Source of the DNA: Planctomycetia bacterium
GTDB taxonomy: Bacteria; Planctomycetota; Planctomycetia; Gemmatales; Gemmataceae
DNA length: 64,000 nt
Direction of reading: 5' to 3'
Assembly (NCBI GenBank): GCA_005772955.1
Contig: SXID01000247.1
Location: 1 to 64,000, forward strand
A program made the translations under genes and the position numbers. Position 1 is the stretch's first letter, and each line of letters opens with the position of its first letter. The notes beneath the pieces are model-generated. The model was not told where the DNA came from. It saw nothing but the letters and a program-made list of their open reading frames with translations, and ran no database searches. Shown piece after piece: positions 1 to 64,000 of the stretch.

Positions 1-576
1 AATGCGGCCCTGCGTCTCGGTGGCTGGCACGCGCTGGACACGATGCCCGCCGGACTCGTAGCGGAGGTACTGATACGCGTCGTCGCCGGTCACGCCGAAG
101 CTGATTTCCTTGAACCCGCCGGCTTCGCCGGGGCTGAACGAAAGCTCCTCGATCCTCCACCCCTTCTCGCGCGCGTAACGGGTGTACATTTCGTAGAGGT
201 TGCCCGCGAACAGCGCGGCCTCGTCGCCACCGGTCCCGGCCCGAATTTCGACGATGAGCTTCGAGTAATCTTCGTCGGGATCGACCAGGAGACGCTCTTC
301 GATGACCGCGTGCAGCGCGTCGCGTTTGGGGCGCAACTCCGCAACTTCCTCGTCCGCCATCGCTTTCAGGTCGGGATCGGCGCCCATCGCTTCTGCGTCC
401 GCGATCGCGGCGCAGAGGCGTTTGTACTCGATGTACGGCTCGACGCTCTTGGCGAGCGCACCGCGCTCTTTACCGATGGCGCCGACCTTCGTCGGGTCGG
501 AGTTGATTTCGGGGTCGTAGAGTTGTTGTTCCAACTCGCGGTAGCGCGCGAGTTGCGTTTCGAGAGAAGGGAACAT
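1..576 (-). CDS. prfA: Peptide chain release factor 1, partial (N-terminal 192 codons)
   Basis: Peptide chain release factor 1 recognises UAA/UAG in the ribosomal A site and triggers release of the finished protein. Only the N-terminal half is here; the reading frame is open through the left edge of the window. The translation starts [20 protein letters not shown], contains the family hallmark [20 protein letters not shown] around residues 110-130, and reaches [17 protein letters not shown] at the edge. The GGQ catalytic loop lies outside the window. Start ATG at 576. It lies downstream of rpmE on the same strand, a common bacterial pairing (rpmE-prfA). Identification is firm; only completeness is unknown. 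Confidence 0.95.
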
Positions 577-604
577 GGTTCGTTGTGATTGGTATTTGGT
601 GCTG

Positions 605-682
605 ATGTTAGCCGCAATCCCGAAGGGATGTGCGTGTGTCCACGCTCGCCTTCGGCTCGCGGCTAACCGAACACGACACCAA
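605..682. repeat. Intergenic inverted repeat (GTTAGCCGC family) between rpmE and prfA
   Basis: The arms GTTAGCCGC (about 608-616) and GCGGCTAAC (about 658-666) face each other, with TTGGTG/CACCAA further out. The interior holds CGCTCGCCTTCGGCTCGCGG. A related arm (GTTAGCCGCAAGCCGAAGGC) occurs at about 32907-32926, so this is one member of a dispersed intergenic family. Confidence 0.55.
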
Positions 683-690
683 ACACCGAG

Positions 691-996
691 CTATTTCTTC
701 TCATCGGTCTTCGCTGCGCCGTCGGCCTTCTTCGTGCCGGCGTAACCGGTGGCGGTCTTCTTGTACTTGTCGTTGAACTTCTGCACGCGCCCGGTGGTGT
801 CGAGCAATTTCATCTTACCAGTGAAGAACGGGTGGCTGGCGCTGGAGATTTCCAGTTTGTACAGCGGGTACTCGTTGCCGTCGGTCCACTTGATCGTGTC
901 GTTGGTCTGGACGCACGACTGCGACAGGAACGCAAATTCGGCAGCGGCGTCCTGGAACACGACCGGACGGTAGTTGGGGTGAATGCCCTTCTTCAT
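691..996 (-). CDS. rpmE: 50S ribosomal protein L31, type B
   Basis: L31 is a large-subunit ribosomal protein that bridges the 30S head and the 50S subunit. The 101-aa product begins [18 protein letters not shown] and contains [10 protein letters not shown] and [13 protein letters not shown], the type-B (YkgM/RpmE2) pattern. The zinc-binding cysteines of the type-A protein are missing, since only one Cys is present (in SQSCVQTND). The last 20 or so residues form a Lys/Ala-rich tail beyond the usual ~85 aa length. A GGAGCAG Shine-Dalgarno precedes the ATG. It sits upstream of prfA, probably co-transcribed. In type-A-bearing species, type B is the zinc-starvation paralogue; here nothing shows whether it is the only copy. 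Confidence 0.93.
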
Positions 997-1024
997 GGCT
1001 CTGCTCCGAGGATACTAGTTAGGC

Positions 1025-1192
1025 TAGTTATGCTAGTGGAGCGAGTGGAGCGCGACAAGAAGACCTACCCCCGGCCCCGACAGGATAAGCCGCTCGCGGC
1101 TTCGCGTGTTGCGTGACGAATCATTCGCGACTCCGCAAGCGGCTTCAAGCCCCCTCCCTTTTTTGGGGGAGGCGTTGGGCGAGAGGTTCTTC
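1025..1192. repeat. Intergenic C-rich and GCCGCTTGCGG-type repeat remnants
   Basis: Between rpmE and the phosphatase gene there is no open frame with a credible start. The stretch has short CTAGTTAGGCTAGTTATGCTAG direct repeats (about 1015-1035), an AAGAAGACCTACCCCCGG arm, GCCGCTCGCGGCTTCGCG and GCAAGCGGCTTC arms, and a CCCCCTCCC...GGGGGAGG hairpin followed by GAGGTTCTTCGCG. These resemble elements at 9174-9236 and 10855-10914. Confidence 0.45.
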
Positions 1193-1195
1193 GCG

Positions 1196-2362
1196 TTACA
1201 TGATCTCTACCCCCAGCAGCGTGAAGTCGTCGGCGTGGCGCACGCTCTGGAGCAGGTCGCGCGCGACGGTGTCCACGAAGGCCGGTCCCGTGATCGCGCG
1301 GTGCTTCGCGGCGGCGTCGAGCAACCGGTCGGTTCTGCCAGAACTGGGGTCGCCATCGGGCCGTGTGCCGTCGGTTCCGATCAGAAGCCGGTCGCCGGGC
1401 TTCAACGTGTTGGAAAGCAACTGATAGGTGGTGTCCGCGGTGCCGAGGAACGGTCCTGGTATCGCCCATAGGGTCGGTTCGCCGTTGGCGGGGACGTGGA
1501 CGGGGGCTGGCAAGCCAGCACGCGCGAGGATGAGCGTGCCCGTTCTGGTGTTCAGCACACACGACAGCATCGCGACCAGTGGTAACTCGTCGGCGCCCAG
1601 GTCGGCCAACTGCTGGTTCACGGTACTCAGCACCTCGTCCGGCGGCACAACGCGGTAACTGTGCCCGGTAATCTCCTTCATCACCACCGACTGCTGAACG
1701 AACGTGCCGAGCAGCCCGCCCGCGGCCGTCCCGGTGCCGATCACGTCGCCGACGAAGAACCCGACGTGGTGCTCGTCGATGCGCCGCACGTCGTGGAAGT
1801 CGCCGCCGCCGCGATTCCGGGCGCGGTAGCACACGTGGAATCGCGCGCTCTCCACTTGCGGGAACGACTTCGGGAGGAACGTCGCACGGACCCGACGCGC
1901 CATGTCCTGTTCGCGATCCAGGTGTGCGAGCGCCCGCTTCAACTGATCGCCGAGCAATCGCGCCTCCGCGGCGCGGACCGCGGTCCGGTTCGCGTTCGCC
2001 CGCGTGCGGGTCAGCGCTCGGAGTTGCGCCACGAACACGTCCGGTTCGACCGGGCGAGAGAGAACCACGTCGGCGCCTGCGTCCAGCCCGGTCGCGGCCA
2101 ACTCCACGGAAGCCACCCACAGCACCGGCACGATCTGGTCGCCGAGTTCGGCCCGCCAGCGCCGGGTTTGTGCCGCGGCCAGATCGGCGCGCTCACCAAC
2201 GTCGATGACCGCGACCACGACGGGGTTGAAGTCAACTGCGGGTGCGGACCCGATCGCATGGTCGGTCAGCGCGAACCCCGCGGACGCGACGAGTTTCCGC
2301 AGTTCGCCGTCACCGGTTCGACCTGGGGGGCAGCTCAACAATACCGTAGCAGGTGTGGGCAT
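1196..2362 (-). CDS. Receiver-like / SpoIIE-type PP2C serine phosphatase (RsbU-like)
   Basis: A 388-aa signalling phosphatase. Residues ~5-115 look like a degenerate response-regulator receiver, ending in GADVVLSRPVEPDVFVAQL, followed by a helical linker (~115-165). Residues ~170-388 form a PP2C-type SpoIIE domain with the metal-site strings RGGGDFHD, FFVGDVIGTGTAAG and the C-terminal HADDFTLLGVEI. By family analogy it would dephosphorylate an anti-sigma-factor antagonist in a partner-switching pathway. I chose the ATG at 2362 (MPTPATVLLSCPP) because further upstream the frame runs through an intergenic CAAACAC-type repeat. No anti-sigma or antagonist gene is adjacent, so the target is unknown. 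Confidence 0.82.
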   Translation of the reverse strand: MPTPATVLLSCPPGRTGDGELRKLVASAGFALTDHAIGSAPAVDFNPVVVAVIDVGERADLAAAQTRRWRAELGDQIVPVLWVASVELAATGLDAGADVVLSRPVEPDVFVAQLRALTRTRANANRTAVRAAEARLLGDQLKRALAHLDREQDMARRVRATFLPKSFPQVESARFHVCYRARNRGGGDFHDVRRIDEHHVGFFVGDVIGTGTAAGGLLGTFVQQSVVMKEITGHSYRVVPPDEVLSTVNQQLADLGADELPLVAMLSCVLNTRTGTLILARAGLPAPVHVPANGEPTLWAIPGPFLGTADTTYQLLSNTLKPGDRLLIGTDGTRPDGDPSSGRTDRLLDAAAKHRAITGPAFVDTVARDLLQSVRHADDFTLLGVEIM

Positions 2363-2365
2363 CGG

Positions 2366-2480
2366 CGATTCGTGTTTGGTGTTTGGTGTGTAGCGTTTAG
2401 TATTTCGTGTAGTCACGAGACGCTTCGAGCTGCGGTCAACACTAAACACTAGCCGCCAAACACGAAATACCAAACACGAG
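2366..2480. repeat. AT-richer CCAAACAC / GTGTTTGG intergenic repeat
   Basis: The region between the divergent phosphatase and nuclease-family genes holds GTGTTTGGTGTTTGGTGTG on one side and CACTAAACACTAGCC...CCAAACACGAAATACCAAACACG on the other, making a loose inverted repeat of about 115 bp. The same GTGTTTGG tandem motif recurs at 32874-32972. Promoters of both genes must lie here, but I see no convincing -35/-10 boxes. Confidence 0.5.
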
Positions 2481-2490
2481 GGTGAACGCC

Positions 2491-2895
2491 GTGCCCGTTC
2501 AGATGGAACTCCGCCGGATCATCATTAGCGAACTGGTGGAACACCAGATCGTCGTGCTGAAGGAAGTGGAAGGCGAGCGCAACTTCCCGATCGTTATCGG
2601 CATTTTCGAGGCCACGAGCATCGACCGCCGCGTGAAGGGCATTCAGGCGCCGCGTCCGCTCACGCACGACCTCATTACCGCTGTCGTCGAGCAGATGGGC
2701 GGCGAAATTCAGGACATCGTGATTAGCGACCTGAAGGAACACACGTACTTCGCGAAACTCCGCATCCGCAAGGACGGCGAGTTGACCGAAGTGGACTGCC
2801 GTCCGAGCGACGCAATCGCGGTCGCAGTGGCGAATGGCGTACCGATCTACGTGAACGAGGCCGTTCTCGGCGAGGCACTGGAAGAGGAGGAATAG
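2491..2895 (+). CDS. Bifunctional nuclease family protein (BFN / DUF151)
   Basis: A 134-aa cytosolic protein of the BFN/DUF151 family. The whole length matches: PVQMELRRIIISELVEHQIV, then FPIVIGIFEATSIDRRVKG, LTHDLITAVVEQMGG, and the strongly conserved CRPSDAIAVAVANGVPIYV. Family members have reported DNase/RNase activity or act as stand-alone domains of unknown role. The GTG at 2491 is preceded by GAGGG at good spacing; the GTG at 2482 and ATG at 2503 are alternatives. The C-terminus is acidic (EALEEEE). The function in this organism is not defined by context. Confidence 0.85.
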   Translation: MPVQMELRRIIISELVEHQIVVLKEVEGERNFPIVIGIFEATSIDRRVKGIQAPRPLTHDLITAVVEQMGGEIQDIVISDLKEHTYFAKLRIRKDGELTEVDCRPSDAIAVAVANGVPIYVNEAVLGEALEEEE

Positions 2896-2961
2896 GAACT
2901 TTTTCAGGAAACGCGTCGCGGCTCGTATGGTGTTACGCCATTCTCGAACGCGCTCTCGGCA

Positions 2962-4314
2962 TTACACCAACTCCGCGATCGGTTCGCCGTCGGGCAGAAT
3001 CGCGACCGGCTTGCTCGTCGCGTCGTAGAGCATCCGGTTTCGGTCGATACCCAGATGCCGGTACACGGTCGCGAGCAAGTCGAACGGCGAATACGGCTTC
3101 TGCGACGGGAATTCGCCGCGCGCGTTCGTCGAACCGATTACCTGACCCATCTTCAAACCACCGCCGGACACGAGCGCGGAATACGCTTGCGGCCAGTGGT
3201 CGCGCCCGGTGCCGCTCGCGTTCGTGCTGAGTCGCGGCGTGCGCCCGAACTCCCCGACCACCACAACGAGAATCTGCTTGTCCAGGCTGCGCGTGAAGAT
3301 GTCTTCGATGAGCGCGGACAGTGCTTCGTCCATGTACGGCAGGCGTGTCTTCATGTAGCCGGCGAAGTGTCCGGGCCGGTTCGCGTTCAGAATGTGGTCG
3401 TCCCAGTTCGTGAACGCGTCACCGTTCTTCGGCGTGTTGAACGTGACGCTCACGACCGCGGTCCCGGCCGCCGCGAGTCGGCGCGCGAGCAAGCACGCCT
3501 GACCCCACAAGTGCCGACCGTAACGGTCGCGGGTCTTGTCGCTCTCGCGCGAAAGGTCGAACGCTTCCGCCACCTTCCGGCTCGATAGTAGCGAGAACGC
3601 TTGTTGCGTGTGCGTGTCCGAGGTCGCGAGTTTGCCACTCGCGTCGATGGCGCGTCGCAGTTTGTCGAGGTCGCCAAGTAACTGCTTGCGGTCGTCGAGT
3701 CGGCGCGTGTCGCCACCGAGCGCGAGGAACGGCGGGCGGAAGTACGGCGCCGAAGGATCGCCCACCGCGAACGCCGCATGCTGGTGGCCCACGTAGGTAG
3801 GCCGCGTCATGTACGTGCCCGACGGAACGCCGACATAGCTCGGCATCGCGTCGGGGTGCGGTCCGCGAACATAGCTCGCGACTGAGCCGAAGTCCGGGTG
3901 TTCGCTCTTCGACTGCGAGAGCGGGTCGAGCACCGTCGGGCGCTTCCCGGTCAGCACCACGATGCCGCCGTCGCTGTGGATGTTCACGTCATGGTTGAGC
4001 GACCGAATCAGGCTGAACTTGTCCGCGACCTTCGCTTGCCGCGGGAACAGCTCGCAGATGTCGTTACCGCTGACGTTCGTGCGGATCGGCTTGAACACGC
4101 TGCGGTAGGCTTCCGGCGCGTCCGGTTTCAGGTCGTAGGTTTCGAGGTGGCTCGGCCCGCCACTGAGGTAGATCAGAATGACGGACGTGTCGCGCGTCGG
4201 TTCGCTGGAAGCGGCGCGCGCCGCGAGCACGTCGGTGAGGGAGAGACCGCCGAGGGCGAGCGCCCCGGCGCGGAGGAAGTCGCGGCGAGTGGGGTCGGAG
4301 AGCGTGGGCTTCAT
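2962..4314 (-). CDS. DUF1501 domain-containing protein, Tat-type signal
   Basis: A 450-aa secreted or periplasmic protein of the DUF1501 family, greatly expanded in planctomycetes and related to the alkaline phosphatase/sulfatase fold. The start MKPTLSDPTRRDFLRAGALA carries a twin-arginine motif (RRDFLR) followed by a hydrophobic stretch and an ARAAS cleavage-like site. Downstream are ILIYLSGGPSHLETYDLKPD, NHDVNIHSDGG, VVVVGEFGRTPR and GRDHWPQAYS, all typical of DUF1501. I chose ATG 4314 over more distal starts because the twin-arginine signal starts there. It is divergent from a second DUF1501 gene. In this phylum DUF1501 proteins often accompany DUF1549/DUF1553 cytochrome-like proteins; the substrate is unknown. 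Confidence 0.88.
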   Translation of the reverse strand: MKPTLSDPTRRDFLRAGALALGGLSLTDVLAARAASSEPTRDTSVILIYLSGGPSHLETYDLKPDAPEAYRSVFKPIRTNVSGNDICELFPRQAKVADKFSLIRSLNHDVNIHSDGGIVVLTGKRPTVLDPLSQSKSEHPDFGSVASYVRGPHPDAMPSYVGVPSGTYMTRPTYVGHQHAAFAVGDPSAPYFRPPFLALGGDTRRLDDRKQLLGDLDKLRRAIDASGKLATSDTHTQQAFSLLSSRKVAEAFDLSRESDKTRDRYGRHLWGQACLLARRLAAAGTAVVSVTFNTPKNGDAFTNWDDHILNANRPGHFAGYMKTRLPYMDEALSALIEDIFTRSLDKQILVVVVGEFGRTPRLSTNASGTGRDHWPQAYSALVSGGGLKMGQVIGSTNARGEFPSQKPYSPFDLLATVYRHLGIDRNRMLYDATSKPVAILPDGEPIAELV

Positions 4315-4442
4315 GACACGAGTGTAGATTGAACGGGCAAAGCGCACAAGAAACAACCGTTGCGATCGCTCTGCCGGTCGCGTAGAGTCAGGTGAATCCC
4401 GCCTCGGCTTCACGCCTCCATTTCCTCCCCGGAGAGCGCCCG

Positions 4443-5879
4443 ATGATAACCATGCTCGGCAGCCCGCGTCGCACATGCGACGGCGTTACGCGGCGTGAGA
4501 CGCTCGCGGCCGGTGCGCTCACGCTCCTGGGAAGTAACTTCACGCTCCCGAACCTGCTCGCGGCCGAAGCAAAGAGAGCCACCGGCGCGCGGCCCGGCAA
4601 AGCCAAGAACGTGATGCTGCTGTATTTGCTCGGTGGCGCGCCCACACAAGATATGTGGGACTTGAAGCCCGACGCGGCGGCCGAAGTTCGCGGTGAGTTC
4701 AAGCCGATCTCGACTTCCGCGAATGGCGTGAAGATCAGCGAACACCTGCCGCGCACGTCGAAGTGGATGCACAAAGCCGCGATCGTTCGCAGCGTCAATC
4801 ACAAAGCCGGGTGCCACAACTGCCTGCCGAGTTACACTGGCTTTGAAGGGCTGATGCCGGACCAGCACCCGCGTGAATCCGACCCGCCGAGCATGGGCAG
4901 CGTGTGCGAGTACCTGCGCGCCGGGCGCGGCGACATGCCCGACTACGCGTACCTCCCGTGCTGGCTCGGGTGGGGTCAGGTGTTCCGCCGGTCCGGACCT
5001 TACGCTGGCTTACTCGGGCGCCGTTTCGACCCCCTCACATCCGAGTGCGCTCCATACGCCGACAAGGGCGAGAACCCGGTACCGGGCAAGCCGTCAATCG
5101 TTCGCGGATCGCCGCTTTTGCCCAACACCGCGTTCGAGACCGACCTCACCATCGACCGGCTCAACGACCGGCGCTCGCTGCTCCAGCAGATCGACGCCCG
5201 CGCGAAGCTGCTGGAGGCGGACGGCACGATCAGCAGCTACGACCGCACCCAACAACGCGCGTTCGGTTTGCTAACCGCGTCGAAGATGAAAGCGTGTTTC
5301 GACCTGTCGAAGGAAGACCCGCGCCTGCTCGACCGCTATGGCCGCACGCTGTTCGGGCACAGCACGCTCATCGGTCGCAAACTCATCGAAGAAGGCGTGC
5401 GGTTCGTGAACGTGACGTGGGATCTGTTCTGGGATCGCGTGAAGGTCGATTACGACGCGTGGGACACGCACACGAAGAACTTTAGCATCATGAAGGATAA
5501 CAAGCTCCCGCACTTCGACCAGACGTTCACCGCGCTGCTCGAAGACCTGACCAACCGCGGCATGTTGGACGATACGTTGATTGTGGTGATGAGCGAGATG
5601 GGCCGCACGCCGAAGATCAACGCGAGCGCCGGCCGCGACCACTGGACGCACTGCTATTCGGTGGTGTTCGCCGGTGCTGGCATCAAGGGCGGGACGGTGT
5701 GCGGCGCGTCCGACTCGCAGGCCGCCTATGTGAAAGATCGACCCGTGAGCACTGCGGACATCTGCTCGACCATCTACGAGTGCCTCGGTATCGATCACGA
5801 ATCGATGGTGCCGGACAAAACCGGCCGACCGTTTGGGATCTCGCACGGCGGCCAGCCCCTACGTGAAATCATGACGTAA
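4443..5879 (+). CDS. DUF1501 domain-containing protein (second copy)
   Basis: A 478-aa DUF1501 protein. The N-terminus carries a Tat-like TRRETLAAGALTLLG segment; then come NVMLLYLLGGAPTQDMWDLK, HKAGCHNCLPSYTGFEGL, DTLIVVMSEMGRTPK and GRDHWTHCYSVVFAG. It is a paralogue of the divergent gene at 2962-4314. ATG 4443 has GGAGAG about 7 nt upstream; GTG 4392 and ATG 4452 are alternatives. The gene for the HzsA-like diheme protein starts only 54 bp downstream, so the two are probably one transcript. By context it could act with that extracytoplasmic haem protein, but the reaction is unknown. Confidence 0.87.
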   Translation: MITMLGSPRRTCDGVTRRETLAAGALTLLGSNFTLPNLLAAEAKRATGARPGKAKNVMLLYLLGGAPTQDMWDLKPDAAAEVRGEFKPISTSANGVKISEHLPRTSKWMHKAAIVRSVNHKAGCHNCLPSYTGFEGLMPDQHPRESDPPSMGSVCEYLRAGRGDMPDYAYLPCWLGWGQVFRRSGPYAGLLGRRFDPLTSECAPYADKGENPVPGKPSIVRGSPLLPNTAFETDLTIDRLNDRRSLLQQIDARAKLLEADGTISSYDRTQQRAFGLLTASKMKACFDLSKEDPRLLDRYGRTLFGHSTLIGRKLIEEGVRFVNVTWDLFWDRVKVDYDAWDTHTKNFSIMKDNKLPHFDQTFTALLEDLTNRGMLDDTLIVVMSEMGRTPKINASAGRDHWTHCYSVVFAGAGIKGGTVCGASDSQAAYVKDRPVSTADICSTIYECLGIDHESMVPDKTGRPFGISHGGQPLREIMT

Positions 5880-5933
5880 CGCTACACTCGAAGAACCTCT
5901 CCCCCAACCCATTCCTCTTCCTCGCCAACTCCC

Positions 5934-8900
5934 ATGCGAACCCTGCTCGCCGCCTGCACTCTTGTCGCTCTGACATTCGCGCTACCTGCACAGGACAAGA
6001 AGCCGAAGGAAGAGAAATACCTCGACCCCATCGACACGAAGGTGCCAACCATCGGCACCGACAAGGCGGTGAAGTACGACTACGACATCGTCTACGTCCG
6101 CGCGAAGCGGGCCGGCGACAAGACACACAAGCGGTATTTCAGCGACTTCTCCTCACCAGTCACGATCGAACCCGGTGCGGACCTCATGCTGCTCCACCCC
6201 GATGGCAAGGAAGAGGTGCTGGTCGCGGGCGGCGACGGCTCTGTCACCGACCCGGTCATCTCGTTCGACGCGGAGTGGTGCTATTACGTGCTGCTCCACA
6301 ACATGCAGAAAGCCAGCCAGTGGAACCCGCCGAAGCAGGGCGGCGACATCTACAAGATTCACCTGAAGACCAAGAAGATTGTGAAGCTGACCAACCAGCG
6401 ATTCAGCCCGAACCTGGGCGCTGCGAACTGGTCGAGTGACTTCCGCAAGTCGGAGTCGGGCAAGTCGCACTTCGAGTACGGCGTGTACAACATGGGGCCG
6501 TGCCCGCTGCCCGGCGGGCGCCTCGCATTCACTTCTAATCGTGACGGCTTCCGACCCGCGAAAGGCTACCCCGCGGTCTGTCTCCAACTGTTCACGATGG
6601 ACGACCGCGACACGGACATCGGCGACACCGAGGTGCCGACCAACCTGGAGAAGATCGGGCACCACAACCTCGCGGGCGCACTGCACCCGGTCGTGCTCGC
6701 GGATGGGCGCATCATGTACAGCACGCTCGAATCACAGGGCGCGCGCAGCGACATTCTGTGGGGCATCTGGACCATCAACCCGGACGGCACGAAATGGGAA
6801 CCGCTCGTGAGCGCGTTCGATCCGGGCGGCGCGCCCAACGGCTTCCACTTCCAGGCGCAACTGAGCAACCGCGAGATCATCGTCGAGGAGTATTACAACC
6901 AGAACAACAGCGGGTTCGGCGCGTACATCAAACTGGCGCGACCGGGCTATAACCCGTTCCTCGCGTACGACCCGGTGTGGGGCTTCAACTTCGAGGACGG
7001 GAAATTCCCGCCCACGTTCCTGAACCAACACAATTTCGCTGACCTACTCCCGGCTGCCGACCACGGCTATCCCGCGTTCGGCCCGGCGCACATGGCCGAT
7101 AACGCCGGTTGGCGCTACGGCCGCAGCGACAACGGCAACCCGCGTACCTACAAGATGCCGTTCATGCCGATGCACAGCGTTTCGTTCACGCCGTTCACGC
7201 ACGGTCTGGAAGGACCGGCGGACCGGGCCGTTCGCGGCGACAAGACCTCACCCGCGGTCGGCAAGTTCACGCACCCCAGTAGCGCGCCGGCAAATCACCT
7301 GCTGACGTGTTACTCACCCGGGCCGGTCAACCACCAGTACAGCTACCCGCCGGAACTCGACGGGGGCATCTACTTGATCAAGAGCGGCAAGGTGGTGAAC
7401 TCGCCGAGCGAGATGCGCCTCATCAAGAACGACCCCGAGTACAACGAATGTTGGCCGCGCGCAGTGGTGCCGTACAGCCGCATTTACGGCATCAAGGAAC
7501 CGCGCAACATCGCGCACATCGCGAACAACGGCAAGCTCTCGAAGCACCTCCCTGAAGGAACGCCCTTCGGATTGGTCGGTACGTCGAGTTTCTACAAGCG
7601 CGAGAGTTACCCGAACGGTGCGGTTCCGCTGAGGAGTGTGACCGCGGGCTTTGCGGGGAAGAACAACGACCCGTGGAAGGGGCTGGATCCGTTCACCAGC
7701 CACGGGAACGGTCCGCCGCTGAACTGGCACAACCAGGGCGCCGAAGCCGGGTTGTACACGAACGACGACATCCACGCGGTGCGTGTGTTGGCGATGGAGC
7801 CGACCACCGACCGCAAGGGCGCGAACGGCGGTCGCCGCTATTACAACCACGCGGGCGAACGGCTTCGCGTGCTTGGCGAGATTCCGCTGCGCAAGTTCGA
7901 GAAGGATGGGCAACCCAACGACCCCGACGGCAACCCTGACACGAGCTTCCTCGCGAAGATTCCCGCGGACGTGGGCTTCACGTTCCAGACGCTTGACAAA
8001 CATGGGCGTGTGCTGAACGCGGCGCAGACGTGGCACCAACTCCGACCGGGCGAAGTTCGCAACGACTGCGGCGGTTGCCATTCGCACAGTCAGAAGGGGA
8101 CCGAGTTCAAACACACGCTCGCGGGCAAGCCGGATTACAAGGTGTGGGATCTCGTGAACACCACACCCATCGTCACCGCGAAGCCGAAGGACGAAAGTAA
8201 AGTGAAGTGGGACGCGAAGGATGAGAGCGGCTTGCGGTACGTCAAGAACGGGCCGCTGAACGTCGAGTACTGGCGCGACGTGCAGCCGATCCTCGCGAAA
8301 CACTGCGCGGAGTGCCACAACTCGAAAGACGGCAAGAAGCCGGACGGGAACCTTGACCTCGACGCGGACAACACACTCGTGGATCGCGAGAACATCGGGA
8401 AGTTCCCAGGCACGTACTACCGGCTCGCGCTCGACGAACGCGGCAAGTTCGGTCACAAGCCAGCGGGGTGGGATTCGTGGGGTTCGCAGAACGCGAGCCG
8501 CTACGTCCGCAAGTTCCAGTCGCGCCGCAGTCTGCTCGTGTGGAAGGTCTACGGCGGGCGGCTCGACGGATTCAGCAACGACGATCATCCGTCCGAGAAG
8601 GAACCCGGCAGCGGGAAACTGTTCCACAAGGGCGAAGAAGTCGATCTGCAGAAGAACAAGTCGAAGGCCGACCTCGACTACACGGGGAAGGTCATGCCGC
8701 CCCCCGGCTGGGGCGGGGGCATCCCGATCAGCGACGAGCAGAAGCGAACCATCGCGCGCTGGGTCGATCTCGGCTGCCCGATCGACCTGGACTACGACCC
8801 CACAAAGCCGCTTGCGGCTTCGCAGGGTTTCGGGTGGATGCTCGACGACCAGCGCCCGACGCTCACGCTCACCTACCCGCTACCGGGCAAGAACGCGGAG

Positions 8901-9164
8901 TTGTCGCGCATCGTGATCGGCACGCACGATTACGGCAGCGGTCTGAACGCCGAGAGCCTTCGTGTGACGGCCGACTTCGCGCTCGACGGCGTCGCGGCCG
9001 GGGAGAACCTCGCGCCGAGGTTCAAACCCACGACGCAGGGCGTGCAGGTCTGGGAGCTATCGAAGCCGCTGACGGAACTGCCGACCGGCACGCTGACCGT
9101 GAGCGTGGCCGACAAGCAGGGCAACATCACGCGTATCGAACGTCGATTCAAGATCGGGCAGTGA
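5934..9164 (+). CDS. Secreted diheme protein, hydrazine-synthase-alpha-like (beta-propeller plus CxxCH)
   Basis: A 1076-aa exported protein. Residues 1-20 (MRTLLAACTLVALTFALPAQ) form a signal peptide. Residues ~60-480 look like a TolB/PD40-type beta-propeller (FDAEWCYYVLLHNM, GRLAFTSNRDGFRP, GRIMYSTLE). Two c-type haem motifs follow: CGGCH near residue 712 and CAECH near residue 791. The C-terminal ~120 residues (LTLTYPLPGKNAELSRIVIG onward) look like an Ig-like fold. This order matches planctomycete proteins annotated as 'hydrazine synthase alpha subunit middle domain-containing'. I see no sign of anammox partners, so hydrazine synthesis should not be inferred. It probably shares a transcript with the preceding DUF1501 gene. 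Confidence 0.8.
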   Translation: MRTLLAACTLVALTFALPAQDKKPKEEKYLDPIDTKVPTIGTDKAVKYDYDIVYVRAKRAGDKTHKRYFSDFSSPVTIEPGADLMLLHPDGKEEVLVAGGDGSVTDPVISFDAEWCYYVLLHNMQKASQWNPPKQGGDIYKIHLKTKKIVKLTNQRFSPNLGAANWSSDFRKSESGKSHFEYGVYNMGPCPLPGGRLAFTSNRDGFRPAKGYPAVCLQLFTMDDRDTDIGDTEVPTNLEKIGHHNLAGALHPVVLADGRIMYSTLESQGARSDILWGIWTINPDGTKWEPLVSAFDPGGAPNGFHFQAQLSNREIIVEEYYNQNNSGFGAYIKLARPGYNPFLAYDPVWGFNFEDGKFPPTFLNQHNFADLLPAADHGYPAFGPAHMADNAGWRYGRSDNGNPRTYKMPFMPMHSVSFTPFTHGLEGPADRAVRGDKTSPAVGKFTHPSSAPANHLLTCYSPGPVNHQYSYPPELDGGIYLIKSGKVVNSPSEMRLIKNDPEYNECWPRAVVPYSRIYGIKEPRNIAHIANNGKLSKHLPEGTPFGLVGTSSFYKRESYPNGAVPLRSVTAGFAGKNNDPWKGLDPFTSHGNGPPLNWHNQGAEAGLYTNDDIHAVRVLAMEPTTDRKGANGGRRYYNHAGERLRVLGEIPLRKFEKDGQPNDPDGNPDTSFLAKIPADVGFTFQTLDKHGRVLNAAQTWHQLRPGEVRNDCGGCHSHSQKGTEFKHTLAGKPDYKVWDLVNTTPIVTAKPKDESKVKWDAKDESGLRYVKNGPLNVEYWRDVQPILAKHCAECHNSKDGKKPDGNLDLDADNTLVDRENIGKFPGTYYRLALDERGKFGHKPAGWDSWGSQNASRYVRKFQSRRSLLVWKVYGGRLDGFSNDDHPSEKEPGSGKLFHKGEEVDLQKNKSKADLDYTGKVMPPPGWGGGIPISDEQKRTIARWVDLGCPIDLDYDPTKPLAASQGFGWMLDDQRPTLTLTYPLPGKNAELSRIVIGTHDYGSGLNAESLRVTADFALDGVAAGENLAPRFKPTTQGVQVWELSKPLTELPTGTLTVSVADKQGNITRIERRFKIGQ

Positions 9165-9173
9165 TTTTGTTGG

Positions 9174-9236
9174 TTGTTCCCCGCGAAGCCGCAAGCGGAA
9201 TCTGCTTTTCGCCGCTTGCGGCTTCGCGGGGAACAA
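9174..9236. terminator. Perfect 25-bp inverted repeat between convergent genes
   Basis: The arms 9174-9198 and 9212-9236 are exact reverse complements (beginning TTGTTCCCCGCGAAGCCGCA), separated by 13 nt. It lies exactly between the stop codons of the convergent HzsA-like and dacB genes, so a bidirectional terminator role is plausible, although there is no clean U-tract. GCCGCTTGCGGCTTCGC-type arms also occur near 1090 and inside the upstream CDS at about 8808-8824, so this is also a dispersed repeat. Confidence 0.7.
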
Positions 9237-9240
9237 GCCC

Positions 9241-10803
9241 TCACGGGCCGTGTTCGTGGAGTAGTTCGCACAACCGGCCGAGCACCTTCCCTTCGCGGGT
9301 CGCGGTCACGCCCGTTGGTAGCGGCACGTTGTTCACGATCATGCAGACGTGGATCGCGGTGCCGTTCTTGGTGGTCATTGTGCCCGCCAGCGCCTTGCTC
9401 TTGAGCAGGAACCGCTCATTCACCGCGTCGTACCAGATGAGCGTGCCGGTCTTCGCGAACACCTTGCCCTTCGCCGGGCTGTCGTCCATCACCGCTTCCG
9501 CAAGCGTGCCGTCCACACCCAGCACCGGCAGCGCGGCCTTGTACGCGTCCCACTCTGTGCGTTTCGCCATCCCCTGAAGAAGTTGCACCGTCGCCTTCGC
9601 GGTGACGTGGTCGGCTGGCGCGCCGCCAGCCCCGCCGCCGAACGAGATCGCATCCGTGTCCACGCCCAACTCCGTCAGAATCTTGCGCTGTACTTTCAGA
9701 CCGGCTTCCGCGCTGTTCTGGCCCTTCGACGCGGCCACGAGGCACGGCAGCGCGCTCGCGTACAGGTTGTGGCTCACCTTCAGTGTGACGAGAACTGTGT
9801 CCTTGAATGGGGCAGAACGGAGTGTCGCGACTTTCGTGAGCTTCTCATAGTCGCCCTTTGGGGGAAGGTTGTTGTTGGCGGGGCGGAGCACCGCGCACTG
9901 CGCCTGCACCCCGTTGCGGCGCAGTGCTTCGATGAAGAGCGCGCGGGCGAACAGGTCGGGTTCTTGCACGCCATAGACGCGCAACCGCGGCTTCGCCCCT
10001 TGCGGCACGCGCCCGCGAACGGCGAACTGCGTCGGGCCAACGGTGAGCAGGTGAAGATCCGTTGACGTGCCCGCGGCGGCGGTCGTCACGACCGCGTCCA
10101 CGTTGTAGAAACTCGTCGCGGGGCGAGTCACGATCTTCGCGGGGTCGCCCTCGTTCGCGCCCGGTGTGACGAGAACGTCGATGGCGTTGTCGTTCACCAC
10201 GATCGGGGAAACCGCGTCCGGGCCGCTCCCGGTGCCGCGGATGCGGGCGAACAACCGGTCGTCGATGAGCACCTCGCCCTCGATTTGCGTGATGCCCGTG
10301 GCTTTCACCTGCTTCGCGAGATCGTTCAAGCCCGCGAGCGGGTCGGTGTCGGTCACCTCGCTGTCGCCGAACCCGCCGTTCGCGTAGGTGTGGTCCTTGT
10401 CCTTGAAGACCGTCTTTCCGTCCTTCGTGCGCCCGCCGAGCATGAGGTCGCCGCTTGCCACCAGGATCAGGTCGCCACGGAGTGTGCCCTTGAACGCCAG
10501 CCCGCGCTGATACACGCAAGTTTCTTGCTTGTGGTCTGCCCCGAGCGCGACGAGCGCGGACGCGCATGAAAAGAGCTTCGTGACCGACGCGGGCGCGAGC
10601 ATCGTGTCCGGGTTGCGCGAATACACGGTCGCACCGGTCTTCGCGTCCACGACAAGCACGCCCCAGGTCGCGTGCTTGTAGTCGGGCGTGTCGATTACCG
10701 CTTCGAGTTTTTTGGTGAGTGAGTCAGGCGGCGCGGCCGGCGCCGGCACGGCGCACGCGACCGCGAGCAGAACGAGCGCGAGCGGGGGACAGGCACGGTG
10801 CAC
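9241..10803 (-). CDS. dacB: D-alanyl-D-alanine carboxypeptidase/endopeptidase (PBP4, peptidase S13)
   Basis: A 520-aa periplasmic penicillin-binding protein that trims or cleaves D-Ala-containing peptidoglycan cross-links. The start GTG 10803 (preceded by AAAGGCGG) gives VHRACPPLALVLLAVACAVP, a signal peptide. All three serine-acyltransferase motifs are visible: SVTK (catalytic Ser) at about residues 73-76, SHN in VTLKVSHNLYAS, and KTG in VFAKTGTLIWYDAV. The characteristic long S13 insertion separates the first two. Its presence agrees with the now accepted view that Gemmata-like planctomycetes keep peptidoglycan. It faces purA divergently. Confidence 0.9.
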   Translation of the reverse strand: MHRACPPLALVLLAVACAVPAPAAPPDSLTKKLEAVIDTPDYKHATWGVLVVDAKTGATVYSRNPDTMLAPASVTKLFSCASALVALGADHKQETCVYQRGLAFKGTLRGDLILVASGDLMLGGRTKDGKTVFKDKDHTYANGGFGDSEVTDTDPLAGLNDLAKQVKATGITQIEGEVLIDDRLFARIRGTGSGPDAVSPIVVNDNAIDVLVTPGANEGDPAKIVTRPATSFYNVDAVVTTAAAGTSTDLHLLTVGPTQFAVRGRVPQGAKPRLRVYGVQEPDLFARALFIEALRRNGVQAQCAVLRPANNNLPPKGDYEKLTKVATLRSAPFKDTVLVTLKVSHNLYASALPCLVAASKGQNSAEAGLKVQRKILTELGVDTDAISFGGGAGGAPADHVTAKATVQLLQGMAKRTEWDAYKAALPVLGVDGTLAEAVMDDSPAKGKVFAKTGTLIWYDAVNERFLLKSKALAGTMTTKNGTAIHVCMIVNNVPLPTGVTATREGKVLGRLCELLHEHGP

Positions 10804-10854
10804 GGGCAACCGCCTTTCGGGTGAGACATGATGCGAAGGGTATGGTAGGGCGCT

Positions 10855-10914
10855 GGAGAAGAACCTACCCCCCAACCCCCTCCCTTCAGGGAGAGAGGTT
10901 CTTCGCGTGTCGCG
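10855..10914. repeat. Intergenic C-rich inverted repeat (GAAGAACCT...AGGTTCTTC)
   Basis: GAAGAACCTACCCCCCAACC and CCCTCCCTTCAGGGAGAGAGG with GTTCTTCGCG form an imperfect hairpin upstream of dacB. It is the same C-rich type as 25476-25574, 1058-1192 and 39310-39395. Confidence 0.5.
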
Positions 10915-11000
10915 CCGCACTTGACGCCTTATACCGTGCGGGCTAGCGTGAGACGGGTCGATTCACACCTACAGAAATTCGCAATGCGGCGGTTCAAACA

Positions 11001-12281
11001 ATGCCTGGTACGTGCGTGGTTGGGTTGCAGTGGGGGGACGAGGCGAAAGGTAAGATCGTCGATCTCCTCGGCGACGGGTTCGATCTCGTCGTGCGGTACA
11101 ACGGTGGTGCCAACGCCGGGCACACGGTCGTCGTCAACGGGGTGAGTTTCAAGCTCTCGCTTCTTCCGACCGGCGTAATTCGACCGAATGTCACGAGCGT
11201 GATCGGGAACGGCGTGGTGGTCTATCCGCCGCGGTTTCTCGAAGAGGTCGATCAGCTCGCAAAAGGCGGCATCGACCTTACCAATTCGCTGTTCCTGAGC
11301 GACCACGCACACGTCATCTTCCCGTATCACATGGAAGAGGAACGGTTGCTCGAAAGCGGCACCGAAGGGAAGATCGGTACTACCGGTCGCGGCATTGGGC
11401 CGTGTTATCAGGACAAGGTGGGACGCCGGTTCGCGATTCGTGTGGGTGAGTTGCTTCGACCGGACCATCTCCGCGAGCGATTGAAATTCATCGTGCCGTT
11501 CAAGAACAAGCTGATGACCGCGCTCGGCGGCACCGCGTCGAAGGTGTTCGACGCGGACACAATCGCGACCGAATACCTCGGCTACGCGGATCGCATCCGC
11601 CCGTTCGTGCGGGACACGCCGCGCCTGTTGCACGACGCGCTCGCCGCGAACAAACGGCTCATCTTCGAAGCGGCGCAGGGCAGCCTGCTCGACGTGGACC
11701 ACGGCACGTTCCCTTACGTGACGAGTTCGAGCAGTCTGCCGTCGGGCATCTGGGGCGGGTCTGGCGTCCCCGCGAAGTTCGTGAAGCGGATCATTGGCGT
11801 GGTGAAGGCGTACACGAGCCGTGTGGGGCAGGGGCCGTTCCCGACGGAACTCACCGACGACCTCGGCGAGCGCATTCGCAAGGTAGGGCGCGAATATGGC
11901 ACCGTGACGGGCCGTCCCCGGCGAGTCGGCTGGCTCGACAGCGTAGCCGTGCGTTACACCGCGGCGCTCTCCGGTGCGGACGAAATCACCATCATGTTGC
12001 TCGACGTGTTGAGCGGCATCCCCGAACTGAAGATCTGCACCGCGTACGACCTGGACGGTGAACGCGTGACGCATTTCCCGAGCGATGCGTACTTGCTGGA
12101 GCGCGTCAAACCGGTTTACGAGACGATACAGGGCTGGACGGAAGACCTGACTGCGGCGCGGAAGTTGGCGGACCTGCCGTCGGCGGCAAGACGCTATCTC
12201 GATCGCGTGGCCGAACTGGTCGGGTTAAGGGCGAGTGTGGTGTCCGTCGGCCCTGACCGCGAACAGACGATCATGGTGTAG
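11001..12281 (+). CDS. purA: Adenylosuccinate synthetase
   Basis: This enzyme catalyses the GTP-dependent conversion of IMP plus aspartate to adenylosuccinate, the first committed step to AMP. The 426-aa length is normal. The N-terminal P-loop reads VVGLQWGDEAKGKIVDL (consensus GDEGKGK, so one Gly is Ala here). Next are NGGANAGHTVVV, TTGRGIGPCYQDK, VVKAYTSRVGQGPFPTE, TGRPRRVGWLD and the C-terminal GPDREQTI. The ATG is at 11001. The stop codon lies inside a hairpin repeat that runs up to the uppS start, so purA-uppS-cdsA may be read together. Identification is firm. Confidence 0.96.
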   Translation: MPGTCVVGLQWGDEAKGKIVDLLGDGFDLVVRYNGGANAGHTVVVNGVSFKLSLLPTGVIRPNVTSVIGNGVVVYPPRFLEEVDQLAKGGIDLTNSLFLSDHAHVIFPYHMEEERLLESGTEGKIGTTGRGIGPCYQDKVGRRFAIRVGELLRPDHLRERLKFIVPFKNKLMTALGGTASKVFDADTIATEYLGYADRIRPFVRDTPRLLHDALAANKRLIFEAAQGSLLDVDHGTFPYVTSSSSLPSGIWGGSGVPAKFVKRIIGVVKAYTSRVGQGPFPTELTDDLGERIRKVGREYGTVTGRPRRVGWLDSVAVRYTAALSGADEITIMLLDVLSGIPELKICTAYDLDGERVTHFPSDAYLLERVKPVYETIQGWTEDLTAARKLADLPSAARRYLDRVAELVGLRASVVSVGPDREQTIMV

Positions 12282-12332
12282 GACAGGCTTCCAGCCAGTC
12301 TCAGCTTCTGACAGGCTGGAAGCCTGTCCTAC
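12278..12332. repeat. TGFQPV-type inverted repeat bridging purA stop and uppS start
   Basis: Perfect 19-bp arms: 12278-12296 (GTAGGACAGGCTTCCAGCC) and 12314-12332, with a 17-nt loop. The purA TAG falls inside the left arm, and the uppS ATG begins two bases after the right arm. Translated, it gives the TGFQPV...DRLEACPT string seen in many planctomycete proteins. Confidence 0.8.
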
Positions 12333-12333
12333 G

Positions 12334-13098
12334 ATGAACACACACACACACAACCCTCGCGAATACGCTTCCTCGGTCGGACTCGATCCGACCCGGTTGC
12401 CGCGCCACATCGCCATCATCATGGACGGCAACGGGCGTTGGGCGCAGCGTCAGGGCAAGGAGCGGGCCGAGGGGCACGAACGCGGCGCACACTCCGTCGA
12501 TGTGATTACCGAAGAGTGCTGCCGGTTGGGTCTGGGGCAACTCACGCTATACTGCCTCAGTTCCGAGAACTGGAAGCGCCCGAAGCCCGAAATCGACTTC
12601 CTGATGGCGCTCCTCAAACAATACCTGCTCCTGGAACGAGAGAAGATTCAGAAGCAAAACATCCGGTTCACCGTGATCGGTCGGCGTTCCGGGTTACCCG
12701 ATGAAGTGCTCGCGGAGATCGACGAGAACGTGCGGCTCACGCAATACAACACGGGCTTAACTCTGTGCCTCGCGATCAACTACGGCAGCCGCGCCGAGAT
12801 CGTGGACGCGGTGCAGTCGCTCGCGCTGAAGGTGAGTCGCGGAGAGTTGAAGCCGGAAGATATCGACGAGGCCGCGATTTCCGGCGCTCTCTACACCGGC
12901 GGAATGCCGGACCCGGACTTGCTCGTGCGAACCGCCGGCGAGATGCGCGTCAGCAACTACCTGCTCTGGCAAATCTCCTACGCCGAGTTATGGGTCACGC
13001 CGAAGTTCTGGCCGGAGTTCGACGCGACGCTCCTTCACGAAGGTCTGCGTGACTACGCTCTCCGGGAACGGCGCTTCGGCGGCTTGAAGACCGAGTAG
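12334..13098 (+). CDS. uppS: Isoprenyl transferase (undecaprenyl diphosphate synthase)
   Basis: A 254-aa cis-prenyltransferase that elongates farnesyl-PP to the C55 lipid carrier used for peptidoglycan and other surface glycans. Signature strings: RHIAIIMDGNGRWAQRQGK (with the catalytic Asp), LYCLSSENWKRP, and RTAGEMRVSNYLLWQISYAE with WPEF. ATG 12334 follows directly after the hairpin repeat; there is no ordinary Shine-Dalgarno, so initiation may depend on coupling to purA or on the unfolded repeat arm. uppS followed by cdsA is a conserved bacterial gene order. Identification is firm; the frame extends further upstream only through the repeat. Confidence 0.95.
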   Translation: MNTHTHNPREYASSVGLDPTRLPRHIAIIMDGNGRWAQRQGKERAEGHERGAHSVDVITEECCRLGLGQLTLYCLSSENWKRPKPEIDFLMALLKQYLLLEREKIQKQNIRFTVIGRRSGLPDEVLAEIDENVRLTQYNTGLTLCLAINYGSRAEIVDAVQSLALKVSRGELKPEDIDEAAISGALYTGGMPDPDLLVRTAGEMRVSNYLLWQISYAELWVTPKFWPEFDATLLHEGLRDYALRERRFGGLKTE

Positions 13099-13101
13099 TT
13101 T

Positions 13102-13178
13102 CTTTCGTGGCACAGACATTCCTTTCTGTGCTTCTATTCCAATCCCGCACAGACAGGAATCTCTGTGCCACAAGAAAG
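13102..13178. repeat. TFLSV-type inverted repeat between uppS and cdsA
   Basis: The left arm, about 13102-13131 (CTTTCGTGGCACAGACATTC onward), and the right arm, 13147-13178, pair with only a few mismatches around a 15-nt loop. Translated it gives AQTFLSV...TDRNLCAT, a widely dispersed planctomycete repeat peptide. The AAGAAAG end of the right arm sits 4 nt before the cdsA ATG and could act as its ribosome-binding site. Confidence 0.75.
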
Positions 13179-13182
13179 ACCG

Positions 13183-14055
13183 ATGATCCGAACGCGGTTG
13201 TGGGTAGGGTCGCTGCTCGCGCTCGGCGCCGCCGGAGTGCTGTTCGGGGACTCGTGGCTCGCCAAGAACGGGTTCGCGTGGTTCCCGTTCCTGTTCGCAT
13301 TCCTGTTGTTCGCAGGCATCGTTGGGTCACGCGAACTCGTCCGGCTGTTCCCCGCAGCGCACCGCCCGTCCGAGGCACTCGTTACCTCGGGCGTGCTCCT
13401 TGCGCTCCTCGCCAACTGGTATCCTGCGCTTCGTGCGCAGTTCAGTTCAGACCCGGCGTCGGCGTGGGCGCTACTCGTGTGGGTCTTCGCGTGCGTGCTG
13501 ATCGCGGCGTTCCTGATTGCAATGCGGCGGTACACCGGCGAACCCGGAGTTGCAGTTCCCCGACTCGCACTGACAGTACTTGGGGTCGCGTACCTGGGCC
13601 TGCTACCGTGTTTCTTCGCGCAGATTCGCTGGCTGTCGAAGGACGTGGATACGTCCGCGGTCATGCTCGCGCTCGTGATCTTTGTGCCGAAGGGCAACGA
13701 TATCGGGGCATTCTTTACGGGCACGTTCCTCGGCCGACACAAGATGACGCCCACGCTCAGCCCCAAGAAGACGTGGGAGGGTTTCGTGGGCGGCATGATC
13801 GCCGGGGCCGTGGTCGCGGTCGCGTTCTCGTTCATGGCCGACGTGTTCCGTCACGGCGTAGTGGAAGCAATCGCGTTCGGCTTGGCGGTGGGTCTCGCGG
13901 GTGTGTTTGGCGATCTGGCCGAATCACTGATCAAGCGCGATTGCCTGACGAAGGACGCATCGAAGAGCATTCCTGGCTTCGGCGGCGTGCTGGACGTGAT
14001 CGACTCCGTTCTGTTCGCGGCACCAGTGGCGTACCTGTGGTTTAGTTGGCAGTAA
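13183..14055 (+). CDS. cdsA: Phosphatidate cytidylyltransferase
   Basis: An integral membrane enzyme making CDP-diacylglycerol from CTP and phosphatidate, the entry point to phospholipid synthesis. The 290-aa product has about seven or eight hydrophobic segments. It carries the CDP-DAG synthase signature in NDIGAFFTGTFLGRHKMTP, LSPKKTWEGFVGG and the C-terminal SLIKRDCLTKDASKSIPGFG followed by GVLDVIDS. In the common signature this last part reads PGHGGxLDRxD; here His and Arg are replaced by Phe and Val. ATG 13183 with GAAAG upstream is preferred over GTG 13165, which lies inside the repeat. Confidence 0.92.
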   Translation: MIRTRLWVGSLLALGAAGVLFGDSWLAKNGFAWFPFLFAFLLFAGIVGSRELVRLFPAAHRPSEALVTSGVLLALLANWYPALRAQFSSDPASAWALLVWVFACVLIAAFLIAMRRYTGEPGVAVPRLALTVLGVAYLGLLPCFFAQIRWLSKDVDTSAVMLALVIFVPKGNDIGAFFTGTFLGRHKMTPTLSPKKTWEGFVGGMIAGAVVAVAFSFMADVFRHGVVEAIAFGLAVGLAGVFGDLAESLIKRDCLTKDASKSIPGFGGVLDVIDSVLFAAPVAYLWFSWQ

Positions 14056-14057
14056 CA

Positions 14058-14190
14058 GCAAAGACTGGATTAACCACAAAGACACAAAGGACACAAAGAA
14101 GAAGAAATCCGAGAATGAACGGAACCTGACGGCTGATCTTCCTGTCTCCTTCGTGTTCTTTGTGTCTCTGTCGTTAATCCGGTCTTCGCT
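14058..14190. repeat. Large imperfect inverted repeat (ACACAAAGGACAC type) between cdsA and phoH
   Basis: The left arm (GCAAAGACTGGATTAACCAC... from 14058) and the right arm (ending ...GTTAATCCGGTCTTCGC at 14190) pair over roughly 45 bp with scattered mismatches. The element fills almost the whole 153-bp gap between the two genes. Confidence 0.65.
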
Positions 14191-14208
14191 TTCGTTTGGG
14201 ACTTCAAC

Positions 14209-15177
14209 ATGTCTGATTCGCCGGTGACCCGCACGTTGACGATTGAGGACCGCGACGAAGCGGTGATCCTCTTTGGCCCGCGTGATCAGCACTTGCGCAC
14301 GCTGCGAGATGCGTTCGTGGTGAAGGCCGTGTACCGTGGCGGCGAGTTGAGGATCGAGGGGACACTCGAAGCCATCGAGTTGTTCGAGCGAGCGCTTCAA
14401 CAGGTGCGCCAGGTCGCGCGGCGCGAAGGCCAACTCGACGCGAAGGCCGTGACCGGCGTGATCGAGGTGATCCGTGGCGGCACCACGCGCGGCAGTGCGT
14501 CGGTCGTTGCCACCGAGAGGGGCCGCAACCTGCGCACACGCACCGACGGCCAGGGGCGGTACGTTCAGGCGCTCCAGAACAACGACGCGGTGATTTGCGT
14601 CGGTCCGGCCGGGAGCGGAAAGACGTACCTCGCGGTTGCGTGGGCGGTGTCGCTGCTCCACACGAAGAAGGTGCGGAAGATCGTCCTCGTGCGCCCCGCG
14701 GTCGAGGCCGGCGAGCGTCTCGGCTTCCTGCCCGGCGACCTTATCGCGAAGATCAGCCCGTACCTTCGACCCCTCTATGACGCGCTCGCAGACGTGATGG
14801 AACCCGACACGGTCAAGAAATACATGGAGAGCGAGATCATCGAGATTCTGCCGCTCGCGTATATGCGTGGAAGAACCCTGAGTCACGCCTGCATCATTCT
14901 GGACGAAGGGCAGAATGCAACCGCGGAGCAGATGAAGATGTTCCTGACGCGAATGGGGACGAACTCGCGGGTGATCGTAACCGGCGACCTCACACAAACC
15001 GACCTGCCGCGAACCGTGCGCAGCGGTCTGACCGACGCGGTTCACCGCTTGCGCAACGTGGAAGGTTTGTCGATCGTGTATCTGGATCAGTCCGACATCG
15101 TGCGGAACCCATTGGTGACGCGCATCGTGAAGGCCTACGAGGACGACGCACCACGCGGAAAGAAGACGAGTGGGTGA
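14209..15177 (+). CDS. phoH: PhoH family protein (YbeZ-type ATPase)
   Basis: A 322-aa cytoplasmic P-loop ATPase of the PhoH/YbeZ family, linked in other bacteria to RNA metabolism and ribosome maturation together with YbeY. It has an N-terminal KH-like region (residues ~1-110), Walker A GPAGSGKTYLA near residue 138, IVLVRPAVEAGERLGFLPGD, Walker B-type CIILDEGQNAT, and VIVTGDLTQTDLP. Length is normal. ATG 14209 is the first start after the repeat. No ybeY gene follows directly; the next gene is a prepilin-like protein 232 bp downstream. A GC-rich hairpin behind it probably ends transcription. Confidence 0.92.
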   Translation: MSDSPVTRTLTIEDRDEAVILFGPRDQHLRTLRDAFVVKAVYRGGELRIEGTLEAIELFERALQQVRQVARREGQLDAKAVTGVIEVIRGGTTRGSASVVATERGRNLRTRTDGQGRYVQALQNNDAVICVGPAGSGKTYLAVAWAVSLLHTKKVRKIVLVRPAVEAGERLGFLPGDLIAKISPYLRPLYDALADVMEPDTVKKYMESEIIEILPLAYMRGRTLSHACIILDEGQNATAEQMKMFLTRMGTNSRVIVTGDLTQTDLPRTVRSGLTDAVHRLRNVEGLSIVYLDQSDIVRNPLVTRIVKAYEDDAPRGKKTSG

Positions 15178-15206
15178 GGAAACACCGATGAAAACGGGAA
15201 AGCAAG

Positions 15207-15234
15207 CGGGCCGGGGAGCAATCGCCGGCCCGCG
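15207..15234 (+). terminator. GC-rich hairpin downstream of phoH
   Basis: Perfect 9-bp stem GCGGGCCGG (15207-15215) / CCGGCCCGC (15226-15234) with a 10-nt loop, 30 nt after the phoH stop. No U-tract follows, so terminator activity is only likely. Confidence 0.45.
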
Positions 15235-15409
15235 TCGCTTGCGCAAGCACGCTGCCGCAGATTTCTATTGCATTCGTCGCGGTACGGCGCGAAACTCGTT
15301 TTTACTCTCCTGCCGCAGCACCGGCGACCGTTGGCCCATTACACGCTGATCGCCCAACCGCGTTCGCTTTGCACCAACGGAACCCACCTTCCTTTGTCCG
15401 AAGGTCCCC

Positions 15410-16411
15410 ATGACCATGCCCCGGCACCGGTCCGCGTTCACACTCATCGAGTTGCTCGTTGTCATCGCGATCATCGCCGTTCTGATTGGGCTGTTGTTGC
15501 CCGCGGTTCAGAAGGTGCGCGAAGCCGCCGCGCGCATGAAATGCGCCAACAACCTCAAGCAAATTGGTCTCGCCGTTCACGGCTACCACGACGTTCACCA
15601 GGCAGTCTGCCCGGCCGAGATCGCCGACTGCTGGGCGACGTGGGCGGTCCTCCTCATGCCCCACCTGGAGCAGACGGCGGTCTACTCGAAGTGGAACCTC
15701 AACATGCGATACCACGCCCAGTCGTCCGCCGCGTCCGCCGACCTGCCGGGCTACCACTGCCCGTCGCGAAGCGCCCCCGGCCAGTACGGGTCCACCGGCG
15801 AGTCGCGCACGTTCACCATCGGCGGGAGCGTCACCGGCCCGGCCGGGTACTCGGACTACGCGGTGAACGCCGGACCGAACAACTTGTACTACCAGCCCAC
15901 ATCCGAAGGGCCGTTCACCCGGGCAATCAACCCTGCCACCGGGAACTACTGCAACCCGTATCAGCAGGACGCGTTCGAGAACGGCCCGACCGCCCCGGCG
16001 ACCATCGGCTCGCCCAGTCGGTCGTGGTTCAGTTTCACCCACAGCCGGAAGTTCACGGACGTGACCGACGGGTTGAGTAACACTGTCTTCATCGGCGAGA
16101 AATACTACACCCAGACTTCCAACGGGGGCGCTGTGTACAACGGGGACTACCAGAGCAACTACCTCCGGTATCTCGGGCACGCCGGCACCCAGGATCCGGC
16201 CACACTGCGGTGGACCAACGAGTACCCGCTCGTCAGCGACAAGAACTACAGCGCAACCGACTGGAACCAGTTGTTCGCCGCCAGCCACCACATCGGGGCG
16301 GGACAATTTGCGTTGGGGGACGGGAGCGTCCGCAGCGTGCGTGCGAATACGCCCCTGGAAACGCTCCACCGGCTGTCGTCGATCCGGGACGGACTGATTA
16401 TCCAGGAATGA
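15410..16411 (+). CDS. DUF1559 domain-containing prepilin-like protein
   Basis: A 333-aa protein with a type IV prepilin/pseudopilin N-terminus: a short basic leader (MTMPRHRSA) then [20 protein letters not shown], the classic cleavage/methylation helix. The rest is DUF1559 ([20 protein letters not shown] near residues 40-60, and a C-terminal [11 protein letters not shown]). These are massively expanded in planctomycetes; they are presumably processed by prepilin peptidase and displayed at the surface or periplasm, but the role is unknown. ATG 15410 and ATG 15416 are both possible. A small lipoprotein gene follows at once, a recurrent arrangement for this family. Confidence 0.9.
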
Positions 16412-16443
16412 CCCGCCGCACGCTCACGCGAGGACTGAACCTC

Positions 16444-16920
16444 ATGACCCGAGTAATCTCGCTCCGGCGACTGTCGACCGCGGTGCTGGTCGCGGCGGTA
16501 CTTTCGTTGGTGGGGTGCAGTAAGGCCGAGGTGCCGACGTATCCAACCGAGGGAGAAGTGGTGTATGCCGACACCAGCGAACTCGTCCCAGGGTCGCTGA
16601 CCGTCTGGTTCGAGTCCACGACACCGCCCTATCAGCGGTCGTCCGGGATCGTGAAGGACGGGAAGTTCTACCTCAGCACGACGCGGGACGGGAACGGGGC
16701 GATCTCCGGCGAACATCGCGTCCGGTTCGACCCGTACGTCCCGAACAGCGCATCGACCGAAAACCCGGACGTTGTCCTGGCCCGGGTGATGAACCCGAAG
16801 CACCTGGAGTTCCGCACGTCCGGGATCACCGTGACCATCGACCCGGTGCCCAAGAATACCTTCAAGATCAAGGTCGAACCGCCAACCGGCGAGCGGAAGA
16901 AGGTGAAGGCCGCGAATTAA
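16444..16920 (+). CDS. Small lipoprotein downstream of DUF1559
   Basis: A 158-aa exported protein. Residues 1-25 (MTRVISLRRLSTAVLVAAVL then SLVGC) form a lipoprotein signal with lipobox LVGC, so Cys25 is the likely lipidated residue. The rest is a small beta-rich domain (PTEGEVVYADTSELVPGSLT, GAISGEHRVRFDPY) like the lipoproteins that commonly follow DUF1559 genes in planctomycetes. ATG 16444 has GAGGA about 10 nt upstream; an ATG at 16408 overlaps the DUF1559 stop as ATGA and would lengthen the leader. Translational coupling to the pilin-like gene is likely. No known catalytic motif. Confidence 0.8.
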   Translation: MTRVISLRRLSTAVLVAAVLSLVGCSKAEVPTYPTEGEVVYADTSELVPGSLTVWFESTTPPYQRSSGIVKDGKFYLSTTRDGNGAISGEHRVRFDPYVPNSASTENPDVVLARVMNPKHLEFRTSGITVTIDPVPKNTFKIKVEPPTGERKKVKAAN

Positions 16921-17314
16921 CTCACGCCGAAGCCGGCAGGTGCGGCGCGAACCACCGCGCGTTGTCTGAACCCGTCGCGCGACTCCTGGGATGCTCCCCT
17001 GCCGGGTCGGGTGCCGGCTGTGTTCGACCCGCGGACGGGGTTGGACAGCCTGGGTTCCGATTCTTCGATCCACGTCCCGATCGCACTTCAGCACTTCGCC
17101 CACGGGCGCGGTTCCCGCAGTTGCGCCCCCGGTAACGGGTCGCGCGGAAGTGCGCGAAACTCCGGGGACGCGGGCGTCTTTGGGAAGAAGTCGGGCCGGA
17201 GCGAACCACATTGGTCTGTGCGGTGTGGTAATCGGGCCGAAATAAGGAAACGACGTGACGTATTCCGGGCGGCAGGAGACCGGCCCGGCGAGCGTGTCAG
17301 GAGGATCACTTCAC
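16921..17314. other. Intergenic region, no supported gene
   Basis: Open frames exist on both strands but have no matching family, plausible start or consistent codon use. The only clear signal is AGGAGG at about 17300, the Shine-Dalgarno of the BBP7-type gene. Confidence 0.5.
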
Positions 17315-18910
17315 ATGCGCCGCATTCTGCTCGGCGGGCTAGGGATCGCACTTGGTGTGTTCACGCCCCCCGCACTCGCACAACAACCACAGCCCGTCGG
17401 AACGAACCCAAACCGCGTGGCAACGCTCGGCCGGCCGAGTGCTATTCCCGACCCACCGCCCGACCCGGACATCACCCAGACCGGGTTGTTCCGCAACGGT
17501 CCCGCGCGTCCCACAACGACCTACGCTCCGGGTACGTTCGGTGCGCCGACGCCGGTCATCAGTCAACCGCCCACGGTCGGAATGCCACCCGTGACCGGCG
17601 GTATGCCGATGGTTCAGCCGCCCCCCCCGCGGCTGGCGCCTGGCGGCCTGCCGAGCGTGATCGAGTCACGCGGCGACCCGACCGGCCGCGTACCCGGTGG
17701 GTACGTTCCATCGGTCGCGCCGGGCGGTTACGACGGTTCGCTGGGGATGGAAAATCCGCTCTACGGGTACGACCCTGGGACCGCCGCGCTCGGTCGCGTC
17801 GGCAGCATGCGGAAAGGGTGGGTGTCCGCGGAACAGCTCATGTGGTGGAGTCGCAGCACGTCGATGCCGCCGCTGGTGACCACCAGTTCCCCCCAGTTTA
17901 ACGGTATCGTCGGGCAGGGCGATACGCGTGTGCTACTCGGCGGGTCGTTCGGCGACACGTACCGTATTGGCGGCCGCGTCGGTGCCGGGTACTGGTTCGG
18001 TGGCGGAGAACTCCACGGCGTGGACGCACGGCTTTTCTGGGTCGCGCCCATGACCGCGTCGTTCTCGGCAAGTACCGCGCAATTCCCGCTGCTCGCACGG
18101 CCGTTCTTTAACATCAACCCCGGCGTGACATCGCCGAACGTCGGCTTCGGGCAGTCCGCGGAAATCGTCGCGGGGCCGGGCGTGGCGACCGGGAACGTGG
18201 CCGCTGTTCTGAAGAGCACCGTGTGGGGCGCGGAAGCGAACTACCGGCGATACCTGCTCGGCGGGCCGACCGCGCGGCTCGACAGCCTCGTTGGTTACCG
18301 CTTCCTGAACGTGCGCGATCAACTCACGATCACTGAGCAGTTCACGCGCATCCCCGGTTCGGACCCGAACATCGGTGTGCCGGTAATGTCCGGCACGGTC
18401 ACGGATTCGTTCCGCACCGAGAACACGTTCCACGGTGGTCAGTTCGGCGTGACGGGCACGCTCCAGCGAGGGCGGTGGTCGCTCGACCCGCGAGCGACGA
18501 TCGCATTCGGCACCGTCCACCAGGAGATCGAGATCAACGGCGGCCAGATGCTGACGTTCGCGGACGGCACAACCACGACCACCGCCGGTGGGTTGCTTAC
18601 GGTACAAGGCGCGAATATCGGGCGGTTCAGCCAGGACAAATTCGCGGTCGTGCCAGAGGTCGGGCTGAACGTCGGCTGGCAGGCGACAGAGCGTCTGAAA
18701 CTGTTCGTCGGGTACAACTTCCTGTACCTGAGTGACGCCGTGCGTGGGGGCGAGGTGGTTGATACGCGCCTCGACGCGGCCCGCGTCCCGAACCTGCTCC
18801 CGCCGGGTTCCGGCACGCCGCTGGTCGATGTGGTTCGCCCGCAACCGCAGTTCAGCACGAACGGCTACTCGATTCAGGGCATCACGTTCGGTCTCGTGTA
18901 CCGCTGGTGA
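17315..18910 (+). CDS. BBP7 family outer-membrane beta-barrel protein
   Basis: A 531-aa exported protein. The start MRRILLGGLGIALGVFTPPA with an ALAQ cleavage-like site is a signal peptide and is preceded by AGGAGG at 9 nt. Residues ~25-170 are a Pro/Gly-rich low-complexity linker. From WVSAEQLMWWSRS onward, alternating amphipathic strands (GGRVGAGYWFGGGELHGVDA, GAEANYRRYL, LVGYRFLNVRDQLTI, LFVGYNFLYLSD) and a final aromatic residue (FGLVYRW) mark an outer-membrane barrel of the planctomycete BBP7 type. It is probably a surface protein of unknown function. A strong hairpin follows. Confidence 0.82.
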   Translation: MRRILLGGLGIALGVFTPPALAQQPQPVGTNPNRVATLGRPSAIPDPPPDPDITQTGLFRNGPARPTTTYAPGTFGAPTPVISQPPTVGMPPVTGGMPMVQPPPPRLAPGGLPSVIESRGDPTGRVPGGYVPSVAPGGYDGSLGMENPLYGYDPGTAALGRVGSMRKGWVSAEQLMWWSRSTSMPPLVTTSSPQFNGIVGQGDTRVLLGGSFGDTYRIGGRVGAGYWFGGGELHGVDARLFWVAPMTASFSASTAQFPLLARPFFNINPGVTSPNVGFGQSAEIVAGPGVATGNVAAVLKSTVWGAEANYRRYLLGGPTARLDSLVGYRFLNVRDQLTITEQFTRIPGSDPNIGVPVMSGTVTDSFRTENTFHGGQFGVTGTLQRGRWSLDPRATIAFGTVHQEIEINGGQMLTFADGTTTTTAGGLLTVQGANIGRFSQDKFAVVPEVGLNVGWQATERLKLFVGYNFLYLSDAVRGGEVVDTRLDAARVPNLLPPGSGTPLVDVVRPQPQFSTNGYSIQGITFGLVYRW

Positions 18911-18926
18911 ACCGGATCCGACCGAT

Positions 18927-18972
18927 AAGTGAAGCAGGCCGACACTCTCGTGAGTGCCGGCCTGCTTCACTT
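18927..18972. terminator. Strong hairpin between convergent BBP7 and FkbM genes
   Basis: The 21-bp arms 18927-18947 (AAGTGAAGCAGGCCGACACTC) and 18952-18972 pair with one mismatch around a 4-nt loop (TCGT). It lies between convergent stop codons and is well suited as a bidirectional terminator. Confidence 0.7.
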
Positions 18973-18991
18973 GAGAAGGGCGTGGCCAGCC

Positions 18992-20104
18992 TCACGTTTG
19001 CTTTGCAGTACCTTGAGGAGTGGCGAAGACTTCGGTCCACGAATATTCACGCGAGACGTATTCGCAGAATTGTGTCGCGGTCAGACCCGCGGGCGCGGCC
19101 CGGTCGTGAAACGCAAACTCGTACCCGGCGTCGAGCAGCCGTTGCACCAACTCGCTCGGATCGGCTCCCTTACTGGCCATATACGCCGGAGCAAACTCGA
19201 TACACAGTGCCGGGCGATCACGCTGAACGATCTCTCGCGCGCCGCGCAATACGGACAGTTCGAAGCCCTCGACATCAATCTTCATCACGCGAACGGGGCC
19301 GGGCCGATTGCTCAACGCCTCGTCCAGAGTAACGACCGGACAATCGACCAACATGTAGCGACTGTCCACCAGCTCCTTATAGCCGTCGGGCAGGATTTGA
19401 TTTCCACCGGCGTTGATAAGATCGACATGAAGTGTGATGCGCGCCGCGGGTGCTTCACCGGCAGCAGCATGATGGATCTGGAGTTGAGAGTAGCTGTTCG
19501 CGTCGCGGGTTCGTTCCAGCGCGGCCACCAGATGCGGGGCCGGTTCAATGGCGTGAACTTCACCGCTTGGTCCGGTGAGATGACACAACAGTGCTGAGAA
19601 ATACCCGCAGTTCGCTCCTACATCCACGACGACCGATCCCGGCGAACACCACCGCCGGAGATACGCCTCGACATGCGGTTCCCACTTTCCGGTCCGCTTG
19701 ATCGTGCCATACACAAACTGATCGCATGGGTAGCCGTAAATCACGCCGCCGAAGTGGGTGTCGAGTGGCAACACCGCGCGATAGTTGTACATCGCGCGCG
19801 CGATCTCCGTCAGGTTCAAGTTGTCGGTCACCTCTTTCTCAATCAACAAATTCAACAACAGCCCCTGTGCGTTCCATCGAAAGCGAACATTGTCTTTGCA
19901 GAGCGCGGCCAACCGGGTAGCGTTCACGCGACCACCGGTGAGGATCTGGTATGCGACCGTGAGTTGCGCGTCCGAGAACGCCGGCTGCCGTGACAGACTG
20001 GGTGCGACGGCCGAGATCGTTTGCGAAATCTTCCGCCTGATCTTCGTCGCTATTGACATTGCGGCACTACTCGTTGAGTGATGGGTCGGGACGGAACGCG
20101 ACAT
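18992..20104 (-). CDS. FkbM family methyltransferase
   Basis: A protein of about 370 aa with a C-terminal SAM-dependent methyltransferase domain of the FkbM type, which usually O-methylates sugars or polyketides. Visible motifs are GSVVVDVGANCGYFSALLC (SAM-binding motif I), VHAIEPAPHLVAAL (motif II acidic end), and VRVMKIDVEGFELSVLRGA (FkbM hallmark). The N-terminal ~110 residues are a helical region of unclear role. ATG 20104 (MSRSVPTHH) and ATG 20059 (MSIATKIRRK) are both possible, neither with a clear Shine-Dalgarno. Divergent from an SDR gene, which may hint at surface-glycan tailoring. Confidence 0.82.
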   Translation of the reverse strand: MSRSVPTHHSTSSAAMSIATKIRRKISQTISAVAPSLSRQPAFSDAQLTVAYQILTGGRVNATRLAALCKDNVRFRWNAQGLLLNLLIEKEVTDNLNLTEIARAMYNYRAVLPLDTHFGGVIYGYPCDQFVYGTIKRTGKWEPHVEAYLRRWCSPGSVVVDVGANCGYFSALLCHLTGPSGEVHAIEPAPHLVAALERTRDANSYSQLQIHHAAAGEAPAARITLHVDLINAGGNQILPDGYKELVDSRYMLVDCPVVTLDEALSNRPGPVRVMKIDVEGFELSVLRGAREIVQRDRPALCIEFAPAYMASKGADPSELVQRLLDAGYEFAFHDRAAPAGLTATQFCEYVSREYSWTEVFATPQGTAKQT

Positions 20105-20220
20105 CAGGCGCCCGCGACTATAGCAAGACGGCGAAACCAGGGTCAACGCGTCTTGAACTCGCGGCGCGGTCCACGCCGTTGTACAAACCAGCGCGCGGCG
20201 TAAGATAACGGGGTTCGAAG

Positions 20221-20246
20221 CCCGGCACCTCAATGGTGCCGGGTTT
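20221..20246. terminator. Short perfect hairpin between divergent genes
   Basis: CCCGGCACC/GGTGCCGGG with a 5-nt loop followed by TTT. Its position upstream of both divergent genes makes a normal terminator role odd; a leader attenuator or the remnant of a repeat is as likely. Confidence 0.4.
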
Positions 20247-20274
20247 CGTGGTTTCCGCGTCTTCCGGGTGTCGC

Positions 20275-21291
20275 ATGTCGGGGCAACTGAACGTGGTGAC
20301 GGGTGCGACCGGGTTGCTCGGCAGCCACATCGCAGAGCAACTGCTCGCACAGGGGCACCGCGTCCGCGCGATCACGCGACCCACCAGCAACACCTCCGAA
20401 CTCGCGAAAATGGGTGCCGAACTCGCGCCGGTGGGTTTACACGACCCCGCCGGGTTGCGGGTTGCATTCGCCGGGACCGCGTGCGTGTACCACTGCGCCG
20501 CCTGCGTCAGCGACTGGAGTGCGTGGCGCGATCATCAACGAGACACCATCGACGCAACTCGCAACGTTCTCGATGCGTGCCGCGCCGTCGGGGTTGGGCG
20601 TGTGGTTCACGCCAGTTCGGTTTTGGTGTACGGGCATCCGCGCGGCGAACGCCGACTGGACGAGACCGAACCGCTCGGTCAGCACCTCCGGTTCTGGGAC
20701 TACTACCCCGCCGCGAAGATCGAGGCCGAGAAGTTGGTCGCGGGGTTCGGATCCGGTGCGACGATCATCCGACCGACGTGGCTGTTCGGCCCACGCGATC
20801 AGCGGGCCATTCCGCGACTGGTCAAGGCGCTGCGAGCCAGGGGCCGCGGGTTCTTCATCGGAAACGGGCAGCAACTTCTGAACATGCTGCACGCCGCCGA
20901 CGTGGCACGCGGCGCAATCCTCGCCGCCAACAGTGAGCGGGCGCGCGGCGAAGCGTACAACCTGTGCAGTAACGGCGAGATCACACAGAAGCAGATGTTC
21001 GACGTGCTGACCAACGCGCTCGGGCTGCCATTGGTGCGCCGCGGCGTGCCGTATCGGTTCGCGTACGCGGTCGGGTTGTTCTCCGAACTCGTGGGGTTCG
21101 CCATCAGGCTGCGCCGCCCGCCGCACCTGACGCGGCACGGTGTCGCGGTGATCGGCCGCCCGCCGCGGTTCCGCGCGGAGAAAGCGTTTGAACACTTCGG
21201 CTGGCGGCCGGAGGTCGGCGTGGAAGAGGGGTTGCGCGAAACGATCGCCTGGTTGCTCCAGCAAGAGGCACAGGCCGCCCCGACATCCTAA
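20275..21291 (+). CDS. NAD(P)-dependent epimerase/dehydratase (extended SDR)
   Basis: A 338-aa extended short-chain dehydrogenase. The Rossmann nucleotide site is LNVVTGATGLLGSHIAEQLL at residues ~5-24, then VYHCAACVSDW, the Ser of VHASSVLVYG, and the catalytic YxxxK as YYPAAKIEAEKL. Residues ~230-338 hold the substrate-binding part (YNLCSNGEITQKQM, AEKAFEHFGWRP). It resembles 3-beta-HSD/sugar epimerase-like SDRs; the substrate is not predictable. ATG 20275 places the glycine-rich loop at the normal distance from the N-terminus. The last 4 bp overlap the stop of the convergent rdgB gene. Confidence 0.88.
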   Translation: MSGQLNVVTGATGLLGSHIAEQLLAQGHRVRAITRPTSNTSELAKMGAELAPVGLHDPAGLRVAFAGTACVYHCAACVSDWSAWRDHQRDTIDATRNVLDACRAVGVGRVVHASSVLVYGHPRGERRLDETEPLGQHLRFWDYYPAAKIEAEKLVAGFGSGATIIRPTWLFGPRDQRAIPRLVKALRARGRGFFIGNGQQLLNMLHAADVARGAILAANSERARGEAYNLCSNGEITQKQMFDVLTNALGLPLVRRGVPYRFAYAVGLFSELVGFAIRLRRPPHLTRHGVAVIGRPPRFRAEKAFEHFGWRPEVGVEEGLRETIAWLLQQEAQAAPTS

Positions 21292-21896
21292 GCGGAGCCT
21301 CGCGCGAGTTGCTCCAGCACCGGACGCAGGTCGGCAAACGCCTTCGCGCGGTGGCTCATCTGCTGTTTCACTTCCGGCGGCAGTTCGCCGAACGTCTTCC
21401 CGTGTTCCGGCACGAGGAACAGCGGGTCGTACCCAAACCCGCCGGCGCCGCGGCGTTCGGCCACGATGACCCCGTGGCACCGTCCCTCGACCGACGCGAC
21501 GACCGTACCCGCGGGGTCGGCCAGTACTGCCGTGCTGATGTAGTACGCGGTCCGCGCGTCGCCGCTCAAGTGCGCCATCTCAGCGAGCAACTTGTCGTTG
21601 TTGGCCTGGTCGTCGCCGTGCGCGCCGGCGTAGCGTGCGGAGTACACCCCGGGCGCGCCGCCCAGCGCCGGCACGCACAGGCCACTGTCCTCACCGATCA
21701 CCCACGCGCCCAGTGCCGGCGCAAGTTGCGTCGCCTTGAGTGTCGCGTTCCCGGCAAACGTCTCGGCCGTCTCTTCCACTTCCGGCGCGTCGGGGTACGG
21801 CGCGAGGTCAGTGAGGTCCAATCCCAGGTCGCCGAGTAACGCGACCATTTCCTTCAGCTTTTTCTTATTGCGGCTGCCGATCACGATGCGAATCAT
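21288..21896 (-). CDS. rdgB: XTP/dITP diphosphatase (Ham1/RdgB)
   Basis: A 202-aa house-cleaning pyrophosphatase that removes dITP, dXTP and similar non-canonical nucleotides. It starts MIRIVIGSRNKKKLKEMVAL (the SxNxxK substrate motif), then ETFAGNATLKA, GEDSGLCVPALGGAPGVYSA, and GAGGFGYDPLFLVPEHGKTF, ending with SHRAKAFADLRPVLE (SHR-A motif). All key residues and the length match the family. It is convergent with the SDR gene, overlapping by 4 bp. Confidence 0.95.
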   Translation of the reverse strand: MIRIVIGSRNKKKLKEMVALLGDLGLDLTDLAPYPDAPEVEETAETFAGNATLKATQLAPALGAWVIGEDSGLCVPALGGAPGVYSARYAGAHGDDQANNDKLLAEMAHLSGDARTAYYISTAVLADPAGTVVASVEGRCHGVIVAERRGAGGFGYDPLFLVPEHGKTFGELPPEVKQQMSHRAKAFADLRPVLEQLARGSA

Positions 21897-22045
21897 TGCG
21901 GCCTTCCGTGTGGAGAGCGGTGCGACACCGCACTATATTGTCCCAACCCGGTCAACTGAAGGCCGCGAGTGCGATTTCCGATTCCGTCTAGCGTCGGGCC
22001 CGGAGGGTCCGCGCGTCGTCCAACCCGCTCACGAGTCGCTGAACG

Positions 22046-23314
22046 ATGCCCGCTGCGCCGGACCGGTATCACGCCCTCGACAGCCTCCGCGGGTTCGCGA
22101 TGCTCCTCGGCGTGGTGCTGCACGCGGCCATTTCGTTCTCGACACAGCCGCCGGCCTTCTGGTCGGTGCGTGACAACGACCCGGATCCGCTCGTGGATGT
22201 GCTCCTGTTCACGGTCCACACGTTCCGCATGCAGTTGTTCTTTTTGCTCGCGGGCTTCTTTGGGTGTCTCCTCTACCAGCGGTACGGTCTCGGCGGAATG
22301 GCGTGGCACCGGGTGAAACGCGTGGCGGTCCCGTTCGCGCTCGCAGTGCTGCTGATCATCCCCACCGTGATGGGCGCGTTTCTCTACGCCGAGTTGGAGA
22401 ACGTTCGCGCCGAGGGCGTTCCCGAGAACGCATCCGTGCCGCGCCGGTACGCGGCCGACCTGATCGCGGCTAACCCGGAGAAGGGGAACGGCGCGATCAT
22501 CGCGGAACGTCTCACGTCCGGAACGTTCGTCGCGCGGCTCGTACCCGCACACCTGTGGTTCCTGTACTACCTCCTCTACTTCTACGTCGCGGTCGCGCTG
22601 CTCTCGCCACTCGTCGGCCGGCTCACCAGCACGCGATTCCGCGCTGCAATCGACGGTGCGTTCCAACGCCTGATCGAAGGGCGCTGGCGCGTGGTCGTGC
22701 CCGCACTGGCGACGGTGCCGATCCTCCTCACGATGCAGTCGTGGGTCGGTGACACGCCGCTTGCGTGGACACCGGAAGGACACCTTCTCTGCTACTACGG
22801 TGTTTTCTTTGCGTTCGGATGGATGCTGTACCGTCACCGCGACCTTGTACCCGCGTTCGGACGCGGATGGCGTACACACCTCGCGGTCGCGAACCTGCTC
22901 GTGCTGCCGGTCGCGCTGATGACGGCGTTCAGCGGAATGGAAGTCGAGAAAGCCAAAGCGGGCGGTGTGTTCGCGTGGAAAGTGGCCGCGTTCGCGTCGC
23001 AGACCGCGTACACGTGGCTCATGATCGTGGGGCTGTGGGGCGCGTTTCTGCACTACTCCGCGCGCGACCGCCGCTGGGTGCGCTACCTCGCGGACGCGTC
23101 GTACTGGTGCTACCTCGCAAGCATCACGCCCATCGTGATCCTCCAGTTCTGGGTGAAGGACTGGCCGCTACCGGGCCTGGTGAAATGCGCACTTGTAAGC
23201 GTCGCGGCAATGACGGTGCTGCTCCTGAGTTACGAGTTGTTCGTGCGACACACTTTCATCGGCGCGATTCTGAACGGGCGTAAGAGCCGTCTCGCGCCGC
23301 CTGCGGCTTCGTGA
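22046..23314 (+). CDS. Acyltransferase family 3 membrane protein (OpgC-like)
   Basis: A 422-aa integral membrane acyltransferase with about ten hydrophobic segments. It starts RYHALDSLRGFAMLLGVVLH, the acyltransferase-3 signature with the family's active-site His region, followed by RMQLFFLLAGFFG and RVKRVAVPFALAVLL. The C-terminal half reads WCYLASITPIVILQFWVKDW. It most resembles the OpgC/MdoC branch that transfers acyl groups to periplasmic glucans, but any surface polysaccharide acylation is possible. ATG 22046. Monocistronic by context; the next gene runs the other way. Confidence 0.85.
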   Translation: MPAAPDRYHALDSLRGFAMLLGVVLHAAISFSTQPPAFWSVRDNDPDPLVDVLLFTVHTFRMQLFFLLAGFFGCLLYQRYGLGGMAWHRVKRVAVPFALAVLLIIPTVMGAFLYAELENVRAEGVPENASVPRRYAADLIAANPEKGNGAIIAERLTSGTFVARLVPAHLWFLYYLLYFYVAVALLSPLVGRLTSTRFRAAIDGAFQRLIEGRWRVVVPALATVPILLTMQSWVGDTPLAWTPEGHLLCYYGVFFAFGWMLYRHRDLVPAFGRGWRTHLAVANLLVLPVALMTAFSGMEVEKAKAGGVFAWKVAAFASQTAYTWLMIVGLWGAFLHYSARDRRWVRYLADASYWCYLASITPIVILQFWVKDWPLPGLVKCALVSVAAMTVLLLSYELFVRHTFIGAILNGRKSRLAPPAAS

Positions 23315-23494
23315 GTTACTCCCGATTCTGAACCGGCACAAGACGGTGGAAGCGGTGACGCAGGCGGCACCAGACTTGTACGTCACGCGCAAGCGGCCCG
23401 TCGCCAAACCGCCCGTGCCCCGCGATCGGAAGCCGACGAAGGTCGTCCGCGGTGCGGCGTCGCCCTCCTCGACTCGTGGTACCCGAAGCCGCGC

Positions 23495-23527
23495 AAAGAA
23501 AAACGCCGGAGGCTTTCGCCCCCGGCG
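23495..23527 (-). terminator. Rho-independent terminator of the ECF sigma gene
   Basis: On the minus strand CGCCGGGGGC-GAAA-GCCTCCGGCG is followed by TTTTTCTTT: a 10-bp GC-rich stem (one G-T pair), tetraloop and U-tract, about 45 nt past the sigma gene stop. Confidence 0.85.
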
Positions 23528-23539
23528 TCGCGATCGACA

Positions 23540-23559
23540 CACAGGCCGGAGAGCCTGTG
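23540..23559. repeat. Short palindromic repeat CACAGGC...GCCTGTG
   Basis: A 7-bp perfect stem with a 6-nt loop just downstream of the sigma gene; it resembles the GGCACAGGCT-type dispersed hairpins of this phylum. Confidence 0.4.
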
Positions 23560-23570
23560 CCACACTTCCA

Positions 23571-24167
23571 TTACACCGCGGTCAGTTCCGCGCCCTCGCC
23601 GGCGAACCGCTCGGCCAGGGTCGGGTCGATGCCCTCCAGGACTTCCTTCAACCGCAGCCGGGCGACGTGCAGACGCCGCTTCACGGTGCCCGTCGGGACC
23701 GCGAACTCCTTGGCGATCTGCTTCAGGCTCCGGCCCCGGATGTAGAACGCCTCGAGCGTCTGCCGATCCAGCGGCTTCAACTCGGCCAGCGCCTCCTTGA
23801 GCTGCTCGACGGCCTCACCAACCGCGAAGTTCTCCTCCGCGGTCCGGGTCCGGGCTTCGACCGCGTCCAGCAACTCCGGGTCGGCACCGAAGAGCGGGCC
23901 CCGCCGGGTCAACCGGTTGATCGCCATCCGCGCGGTGATCCGACGCAACCACCCGGCGAAGCACCGGGGGTCACGCAGTTGCGGTAGCTTCCGCATCGCG
24001 TGGACGAACACGTCCTGCGCCAATTCCTGCGCTTCGAGCGGGTCCCGGACCCGGCTCAGCGCCATCGCGTAGACGCTGCCCTGAAACCGGGTGACCAGTT
24101 CGCCGTAAGCCTCGCGGTCGCCCGTCTTCGCCTTCTCAACCAACACAGTGATTTCGGTCCAGCTCAT
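23571..24167 (-). CDS. RNA polymerase sigma factor, ECF (sigma-70) family
   Basis: A 198-aa ECF sigma factor. Region 2 (residues ~25-95) reads TRFQGSVYAMALSRVRDPLE then AQELAQDVFVHAMRKLPQL and FAGWLRRITARMAINRLTRR. Region 4 (~135-185) reads LKPLDRQTLEAFYIRGRSLK then IAKEFAVPTGTVKRRLHVAR. Region 3 is missing, as expected. ATG 24167 (MSWTEITVLVEK) fits the usual N-terminus. There is no anti-sigma factor or zinc-binding partner next to it, so regulation is not predictable. It is followed by a canonical terminator. Confidence 0.92.
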   Translation of the reverse strand: MSWTEITVLVEKAKTGDREAYGELVTRFQGSVYAMALSRVRDPLEAQELAQDVFVHAMRKLPQLRDPRCFAGWLRRITARMAINRLTRRGPLFGADPELLDAVEARTRTAEENFAVGEAVEQLKEALAELKPLDRQTLEAFYIRGRSLKQIAKEFAVPTGTVKRRLHVARLRLKEVLEGIDPTLAERFAGEGAELTAV

Positions 24168-24688
24168 GATTGGGTTCCTATCCCGATCCTGTCCCGTGTT
24201 TGCACCGCTGGCGCTACGCGGCCGGTTGGGGAACGCGGCCCTCCTCGGATCAGAGAAGGGGGCCAACATGTTCCCTCGTCCCGGGCGGCTCTTCAGTGAC
24301 GGCCTCCCGACTCACGCCTCGAGCGTCCTCTCATGACAAGAGGACATCGGCGCGAACAATCGTCGGGAACCGAAACCGGGAAAGCCGCGGCGGCCTTTGA
24401 CCCGTGGGTTGGTTTGAGTTGTTCGTTCGCGGAGCGTCACATGCGACGGCGATGTTCGCGAGGCGACTGAAAGCACGCGGCCTTCGTCTGCTTCGTGACA
24501 CCGGCGCACCGTGCGACCCAACGAGGTCTCACTCGCACCAATCCGGGACCAGCGTAAAAGAGTTCAGACTTCTGGTTGTGTTGTGGCCAAGAGCCAAAAC
24601 GCGCTGCGACTACGGTTGTTCATCTGAGCCTGTGGGCAGGCTCGCGTGGTCAATCCGAATCGAACTTGCGTTTAAGCCAGGGGCCACC
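24168..24688. other. Intergenic region, no supported gene
   Basis: About 520 bp upstream of the sigma factor without a recognisable gene. Open frames on both strands give Arg/Ser-rich translations typical of non-coding high-GC DNA. The sigma-gene promoter should lie at 24170-24350, but I see no convincing boxes. Confidence 0.5.
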
Positions 24689-25147
24689 TCACTTTCCGGC
24701 CGTCGTCGCCGGAGCCACTTCCCACAGTAAGCGTTTTTTGTCGCAGATCCGGGCCGGCGATTGGCAGTCGCGGCGGTTCCGGCTTCTGACGACGCTCACT
24801 GGGGGCAAGCAGTTCCGGCTGTTGTCTGTGACTGTCGCCAACCAGTTCGTACTGGCTGGAAACGACCACGAGACGACGGCGCGGGGACCAGGGGGGAGAC
24901 ATCCGACCGGACCGGCCGGGGGCACGACGTCTGGAGAGCCTGCCCGCATCTGCTTTCGCATCTGCGGTGCGGACTGTTCCTGCCGTGACCGGACCTGTTC
25001 GGTTACCGGATTGGGGGACAGGGTGTCCGCGTGATAGGCTCCAGCCTCGAACCCCAGACCGAGGCGAGCGGCCGGCGACGCGATCAGCTTCACGCTGGTC
25101 ACGGTCGTGGTCTTCGTCGTCAGGGTCTTCAGGTTATTCAGGGCCAT
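24689..25147 (-). CDS. Orphan small protein with a strong ribosome-binding site
   Basis: A candidate 152-aa protein that I do not recognise. In its favour: ATG 25147 is preceded by GGAGGT at 5-nt spacing, and the first ~45 codons (MALNNLKTLTTKTTTVTSVK then LIASPAARLGLGFEAGAYHA) use the G/C-ending codons typical of this genome. The second half (from about residue 60) is Arg/Pro/Cys-rich and less gene-like, so the real product may be shorter, or the 3' part may be degenerate. No signal peptide or domain is evident. It is isolated in a 1.5 kb gene-poor stretch. Confidence 0.42.
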   Translation of the reverse strand: MALNNLKTLTTKTTTVTSVKLIASPAARLGLGFEAGAYHADTLSPNPVTEQVRSRQEQSAPQMRKQMRAGSPDVVPPAGPVGCLPPGPRAVVSWSFPASTNWLATVTDNSRNCLPPVSVVRSRNRRDCQSPARICDKKRLLWEVAPATTAGK

Positions 25148-25248
25148 TGCACACCTCCGCGGACGTTGCGACACGACTCAATAGCCGTGCCAGATAATGA
25201 GTTAAGACATCGCGAACAATAAGAGGAAAGGAGGGTTAAGGGGACACG

Positions 25249-25281
25249 TAAAAACAACGCGAGCCAGGTTTGCCCGGCTCG
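25249..25281 (-). terminator. Hairpin with U-tract (minus strand)
   Basis: On the minus strand CGAGCC-10 nt-GGCTCG is followed by CGTTGTTTTTA. It lies upstream of the orphan gene at 24689-25147, so it would end or attenuate leftward transcription from the 25.3-25.6 kb region, where I see no gene. Confidence 0.4.
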
Positions 25282-25475
25282 AATCGGTAATGTTAACCGG
25301 TCGCGGGACGTTTGGCAACCGGCTCTCGCCGATTCTTCCATTTTTTCAGTCGGTCCAATGACACATGCCGGGGCGAACCCCCGGCGCGTCTACCTCTCGG
25401 ACACACATCCCTACGCGATGGTTCGCGCGATTTGGGAAATTCTTTGGGAGATTGTTGGCGCCTCTTGGTGGCGCG
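25282..25475. other. Gene-free upstream region of the M28 peptidase
   Basis: No supported gene. It contains CTTTGGGAGATTGTTGGCG-type low-complexity sequence leading to the 40-bp inverted repeat. Confidence 0.4.
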
Positions 25476-25574
25476 AAGAACCCCTCCCCAACCCCTCCCC
25501 TAAGAAGGGAGGGGCGAAGACACTGAGAGTTTTGGCCCCTCCCTTCTTAGGGGAGGGGTTGGGGAGGGGTTCTT
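25476..25574. repeat. Perfect 40-bp inverted repeat, C/G-rich
   Basis: Left arm 25476-25515 starts AAGAACCCCTCCCCAACCCC; right arm 25535-25574 is its exact reverse complement; the loop is 19 nt. It lies 90 bp upstream of the M28 peptidase ATG. It is the most intact member of the C-rich family also seen at 1058-1192, 5893-5925 (single arm), 10855-10914 and 39310-39395. Confidence 0.85.
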
Positions 25575-25664
25575 GCTACCCCTTTCTCTCCTTGCGCCGT
25601 CGGCGCATAATAGCGGCAGCAATACCCTCCCAACTTCCCGCCCTTACATTCAAGGATACCCGGC

Positions 25665-27560
25665 ATGGCACTCACCCCCCGCCGCGCAGCGGGCGCAATC
25701 GCGGTTGTCGCGATTCTCGCGATCACCAACTCCGCTCCCGCTCAGAAGCCGTTCGACGACCCCGTTCTCGAACGGATGCGGAAGGACATCTTCTTCCTCG
25801 CCAGCCCCGACTGTGAGGGTCGTGGGATCGACACCAAGGGCATCGAGAAGGCCGCGGACCGCATCGTGGACGTGTTCAAGGAAGCCGGTCTGAAGCCCGC
25901 GATGAAGGACGGCACTTACTTCCAGCCGTTCAGCGTCACGATGTCGGCGAAGCTCGGCAAGCCGACCGCGTTCACGCTTAGCGGTCCCGACGACGTGAAG
26001 AAAGAGCCGAAACTCGGCACCGAGTACAGCCCGATGGGGTTCAGCCCGACCAGCACCGCGAAGGGCGACCTCGTGTTCGTTGGTTACGGCATCTCGGCCC
26101 CCAACCTCAAGTACGACGACTACGCGGGCCTCGACGTTGAAGGCAAGATCGTCGTGATTCTGCGCCGCACGCCGCGTTACACCGAGAAGGGCGACAAACG
26201 GTTCGACACCACTGTGAACGCCAGCGACGATAGCACGCACGCCGCGTTCGCCACGAAGATCGAAGTCGCGCAGAAGAAAAAGGCCGCGGGCATCATCATC
26301 GTGAACGACACCTCGGCCGCCGCCAAGACGGACCCGATCGCGCAATACGCGATGCACGCGAGCGGCACCACGCCAGCGAAGTTCCCGGTGATCTTCCTCA
26401 AGCGCGCGATTCTCGACGAAGTCCTCGCCGCTTCGAAGCAGAAATCACTGAAAGAAATCGAGGAGGCAATCAACGCGAACCTGAAGCCGCAGTCGTTCGC
26501 GATCAAGGGCTGGAAGGTGGACGCGGAGGTGACCGTTGACCGCAAGGAAGTGAAAGTGAAGAACGTGATCGGCGTGCTCGAAGGCGCCGGCCCGTTGAAG
26601 GACGAGACGGTTGTGATCGGGGCGCACTACGACCACGTCGGTTACGGCACCTTCGGCAGTGCGGGCGGCCCCGCGGCTCGCGGCAAGATCCACTACGGGG
26701 CCGACGACAACGCGAGCGGCACCACGGGGCTTATGGAACTCGCAAGGCGGTTCGGCGCGATCAAGAACCGGCAGGGGCGGCGGATCGTGTTCATCGCGTT
26801 CTCGGCGGAAGAGATTGGGTTAGTCGGTTCGCAGTTCTACTGCAAGGAACCGCTGTTCCCGCTCGACAAGACGGTGGCGATGATCAACATGGACATGATT
26901 GGCCGCACCAAGCCGGTGCCGGCGGACTGGCTAGGTCTGTTCGGCAAGAAGGACCGCTTGGTCGTGTACGGCACTGGCACCAGCGACGGGTTCGCGGAGT
27001 TGGTTCGGGAAACCAACAAGAAGCTCGACTTCAAGCTCAGCACGATTGCCGCCGGGACCGGACCGAGCGATCACGACTCGTTCTACCGCAAGAGGATCCC
27101 AGTGCTGTTCCTCTACACCGGCACGCACGGCGAATACCACAAGCCGACCGACATTCCGGAGAAGATCGACGTACCCGGCATGAAGAAGACGACCGACTTC
27201 GCGGAACGACTACTCGGGCACGTTGCGGCGCAGGAAAGCCCGCCGAAGTACCTCGTGGTAAAAGAGCCGTGGCGCGACCCGACCGATGCGCCGCGTGGTC
27301 CGATGGGGCCGCGCCTGGGCATTCTCCCTGACTACACGTACGAGGGCGAAGGGCTTCGACTCGAAGGGGTGACGCCGGGCGGTGTAGCCGAAAAGGCCGG
27401 CTTGAAGGACGGCGACGTGATCGTGGAAGTAGCCGGCAAGGCGACGCCCAACATCGGCGCGTACATGACCGCAATGGGCGCTCAGAAGCTCGGCACCAAC
27501 ATCGACATCGTTGTCGATCGCAAGGGCAAGAAGCTTACCCTGAAGGCCAAACTGGAGTAG
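25665..27560 (+). CDS. Secreted M28 family metallopeptidase with PA and PDZ domains
   Basis: A 631-aa exported aminopeptidase-like zinc enzyme. Residues 1-26 (MALTPRRAAGAIAVVAILAI then TNSAPAQ) form a signal peptide. Residues ~110-260 contain a PA (protease-associated) domain (VFVGYGISAPNLKYDDYAGL, AAGIIIVND). The M28 catalytic domain (~290-520) shows ligands in IGAHYDHVGYG, GADDNASGTTGLME, FSAEEIGLVGSQ, NMDMIGR and TGTHGEYHKPTD. Residues ~545-631 are a PDZ domain (LGILPDYTYEGEGLRLEGVT, AEKAGLKDGDVIVEVAGK). This domain order is common in planctomycete and myxobacterial M28 peptidases. The gene stands alone behind the 40-bp inverted repeat. Confidence 0.92.
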   Translation: MALTPRRAAGAIAVVAILAITNSAPAQKPFDDPVLERMRKDIFFLASPDCEGRGIDTKGIEKAADRIVDVFKEAGLKPAMKDGTYFQPFSVTMSAKLGKPTAFTLSGPDDVKKEPKLGTEYSPMGFSPTSTAKGDLVFVGYGISAPNLKYDDYAGLDVEGKIVVILRRTPRYTEKGDKRFDTTVNASDDSTHAAFATKIEVAQKKKAAGIIIVNDTSAAAKTDPIAQYAMHASGTTPAKFPVIFLKRAILDEVLAASKQKSLKEIEEAINANLKPQSFAIKGWKVDAEVTVDRKEVKVKNVIGVLEGAGPLKDETVVIGAHYDHVGYGTFGSAGGPAARGKIHYGADDNASGTTGLMELARRFGAIKNRQGRRIVFIAFSAEEIGLVGSQFYCKEPLFPLDKTVAMINMDMIGRTKPVPADWLGLFGKKDRLVVYGTGTSDGFAELVRETNKKLDFKLSTIAAGTGPSDHDSFYRKRIPVLFLYTGTHGEYHKPTDIPEKIDVPGMKKTTDFAERLLGHVAAQESPPKYLVVKEPWRDPTDAPRGPMGPRLGILPDYTYEGEGLRLEGVTPGGVAEKAGLKDGDVIVEVAGKATPNIGAYMTAMGAQKLGTNIDIVVDRKGKKLTLKAKLE

Positions 27561-27699
27561 TTCTCGGCGAACCCCGCCCGCAAGGGCGGGGGTGGTTGCA
27601 CACAGCCCCGCAAGGGCGGGATGTTTGCGCCAACCCAACCCGGTTCGTCTCTCCCTCACCCACCCCTCCCATATAGGGCGGGGTTTGCCGGAGCAATCC

Positions 27700-29001
27700 G
27701 TGGACATTCCCCGCGTACAGCTCGTTCGCCAGACCGCACCGCAGCCGGCTGTGGCCGACCTCGCGAAGACCACACGCGAGCTGTGGCTTGGCTCCAAGAC
27801 CGCGAAGCGGATCAAGCCCGGCATGCGGGTCGCGGTCGCGTGCGGCAGTCGCGGCATCAACAACTACCTCGCGCTTGCACGAGCCACCGTTGACGCGATC
27901 AAGGAACTGGGTGCGAACCCGTTCGTTGTGGCCGCGATGGGGTCGCATGGCGGGGCGACATCCGAAGGTCAGCGCGAACTGCTCGCGAGCTACGACCTCG
28001 ACGAAAAACACCTCGGCGTGCCCGTTGTTACAGACATGGACGCGGAGAACATCGGCGCAAATTCCTGGGGTCAACCGGTCTGGTGGGACAAGAACGCGCT
28101 GAAGGCCGACGCCGTGGTGACGGTGTCGCGTGTGAAGCCGCACACGGACTTTCGCGGCAAGTTCGAGAGCGGCGTTCTGAAGATGCTTGTAATCGGGTTG
28201 GGCAAGCGGCACGGGGCCGATCAGGTGCACAGTTTTGGCACGCGCGGACTGCGCGACATGATCCCGGAATCGGGGCAGGTGATTCTGAAGAAGACGCCGT
28301 TTATCGGCGGGTTGGCAATCATCGAGAACGCGAAGGAAGAGACCGCGAAGCTCGAAGTGATCGACCGCGACGACCTCTGGGACCGCGAGCCTGTTCTGCT
28401 CGAAGAAGCTCGGAAACTAATGGGCCGGTTGCCGTTCAAGGGAACGGACGTGCTCATCATCGGCGAGACCGGCAAGAACTACTCCGGTGCCGGCATGGAC
28501 CCGAACGTGATCGGCCGGATGCTCGTCGAGGCGACCCCGGAAGCTGAGACGAACGACCCGCGAATTGTTCGCATCGGCGTGCTGGACGTGTCGTCCGAAA
28601 GTCACGGCAACGCGACCGGCATCGGCCTCGCGGACCTGACGACGAACCGCGCTATCGCGGGGATTGATCAGACATCGTTCCGCATGAACAACTTCACGGC
28701 CCGTTCGTTGTGGAGGAGCAAGATACCGTTCGCGTTCGAGACGGACCGCGAGGTGATCGCCGCGTGCGTGGAAACGTGCTGGCAGCCCCAGGCCGAGAAG
28801 GTGAAGTTCTGCGTGATCCCGAACACGCTGGAAGTGGTGGAGATGTGGGTATCCGCTCCGCTCGCGTCCGACCTGAAGGGCCATCCGCACCTGGAGTTCG
28901 TCGGAGAATCAATCTCGCTGCCCTTCGATTCAAACGGCAATCTGGTGCAAGAGAAATTGTTCCCGCACAGCGTCCGCGGCCGCCGCGCGAAGGCACATTG
29001 A
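27700..29001 (+). CDS. LarA-like (lactate racemase domain / DUF2088) protein
   Basis: A 433-aa protein of the nickel-dependent lactate racemase-like superfamily. Supporting strings are RIKPGMRVAVACGSRGINNY, FVVAAMGSHGGATSEGQREL (LarA-type Gly/His loop), VSRVKPHTDFRGKFESGVLK and VIGLGKRHGADQVHSFG. The C-terminal half (DVLIIGETGKNYSGAGMDPN) is less specific. LarA uses a nickel-pincer cofactor; whether this homologue is a racemase is not shown, and no larB, larC or larE gene is nearby. GTG 27700 has GGAG at 7-nt spacing; upstream the frame passes through CCCGCAAGGGCGGG hairpins. Confidence 0.8.
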   Translation: MDIPRVQLVRQTAPQPAVADLAKTTRELWLGSKTAKRIKPGMRVAVACGSRGINNYLALARATVDAIKELGANPFVVAAMGSHGGATSEGQRELLASYDLDEKHLGVPVVTDMDAENIGANSWGQPVWWDKNALKADAVVTVSRVKPHTDFRGKFESGVLKMLVIGLGKRHGADQVHSFGTRGLRDMIPESGQVILKKTPFIGGLAIIENAKEETAKLEVIDRDDLWDREPVLLEEARKLMGRLPFKGTDVLIIGETGKNYSGAGMDPNVIGRMLVEATPEAETNDPRIVRIGVLDVSSESHGNATGIGLADLTTNRAIAGIDQTSFRMNNFTARSLWRSKIPFAFETDREVIAACVETCWQPQAEKVKFCVIPNTLEVVEMWVSAPLASDLKGHPHLEFVGESISLPFDSNGNLVQEKLFPHSVRGRRAKAH

Positions 29002-29035
29002 GTTGCTGTCTCCGTGTGGGGTGCGGATCTCCACT

Positions 29036-29092
29036 CGATGGCGCGTATTTGGGTGGTCCGCGTGACTCCCCGAGTACGCGCCATCGGGCTTT
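29036..29092 (+). terminator. Terminator-like hairpin after the LarA-like gene
   Basis: Arms CGATGGCGCGTA (29036-29047) and TACGCGCCATCG (29075-29086) are exact complements with a 27-nt loop, followed by GGCTTTTC. It lies 34 nt after the stop codon. Confidence 0.55.
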
Positions 29093-29182
29093 TCAAATTC
29101 GTCTAGCATCCTTTCTCCCCGTTGCCTATTACCCCACTCCCCCGGCCTCCGGCGAATGGAGGCGCGCTTGATGGAGTGGAGC

Positions 29183-32100
29183 ATGATTCCGGCTCGGTTA
29201 CTTCTCGCGGCGGCGTCCGTGTTCGTGATGGCGGTCCCCGCGTTCGCACAGCCGACGGTCGCGTTCGACGACGCCGGGCTGCACGCGGTGCAATTCGTGG
29301 ACGCGAGCGAGGGCTGGGCGTGCGGCGCCGACGGCGCCGTCTGGCACTCCATCGACGGCGGCAAAACGTGGGAACGCCAGAAGACCGGCACGCGGGCCAG
29401 CCTCCGCGGCATTCACTTCGTCACGCCGTACACCGGCTGGGCGGTCGGCCGAATCGACACGCCCGCGGGGTCGGTAGGCGTGATGCTCAAGACCACCGAC
29501 GGCGGCATCAAGTGGAATGAAGTGGGCACGAACGTGATGCCCGGTCTGCACGCGATCAAGTTCTTCGACGAGAAGAACGGCTTCGCGTGCGGCGACGGTT
29601 CCGAAGCGTTCCCCACCGGCATGTTCACCACCGGCGATGGCGGTGCGACGTGGGATCCGGTCAAGGGATCGCGAATGCCATCGAACCGTGGTGCGGCGAT
29701 TAGCCCAAGCACCTACGGCGCGCTGGTCGCGGGCGCGTGGGGCAAGCTCGGCACCATCACGATGCCTGCCGACTCGAAAGTCGGAACCCTGCCAAGCGAG
29801 TACCGCGAGGCGGAACTCGACCCGCTCGCGGGTCGCACGGTTCACGGCGTCGCGTGTTCCACGAGCGTGAACGCGCAAGGCTTCGCGCCCGCGTTCGCCG
29901 CGTGCGACGGCGGCGCGGTGCTCACGAGCACCGACGGTGGGAAGAAATGGGGCTTCGTGAACCTCGGACTGCCGGCCGCGGCGCTCGCGGCGTGCGACTT
30001 CCGCTGTGTCGCGTCGTTCGCGAATCACGTGTGGGTCGCGGGCCGGCCGGGCGGGTTCGTGCTGCACAGCGCGGACCTCGGCAAGACCTGGGACGTGCAG
30101 AAGACCGAACTGAGCGTGCCCGCGAACGGCATCCACTTCATCAACGACAAGCAAGGCTGGATCGTCGGTGACCTCGGTTGCATCATCGGCACCAGCGACA
30201 GCGGCAAGACGTGGAAGGTGCAGAAGGCCGGCGGTCAGCGGGCCGCGGCGCTGTTCCTGCACGCGAGCGGCAAGAACACGCCACTCGACGTGGTCGCGCA
30301 TCTCGGCGGGGCCGAAGGTTACCTGTGCACCTCGGTTGGCTTGATGAACGCGGACCCGGCGACGGTCGATCCGAAGCGCGCGAGCGAGGGCGAGCGTGCG
30401 AGGTATGCGATGCGCCTCGCCGGCGGCGCGAGCGCGGAAAGCGCGTGGGCGTTCCCCGTTGCCGCACACGCGGCTGGATTGCCCGCCCGCGAGTTGCTGG
30501 CGACCTGGGACCGCGCCCACGGCGGCAAAGCTAGCGAACAACTGTTGCGCCAGGCGGTTCTCGCGATCCGCACGTGGCAGCCGGAAGTGATCGTGTGCGA
30601 CCTCTACGCGGCGGACACCACACCGGCCGATGCGCTCGCGATGAACGCCGCGAAGGAAGCATTCAAGCAAGCCGCCGACCCGAACGCGTTCCCCGAACAA
30701 ATCACCGCGCTGGGTCTGAAGCCGTGGGCCGCGAAGAAACTCTACGCGCTCGCGCTCGACCCGAAGACCGCGGCGGTGAAGATGGACCAGAGCGTGTTCA
30801 GCAACCGGCTGAACGACTCGCCGAAGGACTACGCCGAAGCCGCGACCCGCGTCCTCGCGGGTGACGGGGCCATCACCGACCGCCGCTGTTTCGTGCTGGT
30901 CGCGCACCGGTTGCAAGGTGCGGAAGGACACACCTCCCTTCTGGAGGGCATTGCGCTTAGCCCCGGCGGCACGGCCCGTCGCAACATCGCGATGACCTAC
31001 GACCCGACCGCCGCGGCCGAGAAGCAGAAGGCGGTTCAGACGCGGCGCAACCTCGAATCACTCGCCGGGATAGGTGATTCCGAGTTCGGCGGTGCGGACA
31101 AGCTGCTGGGTTCGCTCAACACTGAGTTGAAGAAGATGCCCGACGACGTGGCGGCCCGCACCGCGTTCGCGGTCGCTTCGCGACTGGCGCGAGACGGCAA
31201 GTGGATCGAGGCGCGCGAAGTGTTCGGCGTACTCACCGTGAACTACCCCGGGCACCCGCTGTCGGTGGAAGCGTTCCGCTGGCTCACACGCTACCACGCG
31301 AGCAGCGAAGCTCGCCGGCGGACCGAAATTCAACAGAAGATGCTGCTCACGAACGTGACCTTCGAACCCAGCGGCGGGGGCAAGATCGCGCCAGCCGCTG
31401 GCACCACCACGGGCATCGGTGGCGCGTCCGTGACCGAGGATCATTACAAGTTCTACAGCCCGAACATGATTCTGAAGTGGCATCAGACGTGTCTCGATCT
31501 GGAGCCGAAGTTGGCCGCGTTCGGGCCGGTGTACAGCCGCGACCCGGCTTCGTGGCTGTGCTTCCTCACAGCGCGCCGGCAGGTCGGCCGCCACAACGAC
31601 GCGGACACGTTCATCAACGACTACTTCAAACACACGCCCGCAGCCGTGACCGCCCTGCCGGGACTCGATGCGTGGCGCGACTGCCTCGCGGCGGAACTGT
31701 GGCTCGCGAACACCAGCGCCATCCCGACGCCGCCCAAACCGCTCGCGTTCTGCCGCCTCACCGACAGCCGCCCGCTACTCGACGGCAAACTCGACGACGA
31801 CTGCTGGAAGAACGCGAAGGCGATGCCGCTGAAGGTAACCGCTTCCGAGGACGTGAAGACGTTCGGCGAGCAGTACAAGACCGAGAGCCTGTTCACCTAT
31901 GACGACCGCTACGTGTACATCGCGGTGAAGTGCGAACACCCGATGGGCAAGAAAGTGGAACCGGTTGCAAAGCGGCTCCGTGACGCTGACATGCGCGGTC
32001 GCGACCGCGTGGACATCCTGCTCGACATGGACCGCGACTACCAGACGTACTACCGGTTCCAGATCGATCACCGCGGCTGTCTGGCGGAAGACTGTTGGGG

Positions 32101-32341
32101 CGACAAGTCCTGGAACCCGAAATACCACGTCGCATTCCACGCGACCGACACCGGGTGGACGGCGGAGATCGCGATTCCGATGGTGGAACTGACCGGCGAT
32201 CGCCCGGCTCACGGGAAGACATGGGCGATGAACGTGTCGCGGTTCGTGCCGGGCGCCGGAGTGCAGTCGTGGAGCGGCCCCGCGGACAACGAGCCGCGCC
32301 CCGAAGGCATGGGGTTGCTTCAGTTCCGCGCGGACAAGTGA
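29183..32341 (+). CDS. Large exported protein: YCF48/BNR propeller, degenerate PIG-L-like domain, CBM9-like C-terminus
   Basis: A 1052-aa exported protein; MIPARLLLAAASVFVMAVPA is the signal peptide (ATG 29183 with GGAG 6 nt upstream). Residues ~25-350: YCF48/BNR-type propeller repeats with DGGKTWERQ, DGGATWDPV, DGGKKWGFV, DLGKTWDVQ and DSGKTWKVQ. Residues ~355-570 look like a PIG-L/LmbE deacetylase without its zinc site: PLDVVAHLGGAEGYL stands where AHPDDxE would be, and the later HPDH segment is ADALAM, although DPNAFPEQ and PWAAKKLYAL remain. Residues ~860-1052 resemble a CBM9/DOMON-type carbohydrate-binding domain (LDGKLDDDCWKNAKAM, DRVDILLDMDRDYQTYYRFQ). It is probably a cell-surface or periplasmic binding protein; function unknown. 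Confidence 0.78.
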   Translation: MIPARLLLAAASVFVMAVPAFAQPTVAFDDAGLHAVQFVDASEGWACGADGAVWHSIDGGKTWERQKTGTRASLRGIHFVTPYTGWAVGRIDTPAGSVGVMLKTTDGGIKWNEVGTNVMPGLHAIKFFDEKNGFACGDGSEAFPTGMFTTGDGGATWDPVKGSRMPSNRGAAISPSTYGALVAGAWGKLGTITMPADSKVGTLPSEYREAELDPLAGRTVHGVACSTSVNAQGFAPAFAACDGGAVLTSTDGGKKWGFVNLGLPAAALAACDFRCVASFANHVWVAGRPGGFVLHSADLGKTWDVQKTELSVPANGIHFINDKQGWIVGDLGCIIGTSDSGKTWKVQKAGGQRAAALFLHASGKNTPLDVVAHLGGAEGYLCTSVGLMNADPATVDPKRASEGERARYAMRLAGGASAESAWAFPVAAHAAGLPARELLATWDRAHGGKASEQLLRQAVLAIRTWQPEVIVCDLYAADTTPADALAMNAAKEAFKQAADPNAFPEQITALGLKPWAAKKLYALALDPKTAAVKMDQSVFSNRLNDSPKDYAEAATRVLAGDGAITDRRCFVLVAHRLQGAEGHTSLLEGIALSPGGTARRNIAMTYDPTAAAEKQKAVQTRRNLESLAGIGDSEFGGADKLLGSLNTELKKMPDDVAARTAFAVASRLARDGKWIEAREVFGVLTVNYPGHPLSVEAFRWLTRYHASSEARRRTEIQQKMLLTNVTFEPSGGGKIAPAAGTTTGIGGASVTEDHYKFYSPNMILKWHQTCLDLEPKLAAFGPVYSRDPASWLCFLTARRQVGRHNDADTFINDYFKHTPAAVTALPGLDAWRDCLAAELWLANTSAIPTPPKPLAFCRLTDSRPLLDGKLDDDCWKNAKAMPLKVTASEDVKTFGEQYKTESLFTYDDRYVYIAVKCEHPMGKKVEPVAKRLRDADMRGRDRVDILLDMDRDYQTYYRFQIDHRGCLAEDCWGDKSWNPKYHVAFHATDTGWTAEIAIPMVELTGDRPAHGKTWAMNVSRFVPGAGVQSWSGPADNEPRPEGMGLLQFRADK

Positions 32342-32397
32342 GTTCGTAGGGTGGGCCTTCGGCTCGCGAAGCGCCGGCCTCGACTCACCATACAAGA

Positions 32398-32871
32398 TCA
32401 CACACCCAGCGCGTTGCGCTTCTCGGCGATGAACGTGCAGTGGTGCGGGATGTGGCTACACGCCATCCCGATCACCTTCTCCAGGGTCTGAATGCCGCGT
32501 TTGTTGTGGTTGCCGGTGAGTTGGAGTTGCTCCGGCGTCAGCCCGCGGATGATGCGGGCCATCTGCGTGCGGGTCGCGTCGATCACCGCCAGTTCTTCGT
32601 TCACGTCGCGCTCGTTGTAGTTCAGCGCCGTTAAAAACAGATTCTCGTCCGCAGCCAGGAGCAGTGGAACGTCACCGGCCATCGAGAGGATGCGTTTCAT
32701 GCGGTCCACGAGGATCGGGTCGAAGTCACTGAGGTGGCACACCACTTCGAGCGTACTCCACTTGCCCGCGACCGGGCGCGCCGTGAGTTGCTCGCGGGTC
32801 ATGCCCGCGACCGCGGCCCGCAGTTGCGCGACACCGGCGAGGTATTGATCGGCCAGTTTATTCAGAGACAT
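32398..32871 (-). CDS. DinB family protein
   Basis: A 157-aa four-helix-bundle protein of the DinB/YfiT superfamily, many members of which are metal-dependent thiol transferases. The start MSLNKLADQYLAGVAQLRAA is typical, followed by GKWSTLEVVCHLSDFDPILV (first metal His) and, near the C-terminus, IGMACSHIPHHCTFIAE (further His ligands). ATG 32871 was chosen because the frame further upstream runs through a GTGTTTGG repeat. It is downstream of lptB on the same strand but separated by that repeat. The substrate cannot be predicted. Confidence 0.85.
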   Translation of the reverse strand: MSLNKLADQYLAGVAQLRAAVAGMTREQLTARPVAGKWSTLEVVCHLSDFDPILVDRMKRILSMAGDVPLLLAADENLFLTALNYNERDVNEELAVIDATRTQMARIIRGLTPEQLQLTGNHNKRGIQTLEKVIGMACSHIPHHCTFIAEKRNALGV

Positions 32872-32873
32872 GG

Positions 32874-32972
32874 GTGTTTGGTGTTTGGTGTTTGGTGTTT
32901 CCTGGTTAGCCGCAAGCCGAAGGCGAGCGATCCAGAACCCAATACTAAACACAAAACAGAAAACACCAAGCA
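32874..32972. repeat. GTGTTTGG tandem plus GTTAGCCGC repeat between lptB and dinB
   Basis: Four copies of GTGTTTGGT-type units at about 32874-32900, then GTTAGCCGCAAGCCGAAGGC (as at 605-682), then CAATACTAAACACAAAACAG... facing the GTGTTTGG tract. It fills the whole intergenic space. Confidence 0.6.
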
Positions 32973-34238
32973 TTATCTGCGGCGTTCCAGTTTGGCCCGG
33001 AGATAGGCGACCTGACGGAGGTGGGCTTCGGTAGCGCTGTCCGGGTCGTATTCGAGAACGCCGTAGTCCTTTGCGACGTACTTCAACACCATGAACGCCC
33101 GCGCGCGGAGTGTCGCGTCGCGGCGTTCCATCGCTTCGAGCAAGGCCGGAATCGCTGCGGTTCCGCGTGCGACGAGTTCTACCATCGACGCCTTCAATGT
33201 GCGGTCGTCGACCAGTCCTTCCACCGCGCGACGAACCTTCTCGACTTCCAGCACCGCCGCCATCGACCCGCCGACGGGCGCGCTCACCGGGGCCGGTGTT
33301 GTCGAAGAGAACGGCGAAGGCGGTGCGGCCGGGAACGCCAGCGGGGGCTTCACCGTCGCAGCCGTCACGGTGCTCGTAGCCGGCTTACTCGCGGGCGGCG
33401 AATAGCGAACGATCGGCGGCGGCGCGGGCGTCGATGTGGCAGATTCCGCTTTCTTCGCCGAGGCGTGGGCGTCGAAGTGGCGTGTAAACCCGTCTTCCTC
33501 GAAACTGCGGCCGAGGTACGCGTTGATTGCGACCTGATCGTTCAGCAGTTCCAGCGGGGTGCCGTGTGTCACGACCTTCCCGGCGGTGATGAGGTACACG
33601 CGGTCCGCCGTGCGGAACACCTCGCGCACGTTGTGGTCAGTGATCAGGATGCCGATGCCCGAATCGGCCAGATCGCGGATGTTCCGCCGGATGTCCTCGG
33701 TGGTGATTGGATCGACCGCCGCGAACGGTTCATCGAGCAGGATGAGCAGCGGTTCGCACACGAGGCACCGCGCGATTTCAAGCCGGCGTTTTTCGCCGCC
33801 CGAACAGCGGCCCGCGGTGCTTTTGCGCACCTCGTTCAGTTTGAACCGGGCGAGCGCCTCGTTGGTGCGTTCCCATCGCTCGTCGCGCGTGAGTTTGCGC
33901 CCTGACTTGCGGCTCCGCGGCAGCGCTTCAAGGATCGCGAGCAGGTTTCCTTCGACCGTGAGTTTGCGGAACACGCTCGGTTCTTGCGACAGGTAGCCCA
34001 TCCCGCGGCGCGCGCGCTGGTACATCGGGAGCGAAGTCACGTCCTCGCCGTTGAACGACACCCTGCCGTCGTTCGGCTGAATCTGCCCGGTAGCCATGCG
34101 GAAACTGGTCGTCTTCCCGGCGCCGTTGGGCCCGAGCAACCCGACCACCTCGCCGGCGTCCACCGCGAACGACACGCCGTTCACGACGGCCCGGTTGCCG
34201 TAATACTTGACCAGCCCCTCAACTTCCAACAGCGGCAT
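32973..34238 (-). CDS. lptB: LPS export ABC transporter ATPase LptB with an extra C-terminal domain
   Basis: A 421-aa protein whose first ~240 residues are an LptB-type ATPase powering LPS extraction from the inner membrane. Visible: Walker A GLLGPNGAGKTTSFRM, the Q-loop in GYLSQEPSVFRKL (an LptB feature), signature CSGGEKRRLEIAR, Walker B LLILLDEPFAAVDP and the switch His in LITDHNVREVF. LptB is normally ~240 aa; here a Pro/Ala/Thr-rich linker (~265-320) leads to a helical, HEAT-like C-terminal ~95 residues (AIPALLEAMERRDATLRARA). It resembles C-terminally extended LptB-like ATPases. No lptA, lptC, lptF or lptG gene is adjacent. Confidence 0.9.
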   Translation of the reverse strand: MPLLEVEGLVKYYGNRAVVNGVSFAVDAGEVVGLLGPNGAGKTTSFRMATGQIQPNDGRVSFNGEDVTSLPMYQRARRGMGYLSQEPSVFRKLTVEGNLLAILEALPRSRKSGRKLTRDERWERTNEALARFKLNEVRKSTAGRCSGGEKRRLEIARCLVCEPLLILLDEPFAAVDPITTEDIRRNIRDLADSGIGILITDHNVREVFRTADRVYLITAGKVVTHGTPLELLNDQVAINAYLGRSFEEDGFTRHFDAHASAKKAESATSTPAPPPIVRYSPPASKPATSTVTAATVKPPLAFPAAPPSPFSSTTPAPVSAPVGGSMAAVLEVEKVRRAVEGLVDDRTLKASMVELVARGTAAIPALLEAMERRDATLRARAFMVLKYVAKDYGVLEYDPDSATEAHLRQVAYLRAKLERRR

Positions 34239-34311
34239 GCGCGCACTCCCCTGCCAAAGAGAAAGGGAAGTACCTCAAGTCTGGGAAATTCGCAAGCAGA
34301 AGTGGCCCGCA

Positions 34312-34370
34312 GTTTAGCATTCGTCCCGGCGGGGCGAGCAAAGATCGCCCCGGCGGGGCGAACGCTAAAC
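34312..34370. repeat. GTTTAGCGTTCGCCCC-type inverted repeat
   Basis: The 26-bp arms 34312-34337 and 34345-34370 pair with about three mismatches around a 7-nt loop, in the divergent promoter region of lptB and the ThDP enzyme. A single related arm (TTTAGCGTTCGACCCGCGGG) is at about 45039-45060. Confidence 0.7.
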
Positions 34371-34462
34371 CCCTTATCGTGCCAAATCTGCGCATTCCGT
34401 GCGAACTCGCCCCTTAGTGATTGCCGATACATCCAGGCTATTCCATCTCCGAGGTGTGCGAA

Positions 34463-36355
34463 ATGGACTTCGAGTTCTCCCGTCGCGGGCTGTTTCAGGG
34501 AACCGCGGCCGTCGGCGGAGTGCTCTCCGCGAACGCAGTCGGCGCGGGGCCGGTCGCGAACGTGCGCGCCGACCGGCACCCAGGTTGGGTGTTCGGACGT
34601 ATGACCGGAGCGGAAGCTCTGTGCGAGACGCTGCTCGCGGAAGGCGTCGGGTGCGTGTACGGCATCCCCGGTGCGCAGGAGAACGAGCTGTGGGACACCT
34701 TCAAGGAGAAAGGTGTTCCGTATCTCTTGGTGACGCACGAGTTCAGCGCCGCGTGCATGGCCGACGGTTACGCCCGTAGCACCGGCAAGCCGGGCGTGCT
34801 GTGTGTCGTTCCCGGTCCCGGCGTAACGAACTCGCTAACTGGTCTGGGCGAGGCGCTACTCGATTCCTCGCCGCTCGTCGCCATCGTCGGCGATGTCGCG
34901 AACGGCGAGAAGGCACGCCCGTTTCAGGTTCACGCTCTGGATCAGGTTTCGCTGCTGAAATCGGTGTGCAAGTGCGTGTACCCAGTGCAGACGGTTGCGC
35001 AAATCGCTGCCGCGGTGCGGCAAGCGTTCGTGACCGCGACGCAAGGCGAACCGGGACCGGTCGCGGTGGTCGTGCCGTACAACCTGTTCATCGAGGCGCA
35101 CGACTTCCGCACCGCCCCGCCCGCGGTTCCCGCCCCGCCCTTCGATGATGTCGCGTTTGAGCGGGCACTGCCATTCTTAACTGACAAGAAGCACCGCGTC
35201 GGCATCTACGCGGGCGCGGGCTGCATGGCCCACAGTGGAGAACTCGCCGCGGTCGCGGAGTTGCTTCAGGCGCCCGTTGCGACAAGCGTGTCGGGCAAGG
35301 GCGTCATCAGCGAAGCGCACCCGCTCGCGGTCGGGTGGGGCTTCGGGCCGCACGCGAGCGAAGTCGCGGAGAAGACCTTCGCACGCGACCCCAAGCACCC
35401 ACTGAAGTCGGGCGTCGATACGCTGCTCGCGATCGGCGTGAAGTTCAGCGAAGTCTCGACCGGCTACTATGGCAACCCGCAGCCGAAGCACGTCGTTCAC
35501 GTGGACGCGAACCACTGCAACCTCGGCCGCATTCTGAAGACGGACGTGTGCGTTCACGCGGACGCGGGCGTCTTCCTCGGCCGACTGCTCGCGTGTAGCG
35601 ACAAAATTCGGCGCGCCGAAGACAAGTGGATCGTGAACCACATTCGCACGCTCAAGGCCGACGCCGCGAAGGCACTCTGCACGGTTCACCCATCGAAACG
35701 CGGGGTCGATCCGCTCGCGACGGTCGCGGCATTACGCAAGGTGCTGCCGGACGATGCGTTGCTGTTCACCGACGTGAGCGTGACGGAGCACCTCGCGGCG
35801 GAACACTTCCGCGTGTGTCACCCGCGAACGTACTTCAACCCAGTCGATAATCAGGCGATGGGCTGGAGCATCCCGGCCGCGCTCGGCGCACAGAAAGTTC
35901 ATCACGGCAAGTCTGTCGCGACCTTGACAGGAGACGGGTGCTTGCTGATGAGCGCGATGGAAATCACCACTGCGGCGCGGGAGCATCTGCCGGTGAAGTT
36001 CGTGATCCTCGACGATCAGGCTTACCGCTACATGCAGATGTTGCAAAAGCCCGCGTACCTGCGGACCACGGCCACGATCCTCACGCGACTCGACTACAAG
36101 GCGCTCGCTCAGGCGTTTGGTGTGGCCTATGTGGAAGTGAACTCGCACGCGGAACTGGAGCAGAAGTTGCGCGGCGCGGTTTGCCACGACGGGCCGGTTC
36201 TGGTCCGCGTGGCTACCGATTATGGCAAACGCGAGGTGCGGTGGGTGGAAGCGGTCCGCGTGCGGTATACGAAGGAACTCTCCGCAGCACAGAAGGCCCG
36301 GTTCCTGGCGCGGATCGGTTCGCGTGCAATCCAGCTGGACAAGAAGAACGACTAG
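34463..36355 (+). CDS. Thiamine-diphosphate-dependent enzyme (acetolactate-synthase-like) with Tat-like N-terminus
   Basis: A 630-aa ThDP enzyme with the three-domain pyruvate-oxidase/acetolactate-synthase layout. N-terminal PYR domain: GVGCVYGIPGAQENELWD, LLVTHEFSAACMADGYARST with the cofactor-activating Glu, and VVPGPGVTNSLTGLGEALLD. C-terminal PP domain: VATLTGDGCLLMSAMEITTA and FVILDDQAYRYMQ. The usual GDG-x25-NN magnesium motif ends in DD here. The start MDFEFSRRGLFQGTAAVGGV (GAGGTG upstream) looks like a Tat signal, unusual for this family. The substrate is unknown; pyruvate-, sulfopyruvate- or oxalyl-type chemistry are alternatives. Confidence 0.82.
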   Translation: MDFEFSRRGLFQGTAAVGGVLSANAVGAGPVANVRADRHPGWVFGRMTGAEALCETLLAEGVGCVYGIPGAQENELWDTFKEKGVPYLLVTHEFSAACMADGYARSTGKPGVLCVVPGPGVTNSLTGLGEALLDSSPLVAIVGDVANGEKARPFQVHALDQVSLLKSVCKCVYPVQTVAQIAAAVRQAFVTATQGEPGPVAVVVPYNLFIEAHDFRTAPPAVPAPPFDDVAFERALPFLTDKKHRVGIYAGAGCMAHSGELAAVAELLQAPVATSVSGKGVISEAHPLAVGWGFGPHASEVAEKTFARDPKHPLKSGVDTLLAIGVKFSEVSTGYYGNPQPKHVVHVDANHCNLGRILKTDVCVHADAGVFLGRLLACSDKIRRAEDKWIVNHIRTLKADAAKALCTVHPSKRGVDPLATVAALRKVLPDDALLFTDVSVTEHLAAEHFRVCHPRTYFNPVDNQAMGWSIPAALGAQKVHHGKSVATLTGDGCLLMSAMEITTAAREHLPVKFVILDDQAYRYMQMLQKPAYLRTTATILTRLDYKALAQAFGVAYVEVNSHAELEQKLRGAVCHDGPVLVRVATDYGKREVRWVEAVRVRYTKELSAAQKARFLARIGSRAIQLDKKND

Positions 36356-36389
36356 CCTCGCTACGCGAGGAGGCACGAAATACGGAGCG

Positions 36390-36443
36390 CGAAATCCGAT
36401 AGGAAGACAGGAGCAATGGTGCCTGTCTTCCTATCGGATTTCG
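36390..36443. terminator. Perfect 22-bp hairpin between convergent genes
   Basis: Arms 36390-36411 (CGAAATCCGATAGGAAGACAGG without its last bases shown: CGAAATCCGATAGGAAGACA) and 36422-36443 are exact complements with a 10-nt loop. It lies between the convergent stops of the ThDP enzyme and the PilZ gene. Additional GCGCGAAAT/ATTTCGCGC arms lie outside it. Confidence 0.65.
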
Positions 36444-36483
36444 TGTGTCGCATTTCGCGCTTCTGTTCGGATGGACCGCAGGT

Positions 36484-37008
36484 TCATCCAAACAGAAGAA
36501 GCACGTTCCACGGTGGTGGGGTCTCGAACTCGCAGCCGAGTTCGTAGTAGTCGTCGTTCTTGCGGCAACTGCGGACGATGACGGTGACGAACCCGATCGT
36601 GTCGGGCGCGTCCACGGCCCGGACCTGAACGGTCATGCCCGGCGGGCCGGCGGATTGCGTGGCGAGTTTTAGCCCACTGGTCGAGCGGTCGATGACGTAG
36701 CCGTCACCGGCCCCGTTGTGGAACGTGGTGGAAACAAGCAACACACGAACCGGCTGGCCCTCCCGTCGCACGGCCCCGCGTCGGTCGCCGTAGGACTGTT
36801 CCGGCGGCGCCCAGCTCATCGCATTCTCGTCGGTCCTGGCATTCGCGTGGGCGATCGCCAGTTCCTCAGGGTCGAGATGGCGCCGGCGTCGGGAGACGGT
36901 GAACGCCAAGAACGCCAGCACCAACAGCGCCACGGACCCGCCGACCACGATCGGCTGGTTCCCGGCAACCCAGGTTTGGGCTTCGTCGAGCATCTCGGCG
37001 AATAACAT
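36484..37008 (-). CDS. Membrane-anchored PilZ domain protein
   Basis: A 174-aa protein: a short N-terminus, one transmembrane helix (VVGGSVALLVLAFLAFTVSR at ~19-38) and a basic RRRRH stretch, then a cytoplasmic PilZ domain with the c-di-GMP-binding motifs RRGAVRREGQPVR (RxxxR) and DRSTSGLKL (D/NxSxxG). It should be a c-di-GMP receptor at the inner membrane; the output is unknown and no motility or secretion gene is adjacent. ATG 37008 is preferred because residues upstream of it are Arg-rich and gene-unlike. A related arrangement exists for many planctomycete PilZ proteins. Confidence 0.83.
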   Translation of the reverse strand: MLFAEMLDEAQTWVAGNQPIVVGGSVALLVLAFLAFTVSRRRRHLDPEELAIAHANARTDENAMSWAPPEQSYGDRRGAVRREGQPVRVLLVSTTFHNGAGDGYVIDRSTSGLKLATQSAGPPGMTVQVRAVDAPDTIGFVTVIVRSCRKNDDYYELGCEFETPPPWNVLLLFG

Positions 37009-37488
37009 TGCCCCGCCCTTCAACCCGCCAATCCCGCATCTCAGACCTCGCAACTCTAGCACGCGGTCGATCGATTGCAAAAACCAGGCACGAACTGCTC
37101 GACTGGTAGATTTGGAACCGACCAAAAGCGGGTTCCGTGCGAGGCAGATTCGCCTTATTCTCTCACGTTTCCGTGTGCTTGGTGGAACTGTTCACGTTCT
37201 GACAGAAAGTGCGCGCAGACTGGGCAACGGGAACACGACCGAGATCGCCCGGACACTTTCCCACAAGGTGCAAACACCGCATTTCTCACCTGATAATCGA
37301 GATCGGATTATCTTTTTCGGCGTGTGGCATTCCGGTTGCAGTTATTTGACCGCCGTCCCTTTGCTCGAGTGACTGCCGATTCTAAAAACTGTTTCGCGAG
37401 TTCGCGACTCGGGCCACCTCGTGTGTTCCGCGCTCCTGCTTTACCGTTGCGGAGTTAGAGCGCGTTTGGGAACGGTGTAGCGTTGTTT
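37009..37488. other. Intergenic region, no supported gene
   Basis: About 480 bp with no recognisable gene and lower GC than the neighbours at 37080-37420. A weak GATAATC/GATTATC hairpin followed by TTTTT (37292-37317) could end rightward transcription. Confidence 0.45.
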
Positions 37489-37550
37489 AACGAGCCGCGA
37501 CCGCAAGGGAGTGGTTGAGCTTTGCCGCTCCCTTGCGGTCGCGGCTCGTT
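37489..37550. repeat. Perfect 23-bp inverted repeat (AACGAGCCGCGACCGC type)
   Basis: Arms 37489-37511 (AACGAGCCGCGACCGCAAGG...) and 37528-37550 are exact reverse complements with a 16-nt loop. It is isolated in a gene-free stretch and belongs to the 'SRDRKGA'-peptide type of planctomycete repeats. Confidence 0.8.
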
Positions 37551-37695
37551 GAGGTGCTACGCATTTCCGGAAAGCGCTCTAGATGGTTACGATGCCACAG
37601 CGCGGGGCCGGTGGATAACTGGACGGTAGACGGTTTTGGACCCGTGATTCTCGGTGGCAAAATGCCGCCGTACACCTTCCTGGGTAGGTGCTGCC

Positions 37696-37896
37696 GTGCA
37701 ACCACTATTCGATGGAGTGTCACCCAACACAATCCGTTCTGATCAGGAAGTCGTTGAACTGGCGCTGTTGTTGCCGCTTTGGCAGGCGGTGGAACTGGAA
37801 GCCGCTGCCAGCCGGCGCGGCATGACCACCGGGCAGATGCTCCGCCGGGTCATCGGCGAACTGCTCGCCTCGCAACCAGCCTCGGCGGTGTCCTGA
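37696..37896 (+). CDS. Small helical protein, possibly ribbon-helix-helix-like
   Basis: A 66-aa protein starting at GTG 37696 (VQPLFDGVSPNTIRSDQEVV), with AGGTG about 6 nt upstream. The core LPLWQAVELEAAASRRGMTT then GQMLRRVIGELLAS gives two amphipathic helices, similar in layout to the C-terminal half of ribbon-helix-helix regulators (a helix, a 'G-x-T' turn, a helix). I do not recognise a named family. The GC3 pattern is gene-like. It stands alone between repeat elements; a DNA-binding role is inference only. Confidence 0.6.
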   Translation: MQPLFDGVSPNTIRSDQEVVELALLLPLWQAVELEAAASRRGMTTGQMLRRVIGELLASQPASAVS

Positions 37897-37944
37897 CCTG
37901 CCGAGCCGGGGTCACAATCTGATTGTCACGATTCTGGTATTTGA

Positions 37945-37974
37945 GTCATCCCGCGGAGCGTGATGACTACGATT
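37945..37974. repeat. CATCACGCTCCGCG repeat, copy 1
   Basis: Its reverse complement, AATCGTAGTCATCACGCTCC..., matches the start of the element at 40623-40652 almost base for base. It overlaps the stop codon of the ABC ATPase gene. Confidence 0.65.
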
Positions 37975-39406
37975 TTGGGGTGCCGTCACCCGAGCGGAAG
38001 TTCGCCAGCACGCGCTCGATGAACGGTAGGCTCACCGACCGGAACTTGTCGAACGTGGCCCGGTTCACCGTGTATACCTCGACGCGAGTGATCGCGCGAA
38101 TGGTCGCGTTCCGTGGCTGATCCATCAAGAATGCCACCTCGCCGAAGTACCGGCCCGGTCCCATCTCGGTGAGCGTTTGGGACACACCGTTGACCTCGCG
38201 GAACACTTCCACTGTGCCACGCCGGATCAGATAGAACTTGCTCTCCGCATTAACCACGTCGCCCTGGCGCACGATCACCTGACCCGGTTCGTAGACCTCC
38301 AGGCACCCCGGCTTGGCCGCGAGGTGGTCCGGGCGCACGGTGTCGTTCGGGTGAACGCCGACCAGAACCGAATCGGCGATCTTCTCTTGCTCTTCGGGCA
38401 GGATCGCGGCGAATGCCGGGCTTTGACGCAATCCTTCGCGCACGAACAGTCGCTCCGCTACGACCACGTTCGATTCGATCCGCCCCCGTTCCATGTGAAC
38501 GATGCGGTCAGCGAGGTTCATGATGCGCGAATCGTGCGTCACGATGAGGCTCGTGGTACCGTGTTCGGTGGCGATCTTCTTGAGCAACGGAACCTGCCAC
38601 TCCGCGAGCCGACCATTTCCCCCGGCTTCTTCGGGTGGCCTGACGAGCTTGCGTAAGTCGGCTTCGTCACGCTCGCGCGCGAGTTCCTGCACGAGCGTGA
38701 CGACTGCGAGACCGCTGTTCGCGTCGAGCGCGGCGGTTGGTTCATCGGCCAGCACGAGTTTGGGACGGTTGATGAGCGCGCGGGCGATGGCGACTCGCTG
38801 CCGCTGCCCGCCGGACAGCTTCGCGGGCTTGTAGTCGAATCGCGACTTCTGCGGCTTTGACTGAATGTCCGTCTCGCCGAGGAGTAGGTACGTGAGGATG
38901 TCGCGTGCGGCTTCGTCGGGGTCGTTGGCACTCTCTTTCAGGCGTTGCGCCATGCGGATGTTCTGCATCGATGTGAGCGAATCGAACAAGTTGTGTCGCT
39001 GGAAGATGAAGCCGATGAGTCGGCGGACGTTGACCAGTTCCGGTTCCGGCACGCCGTTCAATTTGCGGTAGTCGCCCAGGTCCGCGTCCCAGACTTCTAT
39101 CTCGCCTTCTTGCAGTGTGCGCAGCCCGCCGATGAGCGTGAGAATGGTTGTCTTCCCAGACCCGGAGGGTCCGCTCATGATGACCATTTCGCCGGGCATC
39201 ACTTCGAGCGTGTTGTCGAACAGCACCTGCGTTCGCGTGTCGCCGGTGCCGAAGTAGTGGTTCACCCCGCGAATGCGGAGTACCGGCTGACCGGGCGGCG
39301 GGAGGCGGGAATTGGTTGTTCCCTCTCTTGCAAAGGGAGAGGGAAAAGACTTCTCCCCCCTCCCCTCAGGGTGGGGGGGGGTAGGTTCTTGCGCATTAGA
39401 AGACAT
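37967..39406 (-). CDS. DevA-type ABC ATPase fused to a cyclic-nucleotide-binding domain
   Basis: A 479-aa protein. Residues ~40-310 are an ABC ATPase of the MacB/DevA (type VII) class: Walker A MSGPSGSGKTTILTLIGGL, signature LSGGQRQRVAIARAL, Walker B LVLADEPTAALD and switch His LIVTHDSRIM. A Glu/Arg-rich insertion sits between the D-loop and the H-loop. Residues ~350-479 are a cNMP-binding domain (EPGQVIVRQGDVVNAESKFY, GPGRYFGEVAFLMDQPRNAT), suggesting gating by a nucleotide signal. Residues 1-38 are Pro-rich and encoded by a dispersed repeat. The start overlaps the permease stop by 11 bp: one operon. Confidence 0.88.
   Translation of the reverse strand: MSSNAQEPTPPHPEGRGEKSFPSPFAREGTTNSRLPPPGQPVLRIRGVNHYFGTGDTRTQVLFDNTLEVMPGEMVIMSGPSGSGKTTILTLIGGLRTLQEGEIEVWDADLGDYRKLNGVPEPELVNVRRLIGFIFQRHNLFDSLTSMQNIRMAQRLKESANDPDEAARDILTYLLLGETDIQSKPQKSRFDYKPAKLSGGQRQRVAIARALINRPKLVLADEPTAALDANSGLAVVTLVQELARERDEADLRKLVRPPEEAGGNGRLAEWQVPLLKKIATEHGTTSLIVTHDSRIMNLADRIVHMERGRIESNVVVAERLFVREGLRQSPAFAAILPEEQEKIADSVLVGVHPNDTVRPDHLAAKPGCLEVYEPGQVIVRQGDVVNAESKFYLIRRGTVEVFREVNGVSQTLTEMGPGRYFGEVAFLMDQPRNATIRAITRVEVYTVNRATFDKFRSVSLPFIERVLANFRSGDGTPKS
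39310..39395. repeat. C-rich dispersed repeat lying inside the ABC ATPase 5' coding region
   Basis: GTTGTTCCCTCTCTTGCAAA...GGGAGAGGG and CTTCTCCCCCCTCCCCTCAG...GGGGGGGG arms form an imperfect hairpin. It is in frame with the ATPase gene and gives its N-terminal PTPPHPEGRGEKSFPSPFAR string. Confidence 0.6.
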
Positions 39407-40616
39407 CAGCGGGGTCCACCTTCTTCACCTTGCCCACCGCGAGCAACCCAGACGCAACGCACATCACGACCGTCAGTCCCAGAATCAGCGAGAATCGCCC
39501 CGGCGTGAGCACGAGCGGCAAGCCGGTGATCTCGGTGAGGAGGAGATACGTGCCGGAAGTCACCAGCATACCGGGGACGAAGCCGGCCGCCGCGAGGATC
39601 AGCGATTCTTGCAGCACGACCCAGCTCAGGTAGCGGTTCGAGTAGCCGATGGCCTTGAGCGTCGCGTATTCGGGCAAGTGGTCGGCCACGTCGCTCGCGA
39701 GAATCTGGTAGCAGATCACCATACCCACAACGAAGCCCAACAGCACGCCGGCCCCGAACGCGAACCCGATTGGCGTGTTCTTCCACCAGAAGCTCTTCTC
39801 GCGAGACACCAGATCGTCGCGCGTAAGTACCAGCACGTCACCGCCCTCCGCGAACTTCTTTTGCAGTGCGGCCTTCACCGCTTTCGGGTCGGCTCCAGGG
39901 TCGAGTTTCACGAGTCCGATGTCGCACTCTGCCATCGGTTCCGCCAGGTAGTACGGTTCGCGCACCCACTTCTCGAACGTGCGGTCGCTCACCACCACGC
40001 TACCGTCGGTGCCGAAGTCGAAGCCCATCTCGAACCCGGCGACGAGCCTGATGTCGCGGCCCGCGAGTTCGGTGCGCACGCCGGGTTCGAGTTTGCCGAA
40101 CACCGTTTCGCCCGGGTGGTTCGTCTGGTCGGGGTGCGCGCGGCTCTTGCGGTCGTAGAGTGCGGTGCCGGGCGTTTTCAGTTCCCTCCAGTGCTCCGCG
40201 GTCACGCCGGGCAGGTCGAGTACGTCCGCGTTTGGATCGACGCCGATGACGCGCACGCGCCGCGTGTTGGTGCGATTCGTCGGGTCGTTCGCGGTGTGCC
40301 GAAGGGACGCGGTGGAATACTCCACGTACACCGGCGTGATGCTCTTCACGCCGGTAATGCCTTCCGCTTCCGCGACCCGCCGGCGTGACACGCCTTCGCG
40401 AAACAACAATGATGCCTTATTGGGGTTGATGAGAACGATGTCGCCTTTGAGCCGTTCGATGAGCACGGTGTTGCTGTCGAGCATCGCGTTCATGATGCCG
40501 TACTGCACGCCCATGAGTACCACCGCGAACCCAATGCCTGACGCGAACAGCGCGAACCGCACCTTGTCGTGTGCGAGGTTCTTCCAGGCCAGGGGTACGG
40601 GTGGGGGCTGGGGCAT
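39396..40616 (-). CDS. DevC-type ABC transporter permease (1)
   Basis: A 406-aa membrane protein of the FtsX/MacB permease class, DevC branch. One N-terminal helix (FALFASGIGFAVVLMGVQYG at ~22-41), a large periplasmic domain (~45-280), then three C-terminal helices (AFGAGVLLGFVVGMVICYQI, GFVPGMLVTSGTYLLLTEIT, FSLILGLTVVMCVASGLLAV). The conserved LPEYATLKAIGYSNRYL coupling segment lies after the second helix, and the protein ends KVDPADVF. With the neighbouring adaptor and ATPase it should export a lipid or small molecule across the envelope. Confidence 0.88.
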   Translation of the reverse strand: MPQPPPVPLAWKNLAHDKVRFALFASGIGFAVVLMGVQYGIMNAMLDSNTVLIERLKGDIVLINPNKASLLFREGVSRRRVAEAEGITGVKSITPVYVEYSTASLRHTANDPTNRTNTRRVRVIGVDPNADVLDLPGVTAEHWRELKTPGTALYDRKSRAHPDQTNHPGETVFGKLEPGVRTELAGRDIRLVAGFEMGFDFGTDGSVVVSDRTFEKWVREPYYLAEPMAECDIGLVKLDPGADPKAVKAALQKKFAEGGDVLVLTRDDLVSREKSFWWKNTPIGFAFGAGVLLGFVVGMVICYQILASDVADHLPEYATLKAIGYSNRYLSWVVLQESLILAAAGFVPGMLVTSGTYLLLTEITGLPLVLTPGRFSLILGLTVVMCVASGLLAVGKVKKVDPADVF

Positions 40617-40622
40617 GTGGTC

Positions 40623-40742
40623 TTAATCGTAGTCATCACGCTCCGCGTGATGTTGCCTTCGCAGTGCAGGTGCGATTCGAGTAAAAACCGTTATCGCTGC
40701 CGGGGGTCGCGGACATCACGCGGAGCGTGATGTCCGCGATTA
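40623..40742. repeat. Composite inverted repeat with CATCACGCTCCGCGTGATG ends, copies 2 and 3
   Basis: The left copy (40623-40652, TTAATCGTAGTCATCACGCT...) and the right copy (40709-40742, inverted) share TTAATCG at the outer ends and a palindromic ATCACGC/GCGTGAT core. The element fills the space between the two permease genes, overlapping the stop codon of the second permease. Confidence 0.7.
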
Positions 40743-41957
40743 AAACAAATCCGCCGGGTCGGCGGCGTGGACCTTTCGCACGGCCAGCAACCCGGACGCG
40801 AGACACATGAAACACGTCAGCGAGAGTACGCCCCCAGCCGTTTCGAGCGTCATCGCGGTCGGGATGCCGCCAAAGTTGCTCGCAAGGTAATACAGCCCAA
40901 TCGCTGCGACAACACCGGGGGTGTAACCGAACACCGCGAGCAGCACGGCCTGCCACAGCACCACACCCGTCAGATATGGCGGACGGTAGCCAAGCGCCTT
41001 CACCGTTGCGTACTCGGGCAGCATGTTGCGGATGTCCGCAGCCATCATCTGATACACGAAGATGCTGCCAACCACGATCGCCAGAATCACCGCGACGAGT
41101 AGGAACTGCCCAATGGAAGTAAGCCGCAGCCAGTAGTTGCGTTCGTCCGAGTTGATCTCGGCGCGTGTGTACACCTTCACGTCATGCGGCAGCGTGCGCC
41201 GCAATTTTTCCCGAACCGCAACAGGGTCTGTGCCCGGCTCCAACTGAACCAAACCGAAGTGGACCGCGTCGCGCGGGCGCATCGCGTACTTTGCGTAGGT
41301 CTCGTCGCTGGTGAGCAGCATACCGTTCCAACTGAAGCCGGTGCCGAGGTCGAACCCGCCGACCACGCTCGCGCGCTGGCCGTTCACTCGCACCGCCTCG
41401 CCGCCTCGCCCATCTGGAGGGATCGCTTGCAGTTTGTCGAGGTCGCCGAAGTCCGGTTTGGATCGGCGGTCGAGCAGGAACGTGTCGAGTTGTTTCAGCT
41501 TCCGCCCCGCGTCGATCGCTTCCTCTTCCGAAGTGAACGCGCCGCCTTCGCCCACGACAAACGCTCTGTGCAGCCGGTCCGGCGGGGCCGCGACGATGTT
41601 GATGCTCAACTGCCCGCCCGGTTCAGTCGTGCCGAACAGCGACTCCTGACGCGGCGCCCGCCACCCCGCGACGCCGAACGAGATGGGAATCACCTCTTTC
41701 ACGCCATTGACGCGTGCCTGCTCGACACGCAACTGCGGGAACTCCGGCGCGCGGCTCAGGTCGAGGTATTCGCCAGACGTGATCAGCAGGTCGAACTGGA
41801 GCTTGTCGTAGAGCATGGTCGCGGTGCGGCCGACGCCGCCGAGCATGCCGAGTTCCATGAACACGAGGACAACAGCGAACGCAACCCCGGCCGCGGCGAT
41901 GAACGTCCTCGCTCGCTTGTGAACCAGATTCGCCCACGCGAGCCGAAGAGGGGTCAT
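40740..41957 (-). CDS. DevC-type ABC transporter permease (2)
   Basis: A 405-aa paralogue of the permease at 39396-40616. N-terminal helix TFIAAAGVAFAVVLVFMELG at ~18-37, a large periplasmic domain, then FLLVAVILAIVVGSIFVYQM, the coupling segment LPEYATVKALGYRPPYL and two last helices, ending AADPADLF. Two different DevC-like subunits in a row suggest a heterodimeric permease. ATG 41957 (MTPLRLAWANLVHKRARTFI) matches the family start better than ATG 41996. It lies 40 bp downstream of the adaptor gene on the same strand. Confidence 0.87.
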   Translation of the reverse strand: MTPLRLAWANLVHKRARTFIAAAGVAFAVVLVFMELGMLGGVGRTATMLYDKLQFDLLITSGEYLDLSRAPEFPQLRVEQARVNGVKEVIPISFGVAGWRAPRQESLFGTTEPGGQLSINIVAAPPDRLHRAFVVGEGGAFTSEEEAIDAGRKLKQLDTFLLDRRSKPDFGDLDKLQAIPPDGRGGEAVRVNGQRASVVGGFDLGTGFSWNGMLLTSDETYAKYAMRPRDAVHFGLVQLEPGTDPVAVREKLRRTLPHDVKVYTRAEINSDERNYWLRLTSIGQFLLVAVILAIVVGSIFVYQMMAADIRNMLPEYATVKALGYRPPYLTGVVLWQAVLLAVFGYTPGVVAAIGLYYLASNFGGIPTAMTLETAGGVLSLTCFMCLASGLLAVRKVHAADPADLF

Positions 41958-41997
41958 GGCTGCTTCTTCTTCGTTCCGCCGCTCGCGGCGGCGCACA

Positions 41998-43173
41998 TCA
42001 CTTCGGCACGAACGCGACTGTCACTTGCAACCCCACGAAGCGCCCGGCACCCGCGGCACTCGCGTCGTCGAGGTGAACGATCACCTCCACCACACGCCGG
42101 TCGGCGTCCTCGCGCGGCCCCATCGCGAACACCTGGTTCCGCGAGATCATCCGCGTGATGTCGGCTTCGGAGCGGACCACGCCCTTGAGCGCCTTCGGCA
42201 GCGCTGGGTTTGTGACCTCCGCGGTCACGGGCCCGCCGCGCACCCACGACGCGAGCCGCTCCACGTCGCTCTCGTACACCTCCGCGACCGCCGTCATCTT
42301 GCCGAGTTCCGCGAGTTGCAGGATCGGTTCCATACCCGTCGGCTGGCCCTCGCGCCCGGTTACCTTGAGTACGGTGCCGGTCACCGGTGATTTGAGAATC
42401 GTCATCGCGCACAGTTGCTCTGCGATCGCGACTTTCTCTTTGGACGACTCGATTGGCGCGCGGGCAAGCGCTTCCTCCAACTCCGCTCTCGCCGCGTCGA
42501 TCTTCGCCTGGGCTGCCTTTTCCGCCTCCTCGTAGGTGATCCGGGTTTTGTCGCGTGTGGCCTGTGTCGCGGCGAGTTCGGCGTTGGCCTGCGCCTGAAG
42601 CAGTTCGACACGCTCCATGTCCTCAGCCGCGGTCTTCAAACTCTTCAGCCGCTCGACTTGCTTCGCGGCAGTCTTCGCTTGAAGCTCAACGGCCTTGAGT
42701 TTCGCGTCGATCGCGGCAAGATCGCTGACCTTGTTCGCTTTCGCTTGATTGAGTTCTGCTTCGGCGGCCCGAATCCGCTTCTCGCCGGACCGCTTGCCCG
42801 CGTCGCGCGCGGCCGTCACTTCCTTGAGTTGCGTCTTCGCGACCTGAACTTCGAGTTGCCGGTCCTTGTAGCTCGCGAGTTCGGCGATGGGGTCGCCGGC
42901 CTTCAGCAGCGAACCGGGCGCAACGGGATAGAGCTTCGCAATGCGGTCACCGGGCGGCCCGAATACCGGAACGACACCGCCTTCCGGTTGAAGACGCCCG
43001 AGCGCGGTGACGCGGTCGCGTGGCGTGGGACCGGTGTTGGCGTTCTGATCAGGTTTAGCGTCTGGTTTGTTGGCGCGACCCCCGACGAAGTAGCCCGCGA
43101 CGCCGCCGGCCGCGAGCGCGACCAGCATGATGAGCACCGTGGTCAGCGCGTTACCGGTGCGTGCGTGCGGCAT
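41998..43173 (-). CDS. HlyD/DevB-type periplasmic adaptor
   Basis: A 391-aa membrane-fusion protein. N-terminal anchor TTVLIMLVALAAGGVAGYFV (~11-30), first barrel/lipoyl half (RVTALGRLQPEGGVVPVFGP), a long alpha-helical hairpin (~95-260, Ala/Glu/Lys-rich coiled coil) and the second lipoyl half (MTILKSPVTGTVLKVTGREG), then a beta-barrel domain (GKMTAVAEVYESDVERLASW). RLQPEGG is typical of the DevB branch. It should link the DevC/DevA complex to an outer-membrane channel; no TolC-like gene is in the operon. Start ATG 43173 lies 1 bp from the DUF3307 stop. Confidence 0.88.
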   Translation of the reverse strand: MPHARTGNALTTVLIMLVALAAGGVAGYFVGGRANKPDAKPDQNANTGPTPRDRVTALGRLQPEGGVVPVFGPPGDRIAKLYPVAPGSLLKAGDPIAELASYKDRQLEVQVAKTQLKEVTAARDAGKRSGEKRIRAAEAELNQAKANKVSDLAAIDAKLKAVELQAKTAAKQVERLKSLKTAAEDMERVELLQAQANAELAATQATRDKTRITYEEAEKAAQAKIDAARAELEEALARAPIESSKEKVAIAEQLCAMTILKSPVTGTVLKVTGREGQPTGMEPILQLAELGKMTAVAEVYESDVERLASWVRGGPVTAEVTNPALPKALKGVVRSEADITRMISRNQVFAMGPREDADRRVVEVIVHLDDASAAGAGRFVGLQVTVAFVPK

Positions 43174-43174
43174 G

Positions 43175-43552
43175 TTACGCCCCGATCGGCTTGACGACTT
43201 CGCTCGCGGCGAGCGACCACCACACGATTTTACAGATGATGTGGATGGCCTGATCGACGTGCAACGAGTACCACTTCTCGCACTTGCCGTAGTCGGTGAA
43301 CCAGTGGATCACGGTTTCCGCCAGCGCGAGGGCCGCGACCACGTTCCAGTCGAATTTCATCCAGTGGAAAATGACGCCGACCGCAGCCCCGTGTAGGAGC
43401 GCGTGCGAGGTGAGCCAGTAGTACCATGGCACGCTCACCGCAATCGGGCTGGTGGACTTCGGGCACTTGCACACCGCCATCGAATCGTTTTGTAACGAAT
43501 AATCCATCAGCGCGTGCGCGGCGATCAAGAAAAAGAGCAGCGCGAATAACAT
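43175..43552 (-). CDS. DUF3307 family membrane protein
   Basis: A 125-aa protein with about four hydrophobic segments: MLFALLFFLIAAHALMDYSL, WLTSHALLHGAAVGVIF, VVAALALAETVIHWFTDYGK, IHIICKIVWWSLA. The conserved HxxxD, SHALLHG, HWFTDYGK and DQAIHI strings match DUF3307, a family of small membrane proteins of unknown function. It is directly upstream of the exporter adaptor gene on the same strand with a 1-bp gap, so it probably belongs to the exporter transcript. ATG 43552. A role in the exporter is inference from position only. Confidence 0.78.
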   Translation of the reverse strand: MLFALLFFLIAAHALMDYSLQNDSMAVCKCPKSTSPIAVSVPWYYWLTSHALLHGAAVGVIFHWMKFDWNVVAALALAETVIHWFTDYGKCEKWYSLHVDQAIHIICKIVWWSLAASEVVKPIGA

Positions 43553-43599
43553 GACATTCAGCCCGTGAGATTGTTAATTCTACCAGGTTGATGAGTGGC

Positions 43600-44898
43600 T
43601 CAGGCAATAGGCGCGGCTGAAACCGGCTTGCGGATTATGCGGCTCGCCAGCACAGCCGCTACGAGTAGTCCGGCCGACAGGTAAAAGGCCCCGTCCCACT
43701 GTCCGGTTTCCCGTTTGATGTACCCGGCGAGTTGCGGAACGAAGAACGCGACGCCCCAGCCCGCGAACACCAGTCCGTAGTTGAGGCCCAAATTCTTCGG
43801 GCCGTAGTAGTCGGCCGTCATCGCCGGCATCAGCGCGAGCGAGCCGCCATACTGCCACGCCATCACGCCAATGATCGCGAACAGCATCAGGACGTTCTTC
43901 TCCGCAATCACCCAGGGTGCGATGAAGAGGCACACGGCAGAAACCATCCCGTTGAGCGCGTAGGCATTTAACCGCCCGATGCGGTCGGAGTATCGCCCGG
44001 TGCCGATGCGCCCGGTCGCGTTCACGACGCCGATGAACGTGACGAGTAGCCAGGCGTTCTCGGCGAAGAACCCCGTTTTGCCCGCGGCGTCGGTGAGCAA
44101 AGACTTCGCGTTCGCGATGACTAGCAGTCCCGACTGCGCCGAGCCGATGAACAGGAACACCAGCGCGTAGAACTGCCACGTACGGAGCATCTGATTCGCG
44201 CTGAAGTCGATGCGTGTGCCCGCAACAGGGGGCGGCAGTGCGCCGTTCGCCCCAGGCGCCGGCGCAGGGGCCACGTATCCGGCCGGTGGTGGGTTGAGCA
44301 GTTGACCCGCGATCACCACCACGACCGCGAACAAGATACCCAGCCCCACGAAACTGCCGGTCAGCCCGTGGTTTCTGATGAGGTAGTCCGCGAGCGGTGA
44401 GATGTAGACGGCCGCAGCCCCGTACCCGGCGACAACCAGCCCGACAATCAGCCCGCGTCGGCTACTGTGGAACCACTTCACCGCGGCGGGCGTGGCCGCG
44501 GCATAGCCGAGGCCCATGCCGATTCCGCCAAACACGCCGAACCCGATCACCAACCCTTCATAGCTCTTCATTAGACCCGCGATGATGCACCCGGCCGCGA
44601 GGAACAGGCCGCCGAGCGTGGCACCGATCTTCGCCCCATACCGGTCTTGCAGGCGCCCGCCTGGGATCATGAACAGCGCGAACACGACCCCACAGATGGC
44701 GTAAGCCCACGTGCCTTGCGCGTCGTCGAGGTACGTCCAGCCCGCGTTCAGCCCTTCCATGGGTTGGCCGTACTTCGACTTGTCCGACGGCACGAGCGCG
44801 GCCTTCCAAACGCTCCAGCCGTAGAGGATGCCGAGACACAGATTGACGGCCGTGCCCCCGGCGGTCACCGCCCACGCTCGCGCCGGAACGGCTGTCAT
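43600..44898 (-). CDS. OFA-type MFS transporter (oxalate/formate antiporter-like)
   Basis: A 432-aa major-facilitator transporter with twelve predicted helices. AVNLCLGILYGWSVW at the N-terminus and GFGVFGGIGMGLGYAAATPA (with VKWFHSSRRGLIVGLVVAGY) are OFA-family hallmarks; RYSDRIGRLNAYALNG is the second half's loop motif. A Pro/Ala-rich cytoplasmic loop (PPPAGYVAPAPAPGANGALP) joins the two halves. OFA members exchange oxalate, formate or other monocarboxylates; the substrate here is not predictable. ATG 44898 (MTAVPARAWAV) is the start consistent with the first helix. It is not closely linked to the exporter operon. Confidence 0.87.
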   Translation of the reverse strand: MTAVPARAWAVTAGGTAVNLCLGILYGWSVWKAALVPSDKSKYGQPMEGLNAGWTYLDDAQGTWAYAICGVVFALFMIPGGRLQDRYGAKIGATLGGLFLAAGCIIAGLMKSYEGLVIGFGVFGGIGMGLGYAAATPAAVKWFHSSRRGLIVGLVVAGYGAAAVYISPLADYLIRNHGLTGSFVGLGILFAVVVVIAGQLLNPPPAGYVAPAPAPGANGALPPPVAGTRIDFSANQMLRTWQFYALVFLFIGSAQSGLLVIANAKSLLTDAAGKTGFFAENAWLLVTFIGVVNATGRIGTGRYSDRIGRLNAYALNGMVSAVCLFIAPWVIAEKNVLMLFAIIGVMAWQYGGSLALMPAMTADYYGPKNLGLNYGLVFAGWGVAFFVPQLAGYIKRETGQWDGAFYLSAGLLVAAVLASRIIRKPVSAAPIA

Positions 44899-45143
44899 TC
44901 GCGAATCTCCAGAGTGAGCCGCCGATAACGCAGATGAAAGGCACGATAAAGACGGAACGCAGAATGGCCACAAAAAGAAGAGGGTAAGAGGACAGAAGGC
45001 AGAGGACAGAGCAGATCAGAAGAGCAGAACGAGAGCCGTTTAGCGTTCGACCCGCGGGGGCGAAGTGTTCTGGATTCCAACGGCTCATTCGCCGGTGGGT
45101 TGAACGCTCACTGGCGTCTTCTGCCCTCGGTCCTCTGTCTTTC
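44899..45143. other. Intergenic region with purine-rich tract and a GTTTAGCG arm
   Basis: No gene seen. It contains a purine-rich tract (AAAAAGAAGAGGGTAAGAGG...GACAGAGCAGATCAGAAGAG) at about 44970-45030 and GAGCCGTTTAGCGTTCGACC at about 45033, with AACGGCTC opposing it at about 45079. Confidence 0.45.
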
Positions 45144-46520
45144 CTACCCCGCCGGGTGCTGATACCCGGTGCGGTACGGGCGCTTCAACAGCTTGTTCGC
45201 CTCGGCATCGTTCACTACTTGGTGCTTCGCGGCGTCCCAGGTGAGCGTGCGACCGAGGCGCATGGACAGGTTCGCGAGGATGCAGCTCGCGGTGGAGATG
45301 TGCCCCTGCTCGATGTCCGCGACCGGTTTCGTGCCCGCGGCGCGCGCGTTCAGGAAGTCGATCATGTGGCCGCGAATCGCCGACGCGACGTGCCGCTCCA
45401 GGTCTTTCTCCGTGCGGTCGTCGGGGAACTTGTCGTCCTCGATCACGGCCTTGCCGCTGAGGATTGGGGTCGTCTTGTTGAGGTGGAAGAACTCGTACTT
45501 GTGAACGCTGAGTTTGAGCGTGCCCTTCTCGCCGTAGATGACCGCGCCCCACGGGTATTCGCGGTCGGCCGGGTCGCCGTAGGTGCGGTGGTTCCACACC
45601 ACCGGGAACGCCGGGAAGTCGAACGTCGCGGTCTGCGTGTCCGAGATGTTCGACTTGCTCTCCTTCTGCACCAGGATGCCGCCGGTAGAACTGACCTTCG
45701 TCGGCCAGCCGAGGTTGAACATCCAGCGCACCATGTCGAGCATGTGAATGCACATGTCGCCGACGATGCCGTTGCCGTACTCGTTGAACGCGCGCCACCA
45801 GCGGCGGTGCGGAAGCGGGTCGCCCTTCGCGTCGGGGTACTTGGGTGAGTCGTAGGGCCGCAGCGGGGCCGGACCGGTCCACGCGTCGTAGTCGAAGTAG
45901 TCCGGCACCGGCGAAACCGGCGGGCTGGCGTTCGCGCGCATGTGGTAGTAGCAATGCACCTTCGCCATGCCGATCTTGCCGAGCAACCCCGGCTTCACGA
46001 TCCGTTCGAGCGCTTCGATCAGGTGTGGCGTGCTGCGACGCTGCGTGCCGACTTGTACGGTGCGCCGGTTCCGGCGGGCCGCGTCGAGCATCGCCTTGCC
46101 TTCGAGGATGTCCACGCTGATCGGCTTCTGGACGTACACGTCGGCCCCGGCTTCGACGGCCGCGATCATCGCGAGCGCGTGCCAGTGGTCCGGCGTTCCG
46201 ACGATCACGACATCGAGGTCTTTCTGCGCGAGCATCTCCTTGTAGTTGGTGAACGTGCGAGGCTTCCCGTCCTTGGTGTTCGCGCGTGTTGCGACGACAT
46301 CGGCCGCGTCCGCGAGCATGTTCTTGTCCACGTCGCACAGCGACACGACGTTGGTGGGCGCGACCTGCATGAGCCGGAGCAGATCGCACTTGCCGTACCA
46401 GCCGCACCCGATCAGCCCGGCGCGGATGGGCTTCTGTAGCGGTGGCGCGGCGAACAGGTGCGGCGAAGCGGCGACGACCGCGCCGCCGGTCGAGGTCGTG
46501 AGAAAGTCGCGTCGGTTCAC
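45144..46520 (-). CDS. Gfo/Idh/MocA family oxidoreductase, Tat-type signal
   Basis: A 458-aa NAD(P)-dependent sugar-type oxidoreductase of the secreted, planctomycete-expanded subgroup. The N-terminus MNRRDFLTTSTGGAVVAASP has a twin-arginine motif. Rossmann domain: RAGLIGCGWYGKCDLLRL, VVSLCDVDKNML, VIVGTPDHWHALAMIAAVEA, and VYVQKPISVDILEGKAML with the EKP-type motif (here QKP). C-terminal domain: GNGIVGDMCIHMLDMVRWMF. These enzymes probably act on sugars or cyclitols in the periplasm; the substrate is unknown. A larger opposite-frame reading of the same region was rejected. Confidence 0.88.
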   Translation of the reverse strand: MNRRDFLTTSTGGAVVAASPHLFAAPPLQKPIRAGLIGCGWYGKCDLLRLMQVAPTNVVSLCDVDKNMLADAADVVATRANTKDGKPRTFTNYKEMLAQKDLDVVIVGTPDHWHALAMIAAVEAGADVYVQKPISVDILEGKAMLDAARRNRRTVQVGTQRRSTPHLIEALERIVKPGLLGKIGMAKVHCYYHMRANASPPVSPVPDYFDYDAWTGPAPLRPYDSPKYPDAKGDPLPHRRWWRAFNEYGNGIVGDMCIHMLDMVRWMFNLGWPTKVSSTGGILVQKESKSNISDTQTATFDFPAFPVVWNHRTYGDPADREYPWGAVIYGEKGTLKLSVHKYEFFHLNKTTPILSGKAVIEDDKFPDDRTEKDLERHVASAIRGHMIDFLNARAAGTKPVADIEQGHISTASCILANLSMRLGRTLTWDAAKHQVVNDAEANKLLKRPYRTGYQHPAG

Positions 46521-46620
46521 TGTGGGACTCCGTGTGTTGAGAGTGTACCACAGCGTAAGGTGCGAACCGCGCGGCGCAAACCGAAAAGCAATGAGTAACC
46601 GGTGAGACGGAACCGGACGC

Positions 46621-46767
46621 TTACTTCAATAGCAACCACGCCACCAACCCCGCGACGCTCACCAGCACCGATGCGGCGCCCGCTGCCGCGAGCAGTTTCG
46701 CCCGCTTCTTGGCGCGCGAAGGATGGCGCGCGAAGGCGAAGCAGTTCGAGCAGTGAGTGGACGGAAT
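46621..46767 (-). CDS. Possible small membrane protein, start not resolved
   Basis: An open stretch of ~48 codons ending at TAA 46621 that reads SRAKKRAKLLAAAGAASVLV then SVAGLVAWLLLK: a basic patch followed by one hydrophobic helix, with almost all codons G/C-ending as in real genes here. Upstream it continues THCSNCFAFARHP, with a CxxC pair. I find no ATG, GTG or TTG start in this frame, so it may begin at a rare codon, be frameshifted (the next frame has VDSSEKQNTGRTAP from GTG), or be a remnant. Confidence 0.28.
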   Translation of the reverse strand: MPSTHCSNCFAFARHPSRAKKRAKLLAAAGAASVLVSVAGLVAWLLLK

Positions 46768-46906
46768 CGGTTGGCGCGGTCCGGCCGGTGTTCTGCTTCT
46801 CCGAAGAATCCACGGGAATGCACGGATGGTTCTTCGTCTTGCTCCGTTACCGCGCGGCGACTATACCAAGTGTTGTTCGCGCGACGCCGAATTGCGAGAC
46901 CGCATA

Positions 46907-47425
46907 ATGAGTTTCTCGTCGTTTCACATGTACTTCGATGACTTGGAAATGGGCCAGGAGTGGACGTCTGGTGGGCGCACGGTCACGGATGCGGACATTG
47001 TCAACTTCGCCGGGTTCAGCGGCGACTTCAACCCGATCCACATCGACCACGAGTACGCCAAGGGCACACCGTTTCGCCGGCCCATCGCGCACGGGTTCGC
47101 GGTGTTCTGCATTGCGAGCGGACTGGGCATTATTTCGCCGCCGGTCCGCACCATGGCGATGCTTCGCGTCGTCGGGTGGAACTTCAGCCTCCCGGTGTTC
47201 ATCGGCGATACCATTCACAACGTGAGCCGCATAAAGGCGAAGACGCTGCGCGGACGCGGACGCCGCGGCGAGGTGCTCTGGTATCGATCTGTTGTCAACC
47301 AAGATGGCAAGGTGGTTCAGGACGGCGAGGTGATCACGCTCGTCGAGTGCCGCACGCCGGCCCGCGAAGCCGCCGCCCGCGTCTCCGAACCTGCCCCCAC
47401 ATCGAACAACACCGGACCCGCCTGA
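46907..47425 (+). CDS. MaoC-like hot-dog dehydratase/hydratase
   Basis: A 172-aa single hot-dog protein of the MaoC ((R)-specific enoyl-CoA hydratase) family. The hydratase motif is intact: FAGFSGDFNPIHIDHEYAKG with catalytic Asp and His, then FRRPIAHGFAVFCIASGLG. The C-terminal half (NFSLPVFIGDTIHNVSRIKA) completes the fold; the last ~25 residues are Ala/Pro-rich. ATG 46907 (MSFSSFHMYFDDLEMGQEW) fits the family start; ATG 46928 is an alternative. It probably hydrates a CoA-linked or related unsaturated acyl group; no fatty-acid gene is adjacent to specify the pathway. Confidence 0.88.
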   Translation: MSFSSFHMYFDDLEMGQEWTSGGRTVTDADIVNFAGFSGDFNPIHIDHEYAKGTPFRRPIAHGFAVFCIASGLGIISPPVRTMAMLRVVGWNFSLPVFIGDTIHNVSRIKAKTLRGRGRRGEVLWYRSVVNQDGKVVQDGEVITLVECRTPAREAAARVSEPAPTSNNTGPA

Positions 47426-47438
47426 CTTCATACAAGAC

Positions 47439-47536
47439 GATTCACCGCGGAAACTGCTAAACGGCCGCAGAGGAGAAGCCAGGCCCTCGGAACCTGCTTC
47501 TCCTCTGCGGTCTCTGTGTTCTCTGCGGTGAATCCT
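47439..47536. repeat. Imperfect inverted repeat (GATTCACCGC / CCGCAGAGGAGAAGC type)
   Basis: The left arm 47439-47483 has GATTCACCGC and CCGCAGAGGAGAAGCC; the right arm 47493-47536 has CTGCTTCTCCTCTGCGG and GCGGTGAATCC. Roughly 45-bp arms with a mismatched middle. Confidence 0.65.
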
Positions 47537-47627
47537 TCCTCCGATACCGCTTTCCCGGGACTGTTCGTATCCGCTTCGCGCCGCGCATCGAGGGCACACT
47601 GGGGATGGCGCAGTAAGATCACCACGT

Positions 47628-47677
47628 GTAGGGTCGACACGGTCTCCGCTTCGCACGGGTGGGCCGTCCCACCCTAC
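47628..47677. repeat. GTAGGGTxxGAC hairpin upstream of the PfkB kinase gene
   Basis: GTAGGGT/ACCCTAC outer arms with an inner GGTGGG-CCGT-CCCACC hairpin, ending 18 nt before the kinase ATG. A half-site GTAGGGTGGGCCTTCGG is at about 32347. Confidence 0.5.
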
Positions 47678-47694
47678 AAAGCTAGGACTCGCTT

Positions 47695-48684
47695 ATGCCA
47701 CGCGAATTCGACCTGATTGGCCTCGGTAACTCGCTGGTCGATATTCTCCTCGAACTCAGCGACGCGGAGTTTAGCCCGCTTGCGTTCGAGAAGGGAACGA
47801 TGCGCCTTACCGAACACGACGAACAGCAGAAGTTGCTCGCCGCGTTTCACACACGCGAACCGCGGCTGGTTAGCGGCGGGAGCGTGGCGAACTCCGTCAT
47901 CGCGTGTTCGCAACTCGGCGGCAAGGGCGCGTTCATCGGCTGCGTCGGCGACGACCGCTACGGGCTGCACTACACCGAAGAGTTCGCGGAACTGGACATC
48001 GACTTCGCGAATCCGCCGCTCGTTGGCGAAACCACTGGCACTTGCGTGAGCATCATCACGCCGGACGCCGAGCGTACCATGCGTACTTGCCTCGCGGTGT
48101 CGAGCCACCTCGCGGACCGGCACGTCCCCGTGGCGAAGATCGCGGCCAGTGAATGGTTGTTTGTCGAAGGCTACATCTTCGCGAACCCCGCGACCGGCCA
48201 ACTCGCGATCCGCGAATCGCTCAATGCGGCAAAGGCTGCCGGGACGAAGGTCGCACTCACATGTTCCGACGCGTTCATACCGCAGGCGTTCGGCGACGCA
48301 TTCAGCGACGCGCTCAAGCAGAGCGATCTACTCTTCTGCAACGCAACCGAGGCGATGGCCGTCGCGGGCGGAGCCACCGCGGAAGAGGCGTTCGCGAAAT
48401 TGAAGGGCGTGGTGCCGAACGCGGTGGTGACCGACGGTCCGAACGGAGCGTTCGTGCGCTACGGCGGAGCGGAGTGCCACGTGCCCGCGTTCGCGTGCAA
48501 GCCGATCGACGTGACCGGCGCTGGCGACATGTTCGCGGGCTCGTTCCTGTACGGCATCACGCACGGCGTCCCGGCGGCGCGGGCGGCGCGGGCCGCGAAC
48601 TTTCTTGCGGTGAAGGTCATAACGCAGATTGGCGCCCGGCTCCATCACGGTGCGAAACATTTTTGGCAAGAGGCGCTCACGTAG
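47695..48684 (+). CDS. PfkB family carbohydrate kinase (adenosine kinase-like)
   Basis: A 329-aa ribokinase-fold kinase. N-terminal MPREFDLIGLGNSLVDILLE, the PfkB first signature region SGGSVANSVIACSQLGGKGA with FIGCVGDDRYG, and the second signature DVTGAGDMFAGSFLYGITHG with the catalytic Asp and anion hole. NATEAMAVAG precedes the ATP-binding part. It most resembles bacterial adenosine kinase-type PfkB proteins, but inosine, ribose or another sugar/nucleoside is possible. It is followed 13 bp later by thpR on the same strand, so the two are probably co-transcribed. Confidence 0.87.
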   Translation: MPREFDLIGLGNSLVDILLELSDAEFSPLAFEKGTMRLTEHDEQQKLLAAFHTREPRLVSGGSVANSVIACSQLGGKGAFIGCVGDDRYGLHYTEEFAELDIDFANPPLVGETTGTCVSIITPDAERTMRTCLAVSSHLADRHVPVAKIAASEWLFVEGYIFANPATGQLAIRESLNAAKAAGTKVALTCSDAFIPQAFGDAFSDALKQSDLLFCNATEAMAVAGGATAEEAFAKLKGVVPNAVVTDGPNGAFVRYGGAECHVPAFACKPIDVTGAGDMFAGSFLYGITHGVPAARAARAANFLAVKVITQIGARLHHGAKHFWQEALT

Positions 48685-48697
48685 CCGAGCGTAACCA

Positions 48698-49279
48698 GTG
48701 GGAAGAACACGAACGTTCATTGGCATCGACACCGGCGATGCGATTCGCGCAAGCGCCGTCGCGCTCCAGAAGGAGCTGGCGAAACTCGGCGCCGAGGTGA
48801 AATGGGTGACGCCCGAGAGCATGCACGTAACGCTGTTGTTTCTCGGCGAAGTAGACGATCGCGAGTTGCACACGGTCTGCAAGGTCGTAAAAGCGGTGGC
48901 GGCGGGCGAATCGCCGTTCTCGCTTCGCGTGTCCGGCGTGGGAGCCTTTCCGACTGCGCGGCGTCCGAAGGTGTTGTGGGGCGGCGTCACAGACGGCGCA
49001 GAACCGCTCCAGCGGCTTTACACGGCGCTTGAAGAAGAGATGTTGGAACTCGGTTGTTACCGCACAGAGGAACGCGGGTACACGCCGCACCTCACGCTCG
49101 GTCGAGTGAACACCGCGGAGGCCGGTTTCGCGATTGCGGCCGAACTCCCCAAGAGAATGACGTGGCAAGGCGGTCGGGTAGCGATCGAGGAGGTGTTGGT
49201 GTACAGCAGCGAAATGGACCGCGACGGCCCCGTGTACACGGTGATCGGCCGCGCACCGCTAACCGGAAAACCGACCTGA
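48698..49279 (+). CDS. thpR: RNA 2',3'-cyclic phosphodiesterase
   Basis: A 193-aa 2H-phosphoesterase (ThpR/LigT) that opens 2',3'-cyclic phosphates at RNA ends to 2'-phosphates. Both HxTx motifs are present: MHVTLLFLGEV near residue 43 and YTPHLTLGRV near residue 130. It starts at GTG 48698 (VGRTRTFIGIDTGDAIRASA), giving the normal N-terminal strand. Length is normal. It follows the PfkB kinase by 13 bp and precedes tRNA-Arg, the integration site of the accessory element. Confidence 0.92.
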   Translation: MGRTRTFIGIDTGDAIRASAVALQKELAKLGAEVKWVTPESMHVTLLFLGEVDDRELHTVCKVVKAVAAGESPFSLRVSGVGAFPTARRPKVLWGGVTDGAEPLQRLYTALEEEMLELGCYRTEERGYTPHLTLGRVNTAEAGFAIAAELPKRMTWQGGRVAIEEVLVYSSEMDRDGPVYTVIGRAPLTGKPT

Positions 49280-49318
49280 CTTGTCCTGCATCGTCGCCCG
49301 TGGAAGAATGAACCGCAC

Positions 49319-49392
49319 GCGCCCGTAGCTCAACTGGATAGAGCATCCGCCTTCTAAGCGGAAGCGTGTGGGTTCGAGTCCCACCGGGCGTA
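49319..49392 (+). tRNA. tRNA-Arg (anticodon TCT)
   Basis: Full cloverleaf by eye: acceptor GCGCCCG / CGGGCGT (first pair G-U), TA, D-arm GCTC-AACTGGATA-GAGC, anticodon stem TCCGC/GCGGA with loop CTTCTAA (TCT, Arg AGA codon), a short variable loop, T-arm GTGGG-TTCGAGT-CCCAC, discriminator A. No CCA is encoded. It lies 116 nt upstream of a tyrosine recombinase, so its 3' end is the probable attachment site. Confidence 0.95.
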
Positions 49393-49508
49393 TTGACCGA
49401 AAACCCTTCAGCCGAAGCGTTTCACGCTTACCCCGGTATGCTCCGGGCGCGGCTTCCGAACGATGGTTTTGTGGAATCGTTCCACGAAACCCTTCGAGGA
49501 ACCGCACC

Positions 49509-50708
49509 ATGCCCCGGCCCCGCAACGTTGTCCCCACCTACACGCAACACAAACAGTCCGGCCGCGGTCGGCTCATCTGGACCGACACCGCCGGTGTTCG
49601 CCACGAAAAGTTGCTCCCCGGCGAGTACGGCAGCGAAGAGTCGCTCGCGGCGAAGGCGCGTCTGGAACTGGAACTCGCGACCAGTCCGACACGCAACCTT
49701 GTCACTTCCAACGACATCACCGTGGCCGAGCTGCTGGCCGCGTACCTCACGCACGCCGCGCGCTACTACGTCGATGCCGAAGGCAAGCCGACGAAGGAGC
49801 TCGGAAACATGAAGTCCGCGATCAAGCCCATGCGCGAACTCTACGCGGACACGCTCGCGGTGGAGTTCGGTCCGCGTGCTCTCGCTGCCGTTCGGCAACG
49901 CATGGTCGGCCTGGATTGGTGCCGCTCGCTCGTGAACCATCAAATCGACCGCATCCGCCGCGCGATGAAGTGGGCTGCAAGCGAGGAACTCATTCCGGTG
50001 ACGACCTACGAAGCCCTCCGCACGCTGGCGGGATTGCGTCGCGGGCGCACCGAAGCGAAAGAAAGTGAACCGGTCAAGCCCGTGCCGGACGAGGTGGTGA
50101 AGGCTACACTGCCGCACCTGCCGCACCACGTCCGCGTCATGGTGGAGCTGATGATGCACACCGGCATGAGGCCGTCAGAAGTGTGCGCGATGACCTTCGG
50201 TCAGATCGACCGCGGCAGCGATGCGTGGACGTACCGGCCCGCGAAGCACAAGACCGCCCACCACGGCAAGGGGCGCGCGATCCCGCTCGGACCGAACGCT
50301 CGCGCCGTTCTGACCGCGTTCTTGGCGGGTCGCGTGCCGGAACCGAACGAGCCGCTCTTCTCTCCGCGCCGCGCACGCGAAGAACGGTTCACACGGCTCC
50401 GCGAGAACCGCAAGAGCAAGGTGCAACCGTCGCAAACGTCGCGGAAGAGGTCGCAACCGAAACGGCTCCCCGCGATGACGTACACACCGAACGTGATCGC
50501 GCACGCCGTCGCTACAGCAGCGAAGAAAGCGAAAGTCTCGCACTGGCACCCATACCAACTCCGCCACAGTTACGCGACGAAAGTGCGCAAACAGCACGGG
50601 CTGGAAGCGGCCGGTGCTGCGCTCGGGCACACGCGGATGAGCGCCACCGAAATCTACGCCGAACGCGATGAACAACTGGCCGCGACCGTCGCCGCGAAGA
50701 TCGGGTAA
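49509..50708 (+). CDS. Tyrosine recombinase / integrase of a tRNA-integrated element
   Basis: A 399-aa tyrosine-type site-specific recombinase. N-terminal SAM-like core-binding part (~70-190), catalytic part with HTGMRPSEVCAM (Arg ~221), HPYQLRHSYATKVR (HxxR ~347-350) and GHTRMSATEIYAERDEQLAA (Tyr nucleophile ~384). It begins 116 nt after tRNA-Arg on the same strand, the standard layout for elements that recombine into a tRNA 3' end. ATG 49509 has GAGG 9 nt upstream. The C-terminal domain is interrupted by a basic linker (RENRKSKVQPSQTSRKRSQP) between the K and H-R motifs. Confidence 0.93.
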   Translation: MPRPRNVVPTYTQHKQSGRGRLIWTDTAGVRHEKLLPGEYGSEESLAAKARLELELATSPTRNLVTSNDITVAELLAAYLTHAARYYVDAEGKPTKELGNMKSAIKPMRELYADTLAVEFGPRALAAVRQRMVGLDWCRSLVNHQIDRIRRAMKWAASEELIPVTTYEALRTLAGLRRGRTEAKESEPVKPVPDEVVKATLPHLPHHVRVMVELMMHTGMRPSEVCAMTFGQIDRGSDAWTYRPAKHKTAHHGKGRAIPLGPNARAVLTAFLAGRVPEPNEPLFSPRRAREERFTRLRENRKSKVQPSQTSRKRSQPKRLPAMTYTPNVIAHAVATAAKKAKVSHWHPYQLRHSYATKVRKQHGLEAAGAALGHTRMSATEIYAERDEQLAATVAAKIG

Positions 50709-50806
50709 GCGTCATGCAAGCGAAGCCGGTCTATGCACCCCACGCAATGCGCTGGTATACTTATTTCCATTGTGTCGCCGCCCAACTGCAAACGAGCGGT
50801 TCGCGG

Positions 50807-50844
50807 GCGGCCGAAACTGGTAGGAGGTGTCACCAGTTTCGGCC
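50807..50844 (+). promoter_or_regulatory. Perfect 14-bp hairpin with AGGAGG in its loop
   Basis: CGGCCGAAACTGGT (50807-50820) and ACCAGTTTCGGCCG (50831-50844) are exact complements; the 10-nt loop is AGGAGGTGTC, a perfect Shine-Dalgarno followed by GTG. It lies 28 nt before the chosen ATG of the following gene. It may be a translational control hairpin, an integrase terminator or a recombination site. Confidence 0.55.
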
Positions 50845-50871
50845 GACGGCCCAGTTCCGTGGGTGCATCGC

Positions 50872-53229
50872 ATGTCCACAGATGTGTTGCGTCGAAACAT
50901 TACTCGCGAACTGGACCACCTTCGTGCTCTCCAGAGTCGCGGACTTGCGCCGGTGACCTGCGTATTCTCGCGACTCGAGGGGGAGTTGCCCGGTCGTGGC
51001 TTCCGCCCGCGATTCTCCCCGCTTCCGTTCCAAGAGGGATGGCCCCAGGAAACGGTGATGACCGATGCCGTGTTTCACCCCTCTCTCCAGGTCACCGATC
51101 CTTACGTTTATGCCTCGCACTGGACCGGACATGGGGGGAATCATGTCACCGTGTTTACTTCTGCCCCTCGGCCGTTCGCCTCCTTTGAAGCGGTGAACTG
51201 CCCGCCGCTGAACGCCACTTCTCTCGTTGACCAACGCAACCCGGTCTCCGAAGCGATCCAGGTAGCGCGTCAAGTTGGCGAACGGTTAGCGCCGCTCGTC
51301 CGAGGACTCCCCGCACAACTCGCTGAACGTCTCGGTTTCGTGGGGGCGCTTCGGCCGAGCGATTGGGTCGAGATACTCTTTCATCTGGGGTGGCACTTCC
51401 CCGACCACGGGATCGACGCCGGTCGGTTCCGCATTCTGGCAGCCTCGGAAGAAGCGCCTTGGGACTTCCGATGTCCGGAACCGGAACTCCAACTCGGCGG
51501 GGTTCGCGTTTCCCCAGATGTGTTCCCGGGGGTGGTCGTCAGCCGGCTCGGGGAGGGGTCGGACTTTCTGACGGCTTCGGTGAATGCTTTGCTTTTAATC
51601 CTGGAAGCTCTCGACGGGATTGAGCGAGTCGCAGAGCCAAAACCGGGCGCCGAATTTGGCCGTCTACGCGACACTTTCTTGCGGTTAGCGGTGGCGCACT
51701 CTCACTTCCCACGGGAGTTGAGCGCGCGGGTACTCCGGCTGGCGGATAGTTTCCGCACACCGCCGGCGACCGAATGGGCGGGCATCGAGCGCGGCGGGGA
51801 CGGGTGGGGCATCCCGCACTTCTACGTCCTCTCGCACTTGTGCGCGAACCGCGTGGTTTGTGTTCTCCGTGGACCGGGTTGGGAGACGTTCCAGGAACTC
51901 GCCAACCGAGCCGGGGCGCTCTTACCGTGTTGGCCAGCGCAACCTTATCCAGCGGTTCTGAACGATGTGGGGGCGTTTGCTCGCTACTGCGACACCGCAC
52001 GGTTCCCGTGGGCGGGTGTCGCCTGTGAGGTGTGGAACGGTGGGATGGTGACCGACCACCGCGGGAACGTGGAACGCTGGCTCGGCTTGGTCTTCGGGTT
52101 GCTAATGGCCCACCGCCTTGAACACCTTACCTTGGTCACCCGGCCGGAAGATGTAACACACAGTGTTGGTGGCGAACCAGTCAACGCGATGCTGACACTG
52201 CGCGGAATGAATCTGTTCGCCGCAAGTGCCCTTGCGATTGAATTGGCTGGTCTGGTTCCCATCCAAATGATCGCCTCGAACAACTTTTCCCCTGTTCCGC
52301 TTGCCGCGTCTGGAGAGGCTTCACCTATGTCAGCACCGGAACCTCAGACTCTGGTCGAAGATACGAAACGCGAGTTGGTTCACCCCACGCCAACGGTGGC
52401 GAGGCTGCCGGCGGCAGAAGCGCAGCGGTTGAGTGACTTGGCGCGTGAAGAGTACGCAAAGAGCAGTCGCGACTTCACATTAATCGCAGTCCCGTGTACC
52501 CAACTCGACAACGGGTGGGGATTCCGACAACACCCGTGCGAACCCGATTCGCCGGACGCTGGCCAGTTGCGGGACGGCCACTTCTATTGGCCGCTGCGAT
52601 GTATTTCGCACCTCGGCTCGGCGACAATCGAGGAGTTGGGGAGTTTCTTGTTCGTCGCAGAGGGGCGGAACGGCGACGTTGTCCGTCGTTTCGGCGATTT
52701 CGCTGGTCAAGCCGGCGCCGCGTTACGAAGCGCGGCTCCCCCCTGGCTCGTGATGAATCGAGCACTCGATGCACAGACCCTTTGGGTTGCCGCAGCGTTC
52801 TTCCTCTCCCCCACCGCTCGACGGATGACGAGACAACACCCAACGGGTCCGTGCTTTCTTGATAATCCTTGGGCCGCAGCAATCACTGTTTTGGGAGACA
52901 TTCCCGCATCGACTCCTGATTCAAGTGGGGCGCCACCAAACGAGAATAATCCTGCGCCTCGCGTCCGTTGTGAGGAACCCGACCGATCGGTGTATCTGGA
53001 TGGCAAACGGATCGTTGGCGAGGTGGAACTGGCCCTGTTCCGATTCTTCCGAGTGATCGCGGAAGCCTACCCCGATCCAATTCGGTTCAAGGAGATCCAA
53101 CGTCGCGCGCCCGGCCTTCACGGTAAACATCGCACTCGCGATTTGAAAGACCGACTTCCCTCTGCCCTTGCCAACCTTGTGCAGTCGGGAAAGCACGGTT
53201 ACCTCCTGAAGTTGCCCGCGCCAAAATAG
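50872..53229 (+). CDS. Unknown 785-aa protein with winged-helix-like C-terminus
   Basis: I do not recognise this protein as a whole. The central part has WxGIERGGDGWGIPHFYVLS and AVLNDVGAFARYCDTARFPW strings of no known motif; two parts (~190-470 and ~520-690) have similar 'xGWGIPHFYVLSHL'/'GHFYWPLRCISHLG' wording and may be distant repeats. The last ~90 residues (DRSVYLDGKRIVGEVELALF then RFFRVIAEAY, ending GKHGYLLKLPAPK) look like an OmpR-type winged helix (strand-helix layout and a final G-Y-L-L). It sits between the integrase and an operator-like dyad, in element-type context. No Shine-Dalgarno is clear; GTG 50827 is an alternative start. Confidence 0.65.
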   Translation: MSTDVLRRNITRELDHLRALQSRGLAPVTCVFSRLEGELPGRGFRPRFSPLPFQEGWPQETVMTDAVFHPSLQVTDPYVYASHWTGHGGNHVTVFTSAPRPFASFEAVNCPPLNATSLVDQRNPVSEAIQVARQVGERLAPLVRGLPAQLAERLGFVGALRPSDWVEILFHLGWHFPDHGIDAGRFRILAASEEAPWDFRCPEPELQLGGVRVSPDVFPGVVVSRLGEGSDFLTASVNALLLILEALDGIERVAEPKPGAEFGRLRDTFLRLAVAHSHFPRELSARVLRLADSFRTPPATEWAGIERGGDGWGIPHFYVLSHLCANRVVCVLRGPGWETFQELANRAGALLPCWPAQPYPAVLNDVGAFARYCDTARFPWAGVACEVWNGGMVTDHRGNVERWLGLVFGLLMAHRLEHLTLVTRPEDVTHSVGGEPVNAMLTLRGMNLFAASALAIELAGLVPIQMIASNNFSPVPLAASGEASPMSAPEPQTLVEDTKRELVHPTPTVARLPAAEAQRLSDLAREEYAKSSRDFTLIAVPCTQLDNGWGFRQHPCEPDSPDAGQLRDGHFYWPLRCISHLGSATIEELGSFLFVAEGRNGDVVRRFGDFAGQAGAALRSAAPPWLVMNRALDAQTLWVAAAFFLSPTARRMTRQHPTGPCFLDNPWAAAITVLGDIPASTPDSSGAPPNENNPAPRVRCEEPDRSVYLDGKRIVGEVELALFRFFRVIAEAYPDPIRFKEIQRRAPGLHGKHRTRDLKDRLPSALANLVQSGKHGYLLKLPAPK

Positions 53230-53266
53230 TACATGACTGTTCACGATGTGTGAACAGACCGTGTAC
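53229..53266 (+). promoter_or_regulatory. Operator-like dyad upstream of the DUF1580 gene
   Basis: CTGTTCAC-GATGT-GTGAACAG (53237-53257) is a perfect 8-bp dyad with a 5-bp spacer; outer GTACA and TGTAC (53229-53233 and 53262-53266) add further symmetry. It lies 60-90 bp upstream of the DUF1580 gene and just after the unknown 785-aa gene. Such a site would suit a repressor of the element's replication module. Confidence 0.6.
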
Positions 53267-53318
53267 GCACCCGCCGGCTACGGTTCATCGAGTCGCAAAC
53301 TTTGCGAGGAGGTGAACC

Positions 53319-53699
53319 GTGGCCGATGTCGTTTCCAAAGCTGAAACTGTTCAACCAGTGTTGGCCGAGATCAAGGCGGGCGAGGGCTTGTCCCTGTCCG
53401 CCGCTGGCCGGTTGTTCCCCGGTCACCGCGGCGGCAAGTCCGTCGATCCGAGCACCGTGTTCCGCTGGGTGACCAAAGGCACGCGGACACACGGCGGATC
53501 TGCTGTGAAACTGGAAGCCGCTCGCGTTGGCGGGCGCTGGCTCACTTCCCAAGGCGCCGTCGCGCGGTTTGTCGCCGCGCTCACCGAGGCCGCCAACCCC
53601 ACGTCCACCACTGCCGCCGCGCCCGCGACGCGCACCCCCGTTGCTCGCAGTCGTGCGGTTGAGAAAGCCGTTGCGACCCTGAAGGCGATGGGTGCTTAA
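53319..53699 (+). CDS. DUF1580 domain protein (small HTH/excisionase-like)
   Basis: A 126-aa protein. The central part LSLSAAGRLFPGHRGGKSVD then PSTVFRWVTKG and VKLEAARVGGRWLTSQGAVA matches DUF1580, a planctomycete family resembling MerR/excisionase-type helix-turn-helix proteins (AlpA-like). The last ~40 residues are Ala/Thr-rich and basic. GTG 53319 with GAGGAGGTGA just upstream gives the start. It lies between the dyad and the primase-helicase gene, a position typical of element regulators or directionality factors. Function is inferred from family and position. Confidence 0.82.
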   Translation: MADVVSKAETVQPVLAEIKAGEGLSLSAAGRLFPGHRGGKSVDPSTVFRWVTKGTRTHGGSAVKLEAARVGGRWLTSQGAVARFVAALTEAANPTSTTAAAPATRTPVARSRAVEKAVATLKAMGA

Positions 53700-53772
53700 C
53701 CAATTCTTTTCACCAAACGCAATCGGCCCGGGGCACCGCATCACTGACGCCCCAGACCGATCGGAGGAACCA

Positions 53773-56301
53773 ATGGAATTCAGCGTAACGAGCGGCACGG
53801 GCGATTGCAAGCCCGGCCGCCTGCTCCCGCAGCACCTTGCGGACTTGCAGAACTCCGGGTTGCGCCCCGACATCATCGCCGCTTGCGGCGTTTATTCGGA
53901 GAGTGACCCCGCCCGCGTGAAGGCACTGCTCGGCGGCTACTTGAGTGCGAAGGCCGCTCTCGCAATGGGGCCGTGCCTCGCGTTCCCGTTCTTCGCTGCC
54001 GACGGTGCGCCAGCGACCTGGCTCCGGCGCGACGAAAAGACCGGAAGCGAAACCACGCTGCCCTTCGTGCGGTTCAAACCGGACCGACCGCGCACGTCGA
54101 AAGGACGGGTCATCAAGTACGAGTCCCCGCTCGGCAGCGGGAACCGCGCCTACTTCCCGCCCGGCGTCGGCGCCGTCCTGACCGATCCCACGAAGGAATT
54201 GTTGCTCGTCGAGGGCGAGAAGAAGGCGCTGGCCGGAACGCAGGACGGGTTCCCGACGATCGGGCTGTCCGGCGTTTGGAACTGGACACTGAAGCGCCCC
54301 AAGAACCCGACGACCGGACGCGGGACCGGGCCGCGGAAGTTGATCGACGACCTGGAGAGCGTGAACTGGAAGAACCGCAAGGTCACGATCGTCTTCGACT
54401 CCGATCTGAAGGAGAAACCATCGGTAGAGTGGGCGCGTTGGCACCTGGCACAGGTTCTCGGCGAGCGCGGGGCCGACGTGCGGGTTGTCGATCTGCCTAC
54501 TGGTGACGACCGCGCGAAGTGCGGCCTGGACGACTTCTTGATTGCGCACGGTCCGGCCGCCTTCCGGTTGCTGCTGGACGCTGCCGAACCGCCGCACCGA
54601 CCTGCGGGCGAAGCCGGTTGCGACCGCCGCACGGTCGTGCTGGGCGAAGACGAACACCGGGTCAACGACGAGGTGGCCGCGCAGCTCGCCCGCGACCGCA
54701 CGGTCTACCAGCGCGGCGGCGAGTTGGTCCGCGTGTCCATCGAGGCGCCGCCTGAAGACGGACCGTGCATTTCAGTCGCCCCGCGTATCGAGTCGATTCC
54801 GTCGCCGGCGCTTCGCGACATCATTTCCCGGCGCGTCGACTTCATCCTGATGACCGCCGAGGGCGAGAAGCCAGCACACCCGCCGGGGTGGTGCGTGAAC
54901 GCGGTTGGCGCCCGTGGCAGTTGGCCCGGCGTTCGTCCGCTCACGGGTGTGGTGTCGTTCCCCGTTGTCCGGCGCGACGGCACGATCTTGACCGATGCGG
55001 GGTATGACACCCGCACGGGGCTGTTTCTCCACTGGCTCCGACCGCCGTTGCCGATCCCAGAGCGCCCGACACTCGCCAACGCGAAGGCGGCCGCGGCCGA
55101 ACTGTTGGACGCGGTGTCGGACTTCCCATTCGCGGCCGAGATGTACAAGGCCGCGTGGCTCGCGGCGCTCCTCACCCCGCTGGCGCGTCCCGCGTTCGAC
55201 GGCCCAGCGCCACTGTTCTTGGTGGACGCCAACGTTCGTGCGGCCGGCAAAGGGTTAAGCCTGGAGGTCATCTCTCGCATCGTCACCGGCGACCCGTTCC
55301 CGGTCATCAGTTACCCCTCCAACCCCAAGGACGGCGAAGAGGAGTTACGGAAGAAGATCACGACGTTCCTGCTCTACGGCGACCGGATCGCGCTGTTCGA
55401 CAACCTGACTGGCGCATTTGGAGACGGCACTCTCGACCGAGCGCTAACCGGAACCGAGTGGCAAGATCGCGTGTTGGGAAGCAACCGTCAGTTCCGCGGG
55501 CCGCTGACGGTCACGTTCTACGCGACCGGCAACAACGTCGCGATTCGCGCTGACACCGCCCGCCGCATCTGCCACGTCCGCCTGGAATCGGCACACGAAC
55601 GACCCGAGGAGCGGGCCGACGTGAAACGCCCGCACCTTATCAAGTGGGTCACCGAGAACCGCGAGCGGTTGCTCGCCGGCGCTCTGACGATCTTGCGCGG
55701 GTACTTCGCGGCCGGGCGCCCGGACTTCAAGTTGAAGCCGTGGGGTTCGTTCGAGTCGTGGTCGGCGCTGGTGCGGAACGCAGTAGTGTGGTGCGGACTG
55801 CCGGATCCTGGCGAGACTCGCGTCGCCGTTCAGGAACAGTCCGACGAAACCGCTCGCGGGCTGCGTCAACTCGTCGCCGCGCTGGAACTGCTCGACCCTG
55901 ATCGCACTGGCAAGACCGCGTCGGAGATCGTCAGCGCGGCCGAGGAAGGCTCGTCGCACACGCCCGAAGTTCGCGAGATGGTCCGCGACGCGCTGGAGAT
56001 GCTCATCGGCAAGCCCGACGGTCGCAAGTTGGGCAACCGACTCCGCCACCTGCGCAAGCGAGTTGTCGATGGGAAGTATCTCGATCTGTCGGGCGAGGAC
56101 ACGAAGCGCGTCAACCGGTGGGCGGTGTTCGGCGCGGAGCAATTTCGCACGCGACCGGCGGGACATGCTCCACATACTCCACATCCGCAAGAACCGTCCG
56201 TGCCGCGACGTGAGGATGTGGAGGATGTGGAGGATGTGGTTCACCCTGATGCCGAAACGGAAGTTGCTGGGGCGCAGGCCAACGACGAGGAGTTGTTCTG
56301 A
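53773..56301 (+). CDS. Toprim-like (DUF3854) / P4-type primase-helicase
   Basis: An 842-aa replication-type protein. Residues ~20-260: DUF3854/Toprim-like region (LLLVEGEKKALAGTQDGFPT, TIVFDSDLKEKPSVEWAR with the acidic metal site). Residues ~440-700: a helicase/ATPase core with a weak P-loop AAGKGLSLEVISRIVTG (normally GxGKT), Walker B-like IALFDNLTGAFG and GPLTVTFYATGNNVAI. ATG 53773 with GGAGGAA upstream. The C-terminal tail has a tandem EDV repeat. Such proteins replicate plasmids, phages or phage satellites. It overlaps the next gene as ATGA. Confidence 0.8.
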   Translation: MEFSVTSGTGDCKPGRLLPQHLADLQNSGLRPDIIAACGVYSESDPARVKALLGGYLSAKAALAMGPCLAFPFFAADGAPATWLRRDEKTGSETTLPFVRFKPDRPRTSKGRVIKYESPLGSGNRAYFPPGVGAVLTDPTKELLLVEGEKKALAGTQDGFPTIGLSGVWNWTLKRPKNPTTGRGTGPRKLIDDLESVNWKNRKVTIVFDSDLKEKPSVEWARWHLAQVLGERGADVRVVDLPTGDDRAKCGLDDFLIAHGPAAFRLLLDAAEPPHRPAGEAGCDRRTVVLGEDEHRVNDEVAAQLARDRTVYQRGGELVRVSIEAPPEDGPCISVAPRIESIPSPALRDIISRRVDFILMTAEGEKPAHPPGWCVNAVGARGSWPGVRPLTGVVSFPVVRRDGTILTDAGYDTRTGLFLHWLRPPLPIPERPTLANAKAAAAELLDAVSDFPFAAEMYKAAWLAALLTPLARPAFDGPAPLFLVDANVRAAGKGLSLEVISRIVTGDPFPVISYPSNPKDGEEELRKKITTFLLYGDRIALFDNLTGAFGDGTLDRALTGTEWQDRVLGSNRQFRGPLTVTFYATGNNVAIRADTARRICHVRLESAHERPEERADVKRPHLIKWVTENRERLLAGALTILRGYFAAGRPDFKLKPWGSFESWSALVRNAVVWCGLPDPGETRVAVQEQSDETARGLRQLVAALELLDPDRTGKTASEIVSAAEEGSSHTPEVREMVRDALEMLIGKPDGRKLGNRLRHLRKRVVDGKYLDLSGEDTKRVNRWAVFGAEQFRTRPAGHAPHTPHPQEPSVPRREDVEDVEDVVHPDAETEVAGAQANDEELF
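56168..56232. repeat. Inverted repeat inside the primase 3' coding region
   Basis: CTCCACATACTCCACATCC (56168-56186) pairs with GGATGTGGAGGATGTGGAG (56214-56232) with one mismatch, loop 27 nt; three GAGGATGTG units follow on the right arm. It codes for the low-complexity EDVEDVEDV tail. Confidence 0.6.
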
Positions 56302-56714
56302 TGACCACCTTGATGACCGCACCCGAACTTCTGGCCGATCTGACCGGGCGCGGGTTCACTGTCCGCACTACGAATGGGGCGATTGCCGTCACTCCGGCGT
56401 CGGCCCTGAGTACGGCGGACCGGGAGGCGATCCGAGAGCGTCGCGCTGAACTCCTCGGCATCTTGTCTGCGGGCGAAGTCTGGGACGCCGCGACCGCGAG
56501 CTGTTTGATGTTCGACGCCGACTCGCTCGTTGAGAGCCTCGGCGTAGACGGTCGGCACCCAGCGATCGCGAATGCGGCAGCAACAGCGGTCATCGCGCAA
56601 CTGGCGCACGATATGACCGCTTTCCGGAACGCGATCTCGGAGTTTGTCGTGCTGGTTCGCAGGTTGGCGGCCGTGCGTTCTGCGCACAAAGCCGCTGGCG
56701 AGCGGTCGGAATGA
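56301..56714 (+). CDS. TubC_N-like small protein, translationally coupled
   Basis: A 137-aa protein starting at ATG 56301, overlapping the primase stop (ATGA). Residues ~5-55 (APELLADLTGRGFTVRTTNG then AIAVTPASALSTADREAIRE and RRAELLGIL) resemble the TubC N-terminal docking domain, a small alpha-beta fold also found in element-borne proteins next to primases. The remainder is helical (AIANAAATAVIAQLAHDMTA). Its coupling to the primase suggests a replication accessory role; this is inference. Confidence 0.7.
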   Translation: MTTLMTAPELLADLTGRGFTVRTTNGAIAVTPASALSTADREAIRERRAELLGILSAGEVWDAATASCLMFDADSLVESLGVDGRHPAIANAAATAVIAQLAHDMTAFRNAISEFVVLVRRLAAVRSAHKAAGERSE

Positions 56715-56858
56715 GGGCTTCACCGCGCACAAACGTGCGGAAAAGTCCGGTGCATGTTTCTCGTCGGAAGTCCTTGTTTTTCTTTACCGTTACGCCAACT
56801 TGGTCGGTTCGCGATGCTGCATTTTCCCAAATGATTTCGGAGAATCGGAGGAGTGGCG

Positions 56859-57473
56859 ATGGCTGGTTCAGGCAGCGGCTACCGGTGGTCGAAGAAGGCG
56901 CGCGTGGAAGGGTGTACCACCCTCGACACGTCAGACCTCAATCGAATGAAGTTGCTCATCCCCGGAACGAACAACCGGAGCGGTTCCCTGGAGTGGCGCC
57001 GCGGAGGACAGACCGAACCGTCTTCCACCGTGGGCTACCTGATTACCGTCGGTGAGACGAGCGGATCGCTTCGGTTGGATTACCAGATGACGCAGACGAA
57101 GGAGAAGTTTGATTACGCGATCCCGCTGGTCGCAACGTGTTGTCACCTCGGCGGGCGGCGCTGGTGGTTCATCTGCCCGCTGGTGCGCGGCGGTGTGGCG
57201 TGCAACCGGCGCGTGCGGAAAGTGTATCTGCGCGGCAAATACTTCGGGTGCAGGCGCTGCCACAACCTTGCGTACATGAGCAGCCAAGAGAGCGATTCGC
57301 GCGTGTACGCCGCACTGCGCCGCGGCGCGCACCTGCACGAGTTCGGGAACGTCACTGGGATGTCGATCTCGCAACTCGGGTTCGCGCTCAAGGTGCTGAC
57401 CGCCGGGCAGAAGCGCCTCGACCGGATCGGCAAGCGGATCAACCGAGACACTCGGCGACGCGGACCGAAATGA
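56859..57473 (+). CDS. Zinc-ribbon-like protein of mobile-element type
   Basis: A 204-aa protein. Around residues 90-155: ATCCHLGGRRWWFICPLV then CNRRVRKVYLRGKYFGCRRC and HNLAYMSSQE, a set of Cys/His pairs (CPLV...C, CRRCH) resembling a zinc ribbon. The conserved 'YFGCRxCHxLxYxSxQE' wording recurs in a family found in planctomycete and proteobacterial elements. ATG 56859 with GGAG 6 nt upstream; GTG 56853 is an alternative. No catalytic domain. Function unknown. Confidence 0.7.
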   Translation: MAGSGSGYRWSKKARVEGCTTLDTSDLNRMKLLIPGTNNRSGSLEWRRGGQTEPSSTVGYLITVGETSGSLRLDYQMTQTKEKFDYAIPLVATCCHLGGRRWWFICPLVRGGVACNRRVRKVYLRGKYFGCRRCHNLAYMSSQESDSRVYAALRRGAHLHEFGNVTGMSISQLGFALKVLTAGQKRLDRIGKRINRDTRRRGPK

Positions 57474-57507
57474 CACCCCACTTGCGAAAACCTCACGGGA
57501 CCAACAC

Positions 57508-58536
57508 ATGACCACGCTCGCGAAGATCGAAGCAAACCAGCGCAACGGCCAACTCTCCACCGGGCCGCGCACGCTCGAAGGCAAGACCGCCGTCGCCCGC
57601 AACGCGACCAAACACGGCATCTTCGCGGCGCTGCCCGTGCTTCCGTGTGAGAACGCCGACGAATGGGAGGCACACCGCGCTGGTGTAGTTGCGTCTCTCT
57701 CGCCGGTCGGATTGCTGGAGGTGAATCTCGCGGAACGAGCAGCGTTGCTTCTGTGGCGGCTCCAGCGACTGGCCCGATACGAAGCCGAGATGATCGCGTG
57801 CGCGATGGAGGACGCGGAGGTGCCCCCGCTTCCACCGCCCAAGAACCCGGTTCCCCAACTGTTCCCGGCGCCACAACAGAAGACTCGCGAAGAACAACTC
57901 TGGGACATCCGCGAAGACCTGCGAGCCGCACGCCAAGAGTTGGCCGAAGTCATTCCGGCACAGGACTTCTTCGCCACCGAACCGAAAGCAAACACCGACG
58001 CGGTGGTCGCATTCGAGGTCGCCGAGAGTATTTTGGAAGCCGCGTGCGGGCGTGCCGAGGTCGCGGAGAACCTGCGAGCCGATCCGCCCGCGTTCGGCAG
58101 CAAGCCGTTTCTGAAGAAGCTCGGGTTTTCCGGTGCGGACGCGCGAACCGTGGCGTGGACGTCCGACCTGATCCAGCGCGGACTGACGGTCTACGCGCGT
58201 TTCACCGGAGAGGTAATCGAGCGGTTCACCGAAGGGGTGCGGGTCGATGTGGAACAGCGGGCCGAAGAGTTGACGCGAAAGGTCTGGCGCCTGGAACGCG
58301 AGGCTGCCGCAGTGGTGCGTTTGCTCGACGGTCGAACCGCTCGCAAGCAAGCCGCGCAGATGCTTCCCGGCGACGGGTGCGATGAGCGGATCGCGAAGTA
58401 TGAACGCCACCTGCACTCGCTGCTCACCTCGACGCTTCACGAACTGGAACGACTCCAAGCACGGCGCGAGGGCGAAGCTGTTCCGCCGCCCGTTGTGGCC
58501 GACGTGAACGTGACAGTACTCACTGAGACGGATTGA
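57508..58536 (+). CDS. 'STGPRTxEGK' protein of planctomycete element type
   Basis: A 342-aa protein. The N-terminus NQRNGQLSTGPRTLEGKTAV then ARNATKHGIFAALPVLP is a strongly conserved signature of a family widespread in planctomycetes and some other phyla, usually annotated hypothetical, often close to mobile genes. The middle and C-terminal parts are helical with Ala/Glu/Arg-rich heptad-like segments (QRAEELTRKVWRLEREAAAV, LLTSTLHELERLQARRE), suggesting a coiled coil. ATG 57508; it follows the zinc-ribbon-like gene by 34 bp. No known activity; possibly a nucleic-acid-associated structural protein. Confidence 0.72.
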   Translation: MTTLAKIEANQRNGQLSTGPRTLEGKTAVARNATKHGIFAALPVLPCENADEWEAHRAGVVASLSPVGLLEVNLAERAALLLWRLQRLARYEAEMIACAMEDAEVPPLPPPKNPVPQLFPAPQQKTREEQLWDIREDLRAARQELAEVIPAQDFFATEPKANTDAVVAFEVAESILEAACGRAEVAENLRADPPAFGSKPFLKKLGFSGADARTVAWTSDLIQRGLTVYARFTGEVIERFTEGVRVDVEQRAEELTRKVWRLEREAAAVVRLLDGRTARKQAAQMLPGDGCDERIAKYERHLHSLLTSTLHELERLQARREGEAVPPPVVADVNVTVLTETD

Positions 58537-58826
58537 TGTTGCGGTGGCTTTGTTTTGGCGGACAGGAGCAGGCTGCACGCGGGAGCAAATGTCGGCCCTC
58601 GCCCATCCCGACTGCCGGCAACCGAACCGTCTGAAGAGCTGGTTCGTACTGAATTTATGACGGGCGGCCGTCTGTCGGCTGGCGAGGTTGGTCCGTTCAA
58701 CCGATCTCCTCAAGCCGTTTCGAGTCCGTATAGTATGGTTGGTTAGAACGGGTTCGGGTATGTGCTTCCCGCACCAAGTTCGGTGCGGACCGAGGCGCTC
58801 GACCGCTTTGTTGGTGTGAGGAGACG

Positions 58827-59636
58827 ATGGCCGACGCTCCCGATTACGCCAACCCGCCGATCGCCGAGTTGGTTCTGGGCGCGCAGTTCTCGCCGCTCAC
58901 AAAACTCACGTCGGGGCATTTCGGGTTGTTCTGGAAGAGCTTGGGGGACGAGTGGACCGATCCCTCCGATGGCCCCTTGTTAGATGACAACTTCGAGCGG
59001 TTCGACGGGCCACGATGGGAGCAGTTGCCGAAACTTCAACTCCACTTCGGGCCGGTGCGGTTGCCGGGTCGGTTCGTAATCGGGCACCGGGACAAGCAAC
59101 GTCTCCTTCAGGTTCAAGCCACCCGGTTCCATTTCAACTGGCGGAAGCGCGACGGGTTCTACCCGAGCTATCGCCGCCTGATCGCCGAGTTCGAGGAGAC
59201 GTTCGCCCGCTTCGAGGCGTTCGCTCGCGACGCCGGACTCGGGTCCGTAGCCGTCAACCAATGGGAGATGACGTACATCGACGCCTTCCCACAGGGCGAA
59301 TACTGGCAGACCCCAACCGACTGGCCCGCAGTCCTGCCTGGCTTGTTCGGCCCCCTTCCGTTGGCCGACGGACTGGTTCTGGAAACGCGCGCTGCCGAGT
59401 GGAACTGTGAGATCGCCCCGAAACGCGGGCGGCTGTACGTCGCGGCGCAACTCGGACAGACGCCCGACTCACAGAAGACGGCTCTCGTGCTCCATACGAC
59501 GGCGCGCGGTCCCGTCGGGAAGGGCGGGGCCGACACCCTGCGGGCGGGACTCGACCTCGGCCACGATGCGGCCATCGAGACCTTCCTGCGGGTGACTTCC
59601 GACGAAATCAAAGCCCGATGGGGGAAGAAAACATGA
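58827..59636 (+). CDS. TIGR04255 family protein
   Basis: A 269-aa protein of the sporadically distributed TIGR04255 family, function unknown. Supporting strings: YANPPIAELVLGAQFSPLTK (the family's 'NPPIxExxxxxxF' start), LLQVQATRFHFNWRKRDGFY PSYRRLIAEFEE-type core and VNQWEMTYIDAFPQGEYW. ATG 58827 (MADAPDYANPP) with GTGAGGAGACG upstream. It is the first gene of a three-gene set; its stop overlaps the next start as ATGA. Patchy distribution and location in an accessory island next to a restriction-methylation gene make a defence or toxin-antitoxin role worth testing. Confidence 0.78.
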   Translation: MADAPDYANPPIAELVLGAQFSPLTKLTSGHFGLFWKSLGDEWTDPSDGPLLDDNFERFDGPRWEQLPKLQLHFGPVRLPGRFVIGHRDKQRLLQVQATRFHFNWRKRDGFYPSYRRLIAEFEETFARFEAFARDAGLGSVAVNQWEMTYIDAFPQGEYWQTPTDWPAVLPGLFGPLPLADGLVLETRAAEWNCEIAPKRGRLYVAAQLGQTPDSQKTALVLHTTARGPVGKGGADTLRAGLDLGHDAAIETFLRVTSDEIKARWGKKT

Positions 59637-60058
59637 GTACGATCACCCGATCCGCGACCGGAGCCGCCGCCTTCACGCGCGGCAACTCCGCGCCCCCCTG
59701 GGTACCCGGCGACTGCGCGTTCCACTCCGAACCGGCCGACGGGCCGGCGCGCACTTGGAACGATGTGATCGACGAACTACTCGCCCTGCGCGGGTTGGAG
59801 AACGACTGGGACGGCCAAGGCGCACAAGCCCCGGAACCGGCGCTGGTCGATACGGCGCTCGCCGCCGCCCTCGACTTCCGCTCGTCTGCGATGCCCCCAG
59901 CGGATCGGGCCGTCGCGGGGGTCAATGGAACGGTGTTCTTCGAGTGGTTCTCGCCGACGAAGTATCTGGAGATCGAGGTGACGGCACCCGGTCAGGTCGA
60001 AGGGCGCTGGGTGTACAAGGAATCGAATACGGTCGAAGAGTTCACCCTGTCCCGGTAG
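59633..60058 (+). CDS. Small TIGR04255-linked protein ('LENDWDGxGA' type)
   Basis: A 141-aa protein starting at ATG 59633, overlapping the TIGR04255 stop (ATGA) with GGGGGAAG upstream, so translation is coupled. Residues ~45-65 read IDELLALRGLENDWDGQGAQ, a WDGxGA pattern seen in small unclassified proteins; the C-terminal half (NGTVFFEWFSPTKYLEIEVT, APGQVEGRWVYKESNTVEEF) looks beta-rich. No catalytic motif. It is presumably a partner of the TIGR04255 protein. Confidence 0.68.
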   Translation: MSTITRSATGAAAFTRGNSAPPWVPGDCAFHSEPADGPARTWNDVIDELLALRGLENDWDGQGAQAPEPALVDTALAAALDFRSSAMPPADRAVAGVNGTVFFEWFSPTKYLEIEVTAPGQVEGRWVYKESNTVEEFTLSR

Positions 60059-60090
60059 TCCTCTTACCGGGTCCGTTCGGCGGTGCGCGC

Positions 60091-60528
60091 ATGAAGCCAG
60101 AGACGGACCCGATCGCCGACGACGAGTACCTGCTGCGCCTCGTCTGGCACGACCGGTTTACATCGAAGGTGCCGGTCATCTCCCCGCGGACGTTCGAGCC
60201 GCGAACCAAAGGCGACCACCCCGACGCCGACGGTCTGAGTCTCTTCCGCGAAGCATGCCTGCCCTCTCCGACCGACGCGCTCGCAGTGATCGCGGAAGAC
60301 AAGCGAGCGCGGTACGGCATCGTGCGTATCCCCGTTGCGCGTCTCGCGGCACTCAACCTGACAGTAGCGCCCAGCCCAATCGACGCGGTTCCGGGACACG
60401 TCGTCATCCCCGAAATGAACAGCACGGCCTACCTTGATAAAGCGAACAAGGCGTTCTTCACGGCGACGCAACTACAACTCGCGCAGATCGCCAGCGACAA
60501 CATCGCCCATCAACCTGCCGCCGAGTGA
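60091..60528 (+). CDS. Third gene of the TIGR04255 cassette, unknown
   Basis: A 145-aa protein starting at ATG 60091 (MKPETDPIADDEYLLRLVWH), 32 bp after the previous stop. It contains VPVISPRTFEPRTKGDHPDA then DGLSLFREACLPSPTDALAV and PGHVVIPEMNSTAYLDK. I recognise no named domain; the 'ISPRxFxPR...DGLSLFRE...PGHVVIPEMN' wording recalls uncharacterised proteins that accompany TIGR04255 cassettes. It is convergent with the restriction-methylation gene 13 bp away. Function unknown; compare with the other two genes as a unit. Confidence 0.66.
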   Translation: MKPETDPIADDEYLLRLVWHDRFTSKVPVISPRTFEPRTKGDHPDADGLSLFREACLPSPTDALAVIAEDKRARYGIVRIPVARLAALNLTVAPSPIDAVPGHVVIPEMNSTAYLDKANKAFFTATQLQLAQIASDNIAHQPAAE

Positions 60529-60541
60529 CGTCCGCGCGCAC

Positions 60542-61363
60542 CTACTCGTCGCTTTCCTCTTCTTCGGCCCCGAGCCGGTACTTGATGTCGTAGTTCACGA
60601 TGAAGTCCAACTCCTCCGCCGTGAACCCGTAGTGCTTCGCCAGAAGCGCATCGATCTCGTCAACGATGGGCTTCCCGGTTTTGGGTTTGAACTTCTGATA
60701 CTTGACCGCCCCGCCGACCTCGTAGTTACCACTCCCGATATCGGCGGTCTCTTCCAACCGCTTCATCAGCCGCGAAGATAGCGAGGCACAGTCTTTCACC
60801 CCACTGGCAAGCGAGTCTGTGAGCGGCAAATATCGCAGGTCAGAGGGATTGAAGTCTCGGCAGTTCGTGAGCGATTGGTAAATCCAGTAGTGGAGAGAAC
60901 TGTTGAGACAGCAGAACACGGTGTCTCGCAACAGTTCACTTGCAAAGGATGCGCTGCTCTCACGGGATGACTGACCTGCCACACCGTCTCGCCAGAATTT
61001 CGGTGGCTGAAGAGTGAAGGTAAACCAGTGGCCCACGCCGGTTATCTTGTAGAAGATCTTGTGCTGGGTCTCGGCTGGCGCGAGCGTGTCCCCTATTCGC
61101 TTCGGAACCTGCGAGAGTTTGCGGAAGATACCCACCTCGACTTCCGAACGAAACTTTGGGACGACTGAACCTCCAGAGCAGTTTACCGGGGAGTACCAAA
61201 CTCCTTGGAACAGCAAATCACGCTCAACTGAGTACCATTTGTGGTAGCGCGTCGTGAGGATGGTTGGCGAACCACCAGCCTGACGCTCGGCCAACAGGAT
61301 TGCGAGCCGGGCGTGATTCATACCGTCGAACAGTTTGCTCGGCCGATCGTCGTAGGTTGAATA
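60542..61363 (-). pseudogene. C-terminal (specificity-type) part of a type IIG/Eco57I-like methylase, separated by an in-frame TGA
   Basis: The reading frame continues directly from the gene at 61364-63832: after its TGA come YSTYDDRPSKLFDGMNHARL and AILLAERQAGGS, the normal continuation of Eco57I-type methylases past the NPPY domain. It carries the target-recognition part (DPRYLPL-like SDLRYLPLTDSLAS and KPIVDEIDALLAKHYGFTAE) and ends EEEESDE. The first internal ATG is at 61321, so a separate 259-aa product could be made. Taken with 61364-63832 the full protein would be 1096 aa. Either the two fragments function together, or the gene is inactive. Confidence 0.75.
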
Positions 61364-63832
61364 TCATAGTTGGCGGGCACCGCTGGAAAGCACTTCACGA
61401 ACAGATGACATCCGCTGCGTTGACACTATCGGAGCTTGAACGATGAACCCGAACCTTCCCACTGAGCGAAGGAGGGAAAAGCTACGTTCACTGCAGGGAC
61501 CGTACAGATTGCCGCTTGGCAGCGTCCGGTAATTGAGGAGCGTGTACTGCTCTCTGACTTTGCTGTACTCCACATACGGCGGGTTGCCGATGACGACGTC
61601 GAAGCCGCCGTTGGTCATGATGCCGTAGAACTCGGCGAACCAGTGGAACGGCTTGTGGCTGTCGTGCCACTTCGCGTACTTCTTCTTGTCACTTGCATCG
61701 ATGCCGTACACGCCCGCGAGGTAGCGGTCGAGCTTGTCGGTCGTTTCCCGCAGGCGCAGCCGCAATAACGGCTTCGACGCATTCTCCGCGTGCTGCTTGC
61801 TCGCGGCAGGCGCGTCATGGAGCGTCGTTTGGTACTCGCGGAAGGCGTCGAAATACTTCGCCAACTGCGCAACATCCTCCTCGACTTCCTCAATCTCATT
61901 GTCGTAATCCAGACCGCCCGCCTTCGCCTTGCGGATTTCGTGCGTCGTCGCGAAGCCGACGAGCGTGTTCCCGGGCCGGATGTTGAAGTCGATGTCCGGG
62001 AGCGGCTCGATGTCCTTCGCGCTCTCCACCTGCGACACCAGTTTGAGGAACAGGCGGAGTTTGCAGATCTCCACCGCCTCGTCCATGAGGTCCACGCCGT
62101 ACAGGTTGTTCACCACCACCGAGCGGAAGATGAAGTACCGGCGGTTCGGGTGGCGCTTGGCTTCCGTCAGCACCGCGCGGAAGTCGGCGTGGCGCTCCTT
62201 CGCGTCGGGCTTGCCGGTCGCGTCGGCCTCGGTCACGAAGTCCTGCATGCGCTCCAGGCACGCGTCGTAGAGTGGTTCGAGGATGTTGAGCGCGGCGAAC
62301 AGGAACGCCCCGGACCCGCACGTCGGGTCGAGGACCGTCACCGTCGTGAGCGTCTGGTAGAGCGCGAGGAGTAGGTCCGCGCCCTCGCACTCCTCGATCA
62401 CGTCCGTGACGAACCGCACGATGTCCAGGTTGAGCGTGACCAGATCGTTGACCGCGGTCACGCGGCCGTCGCGGAGCTTCGCGCGCAGTTCTTCGCACCG
62501 CAGACGGCGAGCAACGTGTTCGCGCCAGGTCTCCGTGGGAAGCGCGAAGCCATCGGCGGCCGAGCGGTTCCAGCCGCCGCGCTTGCTCACGTCGGCGATC
62601 CCGGCCGCGATGTCGGGCGGCAGCGGCACATCGGTGCCGTGACGCACCGCCGCATAGATGTAGCGGTCGGGGTCGTCCTTCAGCATCTTCCAGACGGTGC
62701 CGCCCGGTTGAAACGCGACCGCGCACAATTCCTGCACGCGAGAGAGCACGAACGGCAGCAGCGCGTTGCGGGTGATGTACCCGGTGATGTCTTCCTTCGT
62801 GTAGTACGCTCCCATCTGCTTTTGGTTGATGTACTTCTCGAAGATGAACCCGAGCACGTCCGGGTTGATCTCGTTGTCCTTCTTCAGCGGGCGGTCGTCG
62901 AGGTGCCAGTCGTAGAGGTCGAAGAACTCGAACAGCTTGGTGAACGCCGCGTCGGGAATCTGAATGTCGGTGTTCGCGGCCTCCAGTTCGTGAACGTCGA
63001 ACAGCCCGCCGTTGAGGTACGGCACGTCGCCGAGCAGCTTGTCGAACTTCTTGTCGCGCGCGTCCTTCTTCTTGCCCAGCCCCTCGTGGAACAGGCGCAT
63101 CAGGAAGTGCTTGTAGAACGCACCGAACTTGTCCTTCCCCTGGTCCTTCTGAACTTCCGCGAGCTTGTTCCGCAGGTAATCGGGGTCGCCGTTGAGGAAC
63201 CGCTTCTTCTGGATGAAGTAAACGAACATGAGCCGGTTGAGCATGAGCGAGGCGTACCACGCCCGCGACTCGTCCGGCAGCCCCTTGATGAACTTGAGGA
63301 ACGCCGCGTGTTCCTTCTGGAACCGCTCGAAGAACTTCTTGGTGACCTTCTCGACATCGAGCGCCAACTTGCGGCGCTCGAGCGCGTCGGGCAGCGTGAA
63401 GGCTTCTTCCTCGTCGAGTTCGACCAGCAGGTGTTGCAGTTTCTGGGCGAGCCGCTCGCCGGTGTCGCCCGCGGCGAAGCTCTCCTGCCGACTGCGCGGC
63501 GGGCCGTTGCTCTCGCGCTTGACCCACAACCACGTCTGCCGGGTCTTGGTCGCGTCGGTGAAGATCAGGATGTTCTCTTGCGCGAGCTTCGCGACGTGGC
63601 GTTCGAGTTTCAACCGCGCCGCATAGTCGGGGAACCCGGCCGAAGCCGGCGCGACGCACTCGAAGACTTGCAGCCCGCGCTTCTCCGCGACCGACACGAA
63701 GTTGTAGGTCGCGCCGGCGAGTTCGATGGGAAAGCCCGCGCCCGGCTTGTCCCAACCGAGCTGGCTGATGAACAATTTGCGGAAGTCGAAGGCGCGCAGG
63801 TGTTGCTTGACGGCGTCGGCGTTGAACGGCAT
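61364..63832 (-). CDS. Eco57I/type IIG-like N6-adenine methylase with truncated C-terminus (premature TGA)
   Basis: An 822-aa protein from ATG 63832 (MPFNADAVKQHLRAFDFRKL). Residues ~1-330 are an N-terminal nuclease/helical region; ~330-800 form the methyltransferase with QKQMGAYYTKEDITGYITRN, motif I VLDPTCGSGAFLFAAL near residue 502, and motif IV FDVVIGNPPYVEYSK near residue 749. It stops at TGA 61364-61366 after SSVREVLSSGARQL, just before the target-recognition part that continues in frame. By family it methylates adenine and may cut DNA; DISARM DrmMI is an alternative assignment. Downstream of a partial gene at the window edge. Confidence 0.85.
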   Translation of the reverse strand: MPFNADAVKQHLRAFDFRKLFISQLGWDKPGAGFPIELAGATYNFVSVAEKRGLQVFECVAPASAGFPDYAARLKLERHVAKLAQENILIFTDATKTRQTWLWVKRESNGPPRSRQESFAAGDTGERLAQKLQHLLVELDEEEAFTLPDALERRKLALDVEKVTKKFFERFQKEHAAFLKFIKGLPDESRAWYASLMLNRLMFVYFIQKKRFLNGDPDYLRNKLAEVQKDQGKDKFGAFYKHFLMRLFHEGLGKKKDARDKKFDKLLGDVPYLNGGLFDVHELEAANTDIQIPDAAFTKLFEFFDLYDWHLDDRPLKKDNEINPDVLGFIFEKYINQKQMGAYYTKEDITGYITRNALLPFVLSRVQELCAVAFQPGGTVWKMLKDDPDRYIYAAVRHGTDVPLPPDIAAGIADVSKRGGWNRSAADGFALPTETWREHVARRLRCEELRAKLRDGRVTAVNDLVTLNLDIVRFVTDVIEECEGADLLLALYQTLTTVTVLDPTCGSGAFLFAALNILEPLYDACLERMQDFVTEADATGKPDAKERHADFRAVLTEAKRHPNRRYFIFRSVVVNNLYGVDLMDEAVEICKLRLFLKLVSQVESAKDIEPLPDIDFNIRPGNTLVGFATTHEIRKAKAGGLDYDNEIEEVEEDVAQLAKYFDAFREYQTTLHDAPAASKQHAENASKPLLRLRLRETTDKLDRYLAGVYGIDASDKKKYAKWHDSHKPFHWFAEFYGIMTNGGFDVVIGNPPYVEYSKVREQYTLLNYRTLPSGNLYGPCSERSFSLLRSVGRFGFIVQAPIVSTQRMSSVREVLSSGARQL

Positions 63833-63836
63833 TGGG

Positions 63837-64000
63837 CTATGCTCCCGGCGCGGGGGCGACCAACCCCAGCGAACAGATGATCTGCGCCTCCTGCTTCTGC
63901 GACTCCTCTTCCACCACGCACAACTTGTCCTCTTCGCGCAGCGCGATGACCAGCGACGCGAGCGCGTCGTCCTCGACGCCGATGCGGAGCTGGCGGTTCA
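63837..64000 (-). CDS. C-terminal end of a gene cut by the window edge (possibly a helicase)
   Basis: The frame is open from the right edge to TAG at 63837. Its end reads NRQLRIGVEDDALASLVIAL then REEDKLCVVEEESQKQEAQI and ICSLGLVAPAPGA. The stop is 4 bp upstream of the methylase ATG, so the two are in one operon. C-termini of this kind occur in helicases that precede Eco57I/DrmMI-type methylases, but 54 residues are too few to be sure. Confidence 0.6.
   Translation of the reverse strand, partial: NRQLRIGVEDDALASLVIALREEDKLCVVEEESQKQEAQIICSLGLVAPAPGA

What the first reader, a model, noticed from the sequence alone, without database searches (positions are those of the whole stretch)
61364..61366. 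Single in-frame TGA splits a type IIG-like restriction-methylation gene, probably at a Trp codon
The frames 61364-63832 and 60542-61363 are the same reading frame (63832 minus 61321 is 837 codons exactly). Around the stop the translation reads ...SSGARQL-stop-YSTYDDRPSKLFDG. In homologues as I remember them, this region has a W before Y/F-S and then RPSKLFDG, so TGG to TGA is the simplest explanation. The stop falls between the methyltransferase core and the target-recognition part, so a methylase without target specificity might be made. This could be a silenced defence system, a reversible state, or a sequencing error.
Basis: partly seen in the sequence, partly recalled or inferred. Interest (0 to 1): 0.72.

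Follow-up and report, generated by a model that had tools for sequence, protein, structure and literature searches.

The report
Stop codon breaks a DNA-methylating enzyme
In this bacterium, one stop codon cuts short the DNA-methylating half of a two-gene restriction-like defence unit; related bacteria have the gene whole, so this is most likely an ordinary recent loss-of-function mutation (or a sequencing error) and not a new decoding trick.

Summary
The in-frame TGA at 61364-61366 (- strand) is present in the assembly. It splits one gene: 822 codons before it and 273 after. About 80 homologues carry a single ~1100-aa frame. At this column they have Trp in 47 of 80, with no indel needed, so TGG to TGA is the simplest origin.

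The stop is not between the methyltransferase core and the target-recognition domain. It lies inside the catalytic fold, in the strand modelled at 819-827, before the invariant RPxxLF segment. Neither fragment should methylate.

The gene is half of a conserved pair. An HKD/PLD-SNF2 helicase-nuclease lies next to it in 72 of 80 loci, and here it is intact.

Selenocysteine needed testing, because this genome has SelA, SelB, SelD, tRNA-Sec and a TGA-containing formate dehydrogenase with a SECIS hairpin. The TGA in question has no such hairpin. A TGA=Trp code is also excluded, since TGA is the commonest stop.

No decay is seen downstream, and no comparable split appeared in 0.65 Mb of the genome. 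A recent nonsense mutation is most likely; a consensus error cannot be excluded without reads. Interest is low. Side observation: duplicated 3' ends of this gene bracket toxin-antitoxin genes in related loci.

The parts
61364..61366 (-). In-frame TGA (codon 823) that interrupts the methyltransferase gene
   Evidence: Sequence and translation; aligned column is W in 47 of 80 homologues
61364..63832 (-). First open frame, 822 aa: N-terminal alpha/beta domain, helical region, gamma-class adenine methyltransferase fold up to about strand 6
   Evidence: PDLC03628 E 2e-280 and Pfam Eco57I E 4.7e-24; AF2 model
62309..62329 (-). Motif I (DPTCGSG, residues 502-508), AdoMet binding
   Evidence: Alignment A1: D502, G506, S507 and G508 invariant, the rest nearly invariant
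61574..61585 (-). Motif IV (NPPY, residues 750-753), catalytic
   Evidence: N750, P751 and P752 invariant, Y753 nearly so, in A1
61328..61345 (-). RPSKLF (residues 830-835) just after the stop; P831 and F835 invariant in 80/80; lost from the first product and from any product started at the ATG at 61321
60542..61363 (-). Continuation of the gene after the TGA: end of the catalytic fold, target-recognition domain, conserved C-terminal tail (residues 824-1096)
   Evidence: PDLC03628 profile 830-1099, E 2.3e-48; one mismatch in 28 highly conserved columns
61319..61321 (-). First ATG after the stop (M838), only candidate internal start; not a conserved Met (V 40, L 19, A 14, M 5 of 80)
63837..64000 (-). 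3' end of the partner gene, an intact 1134-aa HKD/PLD + SNF2 helicase (contig 63837-67241, runs out of the window)
   Evidence: Locus L111 5838-9242; found next to the MTase in 72 of 80 loci; catalytic motifs intact
49319..50708 (+). tRNA-Arg(tct) followed by a phage-type integrase gene: possible left end of a genomic island that holds the pair (inference)
   Evidence: no second copy of the tRNA 3' end found on the contig

Best explanation
This is a recent nonsense substitution, most simply TGG to TGA at Trp823, in the adenine-methyltransferase gene of a two-gene restriction-modification-like unit (HKD/PLD-SNF2 helicase-nuclease plus gamma-class m6A methyltransferase with its own target-recognition domain). 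Shown: the stop, the single frame in homologues, the lack of an indel, the intact partner gene and the lack of other damage. Inferred: translation ends within the catalytic sheet; the 822-aa product lacks strand 7 and the conserved RPxxLF segment as well as the target-recognition domain, so it is inactive; the downstream piece is not usefully translated. The unit is therefore probably silenced. The helicase-nuclease left behind is presumably harmless without the methyltransferase's target recognition, because cells with an active nuclease and no protection would not survive.
For: Same-frame split bridged by one profile. About 80 homologues uninterrupted at this site. W in 47/80 at this column, no indel. 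Downstream part not decayed: 1 mismatch in 28 columns conserved at 90% or more, against a median of 3.6% in intact homologues. Partner helicase open over 1134 codons with H139, K141, D149, GSSNLT, GLGKT, DESH and QRAGRVDR kept. TGA is the commonest stop here, 142 of 258, so it is not recoded. No SECIS. No comparable in-frame split in about 0.65 Mb of this genome; every candidate had an ordinary start codon soon after the stop or was not a gene-like frame. TRD-less HsdM structures align to model residues up to about 895, so 823 is inside the catalytic module; M.TaqI aligns 98-199 to profile 737-827, within its 245-aa catalytic domain (PMC3874165).
Against: No reads, coverage or sister genome could be checked, so a consensus error or a minority-strain allele gives the same sequence. 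The closest full-length relatives (L031, L032) have Ala, not Trp, so the ancestral codon is not certain. The stop survey only detects same-frame stops in genes with strong codon bias and did not itself flag this gene.
Confidence: 0.66

Rival explanations
1. Sequencing, polishing or strain-mixing error: the living cell has a sense codon and a working methyltransferase.
For: A single base accounts for everything and nothing else in the gene or its partner is damaged; the genome is a draft of 278 contigs.
Against: No similar mid-gene in-frame stop found in about 0.65 Mb of the same assembly; the site is not in a homopolymer.
Confidence: 0.25
2. Reversible or standing OFF allele: the gene is switched by point reversion, or the interrupted segment is replaced by recombination with another target-recognition domain.
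For: The segment around and after the stop has low third-position GC (0.64 against 0.91 in the core and 0.92 in the tail), as in the family at large (median drop 0.18), which fits frequent exchange of this segment.
Against: No repeat tract, invertible segment or spare copy of this segment in the window or genome.
Confidence: 0.05
3. Programmed split: the two pieces are made separately (reinitiation at the ATG 61321) and assemble into an active enzyme.
For: An in-frame ATG lies 14 codons after the stop.
Against: None of about 80 homologues is split here; both pieces would lack the residues between the stop and M838, with the invariant P831 and F835; M838 is not a conserved Met.
Confidence: 0.02
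4. UGA is read as selenocysteine.
For: The genome has SelA, SelB, SelD, tRNA-Sec and a formate dehydrogenase with an in-frame TGA; one homologue (L043) has Cys at this column.
Against: No SECIS: folding of 40-60 nt after UGA is no better than shuffles (z 0.05, -0.13, 0.66), whereas the formate dehydrogenase TGA has a strong hairpin with a GGUCU loop (-20.5 against -8.9 kcal/mol over 50 nt). Cys in only 1 of 80 homologues, Trp in 47.
Confidence: 0.01

Closest known systems
PADLOC PDLC03628 'REase_MTase_IIG' family (type IIG-like enzymes of the Eco57I methylase kind)
   Same: Full-length profile match, same length (1096 of 1100), same order of parts
   Different: Interrupted by TGA; no conserved PD-(D/E)xK triad seen in the N-terminal domain; paired with an HKD-SNF2 helicase
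Synechocystis sp. PCC 6803 plasmid pSYSX pair SGL_RS01585 (helicase-related) / SGL_RS01600 (DNA methyltransferase)
   Same: 46.9% identical over the whole length; same helicase-then-methyltransferase arrangement
   Different: Uninterrupted (aligned residue V); a VapC-type toxin gene and a small gene lie between the two
Type-2 BREX-related (BR) systems (PMC12839542)
   Same: HKD-endoDNase fused to a Swi2/Snf2 helicase plus an N6-methyltransferase, proposed to act like restriction-modification
   Different: DUF499 ATPase not found in this genome; here a two-gene helicase/methyltransferase unit
M.TaqI, CamA and PglX/BrxX (gamma-class adenine methyltransferases)
   Same: Fold and motifs I and IV; VIA Z 17-21
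   Different: M.TaqI and CamA lack the N-terminal ~330 residues; PglX belongs to BREX

Membership tests
Type IIG restriction-modification enzyme | Gamma-class methyltransferase with motif I and NPPY | tested here: met
   Alignment A1: D502, G506, S507, G508, N750, P751 and P752 invariant, Y753 nearly so; Pfam Eco57I E 4.7e-24
Type IIG restriction-modification enzyme | N-terminal nuclease domain in the same chain | tested here: inconclusive
   Residues 1-160 model well (pLDDT 90.6) but no Foldseek hit at E 0.001 or better and best VIA Z 6.3; in 43 sequences only G26, W27, K51, P68, W101 and W103 are invariant, no D...(D/E)xK pattern
Type IIG restriction-modification enzyme | Target-recognition domain C-terminal to the methyltransferase, in one chain | tested here: not met
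   True of the homologues, but in this gene the TGA at codon 823 precedes it
HKD/PLD-SNF2 helicase + methyltransferase two-gene unit (described here from the loci) | Helicase gene adjacent to and upstream of the methyltransferase gene | tested here: met
   72 of 80 homologous loci and this contig; catalytic residues conserved in 62 near-full-length partners
Type-2 BREX-related system | DUF499 ATPase | tested here: not met
   No PF04465 match in this genome; control rang in Thermotoga maritima
Type-2 BREX-related system | DUF3780 protein | tested here: inconclusive
   No PF12635 match, but no control genome rang either
DISARM / phospholipase D anti-phage protein (NF042964) | Helicase above the curated NCBIfam cut-off | tested here: not met
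   DrmD 131.5 of 610 bits; NF042964 147.3 of 1100 bits
Selenoprotein gene | Sec machinery in the genome | tested here: met
   SelA, SelB, SelD above cut-off, tRNA-Sec 71 bits against 47
Selenoprotein gene | SECIS hairpin just 3' of the UGA | tested here: not met
   z 0.05, -0.13 and 0.66, against a clear GGUCU-loop hairpin in the genome's own formate dehydrogenase gene

The most novel reading that the evidence does not exclude
The TGA is a standing OFF allele in a living population. The helicase-nuclease/methyltransferase unit is switched between ON and OFF, and its target specificity changed, by recombination that replaces the exchangeable segment in which the stop lies.
Probability: 0.05. 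Interest if true: 0.5.

Novelty: new member of a known kind. Interest (0 to 1): 0.2.

Why it matters
It is one more case of a restriction-type methyltransferase lost by a nonsense mutation, with its helicase-nuclease partner left intact. That makes a simple question testable: whether the nuclease half is harmless without the methyltransferase's target recognition (a type I-like complex) or dangerous. It also shows that a TGA in a genome with selenocysteine machinery needs a SECIS check before it is called a mutation or an error.

Tried and rejected
Selenocysteine: tested because the genome has the machinery; rejected for lack of a SECIS, with the genome's own formate dehydrogenase as positive control.

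TGA read as Trp throughout the genome: rejected, TGA ends 142 of 258 training genes.

Frameshift instead of substitution: rejected, the closest homologues align without gap through the site.

Long-standing decay of the downstream part: rejected.

Recent import of the target-recognition segment as special to this gene: rejected, the low third-position GC there is a family trait (18 of 80 homologues have at least as large a drop).

Close relatives: no full-length copy in same-genus genomes, only weak methyltransferase matches; none near-identical in plasmids; only distant ones in viral contigs. So the allele could not be dated or compared with a sister strain.

N-terminal domain: a separate model gave no convincing fold match.

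Rfam: no match in 58000-64000.

Literature: I found no held paper that names the two-gene pair; slr6050, my guess from memory at the old locus tag of the Synechocystis methyltransferase, found none.

Full report
WHAT IS THERE. On the minus strand, codon 823 of a 1096-codon frame is TGA (61366-61364). The 822 codons before it and the 273 after it share one frame. PADLOC profile PDLC03628 (type IIG restriction enzyme-methyltransferase, 1100 positions) covers the first part at profile 3-822 and the second at 830-1099, and the read-through product at 3-1092 of 1096 residues. A scan of one genome per species gave 80 homologous loci, nearly all with one open frame of roughly 1070-1140 aa. The few stops seen in homologues lie elsewhere (query positions 14, 272 and 1089). 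None ends at this point.

WHAT THE CODON WAS. In an alignment of 80 homologues the column of the TGA holds W in 47, Y 10, H 10, A 4, then I, S, L, F, K and C. It is followed by [RP]-x-x-L-F, with P831 and F835 invariant, and the closest homologues align through the site without a gap. One base change from Trp is the simplest reading. The relatives most similar over both halves (L031 56%/53%, L032 55%/51%) have Ala, and L034 (55%/47%) and L033 have Trp, so the exact ancestral codon stays an inference.

WHERE THE STOP FALLS IN THE PROTEIN. An AlphaFold2 model from 55 sequences (mean pLDDT 79.8) puts residue 823 in a strand (819-827) after helix 806-818 and before strand 843-850. This fits the reversed hairpin (strands 6 and 7) of class I methyltransferases, as described for CamA (PMC8187626). 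Solved HsdM subunits, which have no target-recognition domain, align to model residues up to about 895 (2ar0, 2okc, 3lkd, 3ufb, 7vs4). M.TaqI residues 98-199 align with profile 737-827, within its 245-aa catalytic domain (PMC3874165). So the stop is inside the catalytic module.

THE SYSTEM. The next gene on the contig (63837-67241; L111) encodes an intact 1134-aa protein with an HKD/PLD nuclease domain and an SNF2 helicase. The same helicase lies beside the methyltransferase in 72 of 80 homologous loci, and several of the other eight lie on short stretches. In 62 near-full-length partners H139, K141, D149, GSSNLT, the Walker A, DESH and motif VI residues are conserved, and this genome's copy keeps all of them. 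The Synechocystis plasmid pSYSX carries the same pair. A related architecture (HKD-helicase plus N6-methyltransferase plus DUF499 plus DUF3780) has been called a Type-2 BREX-related system (PMC12839542). DUF499 is absent from this genome, so the unit is not filed there. The most likely working mode, by inference, is restriction-modification with the nuclease on the helicase chain.

IS IT A CODING TRICK? TGA ends 142 of 258 training genes, so it is not generally Trp. The genome has SelA, SelB, SelD and tRNA-Sec and a formate dehydrogenase with one in-frame TGA, so selenocysteine had to be tested. That formate dehydrogenase TGA is followed by a strong hairpin with a GGUCU loop (-20.5 kcal/mol over 50 nt). 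The TGA studied here has only weak structure (-8.9 kcal/mol), no better than shuffles. Selenocysteine is rejected.

MUTATION OR ERROR? The downstream half shows no decay: 1 mismatch in 28 columns conserved at 90% or more, against a median of 3.6% in intact homologues. There is no second lesion in the gene or its partner. In about 0.65 Mb of this assembly, every candidate same-frame split turned out to have an ordinary start codon soon after the stop, or was not gene-like on the far side. So the assembly is not full of such stops. But that survey is limited to same-frame stops in genes with strong codon bias, it did not itself flag this gene, and no reads or sister strain were available. I put a real recent nonsense mutation at about 0.66 and an error or strain mixture at about 0.25.

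FAMILY TRAIT AROUND THE STOP. Third-position GC is about 0.91 in the core (residues 170-756), 0.64 in 765-1040 and 0.92 in the tail. The same drop appears across the family (median 0.18; 0.24 in high-GC members). This fits frequent exchange of the target-recognition segment, in which the stop lies, but it is not special to this gene.

SIDE OBSERVATION. In 12 of 72 homologous loci part of the last ~150 bp of the methyltransferase gene is repeated downstream. Control stretches from inside the gene gave a hit only in L080, which has a second methyltransferase gene. In L078 four extra copies follow at 541-810 bp spacing, each after small genes, mostly toxin-antitoxin type (PIN, HicAB, ParE/Phd families). 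The window gene has no such repeat. This looks like insertion of small cassettes at the 3' end of the gene with the end restored each time. It was not taken further.

Noticed in passing
L078:8179-10987 (also L035, L040, L044, L047, L048, L049, L053, L054, L056, L062): The 3' end of the methyltransferase gene is repeated downstream. In L078 five copies of ~130 bp (the extra ones 74-85% identical to the gene's own end) bracket DUF6883, PIN, HicAB and ParE/Phd genes. 12 of 72 loci show at least one such DNA repeat; internal control segments hit only the tandem gene in L080. Possibly a docking site for toxin-antitoxin cassettes.
   Followed up: partly
window 60542-63832, residues 765-1040: Third-position GC drops from about 0.91 to 0.64 in the target-recognition segment and recovers in the conserved tail; a family-wide trait that fits frequent exchange of this segment.
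   Followed up: partly
G000:C137:6608-8467 (L185), C34, C8, C124, C44: The window's genome has a full selenocysteine pathway and a formate dehydrogenase gene with an in-frame TGA and a GGUCU-loop SECIS-like hairpin.
   Followed up: yes
window 49319-50708: tRNA-Arg(tct) directly followed by a phage-type integrase, then a DUF3854 (primase-like) gene at 53692-56301: probably a genomic island. No second attachment copy found on the 68.7 kb contig.
   Followed up: partly
window 58827-59636 and L049:10098-10922: A TIGR04255-family gene lies downstream of the methyltransferase here, and a protein with a similar N-terminus lies between two copies of the 3'-end repeat in L049 (similarity judged by eye).
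   Followed up: no
L080:4977-11972: Two tandem copies of the methyltransferase in Dolichospermum planctonicum, 72% identical proteins.
   Followed up: no
L031:8311-11858: Downstream of the pair in a Phycisphaerales MAG are a SIR2-like gene and a HerA-like gene, another likely defence module.
   Followed up: no
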